64,000 nucleotides of DNA, taken from contig NZ_QLNP01000063.1 in NCBI RefSeq assembly GCF_003261175.1, positions 124,001 to 188,000 on the forward strand. Direction: 5' to 3'. Numbering within the stretch: the first letter of the stretch is position 1; every line of letters begins with the position of its first letter. Source of the stretch: Arthrobacter globiformis. Lineage in GTDB: Bacteria > Actinomycetota > Actinomycetes > Actinomycetales > Micrococcaceae. Positions 1 through 64,000 of this stretch are shown piece by piece. The notes under the pieces are model-generated. The model had not been told where the DNA came from. It made no database searches and saw only the letters and a list, made by a program, of their open reading frames with translations. The translations under genes were made by a program, and so were the position numbers.

Positions 1-2
1 AC

Positions 3-401
3 GTTCTGACGGTCTTGATTCCTGCCCTTATCCTCGCCGCAGCCCTCTGGGCTCTCGCGACGGCACTGAAGCCGCGTGATGGGGGCATGTCCGACGCGGA
101 CCGCTACCAGCTGGATCTGGCAAGGCGTTCCCAGGCCCACTATGCAGCCCAGGTTCAGGCGGCCATGGCAGCCCGGGCACGCTTGGAGGCTGCGGCCCTG
201 CCGAGCCAGAACCGGCAACAGCAGATCCAGCAGCATGACCAGCGCCAGACACTTGCGACCGGGACCACGCTCAACCCGCAGCTGGCGCTGCAGCTGCAGA
301 CTTTGGTGCGCAACGGGCAGAAGGTCCAGGCCATCCGGCTTCTGCGCCAGGCCACCCACTCCAACCTTTTGACCGCCAAGCAATATGTAGATCGGCTGTA
401 A
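3..401 (+). CDS. Membrane-anchored protein with an L7/L12-like C-terminal module (5' end outside window)
   Basis: The reading frame is open to the left edge, so the true start is probably just outside; a TTG at 15 is the only start-like codon near the edge. The visible N-terminus is one hydrophobic segment (IPALILAAALWALATAL), followed by an Ala/Gln-rich, probably coiled linker. The last 35 residues or so (ending TAKQYVDRL) resemble the C-terminal domain of ribosomal protein L7/L12, which also occurs in other actinobacterial membrane proteins. The next gene starts 2 bp after the stop and has the same plan, so the two look like a co-translated paralogous pair. No catalytic residues are recognisable and the function is unknown. 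Confidence 0.6.
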   Translation, partial: VLTVLIPALILAAALWALATALKPRDGGMSDADRYQLDLARRSQAHYAAQVQAAMAARARLEAAALPSQNRQQQIQQHDQRQTLATGTTLNPQLALQLQTLVRNGQKVQAIRLLRQATHSNLLTAKQYVDRL

Positions 402-403
402 CC

Positions 404-970
404 ATGGAATCGCTCCTGATCCCCTTCCTGATCCTCGTGGCCGTTGCTGTGGCCGTGGCCCTCACGGCACGTGCGTTGGGCCACCGCCGGCGAACGGTCA
501 GGGAGCCGGCCAAACCCCCCGTGGAGTCCGCAGAGCTGGCAAGGGAAGCGGCAGCCAAGCTGTCCGAGGATGAACACCGGCGGCTGTACGCGCTCATCGC
601 CCAGGGCCAGGCCATGGCCGCGATCAAGCTGTACTACGAGGTGTCAGGGCAGGGCTTGCGCGCATCACGGGACGCGGTGGCCGCGCTGGCAGCCCACCCG
701 CAGCCTTTCCAGCCACCGGCCCAGGAGACCAGTGAACCCGAGGACGACGACGAGCCACCGCAGCGGTTCCCGTACCGCTACCGGGCCATAGCCAGCAAAG
801 GCGATGTCACCCGGGAGGTCAGCAGCAACATGCTCAATGACGAGATCTACGGCCGCATCCGCACCCTCGCCAAGAGCGGCAATATCGAAGCAGCTGCCAA
901 CGCGCTGATCCGGCACTCGGACATCACGCTGAAACAGGCGCGCGAGTTCATCGCCCTGCTGGACGACTAA
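404..970 (+). CDS. Membrane-anchored protein with two L7/L12-like helical modules
   Basis: This 188-residue protein has one N-terminal transmembrane segment (about residues 4-22), then a basic stretch and two copies of a short helical module. One copy is at about 50-88 (LYALIAQGQAMAAIKLYYEV) and one at about 146-188, ending TLKQAREFIALLDD. The motif of a hydrophobic helix, G(Q/N)xxxAI and a second helix matches the L7/L12 C-terminal fold. The start ATG lies 2 bp after the stop of the preceding gene, so translational coupling is likely. The predicted topology is a single membrane anchor with a cytoplasmic tail. The function is unknown; a protein-binding scaffold is a guess. Confidence 0.75.
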   Translation: MESLLIPFLILVAVAVAVALTARALGHRRRTVREPAKPPVESAELAREAAAKLSEDEHRRLYALIAQGQAMAAIKLYYEVSGQGLRASRDAVAALAAHPQPFQPPAQETSEPEDDDEPPQRFPYRYRAIASKGDVTREVSSNMLNDEIYGRIRTLAKSGNIEAAANALIRHSDITLKQAREFIALLDD

Positions 971-998
971 CTACCCCGGCTGCCGGGCCCGGCGTCAC

Positions 999-1361
999 TC
1001 AGAAGTCGAACAGGTCCCCCAGCCAGCCTTCCTTCTTCTTGTGGCGGCGGCGGTCATAGTCACGGTCATATCCCTTGCCGTAGTTCCGGTCGTCATAGCG
1101 CGGCTGGTCCCGCCGCGGCTCTTCACGCCGTGGTTCAAAGTTCCGGTACAGCGGCGGAGGTGCCATGCCAGGCGCAGGTGACGCGGGTGCAGGGGGAACC
1201 GGCGCCGCAGATGCCGCCGGCGCCCCGGCGTTGACGCGGTCGATGATTTTGTCCAGCTCGCCGCGGTCCAGCCACACACCCCGGCACTGCGGGCAGTAGT
1301 CGATTTCCACACCGCTGCGTTCGCTCATGACCAGGTCTGAAGAATCAATGGGACATTTCAT
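999..1361 (-). CDS. TFIIB-type zinc-ribbon protein
   Basis: The 120-residue protein opens with MKCPIDSSDLV and continues with YCPQCRGVWLDRGELDKII. Cys3, Cys23 and Cys26 form most of a zf-TFIIB zinc ribbon; the first knuckle is CPID, so its second metal ligand is probably an acidic residue. The CRGVWLDRGEL signature is characteristic of this family. After residue 50 comes a Pro/Ala-rich linker and a basic Arg/Tyr/Asp-rich tail ending in KKKEGWLGDLFDF. The gene converges on the upstream membrane protein with a 28-bp gap. Family members are usually of unknown function, thought to bind zinc and perhaps nucleic acid. Confidence 0.8.
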   Translation of the reverse strand: MKCPIDSSDLVMSERSGVEIDYCPQCRGVWLDRGELDKIIDRVNAGAPAASAAPVPPAPASPAPGMAPPPLYRNFEPRREEPRRDQPRYDDRNYGKGYDRDYDRRRHKKKEGWLGDLFDF

Positions 1362-1398
1362 GCCCGGCTCAACGAGCGGGTGCTGCGATTAGTTCGCG

Positions 1399-2025
1399 TT
1401 ACCGCCCGCCTGAGATCCCGGCCAGCAGCTCTTCAAAGGGCAGTGACTCTGGCAGGGCGGGTTTGCGGCCCGGCTGCTCCCCTTCCAGGAGGCGGCTGAA
1501 CTCCGCCGCCGCCCGTTCGATCCGCACCGAAAGGGGGGTTCCGGCGTCGTCCGCGTTACCCCAGTCCTGGGGACCGGCGAAGACGGCCGTGGCGGCGGTC
1601 CGCGTGCGGAGGTAGCTGAAGAGCGGGCGCATGGCGTGGTCGAGCACCATCTGGTGGCGGTCCGTTCCGCCGGTTGCCCCCAGGAGGGCCGCTTTGCCGT
1701 CCAGTGACTTGGGGTCGAGGACGTCAATGAAGGACTTGAACAGCCCGCTATAGGACGCACTGAACACCGGTGAGACCGCAATGATGCCGTCGGAGGCCTC
1801 GACGCCGGCGATCACCTCTGCCAGCCGGGGCGGGGCAAAACCCGTGACGAAGTTGTTGGCGATGTCCACGGCCAGATCGCGGAGCTCCACGACGTCGGTG
1901 GTCACCCCGTAGCCGGCGGCAGCCAGCTCCCGGGTGGCGGCGGCGGCCAGCTGGTCGGCCAGAAGACGGGTCGACGACGGAACTCCCAGTCCGGCGGACA
2001 GAACGGTAATGCGGCGGGTCTCCAT
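1399..2025 (-). CDS. NAD(P)H-dependent FMN reductase, flavodoxin-like fold
   Basis: The 208-residue protein starts RRITVLSAGLGVPSSTRLLA, the beta1 and phosphate-binding loop of NADPH-dependent FMN reductases. It keeps the family segment SDGIIAVSPVFSASYSGLFK near the middle and a GGTDRHQ loop. It resembles the CE1759-type subgroup of actinobacterial FMN reductases, which supply reduced flavin to monooxygenases. The ATG at 2025 is preferred because an AAGGAGA ribosome-binding site lies just upstream; an in-frame ATG at 2064 would fall inside the candidate operator. The divergent neighbour begins 108 bp away. An inverted repeat at 2053-2064 may bind a regulator. No monooxygenase partner is adjacent. 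Confidence 0.85.
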   Translation of the reverse strand: METRRITVLSAGLGVPSSTRLLADQLAAAATRELAAAGYGVTTDVVELRDLAVDIANNFVTGFAPPRLAEVIAGVEASDGIIAVSPVFSASYSGLFKSFIDVLDPKSLDGKAALLGATGGTDRHQMVLDHAMRPLFSYLRTRTAATAVFAGPQDWGNADDAGTPLSVRIERAAAEFSRLLEGEQPGRKPALPESLPFEELLAGISGGR

Positions 2026-2052
2026 GGCGGTCTCCTTCGATTGGCGCTTTAT

Positions 2053-2064
2053 ATGCATTTGCAT
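2053..2064. promoter_or_regulatory. Candidate operator: palindrome ATGCA-TT-TGCAT
   Basis: A perfect inverted repeat with 5-bp arms and a 2-bp centre lies 28 bp upstream of the FMN reductase start codon, in the space shared with the divergent DUF1801 gene. Short A/T-rich palindromes of this kind are typical of MarR- or ArsR-type operators. No such regulator is encoded next to it, so the assignment is inference. Confidence 0.35.
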
Positions 2065-2133
2065 CTAATCGCTCAACCGGGCTGGTCCGCCCTTTATTCC
2101 GCCACCCCGCAAACCGCCCAGTACACTGCGTCC

Positions 2134-2556
2134 ATGGCGGAAAACAAGACACAGGTGACAGGGGTTTCGGCGGACAACTTCATCGCGGCTGTGGAGCACC
2201 CGGTGCGCCTGCAGGACGCCCTGCGGCTGCGTGCCCTCATGGCAGAACTGACGGGCCAGGAACCTGAGATGTGGGGTCCCACCATCGTCGGATTCGGCAG
2301 GGTGCACTACAAGTACGCCACCGGGCGCGAAGGGGACACCGCAGCAGTGGGGTTTTCTCCCCGCAAGGCCAGCCTTTCGCTGTACGGCCTGACGAATGCG
2401 CCGGAGTCGGCCGCGCTCCTCGAGCGGCTGGGAAAGCACAAGACCGGCGCCGGCTGCCTCTATATCAACAAACTGGCGGACGTCGATGAAGCCGTGCTGG
2501 CCGAACTGATCAGCACCGGCTACCGCTACTGCACCACGGTGCTGCACCAACAGTAG
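2134..2556 (+). CDS. DUF1801 (YdhG-like) domain protein
   Basis: This 140-residue soluble protein carries the DUF1801 pattern: an N-terminal helix with DALRLRALMAELTGQEPEMWG, then a strand region with VGFGRVHYKY and a segment (SLYGLT) before a C-terminal GAGCLYINKL block. The family is widespread but has no firmly established biochemical role. The ATG at 2134 is chosen because homologous sequence begins there; an in-frame ATG at 2041 would run through the divergent promoter region. The gene is divergent from the FMN reductase and convergent with rplI. Confidence 0.8.
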   Translation: MAENKTQVTGVSADNFIAAVEHPVRLQDALRLRALMAELTGQEPEMWGPTIVGFGRVHYKYATGREGDTAAVGFSPRKASLSLYGLTNAPESAALLERLGKHKTGAGCLYINKLADVDEAVLAELISTGYRYCTTVLHQQ

Positions 2557-2590
2557 GCAGCCGGCCTAAACCTGCCGGAAATGACGAAAA

Positions 2591-2628
2591 CCCCGCCGTC
2601 GGCTTCCCGGAGGAATCCGACGGCGGGG
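2591..2628 (-). terminator. Intrinsic terminator of the rpsF-ssb-rpsR-rplI operon
   Basis: Perfect 12-bp arms (CCCCGCCGTCGG and its complement) flank a 14-nt loop, and the minus-strand transcript continues into TTTTCGTC. It lies 50 bp after the rplI stop and also separates that operon from the convergent DUF1801 gene. Confidence 0.85.
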
Positions 2629-2677
2629 CCGTCAGCAGTTCAGGAGTGCGAAGCAGATCCGGCAAATGCCGGAACTG

Positions 2678-3130
2678 CTACTTGCCTGCGACTACGTCGA
2701 GTTCGATCACAGCGGCAACGTCGTCGTGCAGACGGACGTTGGCCTGGTAGGAACCAACCGACTTGATGTGAGCCGGCAGTTCAACCTTGCGCTTGTCGAT
2801 GCTGCCAAGGCCTGCGGCCTCAACAGCGTCGGCGACGTCGGCCTGCTTGACCGTGCCGAACAGGCGGCCGCTTTCGCCAGCCTTGACAACCAGCTTGACC
2901 GGCTTGGCGGACAGAGCGGCGGCCTGCTTCTGAGCATCTTCCAGGGAAGCGTGCTCGCGGGCGACGCGGGCAGCCTTGATGGACTCAACCTGCTTCTCGC
3001 CACCCTTCGACCAGGTCAGGGCGAAACCGCGGGGCAACAGGTAGTTACGTGCGTAACCGTCCTTGACCTCGACAACGTCGCCAGCAGCACCGAGACCGGT
3101 TACTTCGTGGGTCAGAATGAGCTTTGCCAT
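2678..3130 (-). CDS. rplI: 50S ribosomal protein L9
   Basis: The 150-residue protein begins [20 protein letters not shown] and continues with [16 protein letters not shown], the signature of the N-terminal rRNA-binding domain of L9. A long connecting helix (about residues 45-75) follows, then the C-terminal domain with [16 protein letters not shown]. Length and domain order are normal. It is the last gene of a four-gene operon and starts 18 bp after rpsR. It is followed by a strong terminator. Confidence 0.98.
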
Positions 3131-3148
3131 GTTAGTTAATCCCTTTCC

Positions 3149-3388
3149 TTAACCCCGGCCAGCGCCGGAGTAGGGCAGCAGGGCAACTTCGCGGGCGTTC
3201 TTGATTGCCTGGGCGATCTTGCGCTGCTCCTGGACCGTGACGCCAGTGACGCGACGGGCGCGGATCTTTCCGCGGTCGGAGATGAACTTGCGCAGCAATG
3301 CTACGTCCTTGTAGTCGATGACAGTGATGTCAGCGGCCTTCAAGGGGTTGGACTTTGGTTTGGGCTTACGGAGTTCAGCCTTAGCCAT
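3149..3388 (-). CDS. rpsR: 30S ribosomal protein S18
   Basis: The 79-residue basic protein contains the S18 core [20 protein letters not shown] followed by [18 protein letters not shown]. It binds S6 in the platform of the small subunit, and the S6 gene heads the same operon. No Cys of the zinc-binding type is seen (no CxxC), so this is the zinc-independent paralogue class. It sits between ssb and rplI as in most bacteria. Confidence 0.97.
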
Positions 3389-3518
3389 CGTGGAGCTCCT
3401 ATTCTAGGGAGCCCGTGAATCGTGATCCACGGGATGGTGGTGGTCCGACCGCGGCGTGCCCGGAGAGTGCCGTATGGAACGCTCTGGCGGATGCTGCGCC
3501 GGACCTTTGGTTTGTTGT

Positions 3519-4100
3519 TTAGAAGGGAGGTTCGGAATCCGGGCCGTTGCCCCAGCCGCCGCCCGCATTGCTGACTCCGGGCGTGGCCCAGGGGTCTTCC
3601 TGCGCTGCGGGCTGCTGGTTGCCGCCCCAGTTTCCTCCGGTGTTGCCGCCCTGGTTTCCACCCTGGCCGCCACCGAATCCACCGCCACCGAATCCGCCAC
3701 TGTTGCCGCCGCCGAAACCGCCCTGGCCGCCGGAGCGCTGGGTGCGGTTGACCTTGGCATTGGCGTAACGCAGGCTCGGGCCGATTTCGTCGACTTCGAG
3801 CTCGATAACGGTGCGCTTCTCGCCTTCCTTTGTTTCGTAGGAACGGCTCTTCAGGCGGCCGGAAACAATCACGCGGGTGCCCTTGGTGAGGGACTCGGCG
3901 ACGTTCTCTGCTGCCTCGCGCCAGACCGAAGCGCGGAGGAACAGGGTTTCCCCGTCCTTCCACTCATTGGACTGGCGGTCGAAGGTGCGAGGCGTGGACG
4001 CGATGGTGAAGTTCGCTACTGCCGAACCTGATGGTGTGAACCTCAGTTCGGGGTCATTGGTGAGATTACCGATGACCGTAATAGTGGTTTCGCCTGCCAT
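3519..4100 (-). CDS. ssb: Single-stranded DNA-binding protein
   Basis: The 193-residue protein starts [20 protein letters not shown], with the OB fold over about residues 1-110 ([47 protein letters not shown]). A low-complexity Gly/Asn/Gln-rich linker follows (about 120-175), then the acidic tip DSEPPF that recruits replication and repair partners. The Gly-rich linker is typical of actinobacterial SSB. It lies between rpsF and rpsR in the usual operon. Confidence 0.97.
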
Positions 4101-4155
4101 CTACTGCCTCCTTGTTCGTTCCTGCGGTTTAAAGAATGAAAGTTGGTAGCTGAAA

Positions 4156-4461
4156 TTACTCAGCAACAACCTTCTGCTCTTCGGGGCGGGTGATCTTGGT
4201 GCGCATGATGGTCTCGTTGAGACCCAGCTGGCGGTCAAGTTCCTTGGCGGTAGCCGGCGTCGCGGTGAAGTTCACCACGGCGTAGATACCTTCGGACTTC
4301 TTCTTGATGTCGTAAGCCAGACGGCGACGGCCCCAGATGTCAACCTTTTCGATGGTTCCACCATCGTTGGTGATGACGTTCAGGAACTTCTGAAGCGACG
4401 GCTCTACGGTACGCTCTTCGACCTCGGGGTCGATGATTACCATCAATTCGTAAGGACGCAT
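4156..4461 (-). CDS. rpsF: 30S ribosomal protein S6
   Basis: The 101-residue protein begins [20 protein letters not shown] and carries the S6 motifs [20 protein letters not shown] and [11 protein letters not shown]. The ATG at 4461 is chosen because a perfect AAAGGAGGTG ribosome-binding site lies at 4471-4480; an in-frame GTG at 4473 would overlap that site. It is the first gene of the operon. The 220 bp upstream contain no other gene and must hold the operon promoter. Confidence 0.97.
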
Positions 4462-4682
4462 ATGTGAACCCACCTCCTTTGGGCTAAGCGGTTACGGTAT
4501 TTCCGTAACAGGAGGTTCATTTGCGATGCCGTGCACGCCCGCGGCCAAAAGGACCAGGGCGCAGCACAGACTTCACTATCTTAGTGCACCGGGGAGGTTT
4601 CTGCGATTCGGACACCTCCGAGGCTATGGGCCCTGACGGCCGGGGCGGAAGTGCCGGCGCGGCCATGTGGAAAACCGGGGCG

Positions 4683-7139
4683 TCAGAAGCGCGAAAGACT
4701 CACCAGCACCTTGCCCGCCTCGATCGAGACGTTGCCTCGGACATAGAACTGCATCTTGTCGGTCTCCTTCTCCCACTCGGGGTCTGTCTTGCTGAAGGAG
4801 GCATTCCTCTCGTAGCTCACCGTGGCTTCGCCGGCATTACCACCGCTGAGCCGCCAAGTGCCGTCAAACGACCGGCTAAGCCCGTAGTCCGGGTCGGCGG
4901 TGATCGACCACTTAACGTTCCGGACATCGCCGAAGGCAAACCGTGAGAACGGGCAGCCCTCCGGTTCAAGGTCCGTGGATTTCTCGCAGGCGGTGAGTGC
5001 GGCGGCCACCTGGCGGGATGTTTCCGCCACCAGCTCATCCGAGGCCTTAACGGTGAGCCTGGCCGTCTCCGGCGCCTGGGGCAGCGAGCCGCCCGAGACT
5101 ACTACCTGCTGGTCCTCGACTGAGAGGTACTTTTCGCTGTCGGGAAGACCCACAGAGTAGGAACCGGGAAACGCAGGGAGACTGATGTTTGTACCGAAAG
5201 CAGTGGCCTCATTTTGACCCGCGGGAATAGTAATTCCGTTGACCGAGACGGCCGCCAGGGGAACATCGGCGGAGACAGTGACCTGCTGCAGAGGGAACGC
5301 CTCAAGCTTCCAATGGTCGTCCAGGAGCGCGGGCTGGTTCTTGACGAGGGCGAACGTCTGCTCGTACTTGCGCCCTCCCTGCCTCAGTTCCGCACTGACC
5401 TGCGCCGACTCACCGGAAATCCTGGTGGAAATGATCGAGAAGCCGTCAATGCGGTTCGCCGCAGCGCCGAGAACCTCATTGGTCAGGAGGACCCGCTCCT
5501 CATTGGGCACATCGGGATCCAAAATTTCCAGGGCTTTCCGGGCATCGCCGTCAACGAGCGCCTGGGCGTAGTCCTTCACCGGCTGGTCCGGTCCGGGCTT
5601 GACCGCATTGATTGTCACCACCGACCCCACCGCGAGCACCGCGACCGCGCCAACGACGGCGGCTGACACCAGCAGCCGCTTCCTGCCCTTGGCCGTAAGT
5701 TGCCGTTCAGCAGGAGGGGTTACGGCAGGGCCAATTGCCGCCGCTCCGGCTTCACGCGGCCGGCTTTCCTGAGGCCTGGCGGGCAGGACGCGGAGCAGTC
5801 GTTGCAGCCTGGCCGGCACCACCGGCACCAGGTAGGGCGCCAGGAAGCGTGCGGAAGCCTCAACCAGCAGCCCCCAGCCAAGGAAGACGGCCGGCGACCA
5901 CCACGCTGGCGCCAGGACGTACTGACCGGAAGCGAGTCCCGGTGCATCAAAGTCTGCGCGAACCGTCAGAAGAGGCAGCAACAGCAGCCCCAACACCAGG
6001 AATCCTGCGGGCACGGGTGCCCAGTGCCGCAGGTCACCGTTGGAAACCGGTCCCCTGCGCAGCAGAACGCACAGGCCGGAAATGACCGTACATACCAATG
6101 CCAGTGCCAGCGCCGCCCACGCAGCGACCGTGGCATCCGTGCCTGCTGCGTCAGCACCGAAACCGTAAACAGTCTGGTCCTCATTAGCGCTCTGCTGCGC
6201 GCCGAAAACCGCCGTCGTTTCCGAGAACATGTGGAGGCCTCCGAGGTGGCCGGCCACAAGGCCGTACCCTGCCGCGTTGCCCATCAGCAGCGGACCTGAG
6301 AGCAGGGCCGCCCAGCCGCCGGAGACGGCGGCAGCGATCCAAGCCGCGGGGACGGCGATGACCGAAAAAACAGCCGCGTGTACTGCGACGGCGGCGAGCG
6401 GCAGGTTCAGCTTTCCGCGAAGGAGCGATGCACCGGCGAACGGCGCCTGCCGCGCATATATGGCGTTCCGGGACAGCACAGACAGCCCCGCAGCAAGAAG
6501 GAAAGCGACCAAGACGGACCATCCGCCGGCTGCTGAGATGGGATCAACGCTGAATCCGCCCCCCGGGGGAAAACGGACGGCAGCGGCCGCGGCCACACCG
6601 TTGACCAGCAGCGCGAAAACCGCACCGCTGACTGCGGACTGAAGCAGAAGCTGCGGCCGGCCAGCGGACGGAAACCGCAGTTCGGCCAGACGGCTGGCCA
6701 GATAGATGCCCGCCGCGCTGATCAGGAGCACCGCCAACGGGACGGCATAGAGGTGGCCCTCACCCCGGACGGACCCAAGAAAGGGCACCACACCTGCCAC
6801 GGCGGTACCCGCGCTGCCCAAATGCGCCATCGCCACCAGCTGGGCGGTCAGCTGGCCCAGCTGGGACCAGGCGTCCGGTGCCTGCTCCGCGGCAATTGCT
6901 CCGCCCAGTGCCGGAACCGGGTTGCCCTGGCTGGCGGCAATGCCTGCGAGGGACAGCAGTACGGCTCCGAGGCTGAACAGGTACACGGCGGCGTAGGTGG
7001 CAGCCGCAGCGGCAGCACCGGTCCAAAGCCGGCGGAAATCGAAGAATGAATTGCCCGGTTGCGTGCCGAGAGATGCTCCAGGCTGATGCGCCGGAAGGTC
7101 GGGCAGGGCGGGCGCGGAAACAGGCGGTTGATGCGACAT
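4683..7139 (-). CDS. Large polytopic membrane protein with a TcaA/YvbJ-like extracytoplasmic C-terminal half
   Basis: The 818-residue protein has two halves. Residues 1 to about 430 hold roughly ten hydrophobic segments, for example ATYAAVYLFSLGAVLLSLAG and VPLAVLLISAAGIYLASRLA. A cytoplasmic basic stretch then leads into one more membrane helix at about 490-510 (LLVSAAVVGAVAVLAVGSVV). The remaining 300 residues look like a secreted domain that begins KDYAQALVDGDARKALEIL, as in TcaA- and YvbJ-type proteins, and continues with a beta-rich region. The gene stands alone between rpsF and ynfA. No enzyme motif is seen, so a sensory or envelope role is a guess. Confidence 0.75.
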   Translation of the reverse strand: MSHQPPVSAPALPDLPAHQPGASLGTQPGNSFFDFRRLWTGAAAAAATYAAVYLFSLGAVLLSLAGIAASQGNPVPALGGAIAAEQAPDAWSQLGQLTAQLVAMAHLGSAGTAVAGVVPFLGSVRGEGHLYAVPLAVLLISAAGIYLASRLAELRFPSAGRPQLLLQSAVSGAVFALLVNGVAAAAAVRFPPGGGFSVDPISAAGGWSVLVAFLLAAGLSVLSRNAIYARQAPFAGASLLRGKLNLPLAAVAVHAAVFSVIAVPAAWIAAAVSGGWAALLSGPLLMGNAAGYGLVAGHLGGLHMFSETTAVFGAQQSANEDQTVYGFGADAAGTDATVAAWAALALALVCTVISGLCVLLRRGPVSNGDLRHWAPVPAGFLVLGLLLLPLLTVRADFDAPGLASGQYVLAPAWWSPAVFLGWGLLVEASARFLAPYLVPVVPARLQRLLRVLPARPQESRPREAGAAAIGPAVTPPAERQLTAKGRKRLLVSAAVVGAVAVLAVGSVVTINAVKPGPDQPVKDYAQALVDGDARKALEILDPDVPNEERVLLTNEVLGAAANRIDGFSIISTRISGESAQVSAELRQGGRKYEQTFALVKNQPALLDDHWKLEAFPLQQVTVSADVPLAAVSVNGITIPAGQNEATAFGTNISLPAFPGSYSVGLPDSEKYLSVEDQQVVVSGGSLPQAPETARLTVKASDELVAETSRQVAAALTACEKSTDLEPEGCPFSRFAFGDVRNVKWSITADPDYGLSRSFDGTWRLSGGNAGEATVSYERNASFSKTDPEWEKETDKMQFYVRGNVSIEAGKVLVSLSRF

Positions 7140-7256
7140 TTTCCCCAGATTTCTGTCGGACTCTCACTGATGCTGTGAATCTAGGGGGAATCCGGCGGCG
7201 GCGCCAGTCATATGACGCGGAGCTGTGGACAACTCCCGGGGCGGAATACTGGAGCC

Positions 7257-7592
7257 ATGACGATTCTGAAGTCCGTGCTCCTTTTCACCCTGGCTGCCGT
7301 GGCGGAGATCGGCGGAGCCTGGCTGATCTGGCAGGCCGTGCGCGAGGACAAGGCGTGGTGGTGGGCCGGACTCGGAATCGTGGCGCTGGGGCTCTACGGT
7401 TTTGTGGCCGCCTTCCAGCCCGATGCCCATTTCGGCCGGGTCCTGGCGGCGTATGGCGGGGTCTTCATCATCGGCTCCCTAGTGTGGGGCATGCTTCTGG
7501 ACGGTTTCCGGCCCGACCGCTGGGACCTCATCGGAGCCGCCGTTTGCCTCGTTGGGGTCGCCGTCATTATGTTCGCCCCCAGGCAGGGCTGA
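7257..7592 (+). CDS. YnfA family small membrane protein
   Basis: The 111-residue protein has four hydrophobic segments and the family landmarks [17 protein letters not shown] and [12 protein letters not shown], ending [13 protein letters not shown]. YnfA (UPF0060) proteins are small four-helix membrane proteins related in size to SMR exporters, and drug efflux has been proposed for some. The ATG at 7257 is chosen because the family N-terminus begins there. The gene is divergent from the preceding membrane protein and ends just before a bidirectional terminator. Confidence 0.88.
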
Positions 7593-7605
7593 CCCCTATA
7601 CAAAG

Positions 7606-7648
7606 GCATCCGCCCGGTCGGGCCGTAAACGGCCAACCGGGCGGATGC
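7606..7648. terminator. Bidirectional terminator between ynfA and the amino-acid permease
   Basis: Arms of 13 bp (GCATCCGCCCGGT and its complement) flank a short GC-rich loop that itself contains GGCCGT/ACGGCC. It lies between the converging genes at 7592 and 7679. The T-tracts on either side are weak (TTAAT on plus, CTTTG on minus). Confidence 0.7.
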
Positions 7649-7678
7649 TTAATCAGAGTGCGCAGAGAGGGGGCGTGA

Positions 7679-9109
7679 TTAGGACGCCGGGCCGGACCCC
7701 ACGCCTGCATCAGCGGTTTCGGCGGACTTCTCGGAAGCTGCCGGCACCACAGACCGGCCCGGGCCGCCCTTGCGGTAGCGCCAGACGCCGATGCCGACCA
7801 CCACGGCGGCCAACGCCACGGAGAGCAGGAGCGACTCGCGGGTGGAATCCAGGATCACCATGCCGATGATGAGCGCCACGATGCTGCCGATTGCCAGCCA
7901 CGTGAGGTAGGGGAAGAACCACATCTTCAGCGACAGGTCCTTGGCCGCAGCTCCCATCCGGCGGCGCAGCACCAGCTGGGACGCGGCAATGACCAGCCAG
8001 ACAAACAGCGCGATGGCACCGGAGGTGTTCACCAGGAACAGGAAGACCGTGTCCGGGGCGATGTAGTTCAGTCCCACGGTGATGAAGCCGACCACGGTGG
8101 AGGCCAGCACCGCTGCGGCGGGCACGCCGCGCTTGGAGATGCGGGTCCAGGACTTGGGGGCGTCGCCGCGCTGCGAGAGCGAAAAGAGCATGCGGCTGGC
8201 CGTGTAGAGGCCCGAGTTCAGGCAGGACAGCACCGAGGTCAGCACCACGACGTCCATGATGGTGCCCGCGCCGGGGATGCCGAACAGTTCGATGACCGCG
8301 ACGTACGGGCTTTTGGCCACGTTGGCGGAGTTCCAGGGGAGCAGCGTGACAACAATCGCGATGGAGCCGATGTAGAAGACAAGGATGCGCCAGACCGTGG
8401 ACTTCACGGCCTTCTTGACCGCTTCAACCGGGTTTTCGGATTCACCGGCTGCGATCGTGGCGATCTCAGCACCGAAGAACGCGAAGACCACCACGAGGAT
8501 TCCGGCCAGGACTGCTCCCGGTCCGTTGGGAAGGAAGCCCCCGTTGCCCGTCAGGTTGCTCAGGCCGGGCGCCGGAACGCCCGGAACCAGGCCGAGGATC
8601 GCTGCCACGCCGAAAAGGAGGAACAGGATGATGGCCGTGACCTTGATGGAGGCGAACCAGAACTCGAACTCCCCGTAGGACTTCACCGAGCCCAGGTTGG
8701 TCAGCGTGAGCAGGATCATGAGCGCCAGGGCCCAGACCCACTGGTCGATGCCGGGTACCCAGCGGTGCATGATGGCGGCGCCGGCTGTGGCCTCAATGCC
8801 CAGCACGATGATCCAAAACCACGCGTAGAGCCAGCCGATGCTGAAGCCGGCCCAGCGGCCCAGTGCCTTGTCGGCGTAGGTGGAGAAGGATCCGGTTTCG
8901 GGGTTCGCGGCCGCCATCTCGCCAAGCATCCGCATGACGAGGATGACCACGATGCCTGCGGCCATGTAGGCCAGCAGGATGCCGGGACCGGCCTGCTGGA
9001 TGGCCGCGCCGGAGCCGACGAACAGGCCGGCGCCGATGACGCCGGCAATGGCGATCATCGACAGGTGCCGGGGCTTTAGGGATTTCGACAATTGTTGGTC
9101 AGCGTGCAT
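7679..9109 (-). CDS. Amino-acid permease of the AAT/GABA permease type (APC superfamily)
   Basis: The 476-residue protein opens with LKPRHLSMIAIAGVIGAGLF, the first helix signature of the AAT family (GabP, AroP, ProY type). It has about twelve hydrophobic segments and a conserved block FAFFGAEIATIAAGESENP around helix 6. It should be a proton-coupled cytoplasmic-membrane importer. GABA permease is the closest type by eye, but the substrate cannot be read from sequence. The ATG at 9109 is preferred over a start at 9163 because the family N-terminus begins there. The 240 bp upstream hold no gene. Confidence 0.88.
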   Translation of the reverse strand: MHADQQLSKSLKPRHLSMIAIAGVIGAGLFVGSGAAIQQAGPGILLAYMAAGIVVILVMRMLGEMAAANPETGSFSTYADKALGRWAGFSIGWLYAWFWIIVLGIEATAGAAIMHRWVPGIDQWVWALALMILLTLTNLGSVKSYGEFEFWFASIKVTAIILFLLFGVAAILGLVPGVPAPGLSNLTGNGGFLPNGPGAVLAGILVVVFAFFGAEIATIAAGESENPVEAVKKAVKSTVWRILVFYIGSIAIVVTLLPWNSANVAKSPYVAVIELFGIPGAGTIMDVVVLTSVLSCLNSGLYTASRMLFSLSQRGDAPKSWTRISKRGVPAAAVLASTVVGFITVGLNYIAPDTVFLFLVNTSGAIALFVWLVIAASQLVLRRRMGAAAKDLSLKMWFFPYLTWLAIGSIVALIIGMVILDSTRESLLLSVALAAVVVGIGVWRYRKGGPGRSVVPAASEKSAETADAGVGSGPAS

Positions 9110-9353
9110 GGCTGCGCCATCCTCGTTTTGGTTGCAGGTTTTGGGGCGGTGGCCGGGCGGCAAAGGCTGAAGGCTGTGCCGGGGACCACACTGTGCGTTT
9201 CACACTAAGGGAGCCGGGGGCAGGTCCGGGCTGTGCAAAGCTACAGTTCACGGCAACCCAAAACAGTCACACTTCCAGCTATGCGCACCAACGGGCAACA
9301 AACGTTGCCTAAGGGGCACTTCTGTAACGGGGTCGAAATCTGTCCCGTGCGCA

Positions 9354-10688
9354 CTAGGCGTGCGCCGCGGCTCCGAAGAACAGCTCCGTCACCCGGGCCA
9401 GGCGGTGCGGATCCTCGACGCCGCAAAGCTCCCGGGCAGAGTGCATTGAGAGCAGGGGAACGCCCACATCCACGGTCCTGATGCCCAGCCGGGTGGCCGT
9501 CAGCGGGCCGATGGTGGAACCGCAGGGCATCACGTTGTTGGACACAAACTCCTGGTAGGGAATCCCTGCCTCGCCGCACAGCCGTGCCCAGAGGGCAGCC
9601 CCGGCAGCGTCGGTGGCATACCGCTGGTTGGCATTGATCTTGAGCAGCGGCCCGCCGTTGAGGACGGGGCGGTTGACGGGGTCGTGCCGTTCGGCATAGT
9701 TGGGGTGGACGGCGTGGCCGGCATCGGCGGAAACACAGAACGACGCCGCGAACGCCTGCCGCCGCTGGCTCGCCGAGGCGCCCAGCCCGTCGGAGATCCG
9801 GACCAGGACGTCTTCAAGCACCGGCCCGCAGGCCCCGGACCGGGACGCAGAACCGATTTCCTCGTGGTCGAAGGCCGCGAGCACAGCAATAGGCGCGGTT
9901 TCCCCGGAAGCGTTTGGGCCGCCGTCGGATGCGTCAGCGTGCGCGATCAGCGCCGTGATCCCGGCGTGCGTTGCGGAAAGGTTGTCCAGGCGTCCGGAGG
10001 CGAAGAACTCACTCCTGACCCCGAAAACCGCGGGCGGCTGCGTGTCCGCGACGACGACGTCGTACCCTCCGATCCTGGCCGGATCGACCGGGGAGCCCTC
10101 GCCGGACACCCGCTCGGCCAGCACCGCCAGCAGGTCCTCCCCGCCAGGATCGCCGAGCCCGAACACCGGGTTCATGTGCTGCTGCTTGTCGAGGGTGAGG
10201 CCTTCATTCACGGCCCGGTCCAGGTGGATGGCCAGCTGGGGGAAGCGCAGCAGCGGGCCGGTGGCGGTCAGGTGCTGCGTGCCGTCGAGCATCACGAGCC
10301 GCCCGGCCAGCTGCAGTTCGCGGTCCAGCCACGAGTTCAGCAGCGGCCCGCCGTAGACCTCAACGCCGGCCTGGAGCCAGCCGAAGCGGCCAGTGGTCGG
10401 CTTGGGCTTGAGCTTGAACGACGGCGAATCCGTGTGGGCGCCCAGGATGTTGAAGCCGGTGGTGGGCCCGGCATCCCCGGGAGTGACCCAGGCGATGAGC
10501 GCACCGTCCCGGATGACGTAGAACTTTCCTGCCGTGGCGTCCCAGGGCTGCAGCTCGTCCAGCCCGGTGAAGCCCGCCTCCGCCAGGCGCCGGGCGCCTT
10601 CGTGGGCGGCGTGAAAGCTCGACGGCGAGGCGCTGACGTAGTCGCCCAGGTCCCTGATGTGCTCTGCGGAGGAGGAATGGAGAGGCAT
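9354..10688 (-). CDS. apeB: M18 family aminopeptidase
   Basis: The 444-residue protein has M18 landmarks in order. These are SPSSFHAAHEGARRL near residue 20, NILGAHTDSPSFKLKPKP around 80-100 (first metal ligand His-Thr-Asp), LAAFDHEEIGSASRSGA around 270 (general base and metal Glu) and a C-terminal LSMHSARELCG supplying a metal His. M18 enzymes are cytosolic dodecameric zinc or cobalt aminopeptidases that prefer acidic or neutral N-terminal residues. Length and motif spacing are normal. It is 21 bp from the preceding dioxygenase gene, so they may share a transcript. Confidence 0.95.
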   Translation of the reverse strand: MPLHSSSAEHIRDLGDYVSASPSSFHAAHEGARRLAEAGFTGLDELQPWDATAGKFYVIRDGALIAWVTPGDAGPTTGFNILGAHTDSPSFKLKPKPTTGRFGWLQAGVEVYGGPLLNSWLDRELQLAGRLVMLDGTQHLTATGPLLRFPQLAIHLDRAVNEGLTLDKQQHMNPVFGLGDPGGEDLLAVLAERVSGEGSPVDPARIGGYDVVVADTQPPAVFGVRSEFFASGRLDNLSATHAGITALIAHADASDGGPNASGETAPIAVLAAFDHEEIGSASRSGACGPVLEDVLVRISDGLGASASQRRQAFAASFCVSADAGHAVHPNYAERHDPVNRPVLNGGPLLKINANQRYATDAAGAALWARLCGEAGIPYQEFVSNNVMPCGSTIGPLTATRLGIRTVDVGVPLLSMHSARELCGVEDPHRLARVTELFFGAAAHA

Positions 10689-10709
10689 GGCTCCGAGTCT
10701 AGCGTTGCC

Positions 10710-11660
10710 CTAAATGGTGACGTTGAGGCCTGCCGTGTAGCCGCCGGAGACTGTACCGGACATGGTGGCCAGCTGGTAGATGCCGCCGTCTTCGCCGAAC
10801 ACGTTGTCCGATTTCAGCGTGGTGTTAGGGAAGTTCCGGGCGCTGGTTTCGTAGCCTGCGGAGGCGTAGACCTCCCGGCAGGCGGCGTCGGTCAGGGCGA
10901 TCTGCGAGACAGCGAGCACCTGCCCGGCTGCCGTGGCGTTGTTCATGGACTCGAACACCTCGAAGTGGATGTGCGGCCAGCGGCCGTTGTAGGCGCCGGG
11001 ATAGACGGTCGTGAAGGTGACCTGGCCGTTGGCGTCCGCTTCCTGCACGCCGCGCAGGAAGTTCTCGTTCTCCAGCCCCGAATCGTAGAGCGAGTACCGC
11101 CCCTCCTTGTCGCAGTGCCAGGCATAGACGGCCGCACCGGCCAGCGGGACGCAGCCGTTGGCGTTGTCGAGCAGGGTCAGCGTGACGGTCAGCGGCACAC
11201 CGTCCGCCTTCGTGGTGGACGTGCCGAAGCTTGAGGTGACGTCCTGCCGGACCACACCCGAGGCTTCGAGGACATTCGGCCCGTTGGATCCGTCACCGGG
11301 ATACGGCCCGGCCGTCTCCTGCGGAATCTCCACGCCGCACTCGGCGATCGCCCGGGTCACGGTGGGCGACGCCGAGGCGGAAGCTGCCGGCGCCGTCGTC
11401 GTCGTGGTGGCGGAAGCACTGGCGGTGGCCGTTGCTCCGGCGGAAGCCGACGACGATGATCCCGATGGTGCCGATGACGCCGACGACGGCCCGCCGGGCG
11501 TGCACGCCGCCAGTGCGGCGGCCGTGCCGGCGCCGAGGACGATGCCCAGCGAGCGTCGCGACATGAGCGTGGAAAGATCGAATTCGAGTCCGCGGTCATG
11601 GTTGGGATGCGGCTCGTGCCGTCGCTGCTGTCCATCGGGGAGGCGGGATGCGGTTGTCAT
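10710..11660 (-). CDS. Exported intradiol ring-cleavage dioxygenase-like lipoprotein (Tat signal)
   Basis: The 316-residue protein carries a twin-arginine signal (SRRSLGIVLGAGTAAALAAC) with a lipobox at LAAC, preceded by about 30 residues including HDRGLEFDLSTL, which is usual in this group. A Ser/Ala/Thr-rich spacer follows, then the intradiol dioxygenase fold with QETAGPYPGDG, VYAWHCDKEGRYSLY and YPGAYNGRWPHIHFEVF. The two Tyr and two His expected as Fe(III) ligands are present. The fold is that of protocatechuate and catechol dioxygenases, but exported members have no clear substrate. It should be anchored outside the membrane. No aromatic catabolic cluster is nearby. Confidence 0.88.
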   Translation of the reverse strand: MTTASRLPDGQQRRHEPHPNHDRGLEFDLSTLMSRRSLGIVLGAGTAAALAACTPGGPSSASSAPSGSSSSASAGATATASASATTTTTAPAASASASPTVTRAIAECGVEIPQETAGPYPGDGSNGPNVLEASGVVRQDVTSSFGTSTTKADGVPLTVTLTLLDNANGCVPLAGAAVYAWHCDKEGRYSLYDSGLENENFLRGVQEADANGQVTFTTVYPGAYNGRWPHIHFEVFESMNNATAAGQVLAVSQIALTDAACREVYASAGYETSARNFPNTTLKSDNVFGEDGGIYQLATMSGTVSGGYTAGLNVTI

Positions 11661-11740
11661 GGCACCATGCAACTCCAGCGGGCTGTGGCCTGCATAGGGC
11701 CTCCCTGTGCGGAAGCTGTGCCTGTTGGGAGCGGCCGGTT

Positions 11741-12475
11741 TCAGTAGTCGGGGTTGCTCGGGGTCACCAGGCCTGTTTCGTACGCGTACACCACGGCCTG
11801 GACGCGGTCGCGGAGGTGCAGCTTGGTCAGGATCCGCCGCACGTGCGTCTTCACGGTGGCCTCGGAGAGGAAATAGCGGTGCGCGATCTCTGCATTGGAC
11901 AGCCCCTCGGACATTGCTTCCAGCATCTCGGTTTCCCGGGGCGTCAGGTCCTCCAGCAGAGGGTCGCGCGGAGCAGGTGCCGCGGCCGGCGGGGCCGCCG
12001 TGCCCGGCGTGCCCGGACCATCCGACACGGCGGGTCCGGCCCCGCGGACATACATTTCCAGTAGCCGCTGCGTGACCCGGGGCGCTACGACGGCGTCCCC
12101 GCTCGCCACCACCCGCACGGCCTGGACCAGTTCGGCGGGTGCCACATCCTTGAGCAGAAAGGCAGAGGCGCCGGCCTGGAGACCGGCGAAGGCGTACTCG
12201 TCAAGATCGAAGGTGGTCAGGATGATGATCCTGGCGCGCGAGCCTGAACCGGTGATGGCCCGGGTGGCCTCGATCCCGTCAAGCGTGGGCATCCGGACAT
12301 CCATGAGCACGACGTCGGGATCGAGGTGGCCCACCTGGCGGACGGCGTCGGCCCCGTCGGAGGCCTCACCCACCACCTCAAGGCCGTCCTCACCCTCCAG
12401 GATGAGCCGGAAACCCATCCGCAGCAGCGGCTGGTCGTCCGCCAGCAGGACCCGGAGGCGTCCGGACTCGTTCAT
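11741..12475 (-). CDS. LuxR/NarL family response regulator
   Basis: The 244-residue protein has a receiver domain (about 6-125) with acidic pocket residues in LLADDQP, phospho-acceptor Asp59 in VVLMDVRMPTLDG, and the Thr and Lys motifs ILTTFDLDEYAFAG and FLLKDVAP. A Gly/Pro/Ala linker leads to a LuxR helix-turn-helix (about 180-240) with LTPRETEMLEAMSEGLSNAE and TVKTHVRRIL. The ATG at 12475 has GGGGGAAC just upstream; a TTG at 12502 is less likely. It lies after the histidine kinase gene and two ABC transporter genes in the same direction, so it probably controls that exporter. Confidence 0.94.
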   Translation of the reverse strand: MNESGRLRVLLADDQPLLRMGFRLILEGEDGLEVVGEASDGADAVRQVGHLDPDVVLMDVRMPTLDGIEATRAITGSGSRARIIILTTFDLDEYAFAGLQAGASAFLLKDVAPAELVQAVRVVASGDAVVAPRVTQRLLEMYVRGAGPAVSDGPGTPGTAAPPAAAPAPRDPLLEDLTPRETEMLEAMSEGLSNAEIAHRYFLSEATVKTHVRRILTKLHLRDRVQAVVYAYETGLVTPSNPDY

Positions 12476-12536
12476 TTGTTCCCCCATCTTGCCGTTCTCC
12501 AAGTTGCCGTCCCGCGTCCCGCCGGCCAGCGTACGG

Positions 12537-13895
12537 TCAGCGCGCTGCCGGCGTGGTGCCGGTCTGCAGATTGCCGTTCAGCGTGCCGCCATTTAGTGCC
12601 AGGACAGCCCGCACGCGCCAGCCGCCGCCGGCGGCCGGGCCTGCCTCCACCGTACCGCCGTATATTCCGGCCCGTTCCTTCATCCCCGTTAGGCCCTGTC
12701 CGGTCCCGAGCGGTGCGGCACCAAGGGCGCCGCCCGGGCTGCCCCCGCCGGGGGTGACGGCGTCAACGGTGCCCCGGCCGTCGTCGAGCACTTCAATGGT
12801 GACCGTGGATTCCTCGCGCACCACCAGCACGTCCACCCGGCTTAGCGCCCGTCCGTAGCGCAGCACGTTGGTCAGCGATTCCTGCACGATCCGGTACACG
12901 GTCAGCTGCAAGGCCACGTCCTCCGGCAGTGCCGGGCCCGTGTGAGAGTAATGGACCGGAAGGCCCGCGGCCCGGAAGCCGTCCAGCAGCTTCCCGAAGC
13001 TGGCGCCGTCCGCTAGCGGCTCACGGGGCGCGTGGCCGGCGGTCGCGTCATCCCGCAGAACCCCAAGCACCCGCCGCATGTCCGCCAGTGCGGTACGGCC
13101 GGTCCGGGACAGTTCCGCCAGGACCTCCGCTGCGCGTTCCGGATCCCTTCGGACCACGACGGCGGCACCGTCGGACAGGGCCACCATGACAGTCAGCGAG
13201 TGGGCCACGACGTCGTGCATCTCCCGGGCAATCCTGTTGCGTTCATTAACCGACCCCAGACGGGCGGCGCGGGCCGCCCACGCTGCAGTTTCCTGCTCGT
13301 GCTCGCGCCGCTGCCGGACGGAGATGCCGATTCCGGTGGCGATGATGTTGGAGAATACGATGCTGGTGCCCGCGGCAATGCTGGTCACGAGGCGGAACTC
13401 CTCGGGTGAGGAGGGGGTCCTGGGCAGTTCCCGCTCGAGCGGCCCCACCGCGGCCAGGAAGTACAGCAGTGCCAGCGGCGCCGAGGCCACCGCCATCGTG
13501 ACCAGGGCAAAACGGCGCGTGTGCACCACGGCCACGGCGTAGAGCGAGAACCACAGCCCCGCCGACACGTTGGACCCCCACGGATGAAGCAGGGTCACGC
13601 CAACTTCAGCCAACGCGATGAATACCACCACGCCCACCGGGTGCCGGCGCCGCAGGAACAGGGACAGCCCAACGGTCGCAAGCAGCCCGATCGCGGCCCA
13701 CCTGCCCGCATTCACGGCGTCGATCACGGTGGGCACCACCAGCACCGCATAGCAGGCGACCACCACGGCATCCATGACCCGCGGACGCCGGTACAGGTAG
13801 CGCCGGACCCGCCCCCGCCGTCGGGCAGCAAGCTCGGCAAAGGACGCGTCAGCCGGGGTGGCTGGCGCGTCCTTTCCGGAAACGGTGTCAATCAT
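12537..13895 (-). CDS. NarL-partner sensor histidine kinase (HisKA_3 type)
   Basis: The 452-residue protein has about five or six membrane segments in the first 190 residues. The dimerisation helix follows with NERNRIAREMHDVVAHS (phospho-acceptor His227). The ATPase domain has an N box (VYRIVQESLTNVLRYG), a G1 box (EVLDDGRGTVDA) and a G2 box (GQGLTGMKERAGIYGG). This is the DesK/NarX class that pairs with LuxR-type regulators, and the partner lies 61 bp downstream. The gene begins 18 bp after the ABC permease gene, so kinase, regulator and exporter form one operon. Confidence 0.95.
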   Translation of the reverse strand: MIDTVSGKDAPATPADASFAELAARRRGRVRRYLYRRPRVMDAVVVACYAVLVVPTVIDAVNAGRWAAIGLLATVGLSLFLRRRHPVGVVVFIALAEVGVTLLHPWGSNVSAGLWFSLYAVAVVHTRRFALVTMAVASAPLALLYFLAAVGPLERELPRTPSSPEEFRLVTSIAAGTSIVFSNIIATGIGISVRQRREHEQETAAWAARAARLGSVNERNRIAREMHDVVAHSLTVMVALSDGAAVVVRRDPERAAEVLAELSRTGRTALADMRRVLGVLRDDATAGHAPREPLADGASFGKLLDGFRAAGLPVHYSHTGPALPEDVALQLTVYRIVQESLTNVLRYGRALSRVDVLVVREESTVTIEVLDDGRGTVDAVTPGGGSPGGALGAAPLGTGQGLTGMKERAGIYGGTVEAGPAAGGGWRVRAVLALNGGTLNGNLQTGTTPAAR

Positions 13896-13913
13896 GGGCA
13901 GAACCTGGTGCGG

Positions 13914-14789
13914 CTAGACGTCCCGTTTCTTCAGCAGGACCATGGCCAGGGCCACCGGCACCACCACCCAGGCGCCCAGTACGAGGGCCGCCTGCCAGAC
14001 TTCGAGCGTGTCGGGAACGTGCTCCACTGCGGTCAGCGGGTTGATCGTGTTGCCGGGGAGGTACTTGCGGGCCTCCTCGAAGAAGTCACCCGGAATGAGC
14101 TGGAACGCGATCGGTGCCACGAAGAACAGGCCCACGAGGGACATGATGCCGCCGGCTGAATTCCGGAGCAGTGTGCCGAGTGCCATGCCGATTGCGGCCA
14201 CCGCGGCCACATAGGCGCTGGTGACGAGGAGCAGCTTGACGGACTGCGAGCTGGCAAGGTCCAGCTTGAGGCCGAAGTTGTCCAGGATTGGCACCGACAC
14301 CAGGCCGGCGATGTAGGTGGACACCGCCGTCAGGACAAAGGCGCTGACAACGACCACCACAAGCTTCGCAACGAACGCGGGGAGCCGCTTGGGCACCGCA
14401 GCGAAGGTGGAGCGGGCCATGCCGGTGGTGAACTCGGAGCTCATGAGCAGGACGCCCAGTGAGCCCAGGATCAGCTGCGCAAAGGATACGCCGGAGGTGG
14501 GCACCGTGACGGCGAGGTCGCCGCCCTGGGCCGCGATCGCTGCAGCCGCCTCGGGGTCGGAGGCGGCCTGGTCCGCGAACTGGCCGGTTCCCCAGGCGGA
14601 CAGGGCGCCGAAGCCAACCATGACGACGGCCGTCGAAGCGAGCAGGATCATGGTGGACAGGAGCGTGCGGAACTTGATGAATTCCGAATTCAGGACCCGG
14701 AAGAAGCTCGGACCGGGCCCCGGGCTTGCTCCCTTGGGGGTGGCGCGGCCGGGGCCGGCGGCGGGCTGGATGGAAGTCGAGGTGCTCAT
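13914..14789 (-). CDS. ABC-2 type transporter permease
   Basis: The 291-residue protein has a Pro/Gly-rich cytoplasmic N-terminus and about six hydrophobic segments. They include TLLSTMILLASTAVVMVGF, the block LGVLLMSSEFTTGMARSTFA typical of ABC-2 permeases, and a last helix ALVLGAWVVVPVALAMVLL. It begins 4 bp after the stop of the ATP-binding subunit gene. The substrate is not readable; exporters linked to a NarL-type two-component system often deal with antibiotics, peptides or lipids. Confidence 0.92.
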   Translation of the reverse strand: MSTSTSIQPAAGPGRATPKGASPGPGPSFFRVLNSEFIKFRTLLSTMILLASTAVVMVGFGALSAWGTGQFADQAASDPEAAAAIAAQGGDLAVTVPTSGVSFAQLILGSLGVLLMSSEFTTGMARSTFAAVPKRLPAFVAKLVVVVVSAFVLTAVSTYIAGLVSVPILDNFGLKLDLASSQSVKLLLVTSAYVAAVAAIGMALGTLLRNSAGGIMSLVGLFFVAPIAFQLIPGDFFEEARKYLPGNTINPLTAVEHVPDTLEVWQAALVLGAWVVVPVALAMVLLKKRDV

Positions 14790-14793
14790 GGCG

Positions 14794-15738
14794 TCAGTTG
14801 CCTCCGGACTGGGCGGGAACCGGGGCTCCCGTGGTGATCAGCGAGTGGTATTCGACCTCGTCCTTGGTCAGCTCCATGTAGGCCTCTTCGAGGCTTGCCT
14901 GGAGCGGGGTGAGTTCGTAGATCAGAACCTGGTTGTCCAGGGCGCTCCGGGCAATCTGGCGCTGGTCCAGGCCCGTGACCTCAAGGAGCTCGTGGTCCTG
15001 CAGCTCCACTGAGACCCCGGTTCCGGCGAGGACCTGCATGAGCCTGTCGGGTTGGTCTGAGCGCACCCGCGTCCGGCTGTGGCCCTTGCCGGTGATGATG
15101 TCCTTGATGGGGGCGTCGGCGATGATCCTTCCGCGGCCAATCACGATCAGATGGTCGGCGGTCAGGGCCATCTCGCTCATGAGGTGGCTGGACAGAAACA
15201 CCGTGCGCCCCTCAGAAGCCAGGTACTTCACCAGGTTGCGCACCCAGACCACGCCTTCCGGATCGAGGCCGTTGACGGGTTCGTCCAGGATGATGGTCTG
15301 CGGGTCGCCCAGGAGCGCGGCGGCGATGCCCAGCCGCTGGCCCATGCCAAGGGAGAAGCCCTTGACCTTTTTCCGGGCCACGTCCGCGAGGCCGGTCATG
15401 TCAATGACCTCGTGCACCCGCTTCCGCGGGATGCTGTGCGTGGCGGCCATGGCCAGCAGGTGGTTGTACGCTGAGCGGCTGGTGTGGACTGCCTTGGCGT
15501 CGAGCAGCGCCCCGATTTCCCGCAGCGGTGCCGCATGCCGGGCGAACGGGACGCCGTTGACGGTGACCGTTCCCGCCGTCGGGGTGTCCAGGCCCATGAT
15601 CATGCGCATGGTGGTTGACTTGCCGGCCCCGTTGGGTCCCAGGAAGCCGGTCACCTGGCCGGCTTGGACGGTGAAACTGACGCCGCCGACGGCGGTTTTG
15701 TCGCCGTAGACCTTTGTCAGGCCTTCTGCCTCAATCAT
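14794..15738 (-). CDS. ABC transporter ATP-binding protein
   Basis: The 314-residue protein shows Walker A (FLGPNGAGKSTT), Q-loop region, signature (KGFSLGMGQRLGIAAALLG), Walker B (TIILDEPVNGLDPEG) and H-loop (VFLSSHLMSE). The C-terminal 90 residues are the accessory region usual in DrrA/BcrA-like exporters. The ATG at 15738 starts MIEAEGLTKVYGDKTAV, the family N-terminus. It is the first gene of the exporter, kinase and regulator operon; its promoter should lie in the 140 bp upstream, before the divergent end of the next gene. Confidence 0.95.
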   Translation of the reverse strand: MIEAEGLTKVYGDKTAVGGVSFTVQAGQVTGFLGPNGAGKSTTMRMIMGLDTPTAGTVTVNGVPFARHAAPLREIGALLDAKAVHTSRSAYNHLLAMAATHSIPRKRVHEVIDMTGLADVARKKVKGFSLGMGQRLGIAAALLGDPQTIILDEPVNGLDPEGVVWVRNLVKYLASEGRTVFLSSHLMSEMALTADHLIVIGRGRIIADAPIKDIITGKGHSRTRVRSDQPDRLMQVLAGTGVSVELQDHELLEVTGLDQRQIARSALDNQVLIYELTPLQASLEEAYMELTKDEVEYHSLITTGAPVPAQSGGN

Positions 15739-15882
15739 GGAAGCTTTCCTTTGCATAGCTGCTGGCGTGCTGTCTGGTGTGCACGTTCCACGCTACCTAC
15801 GCCGTCTGCCGAATTCGCCGGTCTCAGGGATGATTCAGGGGCCAATCAGGGTGTCCGGGCGTCATCCGGTGGGATGAGGCCC

Positions 15883-17385
15883 TCAACTGTCTTCCCTCGG
15901 TGAGTAGTAGCGCAGGGCGGCCCGCTTCAGGGTGAACTCCGCGGCCCGGACGCCGGGCATGGCTTCGCCGTCCACCGCAAGCACCATGGGGGCGGTGCCG
16001 CATTCCACGCGGACCCGGGTGGCCTCGGCGAGGTGGGTGATCCGGGAGGTCGCCACCGTGCCGGTCAGCACGGACCACAGCATGCGCAGCCGGGCGAAGG
16101 ACTCATCGGCGGTCATCATCCTGACGTCGAGCACGCCGTCGTCCAGCACCGGCCGGACAAGCGGGGCGTGGTCCCTCGGGTAGTAGCGGCCGCGGCCCAG
16201 GTACATGATCCAGAGCCTGTGCCGGACGCCATTGACGATCACCGTAATCGGTTTCTCCACCGCGAAGGTCCGGAACATCGCCACGACGCCGGCGAGCGGC
16301 TTTCCCAGGGCGGGCTGCAGCTGTTCGCGGCGCCGCACCAGGTTCGGGTACAGCCCGATGCTCGCGGTGTTGAGCATGATGAGCTCCACCTTTTCGGGAT
16401 CGTCCGCGAGTCCGCGTTCAACTGCGACGGCACCGACGTCGGCCAGTGCCGCTTCGCCGCTTTCCGCTGCGGCTACCGCCTCCACCAGGGAGGGCGTGCC
16501 GACGTCCCGGGCGAAGTGGTTAAGGGTTCCGCCCGCCAGCACCAGCAACGGAAGATCATGCTCGACGGCGGCCGCCGCGGCTGTGCCCACAGTTCCGTCC
16601 CCGCCCCACACCCCGAGCGCCCGGATGCCCGGAATGGTGGCCGCTTCCGCCATCCGCTGGGCAACATCGTCCTCGGGCGCCATGAGTGTTATATGTGCCA
16701 GCGGGAATACTTCCTTCAGTGCCGCTGCAGTTTCCTCGGTGAAGGAGCCGCCCAAAGTGTTCACAGCGATGCTCAGACCCTCCCCGTGAGGCACTTTGGC
16801 CGCCTCTACGCGTCTCCTGGAGGTGGCGGGCATGGGTGCCCGCACCGGCCACCATTTCCTCGTCACGAGGGCTGCGCCGGCCCCGATCGCGGAACCGAAC
16901 AGCACATCCGAAGGCCAGTGGGCGCCTGTATGCACTCTGGAGTACGCAACGCCCGCGGCCACGGGAGCCACGACGGCTCCCAGCACCGGCTGCACCATTC
17001 CGGCGCCCAGGGCGAACGCCACCGCCGAGGCCGAGTGCCCGGACGGCATGGACGAACTGGTGGGCTGGGGATGGACGAAGCGGAAGACCGGCAAATGCTC
17101 AGGCAGCGGCCTGGCGCGGGGAAGCAGGGTCTTGAAAACGAGGTTCGTCACGGCGGAGGCCACCCCCTGTGCCAGCAGTCCGTGGACCGCCGCGCGCCTG
17201 GTGCGTCCCGGAATGGCAGCGGCCACGGCCGCTACACCAAACCAGAGCTTTCCCTTGTTGGCCGAAGCCGAGAGCCGCCGGAAAAATGTGTCATGGTGCC
17301 CGCCCGGAAAGCCGGAGACGGCCCGCATCAGCGTGCGGTCGAGGGCGGCGACCCAACCGGGTCCGCGGCGCAGCATTCGTCGCAT
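15883..17385 (-). CDS. PAP2 phosphatase fused to a diacylglycerol/lipid kinase domain
   Basis: The 500-residue protein joins two enzymes of lipid phosphate metabolism. The first 180 residues are a membrane PAP2 domain with KTLLPRARP, SSSMPSGHSASAVAFALG and SRVHTGAHWPSD, the three phosphatase motifs with the catalytic His. From about residue 200 comes a DagK/LCB5-type kinase domain with GVWGGDGTVGTAAAA (nucleotide loop) and LAGGTLNHFARDVG. The fusion is known from actinobacteria and suggests interconversion of phosphatidic acid and diacylglycerol, or of related lipid phosphates, at the membrane. The true substrate is not determined. It is monocistronic or shares a transcript with the following genes. 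Confidence 0.9.
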   Translation of the reverse strand: MRRMLRRGPGWVAALDRTLMRAVSGFPGGHHDTFFRRLSASANKGKLWFGVAAVAAAIPGRTRRAAVHGLLAQGVASAVTNLVFKTLLPRARPLPEHLPVFRFVHPQPTSSSMPSGHSASAVAFALGAGMVQPVLGAVVAPVAAGVAYSRVHTGAHWPSDVLFGSAIGAGAALVTRKWWPVRAPMPATSRRRVEAAKVPHGEGLSIAVNTLGGSFTEETAAALKEVFPLAHITLMAPEDDVAQRMAEAATIPGIRALGVWGGDGTVGTAAAAAVEHDLPLLVLAGGTLNHFARDVGTPSLVEAVAAAESGEAALADVGAVAVERGLADDPEKVELIMLNTASIGLYPNLVRRREQLQPALGKPLAGVVAMFRTFAVEKPITVIVNGVRHRLWIMYLGRGRYYPRDHAPLVRPVLDDGVLDVRMMTADESFARLRMLWSVLTGTVATSRITHLAEATRVRVECGTAPMVLAVDGEAMPGVRAAEFTLKRAALRYYSPREDS

Positions 17386-17451
17386 TTCCCCACCCTACCG
17401 CCCGGTACAAGGATGTGATCCCGCTACTGCCGCTTTCTGTCCCGGAGCGGG

Positions 17452-18648
17452 TCATTCCCTGACGGGAAGCGGTTTGGCGGCGCCGGCGAGCAGCAGGGCG
17501 ACCAGGATAGGCACGCCGATGGCCAGCAGTGCCAGGTGGATTCCGGTCAGGTCCCCCAGATAGCCCAGCAGCGGGGGCCCGGCCAGGAAGGCGACGTAGC
17601 CGATCGTGGAAACCACCGACACCCTGGCCGCCGCGTGCCGCGGATCGTCCGCCGCGGCCGACATGCCCATCGGAAACGCCAAGGCAGCCCCCACTCCCCA
17701 CAGCGCTGCTCCAACAGCGGCCAGCCAGAGGTTTCCGGCGAATACGAACAGAGCCAGGCCGGCCGCTGCGGCGGCCATGCTTCCCCGGAGCACTGCCACC
17801 CGGCCGTATTTGTCGATGACGGTGCCGCCGAAGAAGCGCATGGCGGTCATGGCCAGCACGAAGAGTGCGAAAAGCAGGGCGCCGGTCGACTCGGAGGTTC
17901 CCAGGCCGTCCACGGACGCCTTCGCGATCCAGTCGTTGCCCGCCCCCTCGGTCAGGGTGGCACCGAGGACCACCACGCCTATCAGCAGGGTGCGGCCGTC
18001 CCGCCATGCCGAGGGTCCGCGGGCCGCCTTGGCTTCGCCGTCGGCGGGCTGTTCAGGGGCGGTGTGGGGGAGGAAGTAGCGGGGGACCACGAACGTCAGC
18101 ACAGCTACCGAAACGGCGATGACCAGCAGGTGCTGCGGCAGGCCAACCCCCAGCCCCGACAGGCCTGCCCCGACCAGGGCACCCAGGAAGGCTCCGCCAC
18201 TGAAGGCCGCGTGGAACTTGGGCATGACCGTCTTGCGAAGCCGGTGCTCGACCTCGGCCCCCTCAACGTTTTGGGACACGTCCCACAGCCCGATGCCGAT
18301 GCCGAAGAAAAAGAGCGCGGCGGCGGTTCCGGGCACCGACTCAGCGAGGAGAGACGCGGCGATTCCCACACCCGCCAGTGCGGCGAGGAAGCCGCTGGCC
18401 CGGACAGTGTTGGCGGTGCCGATCCGGTTGATGACGTGCCCAGCGGTGGGAAGCGCGATCAGCGATCCGACGGCGGTGCAAAGCAGCAGGGTCCCCATCT
18501 GGCCTGACGAGATGCGCAGGATCTCGGTGACAGCGGGAATGCGGGCTGCCCAGCTCGCAAAGACCAGGCCGTTGGCACCGAAAATAATGAACGTTGCCAG
18601 GGCGGCGGCGGAGACCCGCCGGCCGGCGAGCTGCTGGGTTGAGGTCAT
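17452..18648 (-). CDS. MFS transporter
   Basis: The 398-residue protein has about twelve hydrophobic segments. It carries an MFS-type loop after helix 2 (SLIALPTAGHVINRIGTANT) and similar features at the second half (RFFGGTVIDKYGRVAVLRGS). The N-terminal helix contains FIIFGANGLVFASWAARIP, a block seen in YbjJ-like members of the superfamily. It should be a cytoplasmic-membrane secondary transporter; the substrate cannot be inferred. Its promoter must lie in the 119 bp that also hold the nested inverted repeat at 18673-18760. Confidence 0.9.
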   Translation of the reverse strand: MTSTQQLAGRRVSAAALATFIIFGANGLVFASWAARIPAVTEILRISSGQMGTLLLCTAVGSLIALPTAGHVINRIGTANTVRASGFLAALAGVGIAASLLAESVPGTAAALFFFGIGIGLWDVSQNVEGAEVEHRLRKTVMPKFHAAFSGGAFLGALVGAGLSGLGVGLPQHLLVIAVSVAVLTFVVPRYFLPHTAPEQPADGEAKAARGPSAWRDGRTLLIGVVVLGATLTEGAGNDWIAKASVDGLGTSESTGALLFALFVLAMTAMRFFGGTVIDKYGRVAVLRGSMAAAAAGLALFVFAGNLWLAAVGAALWGVGAALAFPMGMSAAADDPRHAAARVSVVSTIGYVAFLAGPPLLGYLGDLTGIHLALLAIGVPILVALLLAGAAKPLPVRE

Positions 18649-18672
18649 TCGACAACTCTAACCAACCACCAA

Positions 18673-18760
18673 CGCTCTCTCACTTCCTGCAGCAAATCGA
18701 TCGACGCTCTCTCATCGGGTGCGAGAGCGTCGCCCCAAACGTGCAGGAAGTGAGAGAGCG
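18673..18760. repeat. Nested inverted repeat (19-bp outer arms, 10-bp inner arms)
   Basis: The outer arms are perfect complements, CGCTCTCTCACTTCCTGCA at 18673-18691 and its reverse complement at 18742-18760. Inside them, CGACGCTCTC at 18702-18711 pairs with 18723-18732. The word CGCTCTCTCA therefore occurs twice on one strand and its complement follows on the other side. It fills the gap between the ABC-F stop (18768) and the MFS start (18648). It could act as a terminator of the ABC-F gene, although no T-tract follows, or it could be a member of a dispersed repeat family. Confidence 0.9.
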
Positions 18761-18767
18761 TCCGCTC

Positions 18768-20450
18768 TTAGCGGGCGCGCTCCACCCGCTTCTCGTCCCA
18801 GACGGGTTCGGCGGACTCGTACACCTTGCCGTCGGAGCCGAAGACCAGGAAGCGGTCGAAGGTGCGGGCGAACCAGCGGTCGTGGGTGACGGCCAGGACC
18901 GTGCCCTCGAAGTGGTCGATGGCCCGCTCCAGCGCCTCGGCCGAGTGCAGGTCGAGGTTGTCGGTGGGCTCGTCCAGCAGGAGCAGGGTGGCACCGGAGA
19001 GCTGCAGCAGCAGGATCTGGAACCGCGCCTGCTGGCCGCCGGAGAGCGACTCATACTTCTGTTCCGACTGTCCCGCCAGCCCGTAGCCGTCGAGTGCCCC
19101 GGCGGCGGCTTCGCGGCCCAGGCCGGAACGGTGTTCGTCCCCGCGGTGCAGGATTTCGAGAAGAGTGCGGTTCATCAGGTCGGGCCGCACGTGGGTCTGC
19201 GCGAAGAACCCCGGCCGGATACGGGCGCCGAGCTTCACGGTGCCCTCGTGGGGCACTTCGGCGATTTCGACGTCGGACACCGGAAGGTGTTCCCGCTCCG
19301 GATCCGTGCCGCCGGTGGCGAGCAGCCGCAGGAAGTGCGACTTGCCGGAGCCGTTCGAGCCCAGCACGCCCACCCGGTCCCCGAACCAGATCTCGGTGGA
19401 GAAGGCCCTCATGAGGCCGGTCAGCTCCAGCTTTTCGGCCACGATGGCGCGCTTGGCGGTGCGGCCGCCCTTGAGCCTCATCTGGACGTTCTGCTCGATC
19501 GGCAGGGCCTCCGGCGGCCCGACCTCAAGGAACTTGGCCAGGCGGGTCTGGGCTGCGTGGTAGCGGTTGGCCATGTCCGAGCGGAAGGCGGCCTTGTTCT
19601 TGTACATGTTGACGAGTTCCTTGAGCTTTGCGTGCTCCTCGTCCCAGCGCTTGCGCAGCTCCTCGAAGCGCGCGTTACGGTCCGCCCTTGCCTCGACGTA
19701 GGAGCCGAAGCCACCGCCGTGGATCCATGCCCCGGCCCCGTTGATGCCCGGCTCGAGCGTGACGATGCGGCCGGCGGCGTTGTTCAGCAGCTCCCGGTCG
19801 TGGCTGATGAAGAAGACTGTCTTCTTCGATTCGTTGAGCTTGTCCTCGAGCCAGCGCTTCCCCGGGACGTCGAGGTAGTTGTCCGGTTCGTCGAGGAGCA
19901 GGAGTTCGTCGGGACCGGCGAAGAGCGCCTCCAGCACCAGCCGCTTCTGCTCGCCGCCGGACAGCGTGGACGCGCGGCGGTGCTGGGCGCGGTCAAAGGG
20001 CAGGCCCAGGGCGGCCATGCAGACCTCGTCCCAGACGGTCTCGACGTCGTACCCGCCGGCGTCTCCCCAGTCGACGATCGCCTGGGCGTACCGCATTTGG
20101 CTGGGCTCGTCGTCGTGCTCCATCATGGCGAGCTCCGCCTCATCCACTGCGCGGGCCGCGTCCGCCAGCGCCGGAGGCGCGGCGGATACGAGGAGGTCGC
20201 GGACCGTGGAGTCGTCCCGGACCTGCCCCACGAACTGCCGCATGATGCCCATGTTTCCGGAGCGGCCGATCACGCCTTCATCCGGGGTCAGGTCGCCGGA
20301 GATGATGCGGAACAGGGTGGTTTTGCCCGTTCCGTTGGGTCCGATCAGCGCCGTCTTGGTGCCGTCCGGGACCTTGAAGGTCACTCCGTTCAGCAGCTGG
20401 GTGCCGTCGGAGAGGAAGTAATCAATGCCGGAAACGTCAATATGGGCCAC
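18768..20450 (-). CDS. ABC-F family ATPase
   Basis: The 560-residue protein has two ABC domains and no membrane segment. Domain 1 has Walker A LIGPNGTGKTTLFR, signature LSGGEQKRLVLEALF and Walker B LLLLDEPDNYLD. Domain 2 has LGSNGSGKSHFLR, LSGGQQARFQILLLQ and LLLLDEPTDNLD. Between them is the coiled linker typical of ABC-F proteins, with charged residues and FRSDMANRYHAAQTRLAKFL. ABC-F proteins bind the ribosomal E site and act in translation or antibiotic protection. The N-terminus differs from EttA, so that name is not given. Both catalytic Glu positions appear as Asp-Glu-Pro, as normal. Confidence 0.92.
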   Translation of the reverse strand: MAHIDVSGIDYFLSDGTQLLNGVTFKVPDGTKTALIGPNGTGKTTLFRIISGDLTPDEGVIGRSGNMGIMRQFVGQVRDDSTVRDLLVSAAPPALADAARAVDEAELAMMEHDDEPSQMRYAQAIVDWGDAGGYDVETVWDEVCMAALGLPFDRAQHRRASTLSGGEQKRLVLEALFAGPDELLLLDEPDNYLDVPGKRWLEDKLNESKKTVFFISHDRELLNNAAGRIVTLEPGINGAGAWIHGGGFGSYVEARADRNARFEELRKRWDEEHAKLKELVNMYKNKAAFRSDMANRYHAAQTRLAKFLEVGPPEALPIEQNVQMRLKGGRTAKRAIVAEKLELTGLMRAFSTEIWFGDRVGVLGSNGSGKSHFLRLLATGGTDPEREHLPVSDVEIAEVPHEGTVKLGARIRPGFFAQTHVRPDLMNRTLLEILHRGDEHRSGLGREAAAGALDGYGLAGQSEQKYESLSGGQQARFQILLLQLSGATLLLLDEPTDNLDLHSAEALERAIDHFEGTVLAVTHDRWFARTFDRFLVFGSDGKVYESAEPVWDEKRVERAR

Positions 20451-20505
20451 CGGGCAATTCTCCCACGCCCCGCCCGCCGGAGTTTTTGTCCAGGTATCGT
20501 AAGCG

Positions 20506-22491
20506 TCAGCCGGCGGCGGTCAGGAACTTCTTCAGCAGCGGGCCGGAGGTGGTGGCGCCGAGCCCGCCGTCCTCAACAAACACGGCAACCGCAAGGTCCC
20601 CGTGCACGGCAATGATCCAGGCGTGTGTCTTGGGCGGGTTGGCGTTGCCGAACTCAGCGGTTCCCGTTTTGGCACCGACGGGTTCGCCTGGGACCTCGGC
20701 CAGGAATCCGGCGTGGCCGGAAGTCACCACCGCCCGCATCATGTCTGCGAGGGCCGCGGCCTCCGCCTTGGTGACGGGCGTCTGGGCGGTCTTGGCCGGG
20801 GCTTCCGCTGTGACGGTCGACGACGGGGCGGAACCTTCCGGGGTCGGCGCCGGGCTGGCCGACGACGTTGCCGGAGCGGTCTCCTCTACCAGGACCGGGG
20901 ACACGGGCGAGCCCTTCGCCACCGAGCCTGCCATCACGGCCGCCGACAGCGGTGACATCAGCACCCGGCCCTGGCCGATCATGGCGGCCGCGTGTTCGGT
21001 ACCCTCGGCCTCGCCAGGAACGGAGCCAAGGAACGCCTCGGCGCCCAGCTTCGGTGCCTCCACGGCCACCCCCAGTGAGGTGGCGGCGGACTCCAGCTGG
21101 GCCTGGGTGACCTTGTCCCGGGCGGCAATGAAGGCGGTGTTGCAGGAGTGGGCGAAGGCGTCACGCAGGGTCACGGATCCGAGGGAGTCCTTGGGATAGC
21201 CCTCGGCGTTCTTGAATTTCCTGCCGTCGACGGTGAGCGTGGGCGTGCATTCAACGGTGGAATCAGGGGTGAATCCGTTGCGCATCATGGCGAGGGAGTC
21301 CACCACCTTGAAGGTGGATCCCGGCGCGTACTGGCCGAGCATGGCGGTGTTGTAGCCGTTGCTTCCGGGTCCGGATGCGGCGGCCAGCACCGCTCCCGTC
21401 GACGGCCGGATCGCCACGATGGCGGACGCGGGCTTGACGTCGGCCAGGGTGTCCTCGGCGAGCTGCTGCAGCTTCGTGTCGAGGGTGGTCTGCAATGGCG
21501 TGCCGGCAACGCCCTGCACCTCAAAGACGGTGCGCCGTGGGTCCGTGGGTGCGGCCTGGATCTCTTCCCTGGTCAGATCGGCCCGCTGCACCCGGACGAC
21601 GGTGCCGTCCGTGCCGCGGAGCTGGGCGTCGTACTGCTGCTGGAGTCCTCCGGTGCCGATCACGTCACCGGCGGTCAGGGTCCCGTTGGACTTTTCAATC
21701 TGCTCGGCGCTGGCTTCGCCTACCGTGCCGAGGACAGCCCGGGCGAAGTTCCGTGTGGGTGCCAGCGGCAGTTCGTCCGGGATTGCCCTGCCCCCCGGAA
21801 TCGCCTCGATCTCGGCATCGGTCACGGCGCGGTCGCTGGTGTTGCGCAGGGTGATGGCCGGAACGAACGCTTCCGCGCCGGACGCCGCCACCTGCTGCAC
21901 GTAGGCCGCGGGATCCACGCCCACCAGCTTGGCGAGCTTGGTGGCGGAATCCGCGGCATCGGCGCCGGCCAGCTGGGGCTTGTCGATGCCAACTTTGACC
22001 ACCGGGCGCAAAGTCACGAGCTTCTGGTTGCCGGCACCGAGAATGTCGGCGCGCGGGGACGACTGGGTGGCCTTGCTGAGAATCTCCCCTTCGGCGAGGT
22101 TGGGGACGAGCAGCCCGGGGGACCAGACGGTAAGCCACTTGTCCCCGGACTTCCGGAGGTCGGCTGAGACGGTGTACTTCCACTCGCCGGTGGAAATCTT
22201 CCAGCTGTAGTTCAGCGGGATGCGGGCGGTGTCCCCGTCGAGCGTCAGCTCGCCCGCTTCGACGGAGGGCTTGGCCGGCGCCAGCGCCCTGAAGACCTGG
22301 TTGAGCTGGTCGTTGGCCACTGCCGAGTCGCGGCCGTCGAAGGCCACCGGGCGGAGGTCCAGGCCAGCGACGGCGGAGGCCAGCTGCTTCGCCGCTGCTT
22401 CCGCGCCGCCGCGGCCATCGTCGCAGGCCGCCAGTGAGCCGCTCAGTAGGAGACCGGCAAGGACAAGTGAAAGTTTTTTAGTGTTCCCCAC
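20506..22491 (-). CDS. MecA-type class B penicillin-binding lipoprotein (D,D-transpeptidase)
   Basis: The 661-residue protein starts with a GTG at 22491 and a lipoprotein signal ending LAAC (Cys23). An NTF2-like MecA_N domain follows (about 25-150), then a PBP dimer-type region, then the transpeptidase. Active-site motifs are S393-T-F-K (APGSTFKVVDS), S449-C-N and K608-T-G (KTGTAEF). Such enzymes cross-link peptidoglycan outside the membrane. Intrinsic beta-lactam tolerance is possible but not shown. No strong ribosome-binding site precedes the GTG; GATAAT lies 6 nt upstream, so a leaderless mRNA is plausible. A longer reading from 22716 lacks homology. Confidence 0.9.
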   Translation of the reverse strand: MGNTKKLSLVLAGLLLSGSLAACDDGRGGAEAAAKQLASAVAGLDLRPVAFDGRDSAVANDQLNQVFRALAPAKPSVEAGELTLDGDTARIPLNYSWKISTGEWKYTVSADLRKSGDKWLTVWSPGLLVPNLAEGEILSKATQSSPRADILGAGNQKLVTLRPVVKVGIDKPQLAGADAADSATKLAKLVGVDPAAYVQQVAASGAEAFVPAITLRNTSDRAVTDAEIEAIPGGRAIPDELPLAPTRNFARAVLGTVGEASAEQIEKSNGTLTAGDVIGTGGLQQQYDAQLRGTDGTVVRVQRADLTREEIQAAPTDPRRTVFEVQGVAGTPLQTTLDTKLQQLAEDTLADVKPASAIVAIRPSTGAVLAAASGPGSNGYNTAMLGQYAPGSTFKVVDSLAMMRNGFTPDSTVECTPTLTVDGRKFKNAEGYPKDSLGSVTLRDAFAHSCNTAFIAARDKVTQAQLESAATSLGVAVEAPKLGAEAFLGSVPGEAEGTEHAAAMIGQGRVLMSPLSAAVMAGSVAKGSPVSPVLVEETAPATSSASPAPTPEGSAPSSTVTAEAPAKTAQTPVTKAEAAALADMMRAVVTSGHAGFLAEVPGEPVGAKTGTAEFGNANPPKTHAWIIAVHGDLAVAVFVEDGGLGATTSGPLLKKFLTAAG

Positions 22492-22571
22492 CGCGTTATT
22501 ATCCCCCGGCGGCCAGCCGGCGCCAGCCACGCCACAGCGACACCTGTTCGGGCTTGTGGGAGAAGCGCCGG

Positions 22572-24011
22572 CTAAAGGCCAAGGGCAGGGACGTCCAACC
22601 CAAATATGTCCATGAGCGCGTGTTTCGCCGCGTGGAACCCGGGCATGCCGGTGACGCCCGGTCCCGGCGGCGTCGAGGAGGAGCAGAGATATACGCCGCG
22701 AGCGGGAGTGCGCCATGGAACGGGCGAGACGACCGGACGCTGGATCAGGCCCCGGGGATCCAGGAGGCCGGCGCTGAAGTCGCCGCCGACGTAGTTCTCG
22801 TTGTAGGCGGCCAGTTCCGCCGCCGTCGTGACCTTGTGCCGCACTACCAGGTCACGGAACCCGGGCGCGAAGCGTTCGAGCTGGTCCATGACGGCCTGGC
22901 CCATGTCCACCGCGGACCCCGCAGGGACATGGCAGTAGGTCCAGAGGATGTGCCTGCCCTCCGGCGCGCGGCCGGCGTCAACGACGGATGGCTGCGAAAC
23001 CAGGACGTAGGGACGCTTCGGGTGCCGGCCCTGGGACACGGCGTTCTCCGCCTCGGCCATCTCCGCCCGTGTGCCTCCCACATGCACCGTCCCGGCCCCT
23101 GCCAGTTCCGCAGCGGTCCACGGAACGGGCCCGGACAGGATGAAGTCCACCTTGCACGCACCGTTGCCGAACCGGAAGGACTCCAGCGCGCGGCGGTAGG
23201 AGGCGGGCAGGCGGCTGCCGGCGATGCGTGAGAGGGCGGGAGGCGCAACGTCCAGCAGCACCGCCTTCGCCGGCTCGAGCTCCGCCAGCGACGTGACGCG
23301 GAATCCCTTCTGCAGCACGCCGCCGTGGGCTTCGATGTCTGTGGCCATCGCTTCGGCGATCGCGGACGACCCGCCCACCGGAATGGGCCAGCCCCCGCTG
23401 TGCGCCAAAGCGTTGAGTAACAGGCCGGCCCCCGCCCCGGACAGTGAGGGCAGGCGCCCCACGACGTGGGCTGCCACACCGCTGACAAGGGCCGGCGCCC
23501 GGTCCTCCCGGAACCGTAAATTCCACGTCAGGGATCCCTGCTCGAGGGTCCGCAGACCCAGAATGGCGGCGGCCAGCGGGTGGCCGGGAACCCTCAGCAA
23601 CTGGTCGGACGTCGTCTGCACAATCCCGTCAATATGCCGCACCAGCGGAGCGACGAGCCTGCGGTAGGCGCGGCCATCCCGGCCCAGTTCGTCGGCGGTC
23701 CGGTCAAGCGACCGGTATGCCAGGGCGGAGCGGCCACCATCCAACGGGGAGCCGAACTGCACCGGCGGAAGCTGCAGGTCCACCCGCCGTGCCAGTTCGA
23801 AGGCCCGGAAAAAGGGTGAGGCCAGTGCCATCGGGTGAACGGCCGAGCAGACGTCGTGCCAGTGCCCTTCCGCTATGACTTGGGACGTCCGGGATCCCCC
23901 GCCGAGCTGGTCCGCGGCCTCATAAACGTGCACCTTCAGTCCTGCCCGCGCCATGACGACGGCGGCGGCTAGTCCGTTAGGTCCGGAACCAACGACGGCG
24001 ACGTCAGGCAT
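22572..24011 (-). CDS. FAD-dependent oxidoreductase, phytoene desaturase/amine oxidase-like
   Basis: The 479-residue protein opens with a dinucleotide-binding motif (VAVVGSGPNGLAAAVVMARAG) and EAADQLGGGSRT, the usual FAD-binding start of the carotenoid desaturase/NAD(P)-FAD oxidoreductase group. The C-terminus has the FAD-closing block VYLCSSSTPPGPGVTGMPG. It is the CrtI-related BDR type that is common in actinobacteria and of unknown substrate. No other carotenoid gene is nearby. Its start codon overlaps the 3' end of the upstream mannosyltransferase gene by 8 bp, so the two are probably co-translated. Confidence 0.88.
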   Translation of the reverse strand: MPDVAVVGSGPNGLAAAVVMARAGLKVHVYEAADQLGGGSRTSQVIAEGHWHDVCSAVHPMALASPFFRAFELARRVDLQLPPVQFGSPLDGGRSALAYRSLDRTADELGRDGRAYRRLVAPLVRHIDGIVQTTSDQLLRVPGHPLAAAILGLRTLEQGSLTWNLRFREDRAPALVSGVAAHVVGRLPSLSGAGAGLLLNALAHSGGWPIPVGGSSAIAEAMATDIEAHGGVLQKGFRVTSLAELEPAKAVLLDVAPPALSRIAGSRLPASYRRALESFRFGNGACKVDFILSGPVPWTAAELAGAGTVHVGGTRAEMAEAENAVSQGRHPKRPYVLVSQPSVVDAGRAPEGRHILWTYCHVPAGSAVDMGQAVMDQLERFAPGFRDLVVRHKVTTAAELAAYNENYVGGDFSAGLLDPRGLIQRPVVSPVPWRTPARGVYLCSSSTPPGPGVTGMPGFHAAKHALMDIFGLDVPALGL

Positions 24012-25473
24012 CGCGGACCACCGTCCGCCACGGAACCAGGGACGCAGAGGGACGGAGCAGATCGATCCGCAGCCTGTCCGGGGCGTTATCGAAGGGACCG
24101 CCGTGAGGGTCGTCCATGGCGTGCCGCCGGATCGGATCGTAGCGGGGGTCCCAGATGTCCCAGGCGACCCGCAGCATGAGATATGCGGTTGCCAGCATAT
24201 GGGCGGCCACGGCCAGGACGTAGTAGGGCATGTCGATGTTGTGCTGTGATACGCCGCCGCTGGTCACTTGGCCAAGATACATCCAGATGGCGGCCCAATG
24301 CAGCCCCTCGATGCCCTGCCAGACCAGGAAGTCACGCCACTTCGGCCGGGCGAGGGCAAGCAGCGGCACCAGCCACAGGACAAACTGGGGCGAGTAGACC
24401 TTATTGGTGAGGATGAAGGCCGCCACGATCAGGAAGGTCAGCTGCGCAATCCGCGGCCGTCGCGGGGCGGTCAGGGCCAGGACTGCAATGAGGACGCATG
24501 CAAGCAGGAACACATTCAGGGCCAGCGTGTTGATGGCCTCCGGAGTAAGGAGCGTCCAGCGCACCCGACCGGCCACCAGGTTGTACGCGAACCAGGGCGA
24601 GCTGTAGCCGGCGGGACGGTCCTGCGTGAACTCGAAAAAGTACTTCCAGCCGGCCGGGTCCCGCGCCGCAATGGGCAGGTTGACGGCGAGCCACGCTAGG
24701 GCGGCGGAGGCTGCCGGGACGAGGAAGGCACGGATCTTCCCTGTGCGCAGGGCCAGCAGGAAGATGGCGCCGAAAACAAGGACGGGATAGAGCTTGGTGG
24801 CAGTCCCCAGGCCGATCAGGACGCCGGCCAGGACCAGCCGATCCCGGGAGAGGAAGTACATGCCGAGGGCCAGCATTGCCACAGCCCACATGTCCCAGTT
24901 GATCACTCCGGCGAGGACGATGCCCGGCGCCAGGGCCACCATGGCTGCATCCCAGGGCCGCCGGCGGGCCATGCGCGCCGTGGCCAGCACGGTGACAATC
25001 CAGACTGCGGCAATCAGGGTGGCGTTGACATCGAAGTAGCCGAGGATGCGGGCGTCGGTGACTCCCTCGCCGGGCACCAGGCGGGCCGTGATGCCGGCAA
25101 TCAGGCCCATCAGGACCGGATACTCGAAAAAGGCATCCGGTGTGAAAAACGGAAAGGCCCCGTCGCCCAGGCCCCGGTTGCGGAACAGCTCCGGGAAGTC
25201 CGAATAGCAGGTCGCGTAAAACTGCGACGGCGTCTCCCAGCCGTTCACCCGGCAGTAATCCTTGACGGCGATGGCAGCGAGGGCGGCGAGCACGGTCAGG
25301 ATGATCAGCACGCGTTCCACTGTGAAGAAGCCGGGCGCAACCACCCCCGGGGCAGACCGCCGGCCCAGGGGGCCGCCGATGAGCTCGGTGAAGTTGCGCA
25401 GGAGCCGGTCGCTGCGGGTCGGCACCACCAGGCGCGCGAGCTTTCGATCGGGCGGCGGCTGTGTCTCCTGCAT
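24004..25473 (-). CDS. GT87 family mannosyltransferase (DUF2029), polytopic membrane protein
   Basis: The 489-residue protein has about ten to twelve hydrophobic segments and the GT87 pattern near its first extracytoplasmic loop: VKDYCRVNGWETPSQFYATC and a later FPELFRNRGLG. The conserved YPVLMGLIAGI and GTATKLYPVLVFGAIFLLAL blocks follow. GT87 enzymes use polyprenyl-phosphate sugars to extend lipoglycans or arabinomannan in actinobacteria. The acceptor here is unknown. The C-terminal 50 residues are cytoplasmic and overlap the next gene. Confidence 0.85.
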   Translation of the reverse strand: MQETQPPPDRKLARLVVPTRSDRLLRNFTELIGGPLGRRSAPGVVAPGFFTVERVLIILTVLAALAAIAVKDYCRVNGWETPSQFYATCYSDFPELFRNRGLGDGAFPFFTPDAFFEYPVLMGLIAGITARLVPGEGVTDARILGYFDVNATLIAAVWIVTVLATARMARRRPWDAAMVALAPGIVLAGVINWDMWAVAMLALGMYFLSRDRLVLAGVLIGLGTATKLYPVLVFGAIFLLALRTGKIRAFLVPAASAALAWLAVNLPIAARDPAGWKYFFEFTQDRPAGYSSPWFAYNLVAGRVRWTLLTPEAINTLALNVFLLACVLIAVLALTAPRRPRIAQLTFLIVAAFILTNKVYSPQFVLWLVPLLALARPKWRDFLVWQGIEGLHWAAIWMYLGQVTSGGVSQHNIDMPYYVLAVAAHMLATAYLMLRVAWDIWDPRYDPIRRHAMDDPHGGPFDNAPDRLRIDLLRPSASLVPWRTVVRDA

Positions 25474-25509
25474 GGTCTCGAGCTTACCGGTGGGTCCCTG
25501 GCCCTCAGT

Positions 25510-25683
25510 TCAGCGCATACCGCTCATCTGCTGATGCATGAGCACGTAGACGTCCTCCCGTTTCTGGTCCAGCAGCTGGCCGTCGAACTGTGGTTGCTGG
25601 ACCGTTACGGACTCGGAGCCGGAAAGGCCGGCATCACCGCTGGAACCGCGGTCGGAGAAAACCTCCTGAAGTTTGCGGAGCAT
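25510..25683 (-). CDS. Hypothetical 57-residue protein
   Basis: A short reading frame starts MLRKLQEVFSDRG and ends LMHQQMSGMR, with a very good ribosome-binding site (GGGAGGTG, 8 nt before the ATG). Composition is hydrophilic and Gln/Ser-rich, without a signal peptide or Cys. No family is recognised. It lies 36 bp upstream of the mannosyltransferase gene and may be the first gene of that transcript. The strong ribosome-binding site is the main reason for accepting it. Confidence 0.6.
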   Translation of the reverse strand: MLRKLQEVFSDRGSSGDAGLSGSESVTVQQPQFDGQLLDQKREDVYVLMHQQMSGMR

Positions 25684-26270
25684 AGTTTTTTCACCTCCCT
25701 TCAGAAAGTGATGAAAAGAATCGGGCGCGGCAATTAGAGCCATTCGGGAACGCAAATAAATGGCCGTCAAAAAGGCAAAGAAATGCCCGGTAGGGAAATG
25801 GAATCCGAAAAGCGGTATTGGCCCGCGAAACGGCAGCGCGGCAAACCCAACAGGAAGCAGGGTTCCGAACTATGGGGGAGCTGCGCGACCGCGTGGTTCC
25901 GCTACGGCAGACCGCCTGCGTCAGAGGTTCTGAGAAAGCGGCAGAATGGTTTGCCGCTGGCCCGCATGCTCTCCCATTACATGGGGGAGACCGGCAGGGC
26001 CGTCAGGATTAGGCTCGGGCGAGTCCGTGAAGAGGGCGCGGGTCAGCAACGAGGGTCGGGAACGCGGTGATAGTCATCTTCCATCCGCTAGTCAAAGTAA
26101 TCATTTTCCCAACCTCCTTTTCTGCTCTGCCGGTGCCGGCTGACTGGCCGGACAACGTGCGCCATGACCCTGGCAGATCGCTCTGGGGTCAGGAATAAAA
26201 GTACACCAGGAATGATCTGGTTGACTACTTATTTTCCGAGAAATCCGAAAAACAAATGCAAAGGTACGTT
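25684..26270. other. Gene-free 587-bp stretch with several hairpins
   Basis: No convincing coding frame is seen. Two clear hairpins lie close together: AGCGGCA (25937-25943) with TGCCGCT (25952-25958), and CTCTCCCA (25969-25976) with TGGGGGAG (25982-25989). GGTTCCG occurs twice, near 25860 and 25894. Base composition looks less GC-rich near 26090-26270. It may hold the promoter and leader of the 57-residue gene on the minus strand, or an unannotated RNA; no known RNA family was recognised. Confidence 0.4.
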
Positions 26271-26852
26271 TTACAGGCCCCACCGGACAATGGCAGGTGT
26301 TCTTTTGTCCCAGCCCAGGGTGCAGACTTTTGCTGTTCCCAGAATGAAGTGCCGGCCTTCTTCAGGTTCGAGTTCGAGCCAGCGGGCGGTGAGGATGCGG
26401 GAAAAGTGGCCGTGGGCCACAATCAGCACGTTGTCCAGCCCTGACTCCAGGACCCGGGCCACGATCTTGTCTGCCCGGGCAGCCACATCATGCAGCTTTT
26501 CGCCGTTGGGAACCCCGTGCGTCCAGATCAGGTAGTCGGGGTTGTCCTTGCGGATCAGGTCCGAGCTGATGCCCTCATAGTCGCCGTAGTCCCATTCCAC
26601 GGCCAGCGGTTCGTGGACGGCATCCGGAAAACCGGCGAGTTCCGCGGTGCGCCGGGCGCGGCGCAGCGGCGAGGTCAGGACCAGATCGAAATCAACGCTG
26701 TCGAGGATCCTGCGCGCCTCGACCGCCTGCTGCTCACCCTCCACCGTCAGGGGCAGGTCCGTCAGCCCGGTGTACTGGCCGCTCTTGGACCATTCGGTTT
26801 CACCGTGCCGCAGGATCCAGAGCTGGGGTCGGGCGATGTTGGCGGCGTTCAC
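26271..26852 (-). CDS. Histidine phosphatase family protein (phosphoglycerate mutase-like)
   Basis: The 193-residue protein begins QLWILRHGETEWSKSGQYTG, with the catalytic RHG motif and following Glu/Thr, and has the second motif VLIVAHGHFSRIL. It is in the size range of bacterial acid phosphatase and alpha-ribazole phosphatase-like members; the natural substrate is unknown. The GTG start overlaps the cca stop codon (GTGA), so it is translationally coupled to cca. Confidence 0.92.
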   Translation of the reverse strand: MNAANIARPQLWILRHGETEWSKSGQYTGLTDLPLTVEGEQQAVEARRILDSVDFDLVLTSPLRRARRTAELAGFPDAVHEPLAVEWDYGDYEGISSDLIRKDNPDYLIWTHGVPNGEKLHDVAARADKIVARVLESGLDNVLIVAHGHFSRILTARWLELEPEEGRHFILGTAKVCTLGWDKRTPAIVRWGL

Positions 26853-28369
26853 TTGGACTCCTCGGTTAGGGAAGATTCGACGTCGGCGGGAGAGCCGGAA
26901 GACTCGGGAGACTCAGATGTAGCAAGGGCAACGGCTTCGGGCTGCTCGGCCCACCAGGCCCGGAGCCTGGACTCGGCGTCGGCCGGGTCGAGCGGGCCGT
27001 TTTCCATCCGTTCCTCCAGCAGGAACTTGTACGCCCTGCCCACGACGGGCCCGGGCTTGAGGTCCAGCAGGGCCATGATCTCGGCGCCGTTCAGGTCCGG
27101 ACGGACCGCCTCCAGGGATTCCTGCTCGCGGAGGGCCGCAATCCGGGATTCGAGGTCATCGTAGGCAAAGGACAGGCGATCAGCTTTGCGCTGGTTGCGC
27201 GTGGTGACGTCGGAGCGGGTGAGGCGGTGAAGGCGCTCCAGCAGGGGCCCGGCGTCGGTCACGTAGCGGCGCACGGCCGAGTCGGTCCAGCCCGCGTCGC
27301 CGTAACCGTAGAAGCGCATGTGCAGTTCCACGAGGCGGGCCACTGCCTTGATGGTGTCGTTGTCGAAGCGCAGGTTCTTCATCCGCTTCGTCGTCAGTTT
27401 GGACCCCACCATGTCGTGGTGGCGGAAGCTGACCGCGCCGCCCGGTTCAAACCGGCGCGTAGCCGGCTTCCCGACGTCGTGCATCAGTGCCGCAAACCGC
27501 AGGACAAAGTCGGGGCCGGGGACGGCGCCGTCGGAATCAGTCTCCAGGGCGGCCGCCTGCTCCAGGACCTGGAGGGAGTGCTGGTAGACGTCCTTGTGGC
27601 GGTGGTGTTCGTCTGCTTCGAGCCGGAGCGCGGACACCTCGGGCAGCACGAACTCGGCGAGGCCTGTGTCCACGAGCAGGTCGATGCCCACGCGGGGATG
27701 CTGCCCGCACACGAGTTTGACCAGCTCATCGCGGACACGCTCCGCTGAGATGATGCTGATGCGCTCGGCCATCCGGGTCAGGGCGACGCGGACGTCGTCC
27801 CGCACGGACACCCCCAGCTGGGACGCAAACCGCGCCGCCCGCATCATCCGCAGGGGATCGTCCGAGAAGGATGCCTCGGGAGCGCCCGGGGTGGCCAGCA
27901 CGGAGGCGTGCAGGTCGCGGACTCCGCCGAACGGGTCCACCAGTTCCAGCGAAGGCAGCCGCAGGGCCATGGCGTTGATGGTGAAGTCGCGGCGCAGCAG
28001 GTCGTCCGTGAGGGAGGAACCAAAGGCCACCACGGGCTTCCGGGACTCGGGGTCGTAGGCTTCCGCACGGTAGGTGGTGATTTCGATCTGGAAGCCGGCC
28101 TTGCGCATGCCGATGGTTCCAAAGGCGCGGCCGATCTCCCAGAAGTTGTCCGCCCACTTCTTGATCAGCGCCACGGTCTGGTCCGGCGTCGCATCCGTCG
28201 TGAAATCGAGGTCGGGGGATGTGCGGCCCAGGAAGAGGTCCCGGACCGGGCCGCCGACGAGGGACAGCTCATGACCGGCGTCCACAAACCGCTGCCCGAG
28301 CTCCAGCACCACCGGGTCCACCTGGAAGTCAACGGTGTGAAGATCAGTCTTTTGATGTGCGTGCGCCAT
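26849..28369 (-). CDS. cca: CCA tRNA nucleotidyltransferase
   Basis: The 506-residue protein carries the class II nucleotidyltransferase signature GGPVRDLFLGR (from residue 39) followed by the catalytic pair in DLDFTTDA. The template motif region and an HD domain (FAALMHDVGKP) follow. It adds or repairs the CCA end of tRNAs, which matters here because tRNA-Ile in this window lacks an encoded CCA. The Mycobacterium tuberculosis homologue is Rv3907c, in the same position next to the NUDIX gene. The C-terminal 40 residues are a low-complexity acidic tail. Confidence 0.95.
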   Translation of the reverse strand: MAHAHQKTDLHTVDFQVDPVVLELGQRFVDAGHELSLVGGPVRDLFLGRTSPDLDFTTDATPDQTVALIKKWADNFWEIGRAFGTIGMRKAGFQIEITTYRAEAYDPESRKPVVAFGSSLTDDLLRRDFTINAMALRLPSLELVDPFGGVRDLHASVLATPGAPEASFSDDPLRMMRAARFASQLGVSVRDDVRVALTRMAERISIISAERVRDELVKLVCGQHPRVGIDLLVDTGLAEFVLPEVSALRLEADEHHRHKDVYQHSLQVLEQAAALETDSDGAVPGPDFVLRFAALMHDVGKPATRRFEPGGAVSFRHHDMVGSKLTTKRMKNLRFDNDTIKAVARLVELHMRFYGYGDAGWTDSAVRRYVTDAGPLLERLHRLTRSDVTTRNQRKADRLSFAYDDLESRIAALREQESLEAVRPDLNGAEIMALLDLKPGPVVGRAYKFLLEERMENGPLDPADAESRLRAWWAEQPEAVALATSESPESSGSPADVESSLTEESK

Positions 28370-28516
28370 AGTTACTTAAGCTTGTCAGAAAACCAACCCC
28401 CACCGCACCAAATCCCGTCATTGTGCGACGGCGCCGGCAAAGCGCGTCACATGCAGTCCACCCGGAAGCCATGTCCCGGTCATCACGGCGGGGCAAGAGT
28501 CGTTAGAGTGGACTGC

Positions 28517-29065
28517 ATGGCCCATCCAGTACCGAGCGCTCCCGGCAGGAGGACGAACCCACCGTTGCCGTCGGCAATCGGTGCCCACGTCGCGCCTGCA
28601 CCGCACTCGGCCCCGGCCTCGCTCCCCACCGTCGAGGAGGTCTCCGCCGGCGGCGTCGTGGTGGACACGTCCGACGACGAACTGAGGGTAGCGATTATTG
28701 CCCGCCTTAACAGGGGCGGACGGCTGGAGTGGTGCCTGCCCAAGGGCCACCCCGAGGGCCGGGAGAACAACGAGGAAGCCGCGGTCCGTGAGATTGCCGA
28801 GGAAACCGGCATCGACGGTGACATTCTGGCCCCGCTGGGCAGTATCGATTACTGGTTTACCGTCAGCGGGCACCGCGTGCACAAGACGGTGCACCACTAC
28901 CTGCTGCGCGCCACCGGCGGTGAACTCACCATCGAAAACGATCCTGACAAGGAAGCGGTTGATGTTGCCTGGGTTCCCATCCACGAGCTTGCCCGCAAGC
29001 TTTCGTTCCCCAATGAACGCCGCATCGCCGACCTGGCACGCGAAGTCCTTCCCGAGCACCTCTGA
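28517..29065 (+). CDS. NUDIX hydrolase
   Basis: The 182-residue protein has a Pro/Ala-rich N-terminus (about 40 residues) and then a complete Nudix box at 77-99: GHPEGRENNEEAAVREIAEE with TGI following. It resembles Rv3908 of M. tuberculosis, which sits at the same locus upstream of mviN. Substrate is not determined (nucleotide derivative). It is divergent from cca; the 147 bp between them hold both promoters. The ATG at 28517 is the best-placed start before the conserved domain. Confidence 0.9.
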   Translation: MAHPVPSAPGRRTNPPLPSAIGAHVAPAPHSAPASLPTVEEVSAGGVVVDTSDDELRVAIIARLNRGGRLEWCLPKGHPEGRENNEEAAVREIAEETGIDGDILAPLGSIDYWFTVSGHRVHKTVHHYLLRATGGELTIENDPDKEAVDVAWVPIHELARKLSFPNERRIADLAREVLPEHL

Positions 29066-29128
29066 CCGTCCGGCAATGCCTGCCGGGTACCCCCTTGCGT
29101 GCCGCAATATCAGCGCCCGGGTGAGACG

Positions 29129-31252
29129 ATGAAGACGATGTCAGCAGCCAATCCGTCCTCCGACCAGCCCGCGCAGCCGGGCGAAACACCGCCCGGTGTA
29201 GCGCCCGCCAGCGAGGCAGCCTCCAGTGCAGTGCAGCCCGGCGAGGCCCGTTCCAGCGCCATCATGGCCGCCGGGACGCTGGTGTCCCGTGTGCTGGGTT
29301 TCGGCAAGACCTGGATGCTGGGCTGGGCGCTGGGCCTGGGCTCGACTGTTAATGACACGTTCATCAACGCTAACAACCTGCCAAACCTGATCTTCCTGCT
29401 CGTGGCCGGCGGCGTATTCAATGCCGTGCTGGTCCCGCAGATCATCAAAGCCAGCAAGGCACCCGACAGGGGAGCGGACTACATCAGCAGGCTGCTCACG
29501 CTGGCAGTTCTCGTGCTTCTGTCCCTGACGTTGCTGGTGACGCTGTTTGCGCCGGTTGTCATCGAACTCACCACGCAGGGCTACTCGCCGCAGCAAAAGG
29601 CACTCGCTGTTACCTTCGCCTTCTGGTGCCTGCCGCAGATCTTCTTCTATGGCCTCTACGCGCTGCTGACGCAGGTACTGAATGCCAACGGTGCCTTCGG
29701 CCCGGCCATGTGGGCGCCCATCCTGAACAACATCGTGGCCATTGCCGGCCTTGGCATGTTCATCTGGATCTTCGGTACGAACAATGTCAACCCGCATTCG
29801 CTGGATAACTGGGGTGCGTCCCAGACGTTCTTCGTCGCGGGGTTCTCCACCATCGGCGTCCTCTCCCAGACGGCCATCCTTCTGATCCCGGTATTCCGGC
29901 TGAAGCTGGGGCTGCGCCCGCGCTTTGGCTGGCGTGGGGTGGGGCTGGGCCATGCCGCGCGACTAAGCGTTTGGACACTTCTGACCGCAGCTGCCGGGCA
30001 GCTCGCGTTCCTGTACGTCATGCGCATCGCCACCATCCCCGGAGCCGAGAGGCTCCGGCTGCAGGAGGCCGGCGACCCCGCCGGCGACATGCTTCCGGGT
30101 AACGCGGTCCTGGAAGTGGCAAGCCAGCTGTACCTGCTCCCGCACTCGATCATCGCGCTCTCCCTGGCCACCGTGCTGTTCAACCGGATGACCCGCGCAT
30201 CGCAGGACGGCAACCGTGCGGAGCTCCGCGAAGCCCTGTCGCACGGGCTGCGGACCATGGCGGTGGCAACGGTGTTCGGTGCGCTGGCGCTGTTCGCCCT
30301 CGCCGGGCCTTTGGGCATGTTCTTCTCCGGCGGTGCCCGCACCGACGGCGTGATGCTGGCGCAGACCCTTACCATCCTGGCGCTCAGCACCCCGTTCATG
30401 AGCGCCAACTTCATGATGTCCCGGGTCTTCTACGCCAATGAGGACGCGCGCACGCCGTTCTACATCCAGCTGGTGCTGGCCCTGGTCAATGTGGTGGCCG
30501 CGTTCTTCATTCAGTTCCTGCCGTTCGACCAGATCATTTTCGCCATCGCCGTCCTTTACACCGCAGGAAACGTCCTCTCGGTGGTCGTCTCTGCCATCTT
30601 CCTGCGCCGCCTGCTGGGCCACTTGGACGGTCCGCGGATCATCAGCTCATACATCCGTATGGGCTACGCGGCCCTCGGCTCGGCCATCGCGGGTGTCGGT
30701 GCGCTGTGGCTTATGGGCAGCTACAGCCCGGTGGGTTTCGCCTGGAGCAGCCGGCCCGCCGCCTTGGCGACCATCATCGTCGTCGGGCCTGTGATGCTGG
30801 CGGTGTACCTGCTGCTGCTGAAGCTGTTCCGTGTCACCGAGCTGCGCGATCTTCTGCGGCCGCTGCTGGGGCGGCTGGGCCGCGGTACCGGCGCGGATTC
30901 CGGTGCACCGGCGGCTGCTCCCGCTGCCACTGGCCCTTCGGCAGCCGGAGCGTCCTCTGGCACTGCTGCACTGCGGCGTCCGAGGCCGGAACGCGCCACG
31001 GTCTCGTCGGACACCGGCCTGATTCCCCGGATTTCCGGCGAGTTCGATTCCGCCTCCTTCCGCGCAGGGCCCGCCCCGCAGCCGGAACCGGAAGATTACG
31101 ACGACGCCGCTTACCTTCCTGAGGAGGACGTCCCGGGGACGGCCCGCGGGAACGCCCTGCGCGGGGAAATCCCGCTCCCGGGCCGCCGAACCTACCAGGG
31201 ATCCCCCGGCCATAACCCCCACTTCCCGTCACGGCGGAGGAAGAAAAAGTAG
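29129..31252 (+). CDS. murJ: Lipid II flippase MurJ
   Basis: The protein is about 707 residues, with fourteen hydrophobic segments in the first 560 and family landmarks such as SRVLGFGKTWMLGWALGLGS, NNLPNLIFLLVAGGVFNAVL and SRVFYANEDARTPF. MurJ moves lipid II across the membrane for peptidoglycan synthesis. The last 150 residues are a cytoplasmic, disordered Pro/Ala-rich tail ending SRRRKKK. An alternative ATG at 29138 is equally possible. Unlike M. tuberculosis MviN, the pseudokinase and extracytoplasmic domains are not fused here; they are in the next gene. Confidence 0.93.
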   Translation: MKTMSAANPSSDQPAQPGETPPGVAPASEAASSAVQPGEARSSAIMAAGTLVSRVLGFGKTWMLGWALGLGSTVNDTFINANNLPNLIFLLVAGGVFNAVLVPQIIKASKAPDRGADYISRLLTLAVLVLLSLTLLVTLFAPVVIELTTQGYSPQQKALAVTFAFWCLPQIFFYGLYALLTQVLNANGAFGPAMWAPILNNIVAIAGLGMFIWIFGTNNVNPHSLDNWGASQTFFVAGFSTIGVLSQTAILLIPVFRLKLGLRPRFGWRGVGLGHAARLSVWTLLTAAAGQLAFLYVMRIATIPGAERLRLQEAGDPAGDMLPGNAVLEVASQLYLLPHSIIALSLATVLFNRMTRASQDGNRAELREALSHGLRTMAVATVFGALALFALAGPLGMFFSGGARTDGVMLAQTLTILALSTPFMSANFMMSRVFYANEDARTPFYIQLVLALVNVVAAFFIQFLPFDQIIFAIAVLYTAGNVLSVVVSAIFLRRLLGHLDGPRIISSYIRMGYAALGSAIAGVGALWLMGSYSPVGFAWSSRPAALATIIVVGPVMLAVYLLLLKLFRVTELRDLLRPLLGRLGRGTGADSGAPAAAPAATGPSAAGASSGTAALRRPRPERATVSSDTGLIPRISGEFDSASFRAGPAPQPEPEDYDDAAYLPEEDVPGTARGNALRGEIPLPGRRTYQGSPGHNPHFPSRRRKKK

Positions 31253-31424
31253 CCCGGCAGAGAGCCGGTCAGCCCCGTCTTCCGCGGCCGTTGCACAGCA
31301 TCGGCTAGGATCGAGGGGGAACAAAGGTAGTTGCAGACCACGGGTCCGCCGGCGCGCCGGAGGCCTTTCAGGGCGATGCATCGCCAGGGCCAGAAGCATT
31401 TCCCGGACAGGCTAGGAGGAACAC

Positions 31425-33149
31425 GTGTCCCACCCGATCGATGTCGGATCAGTACTTGGTGGCCGCTACAAGGTCACGGCCACTGTGCTGAGCTCGCATG
31501 ACCAGGATCTGGTGCTGGACGGTGTGGACCAGGTGCTGAACCGTTCGGTCAGCATCCTGGTGGCCGGCCCGTACAACGCCGACCAGGTGGCTCAAAGTGC
31601 CCGCGAAGTTGCCACGGGGGAGCGCCCCGGGAACGTGCAGATCTTGGACCTTGGTGTCAGCGACGCCACGACCTATCTGATCACCAACCACACCTCCGCG
31701 GCTGACCTGCTGGACCTTGTGGTTGCCTCCAACCCGCCCTACGTGGAGCCCTTCTTCACGGACACCCTGGGCAGCGAGATCTTCGGCCAGGCGCGCTCCC
31801 ACGAACCCGAAACCTACGACGAAGACGACGAGGTCGAAGCCGGGTACATCAACTACAGCGAAGGCCAGTCCGGGCCGGGCGGGCAGTACCCTGCCACCGC
31901 CCCGGCCCCTGCCGGCGGCCGGTCCACCCACGGGGCAGCGGCTCCGCAGGGCCGCGGGCAGCAGGCTCCTGCGCAGGCACCCGCAGCGCCAGTCCGGAAG
32001 GCTCCCGTTGTGCCGCCGCTTCCGATTGCCCGCCCCGTAGCGGGGCCGGCAGCGGGTGCGGCTGGTGCGGCAGCAGCTGGTGCGGCTGGTTCGCGGGGAA
32101 ACCGGCAGGGCGTCCCGGAAACCACTGCGCCGCAGCCGGTTCAGCCGGACAGAGGCTACGAGCAGGACGCCGGCCGCGAGTCCGTCCAGCACGACAACGT
32201 TGAGCAGGCGCTCCTGCACCGCGACAACAACCGTTCCGGAAGCGCCCCGCGCGGTGCGGCCGGTGCCGGTGCGGCGGCAGCAGGTTCCGCGGGGGCTTCC
32301 GGCGACGGCCGCGGCTCATCCAAGGTGTCGCTGTGGTCCGAGAACGACTATGACTACGCCCCCGAAGACGGGTATGACGACGAGGGCGGCGACGCGCACG
32401 AGCCGGACCGCCGTGCAGGCAATTTCCCTCCCGTCGCCCGCACCGGCACTGCTCCCGCAGCCGACTATTACGACGATGAAGACGACGAGCCGCAGAAGGA
32501 GCCGCGTTCCATGCGTTGGCTCGTTGGTGGCCTTCTCGCGGCCGTCCTGATCGTCGGACTTATCTTTGCCGTGACCAACCTCGGCAGCCTCTTCAAGAGT
32601 GCACCGCAATCGGAAGCAACCCCCGGAGCCACCGCCCCGCCGTCGGCTGCCACCCAGCCGAGTACCGGTACGCCGGCCCAAAGCACCGCTCCGGCGGCAG
32701 GGCCGCCGGCCATCGAGGGGATCACCCGCCAGGGCAACTTTGATTTCGCTTCGACGTACGACGGCGACCTCGGCAAGGCGTCGGACGGAAACGCGGCGAG
32801 CTACTGGTCAGACATGGAGTTTGCCACCGAGGACTGGGGCGGCCTTGCCCCCGAGGGTGTCCCCCTGGTGGTCAAGCTCAAGACCCCTTCCAAGGTCTCC
32901 TCGATCACCCTGAACCAGTTGGGCGCCTCGGGCGGAAACATCACGGTCTTCACCAACGACCGCCCCTCGCTGGACGGTGCAAAACAGGTGGGAACCAACA
33001 GCTTCACCTCGCCTGACCTCACCATGCCTCTGGCCGAACCGGTAACTGCCCAGTACGTCATCGTCTCGATCAAGAACCTGCCCAAGCTCGCAGCCCCGAA
33101 GACCCGCTTTGGCTACGGCCTGCGGCTCGCGGAGATCAAGGTCCAGTAG
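31425..33149 (+). CDS. Membrane protein with kinase-like N-terminus and discoidin-like C-terminus (MviN C-terminal half equivalent)
   Basis: The 574-residue protein starts DVGSVLGGRYKVTATVLSSH, like a Ser/Thr kinase glycine loop, but the catalytic HRD and DFG motifs are missing and only about 100 residues of kinase-like sequence remain. A 230-residue disordered region rich in Ala, Gly, Pro and Arg follows, then a single membrane helix (about 365-385, MRWLVGGLLAAVLIVGLIFA). The extracytoplasmic C-terminus is a discoidin/NPCBM-like domain (ASDGNAASYWSDM). GTG 31425 has an AGGAGG site. The plan matches the C-terminal part of M. tuberculosis MviN, a pseudokinase that binds FhaA. Confidence 0.75.
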   Translation: MSHPIDVGSVLGGRYKVTATVLSSHDQDLVLDGVDQVLNRSVSILVAGPYNADQVAQSAREVATGERPGNVQILDLGVSDATTYLITNHTSAADLLDLVVASNPPYVEPFFTDTLGSEIFGQARSHEPETYDEDDEVEAGYINYSEGQSGPGGQYPATAPAPAGGRSTHGAAAPQGRGQQAPAQAPAAPVRKAPVVPPLPIARPVAGPAAGAAGAAAAGAAGSRGNRQGVPETTAPQPVQPDRGYEQDAGRESVQHDNVEQALLHRDNNRSGSAPRGAAGAGAAAAGSAGASGDGRGSSKVSLWSENDYDYAPEDGYDDEGGDAHEPDRRAGNFPPVARTGTAPAADYYDDEDDEPQKEPRSMRWLVGGLLAAVLIVGLIFAVTNLGSLFKSAPQSEATPGATAPPSAATQPSTGTPAQSTAPAAGPPAIEGITRQGNFDFASTYDGDLGKASDGNAASYWSDMEFATEDWGGLAPEGVPLVVKLKTPSKVSSITLNQLGASGGNITVFTNDRPSLDGAKQVGTNSFTSPDLTMPLAEPVTAQYVIVSIKNLPKLAAPKTRFGYGLRLAEIKVQ

Positions 33150-33409
33150 AGGACACTGCCCAATAGGGCACAGCCCTAAGTAGCGGATACTGCCGTTCAG
33201 CGGCCACGTTCCTCCAGGGCGTAACGGGCATGCCCTGGATGGCCGGAGACGGTACCCTTGTGGAAAGTCCCGTGGCGGTGTTCTCGTGCAGGCACGGGCG
33301 TTTTTGGCTGCCTGCAAACACGTTTGGAATATTCCACACTGCCAATCAGTTGTGCCATGTGGCCGGCCGGAAGGCTGGCGCATCGACAAAGGAAGAGGTT
33401 CACCGTTCA

Positions 33410-34366
33410 GTGAGCACCGCAGAAAACAGCGCGTCAGAAGTACGTGATGTCATCATCGTCGGCTCCGGCCCCGCAGGCTACACGGCCGCCGTGTACACGG
33501 CCCGTGCCAACCTGAAGCCGCTGCTTCTGGCTGGCTCCGTCACCGCGGGCGGTGAGCTCATGAACACCACCGACGTCGAGAACTACCCCGGCTTCCCAGA
33601 GGGCATCATGGGACCTGACCTCATGGAGAACTTCGAAAAGCAGGCTGCGCGCTTCGGCACCGAAATCCAGTTTGAGGACGTCACCGCCCTGGATCTCGAC
33701 GGCGACATCAAGACCGTCACCATCGCAACGGGGGAGACCTTCCGCTCCCGCGCCATCATTCTGTCCACCGGCTCGGCGTACCGCGAACTCGGCCTGGCCA
33801 ATGAAAAGCGGCTTTCAGGCCACGGCGTCAGCTGGTGCGCAACCTGCGACGGTTTCTTCTTCAAGGACCAGGACATCGCAGTGATCGGCGGCGGCGACTC
33901 GGCCATGGAAGAAGCGCTCTTCCTCACCAAGTTCGCCAAGTCCGTGACGGTGGTCCACCGCCGCGACACGCTGAAGGCCTCCAAGATCATGGCAGACCGA
34001 GCACAGGCCCACGAGAAGATCAACTTCGTGTGGAACACCGCCGTCGATGACGTCCTCGGCGGAGACAAAGTCACCGGCCTGAAGCTGAAGAACCTGGTCG
34101 ACGGCACCGAGTCCGAACTTGACGTGACCGGAGTTTTCGTGGCTATCGGCAACGATCCGCGCACCGAACTCGTCAAGGACAGCCTGGAGATCACGGACGC
34201 CGGGACCATTGCCGTCGAGGGCCGCAGCTCCCGCACCAGCATCAAGGGCGTCTTCGCCGCCGGCGACGTTGTGGACCCGACCTACCGCCAGGCGATCACC
34301 GCGTCAGGCTCCGGCTGTGTCGCAGCGATCGATGTTGAGCACTACCTCGCAGACCTTCACGCCTAA
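33410..34366 (+). CDS. trxB: Thioredoxin-disulfide reductase
   Basis: The 318-residue protein has the FAD motif VGSGPAGYTAAVYTARA, the redox centre WCATC (Cys143 and Cys146) and the NADPH motif VIGGGDSAMEEALFL, in the normal order. It closes with GVFAAGDVVDPTYRQAITASG. It reduces TrxA, encoded 38 bp downstream. The GTG at 33410 is chosen because the conserved N-terminus starts there; longer readings from 33230 lack homology. This trxB-trxA pair is at the same locus in mycobacteria. Confidence 0.97.
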   Translation: MSTAENSASEVRDVIIVGSGPAGYTAAVYTARANLKPLLLAGSVTAGGELMNTTDVENYPGFPEGIMGPDLMENFEKQAARFGTEIQFEDVTALDLDGDIKTVTIATGETFRSRAIILSTGSAYRELGLANEKRLSGHGVSWCATCDGFFFKDQDIAVIGGGDSAMEEALFLTKFAKSVTVVHRRDTLKASKIMADRAQAHEKINFVWNTAVDDVLGGDKVTGLKLKNLVDGTESELDVTGVFVAIGNDPRTELVKDSLEITDAGTIAVEGRSSRTSIKGVFAAGDVVDPTYRQAITASGSGCVAAIDVEHYLADLHA

Positions 34367-34404
34367 CCGGCGCTGAGAACCATTCGAAGAGAGAGACAAG
34401 GGTT

Positions 34405-34731
34405 ATGAGCAACGCAAAAGACGTAACAGACGCAAGTTTCAGCAGTGACGTACTCGCCGCCGACAAGCCGGTAATCGTTGACTTCTGGGCCGAATGGTGC
34501 GGTCCGTGCCGGAAGCTGGGTCCCATCCTTGATGAGATCTCCGTTGAGTATGGCGAGAAGGTCAATGTCGTCAAGGTGAACGTTGATGACAACCCTGCCA
34601 TCGCCGCCGAGTACGGCATCACCTCCATTCCTGCCGTGTACCTGTTCCAGGGCGGCGAAGTGAAGAGCACTGTCATCGGTGCCAAGCCGAAGCAGTTCTT
34701 CGAAAAGGAGTTCGCGGACGTCCTGTCCTAA
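34405..34731 (+). CDS. trxA: Thioredoxin
   Basis: The 108-residue protein is a standard thioredoxin, with the active site WCGPC at 31-35, the buried Asp at 26 (VDFWAEWCGP) and the cis-Pro in SIPAVYLF. It donates electrons to cytosolic disulfide substrates and is recharged by TrxB. A GAGAGA-type site lies before the ATG, and a strong terminator follows at 34789-34827. Confidence 0.98.
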   Translation: MSNAKDVTDASFSSDVLAADKPVIVDFWAEWCGPCRKLGPILDEISVEYGEKVNVVKVNVDDNPAIAAEYGITSIPAVYLFQGGEVKSTVIGAKPKQFFEKEFADVLS

Positions 34732-34788
34732 GGCCAGACGCCGGACGGGGAACCTGATCGGGAACGCTGGTCAGGGTTCCGCCCAAAG

Positions 34789-34827
34789 GGTGGCCATTAC
34801 TCCAAGGGGAGTGGTGGCCACCTTTTT
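34789..34827 (+). terminator. Intrinsic terminator of trxB-trxA
   Basis: GGTGGCCA (34789-34796) pairs with TGGCCACC (34815-34822), and an inner stem ACTCC (34799-34803) pairs with GGAGT (34808-34812) around an AAGG loop. TTTTT follows immediately. The gap of almost 6 kb without genes begins here. Confidence 0.93.
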
Positions 34828-35264
34828 GTTCCTCAGGTATTTCTCGGTGACGAAGTAACCATGGGCCCCGCTCCTTCTGTAAGGCATCTTGGGCAAGGTG
34901 CCCAAGGCCACTGCACGGCCGGGCAAGCTCCGGGTACAGTCGACTCGCCAGTCACCGGAGGCCACCGCCACCCTCTGGCCCATCATTCGCCGCGTCTAGG
35001 GTCCTCCATTGCGCCAGCGCCTTCCGCTGCGGGCTGTCAGGCGACGGAAGGAAACCTTTCGCGGTCTCGTTCACAGCAGTTCCTCGCCGAGAATCCCTCA
35101 GACATCCGCGTTCGCGCTTCATGCTTCCTGCGCACCCACCGCCGCCAACCGCGGCTTATCGCGCCGCGCTCGATCCGGATTCGGGGGACTCGACGAAGGC
35201 ACACTACCCGCCCCAGTGCGAACTGCCAGGCTCCTGCCTGGGACACGCCGCCCCAGAGGACGAT

Positions 35265-35278
35265 GTTTCACGTGAAAC
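35265..35278. promoter_or_regulatory. parS site 1
   Basis: Perfect GTTTCACGTGAAAC palindrome, the core of the bacterial parS consensus bound by ParB. It is the site farthest from parB. Confidence 0.93.
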
Positions 35279-35757
35279 CAGCCGCACCTCCGGGCCCCCT
35301 GAGGCGGGTGCCACACCACGTCCACAAGAGCACAGGATGAACATTACAGTCTGCGCTGTCGACACTCTCGTTGCTCAAACTGGCGAAATCCGCTGTTCAG
35401 CAGGGCAGCATGGACGAGCACTAGCGCACGGGGAAATGCCAGGTACGCGTCACTGTCTAAGCCACCCGGGCGGATTGAATAGACCGTGACAGGGGTTGTC
35501 ATTGCACAAGCGCTGGGAAGACAACTGTGTCTGCCCCCGCCGCCCGCTGGGGGTACGACATCAGTGCGTACAGAAGTACCCAGTAGTTACCCTGTGAGCT
35601 CTCGAATCACTCTCCAGTTGAGCGATACCACGCGGTGGCCCTTGGGCCGCGTTCGCTGGACGAGCACTACGCTCGAGCGTCATCTAGAGCCGCAACCGCA
35701 TGCGCGCCGAGGCATCCCACGAGCGTCCTCAGTAAGGGGATGCCACGCAGTGCACTT

Positions 35758-35771
35758 GTTTCACGTGAAAC
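35758..35771. promoter_or_regulatory. parS site 2
   Basis: Perfect 14-bp core, here extended to the full 16-bp consensus with T at 35757 and A at 35772. Confidence 0.95.
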
Positions 35772-36709
35772 ATGAACCGTAAGCCGGGCGGGATTTCGTG
35801 TTCGAGTCCTTGGAAGTTCTAGGTTTACAGCCCCCCAAAGGTGAGGGTGCGCGCTAGGCTGCCTCCTTATGACCGTGTCGACGGCAAAACCAGCGAGAAG
35901 AGCTGAGCTTTCCCCGCTTTCGCGGTCGGGGCGGCGCTCAAACGAACCAAAGCCGAACACTGCTCACCACCGTCTCGGCCATGTCGCCCCCTGTGCCCGT
36001 CCAATGAGGAATGCCGACGTCGCCCCTCACTCACCAAAACGGGAACCCCACCAACAACGTCCAGCACCCTAAGCGCCTCGACCACCACAATCGCAGCATG
36101 CAGGCCATGCCCAACGTAGGCCATTGCGCACGCCGCAATGCAGCCGTTGGGCCGCATGACAACTGTATAAGGCAGATCGCGCCGAGCAGAACGCACCCAG
36201 GCAAAGGGCTAAGACGAAACTCACCCCAACTGGACGCGATAAGTGTCCGGGTACGGCCCGACCTCTCAGCTCACACGGGCACGTAATACTTCCCTTCTAG
36301 GAACGCCGGCGCGACCCGCTTCCTACTCCACCACGGGGCAACACTGAGGGTGCGCCGCAAAAAAGCAGGCGCCAGCGTCCGTCCGGACCGACCATCATAG
36401 TGCGGTCACCAGCCTCCTTGCTAACACTTAACGCCGAGTGCGGAATGGGCGTTAGTTGAAATGTCGACTCGGTACCATCATGCGCACTTCTCATCGTGCC
36501 GCCACTGTAGTCGCCCAGCACCGGTACCAAGAAACCACCGGGCATGTCCTCAGGAGCTTCCGGTCTCGGGAGCATCCGGAGCGCTCCTAGCATGGCGGCC
36601 AGATGCACGGGGCCGGGCCACTCCATTGGGCTATGATGCAGTGCCCGTCTGTCCCGCGACTAAGAGTCCGATTTCGCGCTGCTCGTGGCCACGAGTTATC
36701 GTCCGGCCA

Positions 36710-36723
36710 GTTTCACGTGAAAC
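36710..36723. promoter_or_regulatory. parS site 3
   Basis: Perfect 14-bp core; its start is only 56 bp from that of the next site, the closest pair in the field. Confidence 0.93.
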
Positions 36724-36765
36724 GTGACCTACACCACGATGGTGCACCCGCACGCCAGGAACAGT

Positions 36766-36779
36766 GTTTCACGTGAAAC
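36766..36779. promoter_or_regulatory. parS site 4
   Basis: Perfect 14-bp core with the full 16-bp consensus (TGTTTCACGTGAAACA). Confidence 0.95.
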
Positions 36780-37053
36780 AAGGCAGGCAAACTCCGGCGG
36801 AAGCGTAGCTACCAGCCGACCTCTTCCCAACATTGGGGGCCCCTCTCCACCCGGCGTCGGGTAACCACTCGAACAACCTAAGCGAGGGGCTATGCAGGTA
36901 TCGGCCACGTTTCTGGCTCTAAAATTGCGCGCAGGCCGCCGCTGCTTATCTGGGACCAGCGGGCATGCACGGATGCCGCCGGATGATGCCCCTTGACCTG
37001 CGCGTCGGCTCAGCTGTTGATAGGGACCTGCTGATGTCCCGGTGGGTTGCAAG

Positions 37054-37067
37054 GTTTCACGTGAAAC
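37054..37067. promoter_or_regulatory. parS site 5
   Basis: Perfect 14-bp core flanked by G and C rather than T and A. Confidence 0.92.
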
Positions 37068-38274
37068 CACGCGTGGAGTGCTGGTGGCCTTCGATCTGTA
37101 GCATCACCACAATCGCGGTGGGATCCGCGCCACGTGCCTCCGCTGACTCCACGACCATGCCTGGCCCTTCCCGCCCCTGTCTTACGAGACGCGGCACCGA
37201 GTCCACTAGGGGGAGCGCGATGGAATTCGAATTGAGACTTCGGCGGATTTCGACTTGGCTGCCCTGCTCTAGGTCTCAGGTATGGGAAGCCACATGCGTG
37301 CGTGCCCAGCCTTCCTTTATGCACGGAAGCGAGAGCAGCAAGATCACCCCATCGTTAAGCTCTAGGGACCACAGGGCGGGGTCGTCACCGCCGTCTCATT
37401 TAGGCTCCTCAGCGTCCGGTGCAGACCTCACCGTTAGAGGAGCCGAACCGCGCCCATAGCCACGATAGCTTCCGCGCGGCTTCCGGTAGGGGGATGAGTG
37501 CAGCGCGTGCCTCCGGCCCCCGGCTGGCGCGACGGCTGGCGAACCGGAAGGCAATCAAGTGTGAACGAGCGAAGGCTAGCCCGTGGCCAGCTCGCAACTC
37601 CCTTCTTTGTGGTGCCGTTCATACTGGCTGCAGCGCACGGGCAGTGCCGCCAGCGGCTACCGCACACGCCCGAAGACCACGCAGGACGTCAGAATAGAGC
37701 TCCATCACTGCGCCGCCCATGCTCCCGGTGTTTCGACTACAGCCCAGAGAGGACTCACTGGGGTCCTATGGGACCTGCAATCTTTCGTGAGATTCGCACC
37801 GCACTCCAGGGACCGTTGCATTTGGATCGGGATCCTGCGCGCAGAACTGTTCGAACGGGCTCTGCACTGTAGGACGCAGGACGAAGAAGGTAAGACGACA
37901 TAGGTTCATGGGCTCGACCACCGTGCTGCGGGGCATGCGTTTCTGCTGCTTGATGAGGAGCTCAACGATCATGAGGGCCGAGACATTTTTAACCACCTCG
38001 ATCGGCCGATGACCCAATCACCAGGGACCCCCTGGGCCCCGGCACCCCCTGCTGTACTGCCCCTTGGCACCAGCGAATGCCTGGGGCGGAATCGACGTTA
38101 CTAGACTGGCCCCTCGCTGGTCAGACCAGCGCCGAAGAGGGCGACAGCGGACAGTACAAATCCTTCGTTGCAGCTGCTCCGCAACCGCAACACAGGTCCC
38201 TTCGATGACAATGAAATGAGCCACGAGCGTGAATCGTGGCTGACGGGCGCCATGTACTAGGTCTCACCATGACA

Positions 38275-38319
38275 TTATTCACAGTGTTATCCACAGGCGA
38301 ATCCACAGGCTTATCCACA
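38275..38319 (+). repeat. Array of four DnaA-box-like 9-mers at exact 12-bp spacing
   Basis: TTATTCACA (38275), TTATCCACA (38287), GAATCCACA (38299) and TTATCCACA (38311) have the same orientation and 3-bp gaps. Two match the DnaA box perfectly, one has one mismatch and one has two. No gene is nearby. The array is about 8.6 kb left of the DnaA boxes next to dnaA, so this looks like a second DnaA-binding locus. Confidence 0.85.
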
Positions 38320-38556
38320 ACGCATGGCGGAAGGCAACGGCACATTCGCTCAGTCGGTGAAGAGCCTCACAGCGCGCGCTATTCAAGGGACGTCACGTCA
38401 CCGGCCGAGTGTCGCGGTTTTCGGATAGTCGGTCGGCAAGCACGGGGACCGGCTCGGGCAGTGAAACGCGGTGTAGGTAACCATATTGATTCGGTGAACT
38501 GCTCGTGGAGCACATGGAGGAGAATCGAAACCAGGTGTGCGGGAAACCAGTCTTCA

Positions 38557-38570
38557 GTTTCACGTGAAAC
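38557..38570. promoter_or_regulatory. parS site 6, between the DnaA-box arrays
   Basis: Perfect 14-bp core that lies between the two DnaA-box arrays (38275-38319 and 38655-38711). Confidence 0.93.
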
Positions 38571-38654
38571 AACAAGTGAGCGCCTAGCGTCTTCGGGTGT
38601 CACGCGGGCCAGGACAACTCCTCTAGGCGGCTCCTGGGGGAAAGCGGGAGCACG

Positions 38655-38711
38655 ATATCCACCCCGATACCCACAAGGTTATCCACATGCTTATCCACCG
38701 GCTTATCACCT
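38655..38711 (+). repeat. Array of five DnaA-box-like 9-mers at exact 12-bp spacing
   Basis: ATATCCACC (38655), ATACCCACA (38667), TTATCCACA (38679), TTATCCACC (38691) and TTATCACCT (38703) repeat with a 12-bp period in one orientation. The central copy is a perfect DnaA box, its right neighbour has one mismatch and the outer ones have two or three. The decay from centre to edge suggests cooperative filling from the strong site. Confidence 0.8.
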
Positions 38712-39222
38712 AGCTTCCGGGGCGGAAACTTGTGTAGGAGCCTGTGTCACCTGTCGGTCAGAACTGGTCGGTCCGGTGCCAGAGCTCGTCCGGCGACAGC
38801 CTCCGCCTCAGCGCAACCCGCTGGCATCGTCGTGCTCGATGCAGACCGATCCTGCGGTCTCAGCTCGCGGCACATCCCACCCATCGGTCGGGGCTCGCCT
38901 TTACAGAAGCCACGAATAGGTCCTCGCGGCGCAGGCCCATTCAGAGACTGGGAAATCCAGTCGATGGGTGAGTGGTATGCACGGGCACATTCGCAGCAAC
39001 ATCTGTCAGCCACTCGCGGCATGTGCTAAACGCCGTTGCGATCCGTCATGGTCTCCTTTCGTCAGAGCCTTACGGTTGTTGGGCGTCGCAACTTCTGTCT
39101 GTCGCCGGGCACGGACCTTCGGCGGGAATGGCTGCATAAATCCCAAACTTTGGGCGAGTCACCCAGTGAAGGCGATGGGCGCCGGCGCGACTGCTGATCA
39201 GTCGAACGGCGCATGCCGGAAC

Positions 39223-39236
39223 GTTTCACGTGAATC
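39223..39236. promoter_or_regulatory. parS-like site 7, one mismatch
   Basis: GTTTCACGTGAATC differs from the consensus at one position (A to T) in the right arm. It lies in register with the other sites in the gene-free region and may be a weaker or decaying site. Confidence 0.65.
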
Positions 39237-39795
39237 GCATGCTGGCCCGCGCTTCACGCCGAGCTGCGGAGGAGGGAGAAGAGGATCATTTGCGTTTCCG
39301 CAGCGGCTGGCAGGGGAGGTCAGTGAACGCGCGATGTGGGGACCAAGGAATGCCGTACCGTTCGCCGCCGCATGCGCGAGCGTCCAGGATCTGCGTACCC
39401 CCGGACCACCAAGCGGGCCCAGGGTAGGACCAGTTGTAGGCCGGGGGACACGCATCCCAGGGGCTACGATTGAGGGGCCGGGAGGATCACAGAACTGCTG
39501 TACACCGTCCTCCTTCTAGGTCTAGGTTCTCGCCGTGGCTCCTCTGTTCCCCGAATACTGACCATGGTTCCGCCTGCCCTCAGTTGGGCCTTCGAGCTGA
39601 CGCGCTTTGCAGCAAGCGCTGAGGCGCCCGGCCGTTGGCTTTCCAGTCGGCCGTAGGACCCATGCGCGGCTGCCGAGCCACTCTCACTATGGCACATCGA
39701 AAATCGAAGGGGCCAGCCCGGCTAGAAGTGGCCCGACACTGCAGAACTCGTACACCCCTCGTTGGCTGTCAGGCGGGCGGCCAACTGGTTGCCGC

Positions 39796-39809
39796 GTTTC
39801 ACGTGAAAC
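39796..39809. promoter_or_regulatory. parS site 8
   Basis: Perfect 14-bp core, about 1 kb downstream of the parB terminator in genome terms. Confidence 0.93.
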
Positions 39810-40172
39810 AGCGCCGGACAAGGGTCCGCTTCGTCGGAGCGCCACCAACCCCGTTGGCACGCCAACCTACACCTTTGGCGGCCCTTGAGTTACGCCGCTA
39901 GAGGTCAACTCTCGTCCATCTCTGTGGCGACGAAATCTGCTAGCAATGCAGCGAGTTGATCGATCATTTGAGTGCAAGTAGGACGCTGATCCTTTTGCGG
40001 CATTCAGCCAAATCGCCCTAGTTCCGACGGGCGGACTGCAAAAAGTGCAGTCCAAGGGACTGTACTGGTGTATCTATCGGGCCGGATGTTTGGAGAAGAG
40101 GGGACACAAAGGCCATCGCGGAAATGCACCTCGAGCAGAAGCTCAGCCGTCTATTGGACCACGTGCGTGTAC

Positions 40173-40186
40173 GTTTCACGTGAAAC
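40173..40186. promoter_or_regulatory. parS site 9
   Basis: Perfect 14-bp core, about 600 bp from the parB terminator. Confidence 0.93.
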
Positions 40187-40786
40187 AGCGCAACAGACGC
40201 GGCGGCGGCACTAGTGCTGATGTCGCGCGGCCGAACCGAGGCCGACTGCCTGGCGCTTTCACATCACCAAGGACACGCAGGGCACACGCTAAGAGCTAGC
40301 AGCACCGTAGAAGGCAGAATGGCTGCAGAAGCGACTAGGCGGCCCTGAAAGCAGCCAAGGACGTCTCTCTGGCCCCTAACGCCGCGCTCTCGCGTCCGCA
40401 GTGCACCATCCTCCGCCAGGGACCGAAGACAAGCAACTGTGGTTCCGGCAAATTGTTAGGAATGCGGCACCGAGCGTGATGGTGGCAGACAGTTGCGGTC
40501 GGCCGAATTCCCAATGGCGCAGGAAAGTCTCGGGCCGCAGCCACATGAAAAGGACGACGGCCGCTCTGTTGCGTCCAACCCCTGAGCCAGGTTTCGTCCC
40601 CACCGACATGGGTGCTGGTTGTCCGCAAGGCAACCGTGGAATCCGCAACCCACGAGCCGTCAGCCAGTTGCTGAAGCTCAATTCATCTTGACTGTACGAC
40701 CAAGACAGGTGCCGCACAGCCCAACCTTGGTCCCACGGCAATAGCGTCTGTAGAAGCAGCGAAGGAAAAAGACCTCAAGGTACAGA

Positions 40787-40818
40787 AAAGGGCCCGTTCA
40801 CCTGAACGGGCCCTTTTC
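40787..40818. terminator. Intrinsic terminator of the parA-parB operon (bidirectional)
   Basis: Perfect 15-bp arms, AAAAGGGCCCGTTCA and its complement, with two central bases. The A-run and T-run on the two sides make it work in both directions. It lies 13 bp after the parB stop and closes the right edge of the gene-free region. Confidence 0.93.
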
Positions 40819-40830
40819 GATAGAGGTTCT

Positions 40831-42171
40831 TTAGTTTTCCGCGCCTGGCGCGAGAACGTCCATGATGCGGTTCAGATCTTCAACGCTAGCGAATTCGATA
40901 CTCACGCGCCCCTTTCGCGCTCCGAGCGAGATCTTCACGTTGGTGTCGAGCCTGTCCGAGAGCGAGGAGGCCAGATAATCCAGCCGCTCGTGACGTGCGC
41001 CTGGGCGCGGAATATTGTTCTTCGCCGGCGTCGCGGGTTCACGGTGCAGGGTGACCGCTTCTTCGGTGGCTCGGACCGACATGCCCTCAGCCACAATCTT
41101 CTGCGCCAGGCGTTCCATGGAGGCAGCGTCGGGAAGCGAGAGGAGAGCCCTGGCATGGCCGGCGGACAGCACATTGGCCGCAACACGACGCTGCACCAGC
41201 GGCGGGAGCTTCAACAGCCGCAGAGTGTTGGACACCTGCGGGCGTGAACGGCCGATACGGTCAGCCAACTGCTCGTGCGTTGTTCCGAAGTCCTCCAGCA
41301 GCTGCTGGTAGGCGGCCGCCTCTTCCAGCGGATTAAGCTGGCTGCGGTGCAGGTTCTCCAGAAGTGCGTCGCGGAGCAGGTCGTCATCCGTCGTGTCCCG
41401 GACAATCGCGGGGATCGTGGAGAGTCCAGCGGCTTGGACTGCCCGCCACCGACGTTCACCCATGACAAGTTCATACGGTTCTCCACCCTTTTCGGTTGAA
41501 GTCCGCACCACAATTGGCTGGAGGACGCCTATTTCACGAACGGAGTGAACGAGCTCCGCCATGTCGTCCTCATCGAAGACAGAACGGGGCTGTTTACGGT
41601 TTGGGTGGATGTCGGTGACAGGAATCTCGGCAAAACGGACGCCCGGTACCTCGACGAGATCGACGCCGTTGTCCGAGACAGCAGCCGAGTCTACGTTCTC
41701 CCCGGCAGCGGCGGCCCGGGCAGAAGCGGCAAGCTTCTCATCCGCCGACGGCGTGCCAGGGCGGACGGCTTCAGACTTCCCAGCATCCTTGTCGGCCTTG
41801 GTCGCCCCGGCCTTTGCAGAAACCGCGCCGGCCTCCGAGTCACCGCTCCTGGAAGCGGCGGTCTTCGCCGCGGACTTGGCAGGGGAGGGCTTCGCCGCAT
41901 CCGAAGTACTCTCGGTGCCTGCATCCGTACCCGCTGCATCCGTACCCGCCTCGGCCAAAGCCTTCAGACCGGAGCGGCGTGCAGGCGTTTCGTCGAGATC
42001 TGGCGTATCCGGCTCAACGGCCGGGGCGGGTTCAGCCGTCTTGCGCGCCTCGGGGAAGAACAGATCCACGGGGCGCGACGGAGCTGCTCCGTTACCCGAA
42101 GCGCTTGCGGACGCGGAACTTGGAATGAGTGCGCCAAGACCGCGACCGAGCCCGCGTCGCTTATCGCTCAT
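40831..42171 (-). CDS. parB: Chromosome partitioning protein ParB
   Basis: The 446-residue protein has the N-terminal ParA-contact motif ([11 protein letters not shown]). A 150-residue Ala/Ser/Lys/Glu-rich low-complexity linker (about 20-170) follows, then the ParB/Srx CTPase domain with GERRWRA at 238-244 and [10 protein letters not shown] at 272-281. The helix-turn-helix follows (about 298-325) and a C-terminal dimerisation domain ends [14 protein letters not shown]. It binds parS and spreads as a CTP clamp. M. tuberculosis ParB is about 100 residues shorter; the extra length is in the linker. It follows parA in the same operon. Confidence 0.97.
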
Positions 42172-42238
42172 GGATGATTCCCTCCATCGGAAGAGCCCGG
42201 CTATGCCGGGCTCCGGCTGTTGCTGTGTTTGGAAAATT

Positions 42239-43291
42239 CTAACGCTCAGCGATTTCCGCTGCGGCTTCCAGATAGGACAACGCGCCGCTGGAGGATGGAT
42301 CGTAGGTCATGACCGTCTGCTGGTAGCTCGGCGCTTCGGAGATTCGCACGGAGCGCGGCACGACGGCGCCGAGGACCTGATCCGGGAAGTGCTGGCGGAC
42401 TTCAGCTGCGACCTGAGCGGCCAGGTTGGTCCGCCCGTCGTACATGGTCAGCAGAATGGTGGAAACCTCCAGATCTGCATTCAGGTGCTTCTGGATCATC
42501 TCTATGTTCTTCAGCAGCTGGCTCAGTCCCTCGAGTGCATAGTATTCGCACTGGATGGGGATGAGCACCTCGCCGGCCGCACAGAAGGCATTGACCGTCA
42601 GCAGGCCCAGGCTGGGCGGGCAATCGATGAAGATGTAGTCGAGCCGCTGCTCGCCCTTCTTCTGCCGTGCCTTGGCATAGACGTCGATGGCTCGGCGGAG
42701 GCGCTGCTCGCGTGCCACCAGGGAGACGAGCTCGATCTCGGCGCCGGCCAAGTGGATAGTGGCCGGAGCGCAGATGAGGTTGCTGATGTCCGGGCACTGT
42801 GCAACGACGTCTTCGAGAGGCAGATCGTTGATCAGGACATCGTAGATGCTGTCGACGTCGGCATGGTGCTCAATGCCCAGTGCCGTGGACGCGTTGCCCT
42901 GCGGGTCGATGTCGATGACCAGGACGTTCAAGCCAGCAGCCGCCAGCGCCGCAGCGATGTTGACGGTGGTGGTGGTCTTTCCCACTCCACCCTTTTGATT
43001 TGAAACCGTGAAGATGCGCGTCTTCTCCGGCTTGGGCAGGTTGCGCCCGAGGAGCCGTTCCCGCCTTCTGTTCTCGTGCGCCAGTTCCCGCGCGATGGGG
43101 CTCGAGTCATCGAGGGTATCCAGGACGTTGCCCCGCGCCGCGGTTTCACGTGAAACCTTGGGGGCACTCGTGGCTGCAACCGGACTGGGCTGATTTAGCG
43201 TCGTAGCGACCGGTGATACGCCAAAGGCACGCGCCGACCCCAGAGACACGAACGGGGGGATCCGCTGCGTGGAGGTTTCGCTACTGGTCAC
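42239..43291 (-). CDS. parA: Chromosome partitioning ATPase ParA
   Basis: The 350-residue protein has a 90-residue N-terminal extension before the deviant Walker A KGGVGKT (100-106). Switch regions follow ([30 protein letters not shown]), then the C-terminal DNA-binding stretch. It drives origin segregation with ParB. Residues 46-50 (VSRET) are the translation of a perfect parS site at 43143-43156, so the extension carries a ParB-binding site in its DNA. The start at 43291 is open upstream of the conserved region and cannot be settled without RNA data. Confidence 0.95.
43143..43156. promoter_or_regulatory. parS site 10, within parA
   Basis: A perfect 14-bp core lies inside the parA coding sequence, where the minus strand reads Val-Ser-Arg-Glu-Thr. 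It is the site nearest to the canonical oriC. Confidence 0.93.
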
Positions 43292-43376
43292 TGGGACACA
43301 CTCACTCTCGTTCGGCTTTCACTGCCGTTCTCTAGCCTAACCGCTACACCCTAAGGACCCGCGGCACCTTGCGGGG

Positions 43377-44027
43377 CTAGGCCCTCTTTTGGGTCTTCTT
43401 AACTACGATGCGCACCACAGTGGTGGGCTCCTCGAGCAGGTCCTGGCCAACAGTGACCACCGACGTCTCCACGCCACCAAGCTTGCGGATGGCCTTAGCC
43501 GCCTTGTCGATCTCATCGGCGGCGCTGCGGCCCTTGATGGCCACGACTTCACCCTCGCCGCCGAGCAGCGGAATGGTGAGGCCGGCAAGATTACTCAGGG
43601 CGGACACCGCCCGGGCGGTCACGACGTCGGCCGTCACCATCCCAACGGCAAGTTCGGCACGCGTGCGCATGACGGTGACGTTACTCAAACCGAGGTCGTC
43701 AACCACTTCCTGCAGCCAGATCACCCGGCGCTCCAGCGGTTCGATGAGCGTCAGTTCGAGGTCAGGGCGGGCGATAGCCAGGCAAAGTCCCGGAAGTCCG
43801 GCGCCACTCCCGACGTCGGCCACGTGGCTGCCTTGGGCGATTTCACTCTCGATCACGGCGCAGTTCAGGACGTGGCGCCCCCAGAGCCTGGGGATTTCCC
43901 GCGGTCCGATGAGCCCGCGCTCGGTGCCTGACGTCGCCAGGTGTTCAACGTACCGTTCAGCCAGGCCCAGGCGGCCGCCGAAGATCTTTTCCGCCGCCTG
44001 GCGCTCGGCTGGCGTCATTTCAACCAT
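43377..44027 (-). CDS. rsmG: 16S rRNA (guanine527-N7)-methyltransferase RsmG
   Basis: The protein is about 216 residues. The SAM-binding motif is VADVGSGAGLPGLCLAIARPD, followed by LTLIEPLERRVIWLQEVVDD and a C-terminal KGRSAADEI block typical of RsmG (GidB). It methylates G527 of 16S rRNA. The ATG at 44027, 20 bp after the jag stop, is preferred; a longer reading from 44126 would overlap jag by 80 bp. Confidence 0.95.
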   Translation of the reverse strand: MVEMTPAERQAAEKIFGGRLGLAERYVEHLATSGTERGLIGPREIPRLWGRHVLNCAVIESEIAQGSHVADVGSGAGLPGLCLAIARPDLELTLIEPLERRVIWLQEVVDDLGLSNVTVMRTRAELAVGMVTADVVTARAVSALSNLAGLTIPLLGGEGEVVAIKGRSAADEIDKAAKAIRKLGGVETSVVTVGQDLLEEPTTVVRIVVKKTQKRA

Positions 44028-44046
44028 CAGTAAATCAGCCAACGGT

Positions 44047-44610
44047 TCAGTCGGCGGAAACGACGATATGCCGGCCTGCACCCTCGCCCTCGGACTCACT
44101 GACGAATCCAAGGTCGGCGACGGCATCGTGGACGATCTTCCGCTCGTACGCGCTCATGGGTTCGAGCGCGACGGCGTCGCCGGTTTCCTTGACCGAGGCG
44201 ACGGCGTCTTCGGCGATCTTCTGCAGGTGGCCCGCGCGTTCCTTGCGGTAGCCGTTGATGTCGAGCACCAGGCGCGAGCGGTTTTCCGTTGCGGAAAGAA
44301 CGGACAGCCGGGTCAGTTCCTGAAGGGCTTCCAGGACCTCGCCGTCGTGCCCGACGAGGCTATCCAACCCGGCAGATTCTTCCTCGGCCACAATCGAGAT
44401 GTAGGTGCGGCCGTTGCGGACCTCAATGTCAATGTCGCCGTCGATGTCGGCGATGTCGAGCAGTTCCTCAAGGTAATCGGCGGCTACATCGCCCTCTTCT
44501 TCCAGGCGGCTTGCCGTCGTGCCCTTGCCCGCATCTGCGGTAGCGGCACCGGAGTCCTGGTCTTCGCCGGCTTCAGCGGAAAGTGCGTGCTCAGAGCTCT
44601 CAACAGACAT
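44047..44610 (-). CDS. jag: Jag/KhpB family RNA-binding protein
   Basis: The 187-residue protein has an acidic N-terminal 35 residues, a KH-like region (YLEELLDIADIDGDIDI) and the R3H domain near the C-terminus (KERAGHLQKIAEDAVASV with MSAYERKIVHDAVADL). Jag/KhpB binds RNA and is linked to cell division and envelope genes in Gram-positive bacteria. It starts one base inside the end of yidC, so the two are co-translated. Confidence 0.93.
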   Translation of the reverse strand: MSVESSEHALSAEAGEDQDSGAATADAGKGTTASRLEEEGDVAADYLEELLDIADIDGDIDIEVRNGRTYISIVAEEESAGLDSLVGHDGEVLEALQELTRLSVLSATENRSRLVLDINGYRKERAGHLQKIAEDAVASVKETGDAVALEPMSAYERKIVHDAVADLGFVSESEGEGAGRHIVVSAD

Positions 44611-45584
44611 TACTTCTTCTTCCTGTTCTTGCGTTGTGGCTGAATGCGCTGCGTCCGGGCCTCGGCAACCGACGCGGCGGCAGCAGCTTCCGCTTCGGGG
44701 TCAGCCTTCTTGCCGCCCAGGATGGGAAGGGCCGGAAGGCCCTTGGCGGCACGGCGCTCGGCGAGGGCCTTGGCGGCGGGGGAGCCCGGCGTCGGCATCC
44801 GGCGGATGACAAAGAACTGCTGCGCCATGGTCCACAGGTTGGTGGTGGTCCAGTAGATGAGGACACCGATGGGGAAGTTGATGCCACCCACGCCGAACAC
44901 AATCGGCAGGATGTAGAGCATCATCTTCTGCTGGCGCATGAACGGGCTGGCCATGGCCTCCTCGGACATGTTCTTGGCCATGATCTGCTTCTGCGTGATG
45001 AACTGCGAGGCCGTCATGGCCAGGATCATCACGATGGTCAGGATGGTTACCGCTACCGGGTTGCCTTCAGGATTGTGCAGCAGCGTTGCCGACAACGGCG
45101 CACCGAAGATGCTGGACTCGTCGAACTGGGCAACCTGGTCGTGGCTCATCGCCCCGATGCCCTTGCCCTGGTCGCGGGCAGTGCTGATGCCGGAGAGCAC
45201 TTGGAACAGCGCGAAGAAGAACGGCATCTGGATCAGCATGGGCAGGCAGGCCGAGAACGGGTTGGTCCCGTGCTTCTTGTACATGGCCATCTGTTCCTGC
45301 GCCATGGCCTGGCGGGACAGCTGGTCGGTCTTGCCCTTGTACTTGTCCTGAAGCTTCTTGAGGTCCGGCTGCAGGAGCTGCATGCCGCGCTGCGCCTTGA
45401 TCTGCTTGACGAAGACCGGGATGAGGGCGGCACGGATCACCAGCACGAGCCCGATGATGGACAGCGTCCACGTCCAGCCGCTGGCCTCGGGGAGTCCAAT
45501 GCTACTCAGGCCCTCGTGGAAGCCCACCATGATGATGGACACAAGCCACTTGAACGGAAACATGATTGTTTCAAAGAAGTCCAT
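44610..45584 (-). CDS. yidC: Membrane protein insertase YidC
   Basis: The 324-residue protein has five or six membrane segments with the YidC motifs. They are the first helix at about 5-35, the conserved core PVFVKQIKAQRGMQLLQPDL, the second transmembrane hairpin ITQKQIMAKNMSE region and a tail rich in Lys and Arg. It inserts and folds inner-membrane proteins with or without SecYEG. It lacks the large periplasmic P1 domain of the Gram-negative enzymes, as expected. It sits between yidD and jag. Confidence 0.95.
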   Translation of the reverse strand: MDFFETIMFPFKWLVSIIMVGFHEGLSSIGLPEASGWTWTLSIIGLVLVIRAALIPVFVKQIKAQRGMQLLQPDLKKLQDKYKGKTDQLSRQAMAQEQMAMYKKHGTNPFSACLPMLIQMPFFFALFQVLSGISTARDQGKGIGAMSHDQVAQFDESSIFGAPLSATLLHNPEGNPVAVTILTIVMILAMTASQFITQKQIMAKNMSEEAMASPFMRQQKMMLYILPIVFGVGGINFPIGVLIYWTTTNLWTMAQQFFVIRRMPTPGSPAAKALAERRAAKGLPALPILGGKKADPEAEAAAAASVAEARTQRIQPQRKNRKKK

Positions 45585-45600
45585 ACGATATCCCTATTCG

Positions 45601-45996
45601 TCAGGCCGCAGCGCGGCCTTCTTCATCAGTCTGAGCAGCCAGATATTTGTCCGGGTTGTTCAGCACAACAATTGTGGGGGTCCGGTTTTCAGGCCATTCC
45701 CGGTGGCCGGCGGGGACATGGTCCACGCCACCGGCGTTCCACGGGTGGCAGCGTGCCAGACGCCTGGCGGCGAGCCAGCTGCCCTTGACGGCACCGTGGA
45801 CGGTGACTGCTTCAAGCGCATAGGCCGAGCAGGAGGGAAAGAAGCGGCAAACCTGGCCGTACAAGGGAGAAATCACCTTGCGGTAGGCCAGAAGCAGAAG
45901 AATGAGGATATTGCGGGGCAGGTTCCAGGTGAAGCTGCCAGCAGCCGCAGCTGCGGACTTAGGGGAACGGACGACGGCAGCACTCGGGTCAAGCAC
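45601..45996 (-). CDS. yidD: Membrane protein insertion efficiency factor YidD
   Basis: The 131-residue protein has the family block LLAYRKVISPLYGQVCRFFP followed by SCSAYALEAVTVHGAVKGSW and RCHPWNAGGVDHVP. YidD is a small membrane-associated protein that helps YidC. It overlaps rnpA by 8 bp at its start and precedes yidC by 17 bp. Confidence 0.95.
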   Translation of the reverse strand: MLDPSAAVVRSPKSAAAAAGSFTWNLPRNILILLLLAYRKVISPLYGQVCRFFPSCSAYALEAVTVHGAVKGSWLAARRLARCHPWNAGGVDHVPAGHREWPENRTPTIVVLNNPDKYLAAQTDEEGRAAA

Positions 45997-46414
45997 GCTG
46001 TGTCCCCTCCTGTGTTGTTCCGTCCGGTCGCGTTCCGGCCGGCCTTGTTCCGGTTACCGCCGGGTGGCGGCCAGCCAGCCGCCTCATGGTGTTTGCCAAG
46101 GCAGCGTTGTAGTCCGCCAGGAGTTCATCCCAGCTGGCTGTTGCGGAGGCCGGCAAAGCACGCACCACAATAGCGAATCCGGTGCCGTACTCGTGCAGCG
46201 AGGCAGCGCCGGCTTCTCTAAGTCTCCTCTTAACGAGGTTCCTGGCAACAGCGTTCCCGACAGCCTTGGAAACGATGAAGCCGATACGGCTTGGTTCGTC
46301 GGCTCCAATAGTTGCCGTATATAACACTACGTTCCGGCGTCCATTGCGGACGCCGGAACGTACAGTTGTTGAAAAATCGGTTGAAGTCCTCAGGCGGTTC
46401 CGGGTGGCAAGCAC
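45989..46414 (-). CDS. rnpA: Ribonuclease P protein component
   Basis: The 141-residue basic protein begins MLATRNRLRTSTDF and has the RNR signature VGNAVARNLVKRRLREA. It binds the RNase P RNA. Its C-terminal 35 residues are a Gly/Pro/Thr-rich extension. It starts with a GTG, as is common here, and follows rpmH by 40 bp. Confidence 0.96.
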   Translation of the reverse strand: MLATRNRLRTSTDFSTTVRSGVRNGRRNVVLYTATIGADEPSRIGFIVSKAVGNAVARNLVKRRLREAGAASLHEYGTGFAIVVRALPASATASWDELLADYNAALANTMRRLAGRHPAVTGTRPAGTRPDGTTQEGTQRA

Positions 46415-46454
46415 CGCTAATCTCGCAGAAGGAAGAAGACCGACAAGTCAGTAT

Positions 46455-46592
46455 TTAGGCCGACAGTTCGGTGCGGCCCTTGCCACGGCGGGCGGCCAGA
46501 ATGGCACGGCCGGCACGGGTGCGCATACGAAGGCGGAAGCCGTGCTTCTTGGCCCGACGGCGGTTATTCGGCTGAAAAGTCCGCTTGCTCAC
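46455..46592 (-). CDS. rpmH: 50S ribosomal protein L34
   Basis: A 45-residue basic protein, [19 protein letters not shown] followed by [20 protein letters not shown] and ending TELSA. Start is a GTG at 46592 with GGAG 8 nt upstream. L34 is found next to rnpA and dnaA in almost all bacteria. It is too short to appear among most long frames. Confidence 0.97.
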
Positions 46593-47064
46593 GTTAGTTA
46601 CTCCAGTGGATCAAAGGTGCGCCCACCCGATCAGTAAAGGGGAAGAACTGGCCGACGCTAAGTTTTGTATGTGTCTGCTTCCCCTGGATTTTCCCGGAAC
46701 ACATAAGCGTCCGAGAGTCCAAAATGGGGTCAGAAAGCAGGCACAAAGGACTCCACAACGTTAGGGCAAAACGCCGCCGGGAGTCAAACCGGCAGGCCAT
46801 TCCGCGTGTTTCCCCAGCTGTGGCTAACGGTGCGGCGAACCTGTGGACGAAGCGGCTACCGATCGCCGTTTTAGAACCACAACGGTGTAATTATCCACAA
46901 GGCACTTCCCAGCTATCTTCTAGGCTTTTCATCCCCTAGAGTGTCCCAGTAGCCGATTATCCACGGACTGTGCATAACCCTGTGGATTAAGCCGGGCCAG
47001 CACCCTGGTTTCGGGCTTGCGGCTGCATGTAATGCAGACAGCAAGCTTTGAGGAACCAAATTTG
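46593..47064. other. oriC, left part: rpmH-dnaA intergenic region with DnaA boxes
   Basis: The 472-bp gap between the divergent rpmH and dnaA genes holds one perfect DnaA box (TTATCCACA, 46891-46899). It also holds a phased trio at 12-bp intervals: TTATCCACG (46957), reverse TTATGCACA (46969-46977) and reverse TAATCCACA (46981-46989). A weaker reverse box is at 46819-46827. Promoters of both genes must lie here. Nothing codes. Confidence 0.85.
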
Positions 47065-48486
47065 ATGACAGTAGACGAAGCCAACCACGCCAACACTGTC
47101 GGAAGTTCCTGGCGGCGCGTGGTCAGCCTTCTCGAACAGGACGACCGCGTCTCGCCCCGGCAACGCGGCTTTGTCATCCTCGCGCAGGCCCAGGGCCTCA
47201 TCGGTTCCACCCTTCTCGTTGCTGTGCCCAACGAACTGACCCGGGAAGTGCTCCAGACCCAGGTCAAGGACGCTCTCGATGACGCGCTCCGCAATGTGTT
47301 CTCGGACGACATCCGTTGCGCGATCGACGTCGACACCGACCTGGTGCCCATCCACGAGGAGCCGGAACCCGCCGTCGAGCTTTCCCTCGCAAACGACCCG
47401 TCCCTCGAACAGAAGCCGCAGCCCATGCTGCCGAGCACTTCGCACGAGTTCGGCCGGCTCAACCCCAAGTACGTTTTCGACACGTTCGTGATCGGTTCCT
47501 CCAACAGGTTTGCCCATGCTGCCGCCGTCGCAGTGGCGGAAGCCCCGGCCAAGGCGTACAACCCCCTGTTCATCTATGGCGATTCGGGACTGGGCAAGAC
47601 CCACCTGCTGCACGCCATTGGCCACTACGCCCGGCGCCTCTATAGCGGCATCCGCGTCCGGTACGTGAACTCCGAGGAATTCACCAACGACTTCATCAAC
47701 TCGATCCGTGACGATGAAGGCGCCAGCTTCAAGACGACGTACCGCAACGTCGACGTCCTGCTGATCGACGACATCCAGTTCCTGGCCGGCAAGGACCGGA
47801 CGCTGGAGGAGTTCTTCCACACGTTCAACTCACTGCACAACAACAACAAGCAGGTGGTCATCACCTCGGACCAGCCTCCCAAACTGCTGGCAGGCTTCGA
47901 GGACCGGATGAAGTCCCGCTTCGAGTGGGGCTTGCTGACGGACATCCAGCCGCCCGAACTGGAAACCCGCATCGCCATCCTCCGGAAGAAGGCCCTCAGC
48001 GAAGGCCTCTCCGCCCCGGACGACGCCCTGGAGTACATCGCCTCGAAAATCGCGAGCAACATCCGCGAACTCGAAGGCGCCCTCATCCGTGTGACGGCGT
48101 TCGCCAGCCTCAACCGCCAGCCGGTGGACGTGGCCCTCGCGGAGATGGTGCTCAAAGACCTCATCACCGACGACGGCGCCCAGGAAATCACGTCGGGCCA
48201 GATCCTGCAGCAGACCGCGGATTACTTCAAGCTCAGCATGGAGGAGCTCTGCAGCAAGTCGCGGACCCGGACGCTGGTGACCGCACGCCAGATCGCCATG
48301 TACCTGTGCCGCGAGCTGACCGACATGTCGCTTCCCAAGATCGGCCAGGAACTCGGCGGCCGCGACCACACCACCGTGATCCACGCGGACCGAAAGATCC
48401 GTGAGCTCATGGCCGAGCGTCGTGTGATTTACAACCAGGTCACCGAGCTCACCAACCGCATCAAGCAGCAGCAGCGCGACTCCTAA
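47065..48486 (+). CDS. dnaA: Chromosomal replication initiator DnaA
   Basis: The 473-residue protein has a short domain I (about 1-85), a small Glu/Pro-rich domain II, AAA+ domain III with Walker A GDSGLGKT (172-179), Walker B LLIDDIQF (232-239) and sensor motifs, and domain IV with the DnaA signature region GRDHTTVIHADRKIRELM. It binds the 9-bp boxes at oriC and opens the DNA. The ATG at 47065 with GAGG upstream is preferred; an earlier frame from 47017 is less likely. It is the plus-strand head of the dnaA-dnaN-gnd-recF block. Confidence 0.98.
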   Translation: MTVDEANHANTVGSSWRRVVSLLEQDDRVSPRQRGFVILAQAQGLIGSTLLVAVPNELTREVLQTQVKDALDDALRNVFSDDIRCAIDVDTDLVPIHEEPEPAVELSLANDPSLEQKPQPMLPSTSHEFGRLNPKYVFDTFVIGSSNRFAHAAAVAVAEAPAKAYNPLFIYGDSGLGKTHLLHAIGHYARRLYSGIRVRYVNSEEFTNDFINSIRDDEGASFKTTYRNVDVLLIDDIQFLAGKDRTLEEFFHTFNSLHNNNKQVVITSDQPPKLLAGFEDRMKSRFEWGLLTDIQPPELETRIAILRKKALSEGLSAPDDALEYIASKIASNIRELEGALIRVTAFASLNRQPVDVALAEMVLKDLITDDGAQEITSGQILQQTADYFKLSMEELCSKSRTRTLVTARQIAMYLCRELTDMSLPKIGQELGGRDHTTVIHADRKIRELMAERRVIYNQVTELTNRIKQQQRDS

Positions 48487-49024
48487 TCCCAGGTTCTTAA
48501 CCTTATTAACAGGGGGGTGTGGATAACCCTGTGGACAGTTAAGGGGACAACCGCCGTTAATGGGCTTAAAACCCTTAAGGTGTCTGTGGATCACCGCAAC
48601 AGGCCAAAAAGGTTGTCCCCATCCACACCCTGTTTAAAACGTGCCGAACCCACAGTCCATGAACAGGGCTTAACCGCGGATCCCGGCCGTGAAACCGGGT
48701 TATCCACAGTTTCCACAGCAGTTATTAACACTACTAATCCCAAAAAATTGAAATCCCTCAAATAACAATCTCGTTCCCGGACCTCCACCGCACCAGCCCA
48801 AGCATCGGCCACCGCGCCCCGGCAGAGCCGGCATCACCGGCGGGGATGGGGAAATCCTCGGAGTTCCGGCTAAGCTGTCTGCAGCGCTCCCATCCCTGGG
48901 TTTGTTTGCGGTCGCCCATGCGCGGACCATGCAGGTTCCGGGACTTCGGGGGCACCGGTCTTATGGGCTCCTTGCGAGTTCCCGTTCAGAAAATGGCAGC
49001 AGCAATGAAAGGCGGCACCCTTCC
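48487..49024. other. oriC, right part: dnaA-dnaN intergenic region with DnaA boxes and AT-rich candidate DUE
   Basis: The 538-bp gap has a perfect reverse box (48518-48526) and a weak partner exactly 12 bp on (48530-48538). There is also a near-perfect reverse box (48585-48593) and a perfect forward box (48700-48708), with a weak one at 48709-48717. An AT-rich run follows at about 48720-48772 (GTTATTAACAC, AAAAAATTG), a candidate DNA-unwinding element. The region also has ccttattaac and ttaaaaccctt stretches. No gene is present. Confidence 0.88.
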
Positions 49025-50149
49025 GTGAAGTTCAGAGTCGAACGGGACGTCCTGGCCGAAGCCGTCACCTGGGCAGCCCGGTCGTTGTCTCCGCGGCCGC
49101 CAGTACCCGTGCTCTCAGGCCTCCTGCTCAAGGCCGAATCCGGGACCGTCAGCCTGTCCAGCTTCGACTACGAGACCTCAGCCAGGCTTGAGATTCCTGC
49201 CGACATCAGGGACGAAGGCACCATCCTGGTTTCCGGCCGCCTGCTCGCGGACATCTGCCGCAGCCTTCCGTCGGCGCCGGTTGACATCGAAACCGACGGC
49301 AACAAGGTCACACTCACCTGCCGCCGAAGCAGCTTCCACCTGGCCACCATGCCCGAGGCGGAATACCCGCCCCTGCCTGCGCTTCCCACCATCACTGGTA
49401 CTGTGGCCGGCGACGCCTTCGCCCAGGCTGTGTCCCAGGTGATCATCGCGGCCAGCAAGGACGACACCCTTCCCATCCTCACCGGCGTGCGGATGGAGAT
49501 CGAGGATGACCTCATCACCCTTCTGGCCACGGACCGCTACCGGCTCGCCATGCGGGAAGTACCGTGGAAGCCTGTCACTCCGGGCATCTCCACCAGTGCC
49601 CTGGTCAAGGCCAAAACGCTGAACGAGGTTGCCAAGACTTTGGGCGGCAGCGGCGACATCAACCTGGCCATCGCCGAGGACGACAGCCGCCTCATCGGCT
49701 TCGAAAGCGGCGGCCGCACCACCACGTCACTGCTTGTCGACGGCGACTACCCCAAGATCCGCTCGCTGTTCCCGGACTCCACGCCTATTCACGCCACCGT
49801 CCAGACCCAGGAACTTGTGGAGGCCGTCCGCCGAGTCTCGCTCGTTGCAGAACGCAACACCCCGGTTCGGCTCGCGTTTACCCAGGGGCAGCTGCACCTC
49901 GATGCCGGCACCGGCGAGGACGCCCAGGCCTCCGAAGAGCTCGAGGCACAGCTGTCCGGCGAAGACATCACCGTGGCCTTCAACCCGCACTACCTCGTTG
50001 AAGGCCTCAGCGTGATCGAAACCAAGTTTGTGCGCTTCTCGTTCACCACGGCGCCGAAACCGGCCATGATCACCGCGCAGAACGACATCGACGGTGAGGA
50101 CCAGGACGACTACCGCTACCTCGTGATGCCGGTGCGCCTGCCCAACTAA
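49025..50149 (+). CDS. dnaN: DNA polymerase III beta subunit (sliding clamp)
   Basis: The 374-residue protein begins KFRVERDVLAEAVTWAARSL and has three clamp domains with landmarks LLATDRYRLAM and a conserved C-terminus ending YRYLVMPVRLPN. It forms the dimeric ring that holds polymerase III on DNA. Start is a GTG at 49025, with GGCGG upstream; the frame is open further upstream without homology. Confidence 0.98.
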   Translation: MKFRVERDVLAEAVTWAARSLSPRPPVPVLSGLLLKAESGTVSLSSFDYETSARLEIPADIRDEGTILVSGRLLADICRSLPSAPVDIETDGNKVTLTCRRSSFHLATMPEAEYPPLPALPTITGTVAGDAFAQAVSQVIIAASKDDTLPILTGVRMEIEDDLITLLATDRYRLAMREVPWKPVTPGISTSALVKAKTLNEVAKTLGGSGDINLAIAEDDSRLIGFESGGRTTTSLLVDGDYPKIRSLFPDSTPIHATVQTQELVEAVRRVSLVAERNTPVRLAFTQGQLHLDAGTGEDAQASEELEAQLSGEDITVAFNPHYLVEGLSVIETKFVRFSFTTAPKPAMITAQNDIDGEDQDDYRYLVMPVRLPN

Positions 50150-50257
50150 TCCCCACCGCCACCCTCGCCTCGCAAGCTCGGCCAGGGAACCCTGGCGGCG
50201 TGGGCCCACGCAGTTGAGCTACCCACCCTCCTACTAGCGCAGAAAAGAGTTCACACG

Positions 50258-51142
50258 GTGCATATTGGACTGATCGGCCTTGGAAAAATGGGTTTCAACA
50301 TGCGCGAGCGGCTGCGCAAGGGCGGGATCGATGTCACTGGCTTCGACCGCAACCCCGAGGTCACCGATGTCCCCTCCACCGACGAGCTCATAGCCGCACT
50401 TCCTGCCCCGCGCCTGATCTGGGTCATGGTTCCGGCCGGTGAAATCACCGACGCCGTCATCACCGAGCTCGGTGCGAAGCTGCAGCCCGGCGACATGGTG
50501 ATCGACGGCGGGAACTCCCGCTTCACCGAGGACCAGAAGCATGGCGCGGCCCTGGCCGAAAAGGGAATTCGCTTCGCCGACTGCGGCGTATCCGGCGGAG
50601 TCTGGGGCTTGCAGAACGGCTACGGCCTCATGGCAGGCGGCGACGCCGAGGACATCGAACGTGCCCTTCCCGTCTTCGATGCACTCCGGCCGGAAGGCGA
50701 CCGCGCGGACAGCTTCGTCCATGTGGGCGGCGTCGGCGCAGGCCACTACGCGAAAATGGTGCACAACGGCATCGAGTACGGCCTGATGCAGGCCTACGCG
50801 GAAGGCTATGAACTCCTCGCTGCCAAGGAAATCGTCACGGACCTTCCCGGAACGTTCCGCGCCTGGCAGAAGGGAACGGTTGTCCGGTCCTGGCTGCTCG
50901 ACCTCATGGTGAAGGCCCTGGACGAGGACCCGGGACTGGCCTCCATCGACGACTACGTCGAAGACTCCGGTGAAGGCCGCTGGACCGTGGAAGAGGCGAT
51001 TGCCAATGCGGTTCCGGCGCCGGCCATTACCGCCGCGCTGTTTGCCCGCTTCGCCTCGCGCGAGGACAATTCGCCAGCCATGAAGATGGTGTCCGCACTG
51101 CGCCACCAGTTCGGCGGGCATGCCACCCGTCCAGCCAAGTAG
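50258..51142 (+). CDS. gnd: 6-phosphogluconate dehydrogenase, decarboxylating (short form)
   Basis: The 294-residue protein starts HIGLIGLGKMGFNMRERLRK and has the NAD(P) loop (GLGKMG) and the catalytic motif GVSGGVWGLQNGYGLMAGG with Lys in HYAKMVHNGIEYGLMQ. It belongs to the short GndA/YqeC-like group of about 300 residues. It makes ribulose-5-phosphate with CO2. It sits between dnaN and recF, an arrangement shared with streptomycetes. The GTG at 50258 starts the family N-terminus. Confidence 0.93.
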   Translation: MHIGLIGLGKMGFNMRERLRKGGIDVTGFDRNPEVTDVPSTDELIAALPAPRLIWVMVPAGEITDAVITELGAKLQPGDMVIDGGNSRFTEDQKHGAALAEKGIRFADCGVSGGVWGLQNGYGLMAGGDAEDIERALPVFDALRPEGDRADSFVHVGGVGAGHYAKMVHNGIEYGLMQAYAEGYELLAAKEIVTDLPGTFRAWQKGTVVRSWLLDLMVKALDEDPGLASIDDYVEDSGEGRWTVEEAIANAVPAPAITAALFARFASREDNSPAMKMVSALRHQFGGHATRPAK

Positions 51143-52359
51143 TGTACCTAGAACACCTGTCCCTGACCGACTTCCGCAGTTACGCCCAGGTGGATCTCCG
51201 GTTTGACCCGGGCGTCACGGTCCTGGTCGGTTCAAACGGTATCGGCAAGACCAACCTGATGGAGGCCATCGGCTACCTGGCAACCTTGAGTTCGCACCGG
51301 GTCAGCGCCGACGGGCCGCTGCTGCGCTTCGGAACCGACCGTGCGCTGATCCGGGCGAAGCTGGTCCGTGGCGACCAGTCCACCATCCTGGAGCTCGAAA
51401 TCAACGGCGGCCGGGCCAACCGGGGACGCATCAACCGCAGCAATCCGGTCCGTGCGCGCGACCTGCTGGGCATCTGCCACACAGTCCTGTTCGCCCCGGA
51501 GGACCTGGCGCTCGTCAAGGGCGATCCGTCGAACCGGCGCCGTTTCCTGGACGAGCTCCTGGTGAGCCTTATTCCGCGGCACGCTGCCACCCGCAGCGAC
51601 TATGACCGGGTGCTTAAGCAGCGGAACGCACTGCTGAAATCTGCACGGGCCGGCAAGTTCACCGCCGGCCACGAAGCCACCCTCGATGTCTGGGACCAGC
51701 ACATGGCACGCGCCGGGGCGGAGCTGCTCCACGCCAGGCTCGAACTCGTCGAGCGTCTGCGGCCGCACCTCAACAATGCCTACGCCCAGCTCACCGATGG
51801 CTCGAAGGCCGCCGATGCGCTCTACCGCTCAACGCTGCAGAACACAATGGACGACGACGGCGAGCCAGCCAGCGCTTCGACGGCACCGTCCGGGCCGGGC
51901 CACCCCAATGGGGAAAACGCAGCCGAGGATCTGCGGCTGTTGTCCGTGGACGAGCTTGCCGAACGCTACGTGCAGGCCTTTTTGGCGTCCCGCCGGAAAG
52001 AGCGCGAACGGGGCATCTCACTGGTGGGCCCGCACCGGGACGAACTGGAACTCGTGCTGGGCCAGGCCCCCGCCAAGGGTTATGCGTCGCACGGTGAAAC
52101 ATGGTCCATGTGCCTTTCCCTGCGGCTGGCGTCCTACTACGTCATGCTTGACGACGCCCGCACCGGAGGCTCAGCACCAATCCTCATCCTCGACGACGTT
52201 TTCGCCGAACTCGATGTCCAGCGGCGGCGTAAACTGGCCGCAATAGTTGCCGGCGCCGAGCAGGTGCTGGTTACCGCCGCTGTCGACGCCGATATTCCGG
52301 ACGAGCTGTCGGGCCGGCGGGTGAAGGTAATCCCGGGAGGAATCGATGAACAGGGATAA
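51142..52359 (+). CDS. recF: DNA replication and repair protein RecF
   Basis: The 405-residue protein has Walker A VLVGSNGIGKTNLMEA (30-38), the conserved block RPQLSS-like region LVSLIPRHAATRSDYDRVLKQ and Walker B PILILDDVFAELDVQRR near the C-terminus. It loads RecA at gaps. Its GTG start shares one base with the TAG stop of gnd (TAGTG), so the two are translationally coupled. Confidence 0.97.
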   Translation: MYLEHLSLTDFRSYAQVDLRFDPGVTVLVGSNGIGKTNLMEAIGYLATLSSHRVSADGPLLRFGTDRALIRAKLVRGDQSTILELEINGGRANRGRINRSNPVRARDLLGICHTVLFAPEDLALVKGDPSNRRRFLDELLVSLIPRHAATRSDYDRVLKQRNALLKSARAGKFTAGHEATLDVWDQHMARAGAELLHARLELVERLRPHLNNAYAQLTDGSKAADALYRSTLQNTMDDDGEPASASTAPSGPGHPNGENAAEDLRLLSVDELAERYVQAFLASRRKERERGISLVGPHRDELELVLGQAPAKGYASHGETWSMCLSLRLASYYVMLDDARTGGSAPILILDDVFAELDVQRRRKLAAIVAGAEQVLVTAAVDADIPDELSGRRVKVIPGGIDEQG

Positions 52360-52903
52360 GGACGGCGGCCTGCAGCCGGGCCGCGATCCCGATGAAATCG
52401 ATGCCGCCCAGGCGGCGCTGAACAGAATGCGCGAGGCAGCGGCAGCCCGCGGCGAGATCCGCCGGAAGGCCCCGCGAGCCGGCGCCAGTCAAAAACCGCG
52501 AACCGTTTCCGGGGGAACGCGGGGCTTCAGCCAGTTCCACTCCACCGGACGCGATCCCTTGGGACTGGGAAAAGTCGTGGGGCGGCTGGTTGCCGAACGC
52601 GGCTGGACCTCCCCGGTGGCCGTGGGCTCGGTCATGGCCGAGTGGCCGGCACTTGTGGGCCCGGAAATCTCTGCCCACTGCACCCCGGAGAGCTTTACCG
52701 ATACCACCCTCCATGTCAGGTGTGATTCCACGGCGTGGGCGACGCAGCTCCGGCTGCTCAGCATGAGCCTGCTCGAAAAGTTCCGCTCCGAACTCGGTGA
52801 CGGCGTGGTCACGAGCATCCAGGTGCTGGGCCCGGCGGCACCGAGCTGGCGCAAAGGCGGACGTACCGTCAACGGCCGCGGGCCCCGGGACACCTACGGA
52901 TAA
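52346..52903 (+). CDS. DciA-like DUF721 protein
   Basis: The 185-residue protein has a disordered basic N-terminus (about 1-75) and a DUF721 domain with LGKVVGRLVAERGWTSPVAVGS and STAWATQLRLLSMSLLEKFR. DciA is proposed to load or help load the replicative helicase in bacteria without DnaC. Its start overlaps recF by 14 bp. In M. tuberculosis the homologue is Rv0004. Confidence 0.88.
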   Translation: MNRDKDGGLQPGRDPDEIDAAQAALNRMREAAAARGEIRRKAPRAGASQKPRTVSGGTRGFSQFHSTGRDPLGLGKVVGRLVAERGWTSPVAVGSVMAEWPALVGPEISAHCTPESFTDTTLHVRCDSTAWATQLRLLSMSLLEKFRSELGDGVVTSIQVLGPAAPSWRKGGRTVNGRGPRDTYG

Positions 52904-55356
<2,453 letters not shown>

Positions 55357-55414
55357 CGGTTCCCGCTTGTGATATTCCCGGACTGACATATACCTGAAAC
55401 GGAAAATACAGACT

Positions 55415-58150
55415 ATGAGTGACGAAACACCCGAGGTCCCGGCCGAGTCTCCGGACGGCACGGAGCCGGTGCTGGAGGGCGACGTGCTGGTCGACCGCGT
55501 GGAGCAGGTGGACCTCCAGACGGAGATGCAGCGCTCCTACCTCGACTACGCGATGGCCGTCATCGTTGGCCGTGCGCTGCCAGACGTACGCGACGGGCTG
55601 AAGCCCGTCCACCGCCGCGTGCTGTACGCGATGTTCGACGGCGGGTACCGCCCGGATCGTGCCTTCAACAAGTGTGCCCGTGTGGTGGGCGAGGTCATGG
55701 GCCAGTACCACCCGCACGGCGACACGGCAATTTACGATGCCCTGGTGCGCCTGATCCAGGACTGGACCATGCGCTACCCGCTGGCGCTGGGCCAGGGCAA
55801 CTTCGGCTCACCCGGCAACGACGGCGCCGCGGCCCCGCGGTACACGGAAACCAAGATGGCGCCGCTCGCCATGGAGATGGTCCGTGACATCGATGAGGAG
55901 ACCGTCGACTTCCAGGACAACTACGACGGCAAGAACCAGGAACCCACCATCCTCCCGGCGCGGTTCCCCAACCTGCTGGTCAACGGGTCCTCGGGCATCG
56001 CCGTCGGCATGGCCACCAATATCCCGCCGCATAACCTCCGCGAGGTGGCCGACGGCGTCCAGTGGTACCTGGCCAACCCGACCGCCAGCCGCGAGGAACT
56101 CCTCGAGGAACTGCTGAAGCGCATTAAGGGACCCGATTTCCCCACCGGTGCCACCATCCTGGGCCACAAGGGAATCGAGGACGCCTACCGCACCGGCCGG
56201 GGTTCCATCACCATGCGCGCTGTGGTCAACGTCGAGGAGCTGCAGGGCCGGACCTGCCTCGTCGTCACCGAGCTGCCCTACCAGGCCAACCCGGACAACC
56301 TGGCCATCAAAATCGCCGAACTGGTCAAGGACGGAAAAGTCCAGGGCATCGCCGACCTTCGCGATGAGACGTCCGGCCGCACCGGGCAGCGCCTGGTCAT
56401 CGTCCTGAAGCGCGACGCCGTCGCCAAGGTGGTGCTGAATAACCTCTACAAGCACACCCAGCTGCAGGAGAACTTCGGCGCGAACATGCTGGCGATCGTG
56501 GACGGAGTGCCGCGAACTCTCAGCCTCGATGCCTTCATCAGGCACTGGGTCACCCACCAGCTGGATGTCATCGCCCGGCGCACGCGCTACCGCCTGCGCA
56601 AGGCAGAGGAAGAAGCGCATATCCTGCGTGCCCTCCTCAAGGCACTGGACATGCTGGATGAGGTCATCGCCCTGATCCGCGCCTCAAGCACTACGGAGGC
56701 AGCACGCGATGGCCTGATGCAGCTGCTGGAAATCGATGAGATCCAGGCCCGCGCCATCCTCGATATGCAGCTTCGCCGGCTCGCTGCCCTGGAACGCCAG
56801 AAGATCCAGGACCGCCACGCCGAGCTCGAAGCGATGATCGCCGAGTACAACGCGATCCTTGCTTCGGAGGAGCGCCAGCGCTCGATCATCAGCGAGGAAC
56901 TCGCCGAGATCGTGGCCAAGCACGGGGATGACCGCCGCACCCAGATCCTCATGGGCTACGACGGCGACATGTCCATGGAAGACCTCATTCCCGAAGAGGA
57001 AGTGGTGGTCACCATCACCCGCGGCGGCTACGTCAAGCGCACACGGAGCGACAACTACCGTTCGCAGCAGCGCGGCGGCAAGGGTATCAAGGGCGCCCAG
57101 CTGCGCGGCGATGACGTGGTGGAACACTTCTTCGTCACCACCACCCACCACTGGCTGCTCTTCTTCACCAACTTCGGACGCGTATACCGGGCCAAGGCCT
57201 ATGAACTAGCCGAGGGTGGCCGCGACACCAAAGGCCAGCACGTGGCAAACCTGCTGGCCTTCCAGCCGGACGAGCGCATCGCCCAGGTGCTGGACCTGAA
57301 GGACTACCAGCACGCGCCGTACCTGGTGCTGGCCACCAAACGCGGCCTGGTCAAGAAGACCCGGCTGGAGGATTACGACACCAACCGCTCCGCGGGCGTC
57401 ATCGCCATCAACCTCCGGGACGAGGATGAACTGGTGTCCGCACAACTGGTCTCCGAGACGGACGACCTCATGCTGGTCTCGCGGAAGGGCCAGTCGATCC
57501 GCTTCACGGCGACCGATGACGCACTCCGCCCCATGGGACGTGCCACGTCCGGCGTAACAGGCATGAAGTTCCGCGAGGATGACGAACTGCTCGCCATGAA
57601 CGTGGTCGCCGAGGGATCCTACGTTTTCGTGGTGACCGAGGGCGGCTACGCAAAGCGCACCGCCGTCGAGGAATACCGGCTGCAGGGCCGCGGTGGCCTG
57701 GGCATCAAGGTGGCCAAGCTCGCCGAGGAACGCGGCGACCTTGTGGGCGCCCTGGTGGTGCAGGAGGAAGACGAAGTCCTCGTGGTCATGGGCGGCGGCA
57801 AGGTTGTCCGCTCGTCCGTGGCCGGGGTCCCCGCCAAGGGGCGCGACACGATGGGCGTCATCTTCGCGAAGCCGGACAAGAACGACCGCATCATCGAGGT
57901 GGCCCGCAACACCGAACGCGGCCTCGAAGACGAAGTTGAAGCCAGCGCAGAGCGTGAATCCGAAGCCGACCACACCGATGAGCCGAGTGCGTCAGAAATC
58001 TTGGCTATCGCTGCCGATGACGTAACGTTGGCTGAAGATGCCGGACCAGACGAGGACGCCGCAGAGGCGTCCTCAGGACTGGCCGATGAAGCAGAAGGAA
58101 CGTCCGGCGATGCTGAGGCGAACGAAGACAACACCGGAGGTAACGAGTGA
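55415..58150 (+). CDS. gyrA: DNA gyrase subunit A
   Basis: The 911-residue protein has the catalytic Tyr143 in APRYTETKM and the quinolone-determining region around [14 protein letters not shown]. It continues with an N-terminal breakage-reunion domain and a C-terminal beta-pinwheel with the GyrA-box-type motif QRGGKGIKG. The last 60 residues are an acidic tail. It has a short acidic N-terminal extension compared with E. coli. It overlaps the next gene by GTGA. Confidence 0.98.
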
Positions 58151-58794
58151 GCAATTCCGACTCATTTCCCAAGCCGAGCAGTAATGGTCCCGGCGGGATG
58201 CGTCAGCCGGCATCCGCTCCCCGGGTGAATGCCCCGGTGCGTCCCCAGCAGAGCCCGGCCACGCCGTCTGGCCCTCCGGGACAGCGTCCCGCAGGTGCGG
58301 GACAGCGGCCGGCGCCTGCAGGACAGGGCCAGCGGCCGGTCGCTCCGGCACAGCGCCCGGCAGCCCCCGGACAGCGCCCCCAAGGCGCGCCGGGTGCACA
58401 GGGGCTGGTCAAGCCGGCTCCGAAGGCCAAGGCGCGCCGCGCACGGCTTTTGGTCAGCAAGGTTGACCCTTGGTCCGTCCTGAAGATGGCCTTCCTGCTG
58501 TCTGTCGCGCTTGGCATCGTCACGGTCGTGGCCGCCATCGTCCTGTGGACCGTGCTGGACCTGACCGGTATCTTCGACCAGGTGGATAGCCTGCTGGGAA
58601 CCCTCGCCGGTTCCGAGGGCGGCGGCTTCGAACTGAAGAAGGTCGCATCGCTTGGCCAGGTGGCATCGTTCGCGACCATCATTGCTGTCGTGAACGTGGT
58701 CCTGCTGACCGCCCTGTCCATGCTGTCGGCCGTGCTGTACAACATCTCGGCGACGCTTGTCGGCGGCATCGGTGTGACCCTCACCGACGACTAA
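58147..58794 (+). CDS. DUF3566 membrane protein
   Basis: The 215-residue protein has a Pro/Gly/Gln-rich disordered N-terminus with repeated RPAxPGQRP-like units (about 20-95), then two membrane helices (about 115-140 and 170-195). The DUF3566 core is [20 protein letters not shown] and [20 protein letters not shown]. The M. tuberculosis homologue is Rv0007, at the same position after gyrA. The function is unknown. Its GTG overlaps the gyrA stop codon. Confidence 0.85.
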
Positions 58795-58893
58795 AAACCC
58801 TGTGTTTCCGCGGAAAAACTCCGGTGGAATGCCTCGATTTGAGATCGGGCCGGGATGTGCTGTAGAGTCGTGTCTCGGCCCGATGAGGCATCG

Positions 58894-58967
58894 GGGCGTA
58901 TAGCTCAGGCGGTTAGAGCGCTTCGCTGATAACGAAGAGGTCCCAGGTTCAAGTCCTGGTACGCCCA
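58894..58967 (+). tRNA. tRNA-Ile(GAT)
   Basis: GGGCGTA pairs with TACGCCC, and the anticodon arm CTTCG-CTGATAA-CGAAG gives anticodon GAT (34-36). The T arm is CAGGTTCAAGTCCTG. The 74-nt gene has no encoded CCA (CGG follows), so Cca must add it. Confidence 0.95.
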
Positions 58968-59037
58968 CGGAACCTGCACAGGTTCAAGACGAGGTTTAGG
59001 CCGGATTCCCCAGGAATCAAGCCGGAACGGGGTGCGT

Positions 59038-59157
59038 GTGAAGAAGTTGCTGGTCATTGCAGCTGCAGTCGCAGGCGCCCTCCTCTACAAGAAAAAGGTG
59101 CAGGAATCCGAAGCCCGGAAAACAGTCTGGAGCGAATCAACCGACAAGGTTGAATAG
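59038..59157 (+). CDS. DLW-39 family peptide
   Basis: A 39-residue peptide begins with GTG and reads KKLLVIAAAVAGALLYKKK, then VQESEARKTVWSESTDKVE. The family of 39-residue actinobacterial proteins between tRNA-Ile and tRNA-Ala is named for a DLW motif near the C-terminus; here the residues are TVW, so the motif is only partly kept. A short N-terminal hydrophobic segment suggests membrane association. The function is unknown. Confidence 0.85.
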   Translation: MKKLLVIAAAVAGALLYKKKVQESEARKTVWSESTDKVE

Positions 59158-59228
59158 CCCGGATCCCGGTGCGGAGGCTGGTAAGCCAGCCTACGGAACT
59201 AGGGTATGATGGACGGGTTGCTTCTTAT

Positions 59229-59304
59229 GGGGGCATGGCGCAATTGGTAGCGCACCTGCTTTGCAAGCAGGGGGTTCGGGGTTCGAGTCCCCGTGCCTCC
59301 ACCA
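59229..59304 (+). tRNA. tRNA-Ala(TGC), CCA encoded
   Basis: GGGGGCA pairs with TGCCTCC. The anticodon arm CCTGC-TTTGCAA-GCAGG gives anticodon TGC, and the T arm GGGGTTCGAGTCCCC is standard. CCA is encoded at 59302-59304. A strong terminator follows at 59311-59342. Confidence 0.95.
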
Positions 59305-59310
59305 TAAGGA

Positions 59311-59342
59311 AGGTCCCGGTCGGAAACGACCGGGACCTTTTT
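59311..59342 (+). terminator. Intrinsic terminator after tRNA-Ala
   Basis: AGGTCCCGGTCG pairs with CGACCGGGACCT around a GAAA tetraloop, followed by TTTTT. It closes the tRNA-Ile, DLW-39, tRNA-Ala transcription segment. Confidence 0.93.
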
Positions 59343-59395
59343 GCTTTGCCTTGGTTTCGACAGGCTCAACCAGCGGGGCACACTACTGTGGAACA

Positions 59396-60319
59396 GTGAA
59401 TGTCTTCCTTGCGGCCCTGGGCGTGCTGGGCGTGGCCTCGTCGGGACCGCTCATCGCCGCCACACTCGGCGCCACCACAGTCACGGCCCTTGCCATCGCC
59501 TTCTGGCGCAATGCCATCGCGGCTGCCGTCATGGCCACTCCTACGCTTGTCCGGGAACCGCGCCAGTTCGGCCGCATCGGGCGCTATGAGTTCCGCTGGT
59601 CGCTCGTGGCGGCCGTGGCCCTGGCCCTCCACTTCGCCTGCTTCATCACGTCCCTGCAGCTGACCTCCGTGGCTGCCGCTACGGCCCTCGTCTGCCTGCA
59701 GTCCGCCTGGATCGCCATCATTCAGCTCTTCCGCGGCGTGCGGCACCGTTGGCAGGTCCTGGTGGGCCTGGGCATCGCCTTCGGCGGCGTCGTGGCCATC
59801 ACCGGTTTCGACATGGGAACCTCCCCGGGCGCCTTGCTGGGCGATCTCCTGGCCATGGCCGGCGGGCTCCTCGCGGGAATCTACACGCTGGCCGGAGGCC
59901 GGGCCCGCCAGAGCATGACCACCGGAACGTACACGGCCCTCTGCTACGGCATGTGTGCCGTCCTGGTCGCGGTGCTGGCGATCTTCACCAACCAGCCCCT
60001 GTCCGGGTTCGACGCCGGCGGCTGGCTCGGGATTCTGGCGATCACCGTGTGCGCCCAGCTCGTGGGACATACGGCATTCAACCACCTGCTGGCCACCATG
60101 AGCCCTTTGCTGGTGTCCATGATCATCCTGCTGGAAATACCGGGAGCGGCCCTGCTGGCCGCCATGTTCCTGAATGAGACGCTGCCGGCGGGCACCTACG
60201 CCGGGCTGGCGCTCATTCTCGTGGGGCTCGCCGTCGTGGTGGCCGGGCAAAGGAATGGCAAGGCCGGGCGCAGCAAGCCGCCGGAGGAACGCCCGCTGGC
60301 GGAGCTGGGGGCTGACTGA
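59396..60319 (+). CDS. EamA/DMT family transporter
   Basis: The 307-residue protein has ten hydrophobic segments in two halves, with EamA landmarks TVTALAIAFWRNAIAAAVMA and LTSVAAATALVCLQSAWIAI in the first and LVGHTAFNHLLATMSPLLVS in the second. These are inner-membrane carriers for drugs or metabolites; the substrate is unknown. The GTG at 59396 gives the family N-terminus; no ribosome-binding site is clear. It follows the tRNA terminator by about 54 bp. Confidence 0.88.
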   Translation: MNVFLAALGVLGVASSGPLIAATLGATTVTALAIAFWRNAIAAAVMATPTLVREPRQFGRIGRYEFRWSLVAAVALALHFACFITSLQLTSVAAATALVCLQSAWIAIIQLFRGVRHRWQVLVGLGIAFGGVVAITGFDMGTSPGALLGDLLAMAGGLLAGIYTLAGGRARQSMTTGTYTALCYGMCAVLVAVLAIFTNQPLSGFDAGGWLGILAITVCAQLVGHTAFNHLLATMSPLLVSMIILLEIPGAALLAAMFLNETLPAGTYAGLALILVGLAVVVAGQRNGKAGRSKPPEERPLAELGAD

Positions 60320-60343
60320 CGAACGCCGGGCGATCCGGCGGCG

Positions 60344-61243
60344 CTACTGGCCGCCGCGGCGGACTGGCTGGCTGGTGTTGACGGTGTGAATGGCGCGCAG
60401 GAGCTTGGCCGGGAAATACACCGAGAAGAACACCACCATGGGCGCCTTGAGGGCCATCTTCTTCACGTTGTGGGCCTTGTAGGTCCGGTCGAAGCGCGTC
60501 ACGTAGTACCGGTAATCCCGGGGTGAGTCCTCAAGCCGGCGGGCCGACATCCCGGAGACCATCTGCGGCCAGTACTGGACCTTGAGGTCGTGGTCTGCCA
60601 GATGCAGGGACAGGTCGATGTCCTCGTGCATCTCGTCTCTTTCGTCCCGGCAGCATTCGCTGCGGATGGTTTCCCACGCGGACCGGCGGAGGGCCATGTT
60701 GGATCCGAACAGGAAGTGGTACTGGTGCTTGGCCAGCTTCAGCATCAGCTGGCGCATCTTGTCGTCGGCCTTGAGGCCGAAGCGGCGCATCGGCATGTCG
60801 TAGTAGACCACTGGGCCGGTGGCGGCCGACGTGGACAGGTCCTGGAAGGCCTTCTGCACCTGCTCCACCCAGTCAGGCTCCACCACTGAGTCGGCATCGA
60901 TCCGGCCCAGAATGTCCCCGGTCGCGTGGTCCAGGCCAAAGTTACGGGTGGGAATGAGTCCCTGCTCCCTGTCCTGGCGGAGCAGGATGATGGGGCTTTC
61001 CGGGTACTCCTGCTGCATCTGCGTGACGATCGACGCCGTGCGGTCCTTGGACATGTTGTCCACCACGATGATCTCGTGCGCCGGAACCGACTGGTACACC
61101 GCCGCGATGAGGCACTGCCGGATGACACTTTCCTCGTTGTAGGCCGGGATAACAATTGATACGAGCGGCTCAGTGTCAGTCAAGGCATCCTCTGCGGATC
61201 TATCGGGTGACGTCACCACAAACTTAGCACCGATGCTTTCCAT
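60344..61243 (-). CDS. Family 2 glycosyltransferase
   Basis: The 299-residue protein has the GT2 N-terminus PLVSIVIPAYNEESVIRQCL, the nucleotide-sugar motif IIVVDNMSKDRTASIV and the DxD equivalent in ILGRIDADSVVEPDWVEQV. The C-terminal part is basic and may be membrane-associated. The ATG at 61243 is chosen; a later start near the conserved domain is possible. The acceptor is unknown. It is convergent with the DMT transporter gene. Confidence 0.9.
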   Translation of the reverse strand: MESIGAKFVVTSPDRSAEDALTDTEPLVSIVIPAYNEESVIRQCLIAAVYQSVPAHEIIVVDNMSKDRTASIVTQMQQEYPESPIILLRQDREQGLIPTRNFGLDHATGDILGRIDADSVVEPDWVEQVQKAFQDLSTSAATGPVVYYDMPMRRFGLKADDKMRQLMLKLAKHQYHFLFGSNMALRRSAWETIRSECCRDERDEMHEDIDLSLHLADHDLKVQYWPQMVSGMSARRLEDSPRDYRYYVTRFDRTYKAHNVKKMALKAPMVVFFSVYFPAKLLRAIHTVNTSQPVRRGGQ

Positions 61244-61298
61244 CCCGGCGGCGCCGTGCCTGTCAGGCAGAGCGGAGCGCGGATGCGCCCGCACAGAC

Positions 61299-61336
61299 GA
61301 CAGGAGGGGCCCCGCTGCTGCGGAACCCCTCCTGTC
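61299..61336 (-). terminator. Intrinsic terminator of the repeat-bearing membrane protein gene
   Basis: GACAGGAGGGG (61299-61309) pairs with CCCCTCCTGTC (61326-61336). It lies 22 bp after the stop of the gene at 61358. No strong T-run follows on the minus strand. Confidence 0.7.
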
Positions 61337-61357
61337 ACTGCCCCTACGGGCAAATGG

Positions 61358-62368
61358 CTACGACTTCTTGTCTGCACCGTTGTCGATGTTGGATGCGATG
61401 TTCTTCACCGCGGCCTTGGCGTCGGTGGCAACTTCGCCGGCGTCGGAGTCCGCGTCCTCGGCAACGTGCTTTGCCTTGTCAGCAGAAGTGTCGGCTTCGT
61501 CCTCCGCGGCCAGTGCAAAGGCAGCATCGAGAGGTGTATCGGCGGGCGCGGAAGAAGAGCTGCCAGCCGGGGCGGCCGGAACCGGTGCGGGCGTCTCCGT
61601 AGCCGACCCAACACCCGCGGCCGATCCAACACCGGCGGCGGATGCCGCGGGGGTGGTCACCTCAGAGGTTGACGGCGCGGGCGTTACGGGCGCGGGGGTC
61701 TTCCACGGGTCCTCGACCGGCTTTGAAGCCTTCCACGCCGCAACGCCGGCGGCCACGGCCGCGGCTATTACACCGACAATCAGGAGGCCGCGCTTCTTCG
61801 GTTTCTCCGGCTCCACCACCAGCGCCTTGCCGGTCACGGCCCTGCCGGCCTCCGACGCGGCCGACTTCAGGTGCCCGCCAGCCAGATTCGCCTGCTCCTG
61901 GATGGTGTGGATGATGCCGACGTCGCCGAGTCGCTGGGCCACCGCGTCGATGCGTGCCGGCGTGCCCTCAAGGGTCCGGTGGACGGCCTCGGATGCGGTT
62001 CCGATCTGATCAGAGAACCGGGGAAGGTACTCCACTACGACGCGGTCGCGGGCCTGGGTAATGACGGGCGTTGCCCGGTCCAGGGCCTCGTGCATGCGCG
62101 GCGTGGCGCCCTCCACGGCGTCGTGGATCTTGGGTGCAAGCTGCGCCAGGCCGTCCTGAATGCGAGGCGTCACCGTTGCGACTCCGCCAGCAAGGTTGTG
62201 GGCCGCCACCTTGAGCCCCTCCTGGATTTTGGGGGAAGCGGTATCAATGCCTTGCTGCAGGCGGGGAACTGCCCAGTCCACTGCTGCTTCCACGCGGTCT
62301 TTTGCGTTCTCGACTGCAGAACTGACCGACAACTCCAGTTCGCGGGCAATACGATCCGATTTCTTCAC
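61358..62368 (-). CDS. Repeat-bearing membrane protein of unknown function
   Basis: The 336-residue protein has an N-terminal half made of imperfect 11-residue helical units (PRLQQGIDTAS, PKIQEGLKVAA, PRIQDGLAQLA, PKIHDAVEGAT, PRMHEALDRAT), probably amphipathic or coiled. A membrane helix follows (about 195-215, LLIVGVIAAAVAAGVAAWKA), then a long Ala/Pro/Thr/Ser-rich acidic tail. No family is recognised with certainty; similar repeat proteins in Arthrobacter are annotated as hypothetical. It stands alone between the GT2 gene and the cyclophilin gene. Confidence 0.7.
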   Translation of the reverse strand: MKKSDRIARELELSVSSAVENAKDRVEAAVDWAVPRLQQGIDTASPKIQEGLKVAAHNLAGGVATVTPRIQDGLAQLAPKIHDAVEGATPRMHEALDRATPVITQARDRVVVEYLPRFSDQIGTASEAVHRTLEGTPARIDAVAQRLGDVGIIHTIQEQANLAGGHLKSAASEAGRAVTGKALVVEPEKPKKRGLLIVGVIAAAVAAGVAAWKASKPVEDPWKTPAPVTPAPSTSEVTTPAASAAGVGSAAGVGSATETPAPVPAAPAGSSSSAPADTPLDAAFALAAEDEADTSADKAKHVAEDADSDAGEVATDAKAAVKNIASNIDNGADKKS

Positions 62369-62524
62369 AACTACCTCCCGATTAATGTGACGGTTCTGTT
62401 GTTAGCCTACGTGCACCAATAGCGGGGCTGCTATCGTTCCGGCGGATTCTCGGTGGATTTCACCCAGCGCGGAACTGTCTTTTCCGCCCGCGTCCGCGTT
62501 GACCCGCCGTGAAAGAATGGCCAT

Positions 62525-63070
62525 ATGACTGCCTCAGCAACTGCAAAAGCAACCATCCACACCAGCCTCGGCGACATCGTCGTGAACCTCTTCGGCAACC
62601 ACGCGCCCAAGACTGTTAAGAACTTCGTCGGACTGGCCACCGGCGAACAAGCCTGGACCCACCCGGAAACCGGCGAGGACAAGACCGGCACGCCGCTCTA
62701 TGACGGCACCATCTTCCACCGCATCATCAAGGACTTCATGATCCAGGCCGGCGACCCGCTGGGCCGCGGCACCGGCGGACCGGGCTACCGTTTCGACGAC
62801 GAGATCCACCCCGAGCTGAGCTTCAGCGCACCGTACAAGCTGGCCATGGCCAACGCCGGCATCCAGATGGGCAAGGGAACCAACGGTTCCCAGTTCTTCA
62901 TCACCACCATCCCCACGGACTGGCTGCAGGGCAAGCACAGCATCTTCGGCGAAGTGGCCGATGAGGAATCCAAGAAGGTTGTGGACGCCATTGAAGGTGT
63001 CCGCACCGGCATGGGCGACCGCCCGGTTGAAGATGTGACCATCAACAGCATCGACATCGAGCAGCTCTAG
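62525..63070 (+). CDS. Peptidyl-prolyl cis-trans isomerase, cyclophilin type
   Basis: The 181-residue protein contains the cyclophilin motifs FHRIIKDFMIQAGDPLGRGTGG and MANAGIQMGKGTNGSQFFIT, with the catalytic Arg in FHRII. It is cytosolic, with no signal peptide. It is near the rhomboid gene as in many actinobacteria. Confidence 0.95.
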   Translation: MTASATAKATIHTSLGDIVVNLFGNHAPKTVKNFVGLATGEQAWTHPETGEDKTGTPLYDGTIFHRIIKDFMIQAGDPLGRGTGGPGYRFDDEIHPELSFSAPYKLAMANAGIQMGKGTNGSQFFITTIPTDWLQGKHSIFGEVADEESKKVVDAIEGVRTGMGDRPVEDVTINSIDIEQL

Positions 63071-63074
63071 CCAC

Positions 63075-63956
63075 ATGAGCTACGGAACTCCGGCGGCGGA
63101 GCCGTCAGCGCAGGCACCGGTGTGCCCCCGGCACCCGGATCGGCCCTCGTATGTCAGCTGCCAGCGTTGCGGGCGGCCGGCATGCCCGGAGTGCCAGCGT
63201 GCGGCCGCCGTCGGATTCCAATGCGTTGACTGCGTCAACGAAGCAAAGCGTACGTCGCCGACAGCACGGACCGTCTACGGCGGCGCCGTTGCGTCCGGCA
63301 AGCCTGTAGTAACGCTCGCGATCATCGCCGCGTGTGTACTCCTGTTTGTTCTGCAGTGGGTGCTTCCCGGAAACGCGGTGTTCCGGACCCTCGCTTACGC
63401 GTCGGTTTACGCGACGCCTGAGTACGGGGTGTTCCAGCCATGGCGCATGCTCACTTCCGCTTTTCTGCACTCCCAGGGCTTCCTGCTCCACATCGTCCTG
63501 AACATGTACACGCTGTGGATTTTCGGCCAGGCGCTGGAACCGCTACTGGGGCGGATCCGCTTCCTTGCTGTCTACCTGCTGTCCGCCATCGGCGGGTCGG
63601 TGGGATACCTGCTTATGACACCGATCCTGCCCGAGGGCGGCCCCGTGGGCCTGGTCGGTGCTTCCGGCGCGATCTTTGGACTGTTCGGCGCCATGCTCGT
63701 GGTGCAGCGGCACCGCGGCGGTGAGACGAGACAGCTCTGGGTGCTCATCGCCATCAACGGCGTCATCGGCTTCATGGTGCCGCAGATCGCCTGGCAGGCC
63801 CACTTGGGCGGCTTCATCACCGGCGCCCTGTGCGCAGCCGTCATTGCCTATGCCCCGCGCGGCCCGCGCCGCAACATGCTGCAGGCCGGAGGGCTGGCGC
63901 TCGTTCTGGCCCTGCTGGCCGTGGCTTCCTGGTACCGCGTGCTCGTAGTGTCCTGA
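63075..63956 (+). CDS. Rhomboid family intramembrane serine protease
   Basis: The 293-residue protein has a Cys-rich N-terminal zinc-binding region (CPRHPDRPSYVSCQRCGRPA, with more CxxC pairs up to residue 53) and six or seven membrane segments. Catalytic motifs are HIVLN (His139, Asn143), GASGAIFG (Ser197) and AHLGGFITG (His243). It should cleave membrane proteins within the bilayer. It starts 4 bp after the cyclophilin gene, so they are likely one transcript. The gene ends 44 bp before the window edge. Confidence 0.94.
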   Translation: MSYGTPAAEPSAQAPVCPRHPDRPSYVSCQRCGRPACPECQRAAAVGFQCVDCVNEAKRTSPTARTVYGGAVASGKPVVTLAIIAACVLLFVLQWVLPGNAVFRTLAYASVYATPEYGVFQPWRMLTSAFLHSQGFLLHIVLNMYTLWIFGQALEPLLGRIRFLAVYLLSAIGGSVGYLLMTPILPEGGPVGLVGASGAIFGLFGAMLVVQRHRGGETRQLWVLIAINGVIGFMVPQIAWQAHLGGFITGALCAAVIAYAPRGPRRNMLQAGGLALVLALLAVASWYRVLVVS

Positions 63957-64000
63957 CAGCTTCCGACGGTTTTTTGGTCCGGACCCTCCCCTAATGCCCC

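Follow-up and report, generated by a model that had tools for sequence, protein, structure and literature searches.

Paired DnaA-box arrays with a 12-bp period in the parS region of Arthrobacter: a probable DnaA-binding control element within the centromere of the chromosome

The window, i.e. the whole stretch of 64,000 nucleotides of Arthrobacter globiformis that we analysed (contig NZ_QLNP01000063.1, positions 124,001 to 188,000), contains dnaA with the canonical oriC, the partition genes parA and parB and, between parB and a thioredoxin gene, a gene-free gap. This gap holds eight exact parS sites together with one copy that deviates by one mismatch, and it is the platform of two arrays of DnaA boxes. 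The features, in their order along the window, are:

34405-34731, thioredoxin gene (trxA), after which the gap starts
34732-40830, gene-free trxA-parB gap of 6.1 kb, the parS-bearing platform that holds the element
35265-35278, exact parS
35758, 36710, 36766, 37054, 39796 and 40173, starts of further exact parS sites in the gap
38275-38319, plus strand, left DnaA-box array, TTATTCACA, TTATCCACA, GAATCCACA and TTATCCACA at 12-bp steps (starts 38275, 38287, 38299, 38311)
38432-38542, zone in which the comparison set, not the window itself, shows phased A-tracts with a 10.5-bp AA/TT period
38557-38570, exact parS (GTTTCACGTGAAAC) in the stretch that separates the arrays; its start precedes that of the strong right box at 38679 by 122 bp
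38655-38699, plus strand, right DnaA-box array, ATATCCACC, ATACCCACA, TTATCCACA and TTATCCACC at 12-bp steps (starts 38655, 38667, 38679, 38691)
38703-38711, plus strand, decayed fifth unit of the right array
39223, start of the parS copy with one mismatch
40831-42171, minus strand, parB (ParB)
42239-43291, minus strand, parA (ParA/Soj), which contains an exact parS at 43143
46819-46989, canonical oriC, part upstream of dnaA, with boxes at 46819 (minus), 46891 (plus), 46957 (plus), 46969 (minus) and 46981 (minus)
48503-48730, canonical oriC, dnaA-dnaN part, AT-rich and conserved in relatives, listed as a contrast

The observation of two phased DnaA-box arrays is real. Both consist of four boxes on the plus strand at an exact 12-bp step, all with at most two mismatches to TTATCCACA, and three of them (38287, 38311 and 38679) are perfect, just as claimed beforehand. 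The original prediction had counted nine units, four on the left and five on the right, of which eight hold; the ninth, at 38703 (TTATCACCT), has three mismatches, and similar decayed units are found in L050, L051 and L052. The parS that had been placed between the arrays is indeed exact. In total the window has 17 boxes with at most one mismatch, compared to 3.8 +/- 2.0 in 100 shuffles. The 12-bp period also stands out against simulated sequence: with up to two mismatches allowed, the window has two runs of four boxes, while in 300 first-order Markov sequences of 64 kb the longest run is one box (289 sequences) or two (11 sequences), and never three. Among periods of 9 to 20 bp, runs longer than two occur in the window at 12 bp only. 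The genome as a whole has 36 perfect boxes, 3 inside the arrays and 33 elsewhere, and a two-box pattern with at most two mismatches finds two more isolated pairs beyond the arrays and oriC. We regard the 9-mers of the two arrays as predicted DnaA sites because they are identical to boxes at oriC.

Recurrent box pairs were also seen elsewhere, for example at G000:C31:188080, 17 kb past the dnaA start, and in other genomes. Pairs such as TTATCCACAGGGTATTCCAC lie about 16 kb to the right of the dnaA pairs in G482, G465 and G479, and pairs of the form TTATCCACAGCAATATTCAC about 70 kb to their left in several species; these two kinds are perhaps DnaA-regulated promoters.

The surroundings of the arrays had been described as free of genes, and this agrees with our searches: nine of the twelve listed gap ORFs of at least 100 aa were scanned, and none has a Pfam match. 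Rfam gives nothing at gathering score between 28000 and 50000 of the window, and the middle of the gap does not align by blastn except around the arrays. A hidden gene or structured RNA in the gap was rejected on these grounds.

For the comparison among relatives, loci were fetched by ParB with flanks of up to 10 kb, and the best 80 of 231 confirmed loci were kept; their records carry the names Arthrobacter, Pseudarthrobacter or Paenarthrobacter, apart from one Micrococcaceae MAG. The whole trxB-parB interval (4.4-9.5 kb, trxA included) is present in 72 of them, and these form, together with the window, the comparison set of 73 loci. The other eight (L057, L071, L098, L079, L081, L092, L097 and L109) do not have the interval and were excluded; in the last five the stored DNA stops within about 1.1 kb of parB. 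Both arrays are found in the same orientation in 72 of the 73 loci. The 73rd, L124, has the left array and a weak right one, which lies 122 bp after its parS, and was excluded from the 72 left-right pairs, as was L066 from the A-tract and density counts. When a 33-bp right-array profile trained on these same 73 loci is run over the whole gap, it scores highest on the array in every one of them, the place in L124 itself coming from this whole-gap scan. The loci are related by descent, and the counts are consequently not independent.

Outside the comparison set, both arrays are present in L057 and L071. These two are distinct parB loci from one metagenome bin (RL56_bin.044), which likely mixes two species. 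The arrays seemed to be lost in L098, where two frames downstream of parB have no Pfam match, but elsewhere in its genome there are two clusters separated by 377 bp, at a distance of about 18-19 kb from the oriC pairs. In the genus of the window, 12-bp pairs occur in all 61 genomes searched. Among the matches listed, the 17 fully shown genomes of this genus have two clusters each, about 330-410 bp apart, and where one stretch spans both, the clusters lie 8-11 kb from the dnaA pairs, with one exception at 18-19 kb, which is by its coordinates the genome of L098.

The DNA between these conserved sites changes fast. With blastn at word size 7, the bordering genes align in up to 80 of the 80 loci on the parB side and in 72 on the trx side, whereas from about 35.3 to 40.4 kb nothing aligns except near the arrays, and there in at most 11 of 80 loci per 200-bp bin; the wider presence of the arrays therefore rests on the box scans. 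At a four-fold site divergence of 0.12-0.13, 93-98% of the filler is aligned, at 78-84% identity. Between the window and its three nearest relatives (divergence 0.18-0.21) only 3-8% of the filler is covered, i.e. 92-97% is unaligned, and other pairs near 0.18-0.19 reach a coverage of 23-44%. Such low alignment at these divergences means that the filler drifts fast and is well suited for footprinting. Two alignments of four genomes each, from the end of trxA to the end of parB, show the parS sites and both arrays as conserved islands, along with one short further island in one of the two sets and a hairpin-like stretch directly after trxA. Had the surroundings aligned in close relatives with the arrays missing, this would have spoken against the original prediction; the relatives show the opposite, with arrays kept while the neighbouring sequence diverges.

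The enriched 8-mers in the 73 gaps are fragments of parS and of DnaA boxes. Boxes with at most one mismatch reach 11.7 per kb in the element (taken nominally as 470 bp, in 70 loci) versus 0.089 per kb in the remaining 371 kb of gaps. When parS and boxes are masked, words of the CGGGGGAG type come out on top (z 11; 69 occurrences versus 19.6 expected, in 49 loci). In the window and the 72 other loci, the parS positions stay similar across the fast-drifting gaps, and in 32 of the 73 loci a parS lies at most 110 bp from the end of the parB match. The L093 and L103 groups have a long perfect inverted repeat just past parB with a parS at its centre, as if this site might double as a terminator.

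Runs of at least two boxes in the 73 gaps number 165 at 12 bp, 12 at 11 bp and 25 at 13 bp, and 0-2 at each of 9, 10, 14, 15 and 16 bp. A chain of 12-bp steps through the anchor box comprises 2-5 boxes on the left and 2-6 on the right, and a minus-strand box (at most one mismatch) occurs within the element in only 5 of 72 loci. The inner gap between the arrays measures 265-355 bp in 71 loci and 1773 bp in L066, under a pairing rule that admits gaps of 150-420 bp only and from which L066 is exempt; anchored by profiles, the left-right distance falls within 321-404 bp for 72 of the 73 loci, the left array having been searched for at about 200-480 bp only, again with L066 exempt. In L066 the arrays are 1851 bp apart and a parS is still found 119 bp from the right array. 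The insert of about 1.5 kb between its arrays contains frames that resemble an insertion sequence by eye, and is likely to be one.

In 63 of the 73 loci a parS starts 109-135 bp ahead of the strong right box; the other ten have a parS only 76-100 bp after this box, and L118, one of the 63, has both. A parS in either range, both of which were chosen after viewing the data, is thus found in all 73 loci, compared to 7.8% at random places of the same gaps. The spacings fall into groups of 109-111 bp (6 loci), 116-123 bp (44) and 126-135 bp (13), which resemble steps of one helical turn. Helical phasing of parS relative to the right array was considered and rejected: a period of 12.0 bp gives a resultant of 0.68, above the 0.59 obtained for 10.5 bp, so that gain or loss of 12-bp units explains the groups equally well. 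Judged by mean size, the change in spacing per bp is 3-5 times lower in the element than in the flanks. A measure derived from unchanged pairs is not lower in the element, the flank figure being only a floor as no flank pair is unchanged. Both measures use disjoint pairs (22 parS-right, 22 left-parS, 26 left-right, 18 and 20 in the flanks), with flanks differing by more than 25% and left-right distances differing by more than 500 bp excluded. A spacing constraint inside the element is suggested by these figures.

Midway between the arrays, the comparison set has on average a zone of phased A-tracts. AT content rises in the stretch that separates the left array from the parS (61 loci), and AA/TT dinucleotides recur at lags of 10-11 and 20-21 bp with values of 0.23-0.25 versus 0.08-0.10 in the control, the spectrum having its maximum at 10.5 bp (2.83 versus 1.23). 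The best 60-bp stretch has a mean power of 7.3 compared to 4.9 in 1036 other segments, and is located at 0.45 (sd 0.10) of the distance from left to right array. This is a property of the average, as only 34 of 72 loci have a signal stronger than that of all the other segments in their gap. In the window the power is 4.1, the fourth weakest of 72, with a peak at 0.69, and the zone is not significant there.

Beyond this group, we sampled a further 80 loci, of which 78 have parB (L163 and L188, which have no parB match, were dropped). Two array clusters in the interval are found in all five loci of genus g7 and in all four of g19, but neither in any of 50 loci that represent 28 other genera of the family nor in any of 19 loci from 16 other families. 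Many intervals of these 69 array-free loci are shorter than 1 kb, where absence says little, and the eight in which trxB was not found were searched to the end of the fetched DNA (as little as 1.8 kb, in L198). Useful negative controls are the 17 loci whose trxB-parB interval was measured, spans 4 kb or more and holds four or more parS; in ten whole genomes from seven such long-gap genera, no 12-bp pair lies within the interval among the matches listed. The placement of parS differs in the two genera that have the arrays. Two g7 loci have a parS whose start precedes the left array by 108-109 bp, and the other three of the five have none within about 280 bp, their nearest being about 300-520 bp away; the g19 loci have a parS that begins 105-116 bp past the left-array start. 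A near parS is therefore lineage-dependent (g7, g19 and ten of the 73 loci), and a direct contact between ParB and DnaA would not be obligatory. L148 and L169, two of these nine loci, have an A-tract signal above every control of their gap, and in the other seven it is at best equal. In the g19 loci L148, L169 and L194 we also noted an extra inverted box pair, 15 bp apart, near the parS between the arrays.

GC skew of the filler is -0.050 to the left of the arrays, -0.022 between them and -0.040 to the right, i.e. of constant sign (72 loci), and positive in only 5 of 72 loci on the left and 10 of 72 on the right; a switch of skew at the arrays is absent, in keeping with a locus that holds no bidirectional origin. 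The best 30-bp AT content between the arrays is 0.64 on average (maximum 0.73), versus 0.75 (minimum 0.70) in the 420 bp after dnaA. Neither the four-genome footprints nor the 72-locus set has conserved columns beside the boxes, unlike the dnaA-dnaN region, which is conserved. An AT-rich unwinding element adjoining the arrays was accordingly not found, the mean AT content being below that of oriC, with overlap, and the flanks being unconserved.

In our best reading, the element is comparable to datA in layout and to rctA/parS2 in logic. The minimal datA region comprises a single IHF site together with four boxes, of which three are essential, according to excerpts of PMC10950094. Both are non-coding clusters of strong and weak boxes outside oriC; the DNA between the boxes is bent at datA through the one IHF site (same excerpts), and may be bent in the element through A-tracts that are phased on average. 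In contrast to datA, for which these excerpts describe no parS, the Arthrobacter element consists of two same-strand arrays of predicted sites at 12-bp steps within the centromere. On chromosome 2 of V. cholerae, initiator sites next to the origin likewise have an embedded centromere, with cross-talk between ParB and the initiator: ParB2 counteracts the inhibition that results from titration of RctB at rctA/parS2 (portions of PMC6399470 and PMC4468827). However, RctB has its own motifs and acts on a secondary chromosome, whereas in Arthrobacter DnaA boxes and eight exact parS are located on the main chromosome. The combination of predicted initiator sites and parS at one locus near the origin is nevertheless the layout of an initiator-binding centromere. 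In Caulobacter crescentus, DnaA sites occur in the centromere of the chromosome, no more than about 8 kb from the origin (PMC4468827, in part), and DnaA-ATP starts partitioning at parS (PMC6399470 and PMC4468827, in part); the difference is that in Arthrobacter the predicted sites form two phased arrays of several boxes each, inside a long gap free of genes. Clusters of DnaA boxes outside oriC in Streptomyces and B. subtilis are thought to repress untimely initiation (PMC10950094, in excerpt). Dense DnaA boxes outside oriC are what they share with the element. We know of no paired 12-bp arrays within a parS cluster of Streptomyces or B. subtilis.

Taken together, the locus is probably a composite control element that binds DnaA and forms part of the chromosomal centromere, and not an origin. 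The connection of a DnaA locus with the ParB centromere in the original prediction agrees with arrays that are kept in a parS-bearing gap while their surroundings diverge; its other suggestion, an auxiliary origin, is disfavoured by skew, mean AT content and flanks. We favour an element that would hold DnaA, with an occupancy coupled to ParB, over its main rivals, a pure sink and a pure licence for segregation. As to the filament nucleation that the original prediction also named, a strong box flanked by weaker ones at 12 bp suits the layout that cooperative loading of ATP-DnaA would use, since in E. coli weak boxes are filled by ATP-DnaA only, starting from anchor boxes (PMC6399470, in part).

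A possible mechanism can be outlined as follows. DnaA, chiefly ATP-DnaA, would load cooperatively on each array, starting at the strong box, and the bent or protein-bent middle would join the two DnaA oligomers, as IHF does at datA. Being about 8 kb from oriC, the locus would double just after initiation, so that the complex could hold or inactivate DnaA near the new origins; such titration or inactivation by the arrays is plausible. ParB from the flanking parS would slide over the same DNA, and either compete with DnaA or be stopped by it. The occupancy by DnaA and the state of the centromere could thereby each respond to the other, in the manner of RctB and ParB2 at rctA/parS2 or of DnaA at the Caulobacter parS. 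In its full form, which we put forward tentatively, this would be an initiator switch embedded in the centromere of the main chromosome, in which two DnaA oligomers are folded over a bent middle and wired via a near-set parS to ParB, so that assembly of the partition complex and availability of DnaA control each other.

The likelihoods we attach to the alternatives overlap with that of this explanation, which includes parts of them. On the one hand, the arrays might act as a licence of the Caulobacter type, by which centromere-bound DnaA would set off the transport of ParB-parS by ParA and hardly affect initiation. This is possible, if doubtful: wherever the arrays are present they lie inside the parS-bearing gap, and DnaA-ATP that starts partitioning at parS is a precedent (Mera 2014, as presented in parts of PMC6399470 and PMC4468827), but other genera have long parS-bearing gaps without arrays, so segregation does not need them, and the paired layout is closer to datA than to a single DnaA site. 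On the other hand, the element could be a plain sink, whose boxes soak up DnaA against untimely initiation and for which the parS area is just a convenient gene-free site. Its position near oriC, and hence early doubling, would suit a sink, as would the about 5.5 boxes (at most one mismatch) per element compared to 9.0 beside dnaA (70 loci) and the fine placement of parS, which differs between lineages. Yet a sink needs neither a 12-bp phase nor a pair of arrays at limited distance, neither an A-tract zone at the midpoint nor a near-fixed parS spacing, and 33 of the 36 perfect boxes of the genome lie outside the arrays, which makes this explanation rather unlikely. Still less probable is a roadblock or boundary, at which DnaA oligomers halt sliding ParB clamps or help to load or position SMC: the parS located 109-135 bp ahead of the strong right box (63 of 73 loci) could be read in this way, but parS sites are present on both sides of both arrays, so that no domain is closed off, and the near parS is often missing in g7. 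An auxiliary or second origin is highly improbable, as the constant sign of the skew on both sides and the unconserved neighbours of the boxes argue against it, together with the lower mean AT content, even though the arrays flank a somewhat AT-richer stretch and in a few elements the AT content is as high as in the oriC with the lowest value (0.73 versus 0.70).

Our search of the open-licence PMC literature, in part judged by title, found no account of Arthrobacter DnaA boxes tied to parS. How bacteria couple the initiation of replication to segregation is an open question, for which few cis-acting sites are known. Here a discrete element of about 450 bp stands out from drifting DNA and could be removed without touching any gene, and its presence in three sampled genera and absence from others with equally long parS-bearing gaps provide a natural comparison of chromosomes with and without it. 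The question of coupling thereby becomes directly testable in these harmless soil bacteria. Conserved arrays inside the centromere suggest a built-in link between the copying of the chromosome and its movement, and, if this is true, the combination of a datA-like and an rctA-like device would represent a new class of replication-segregation coupler.
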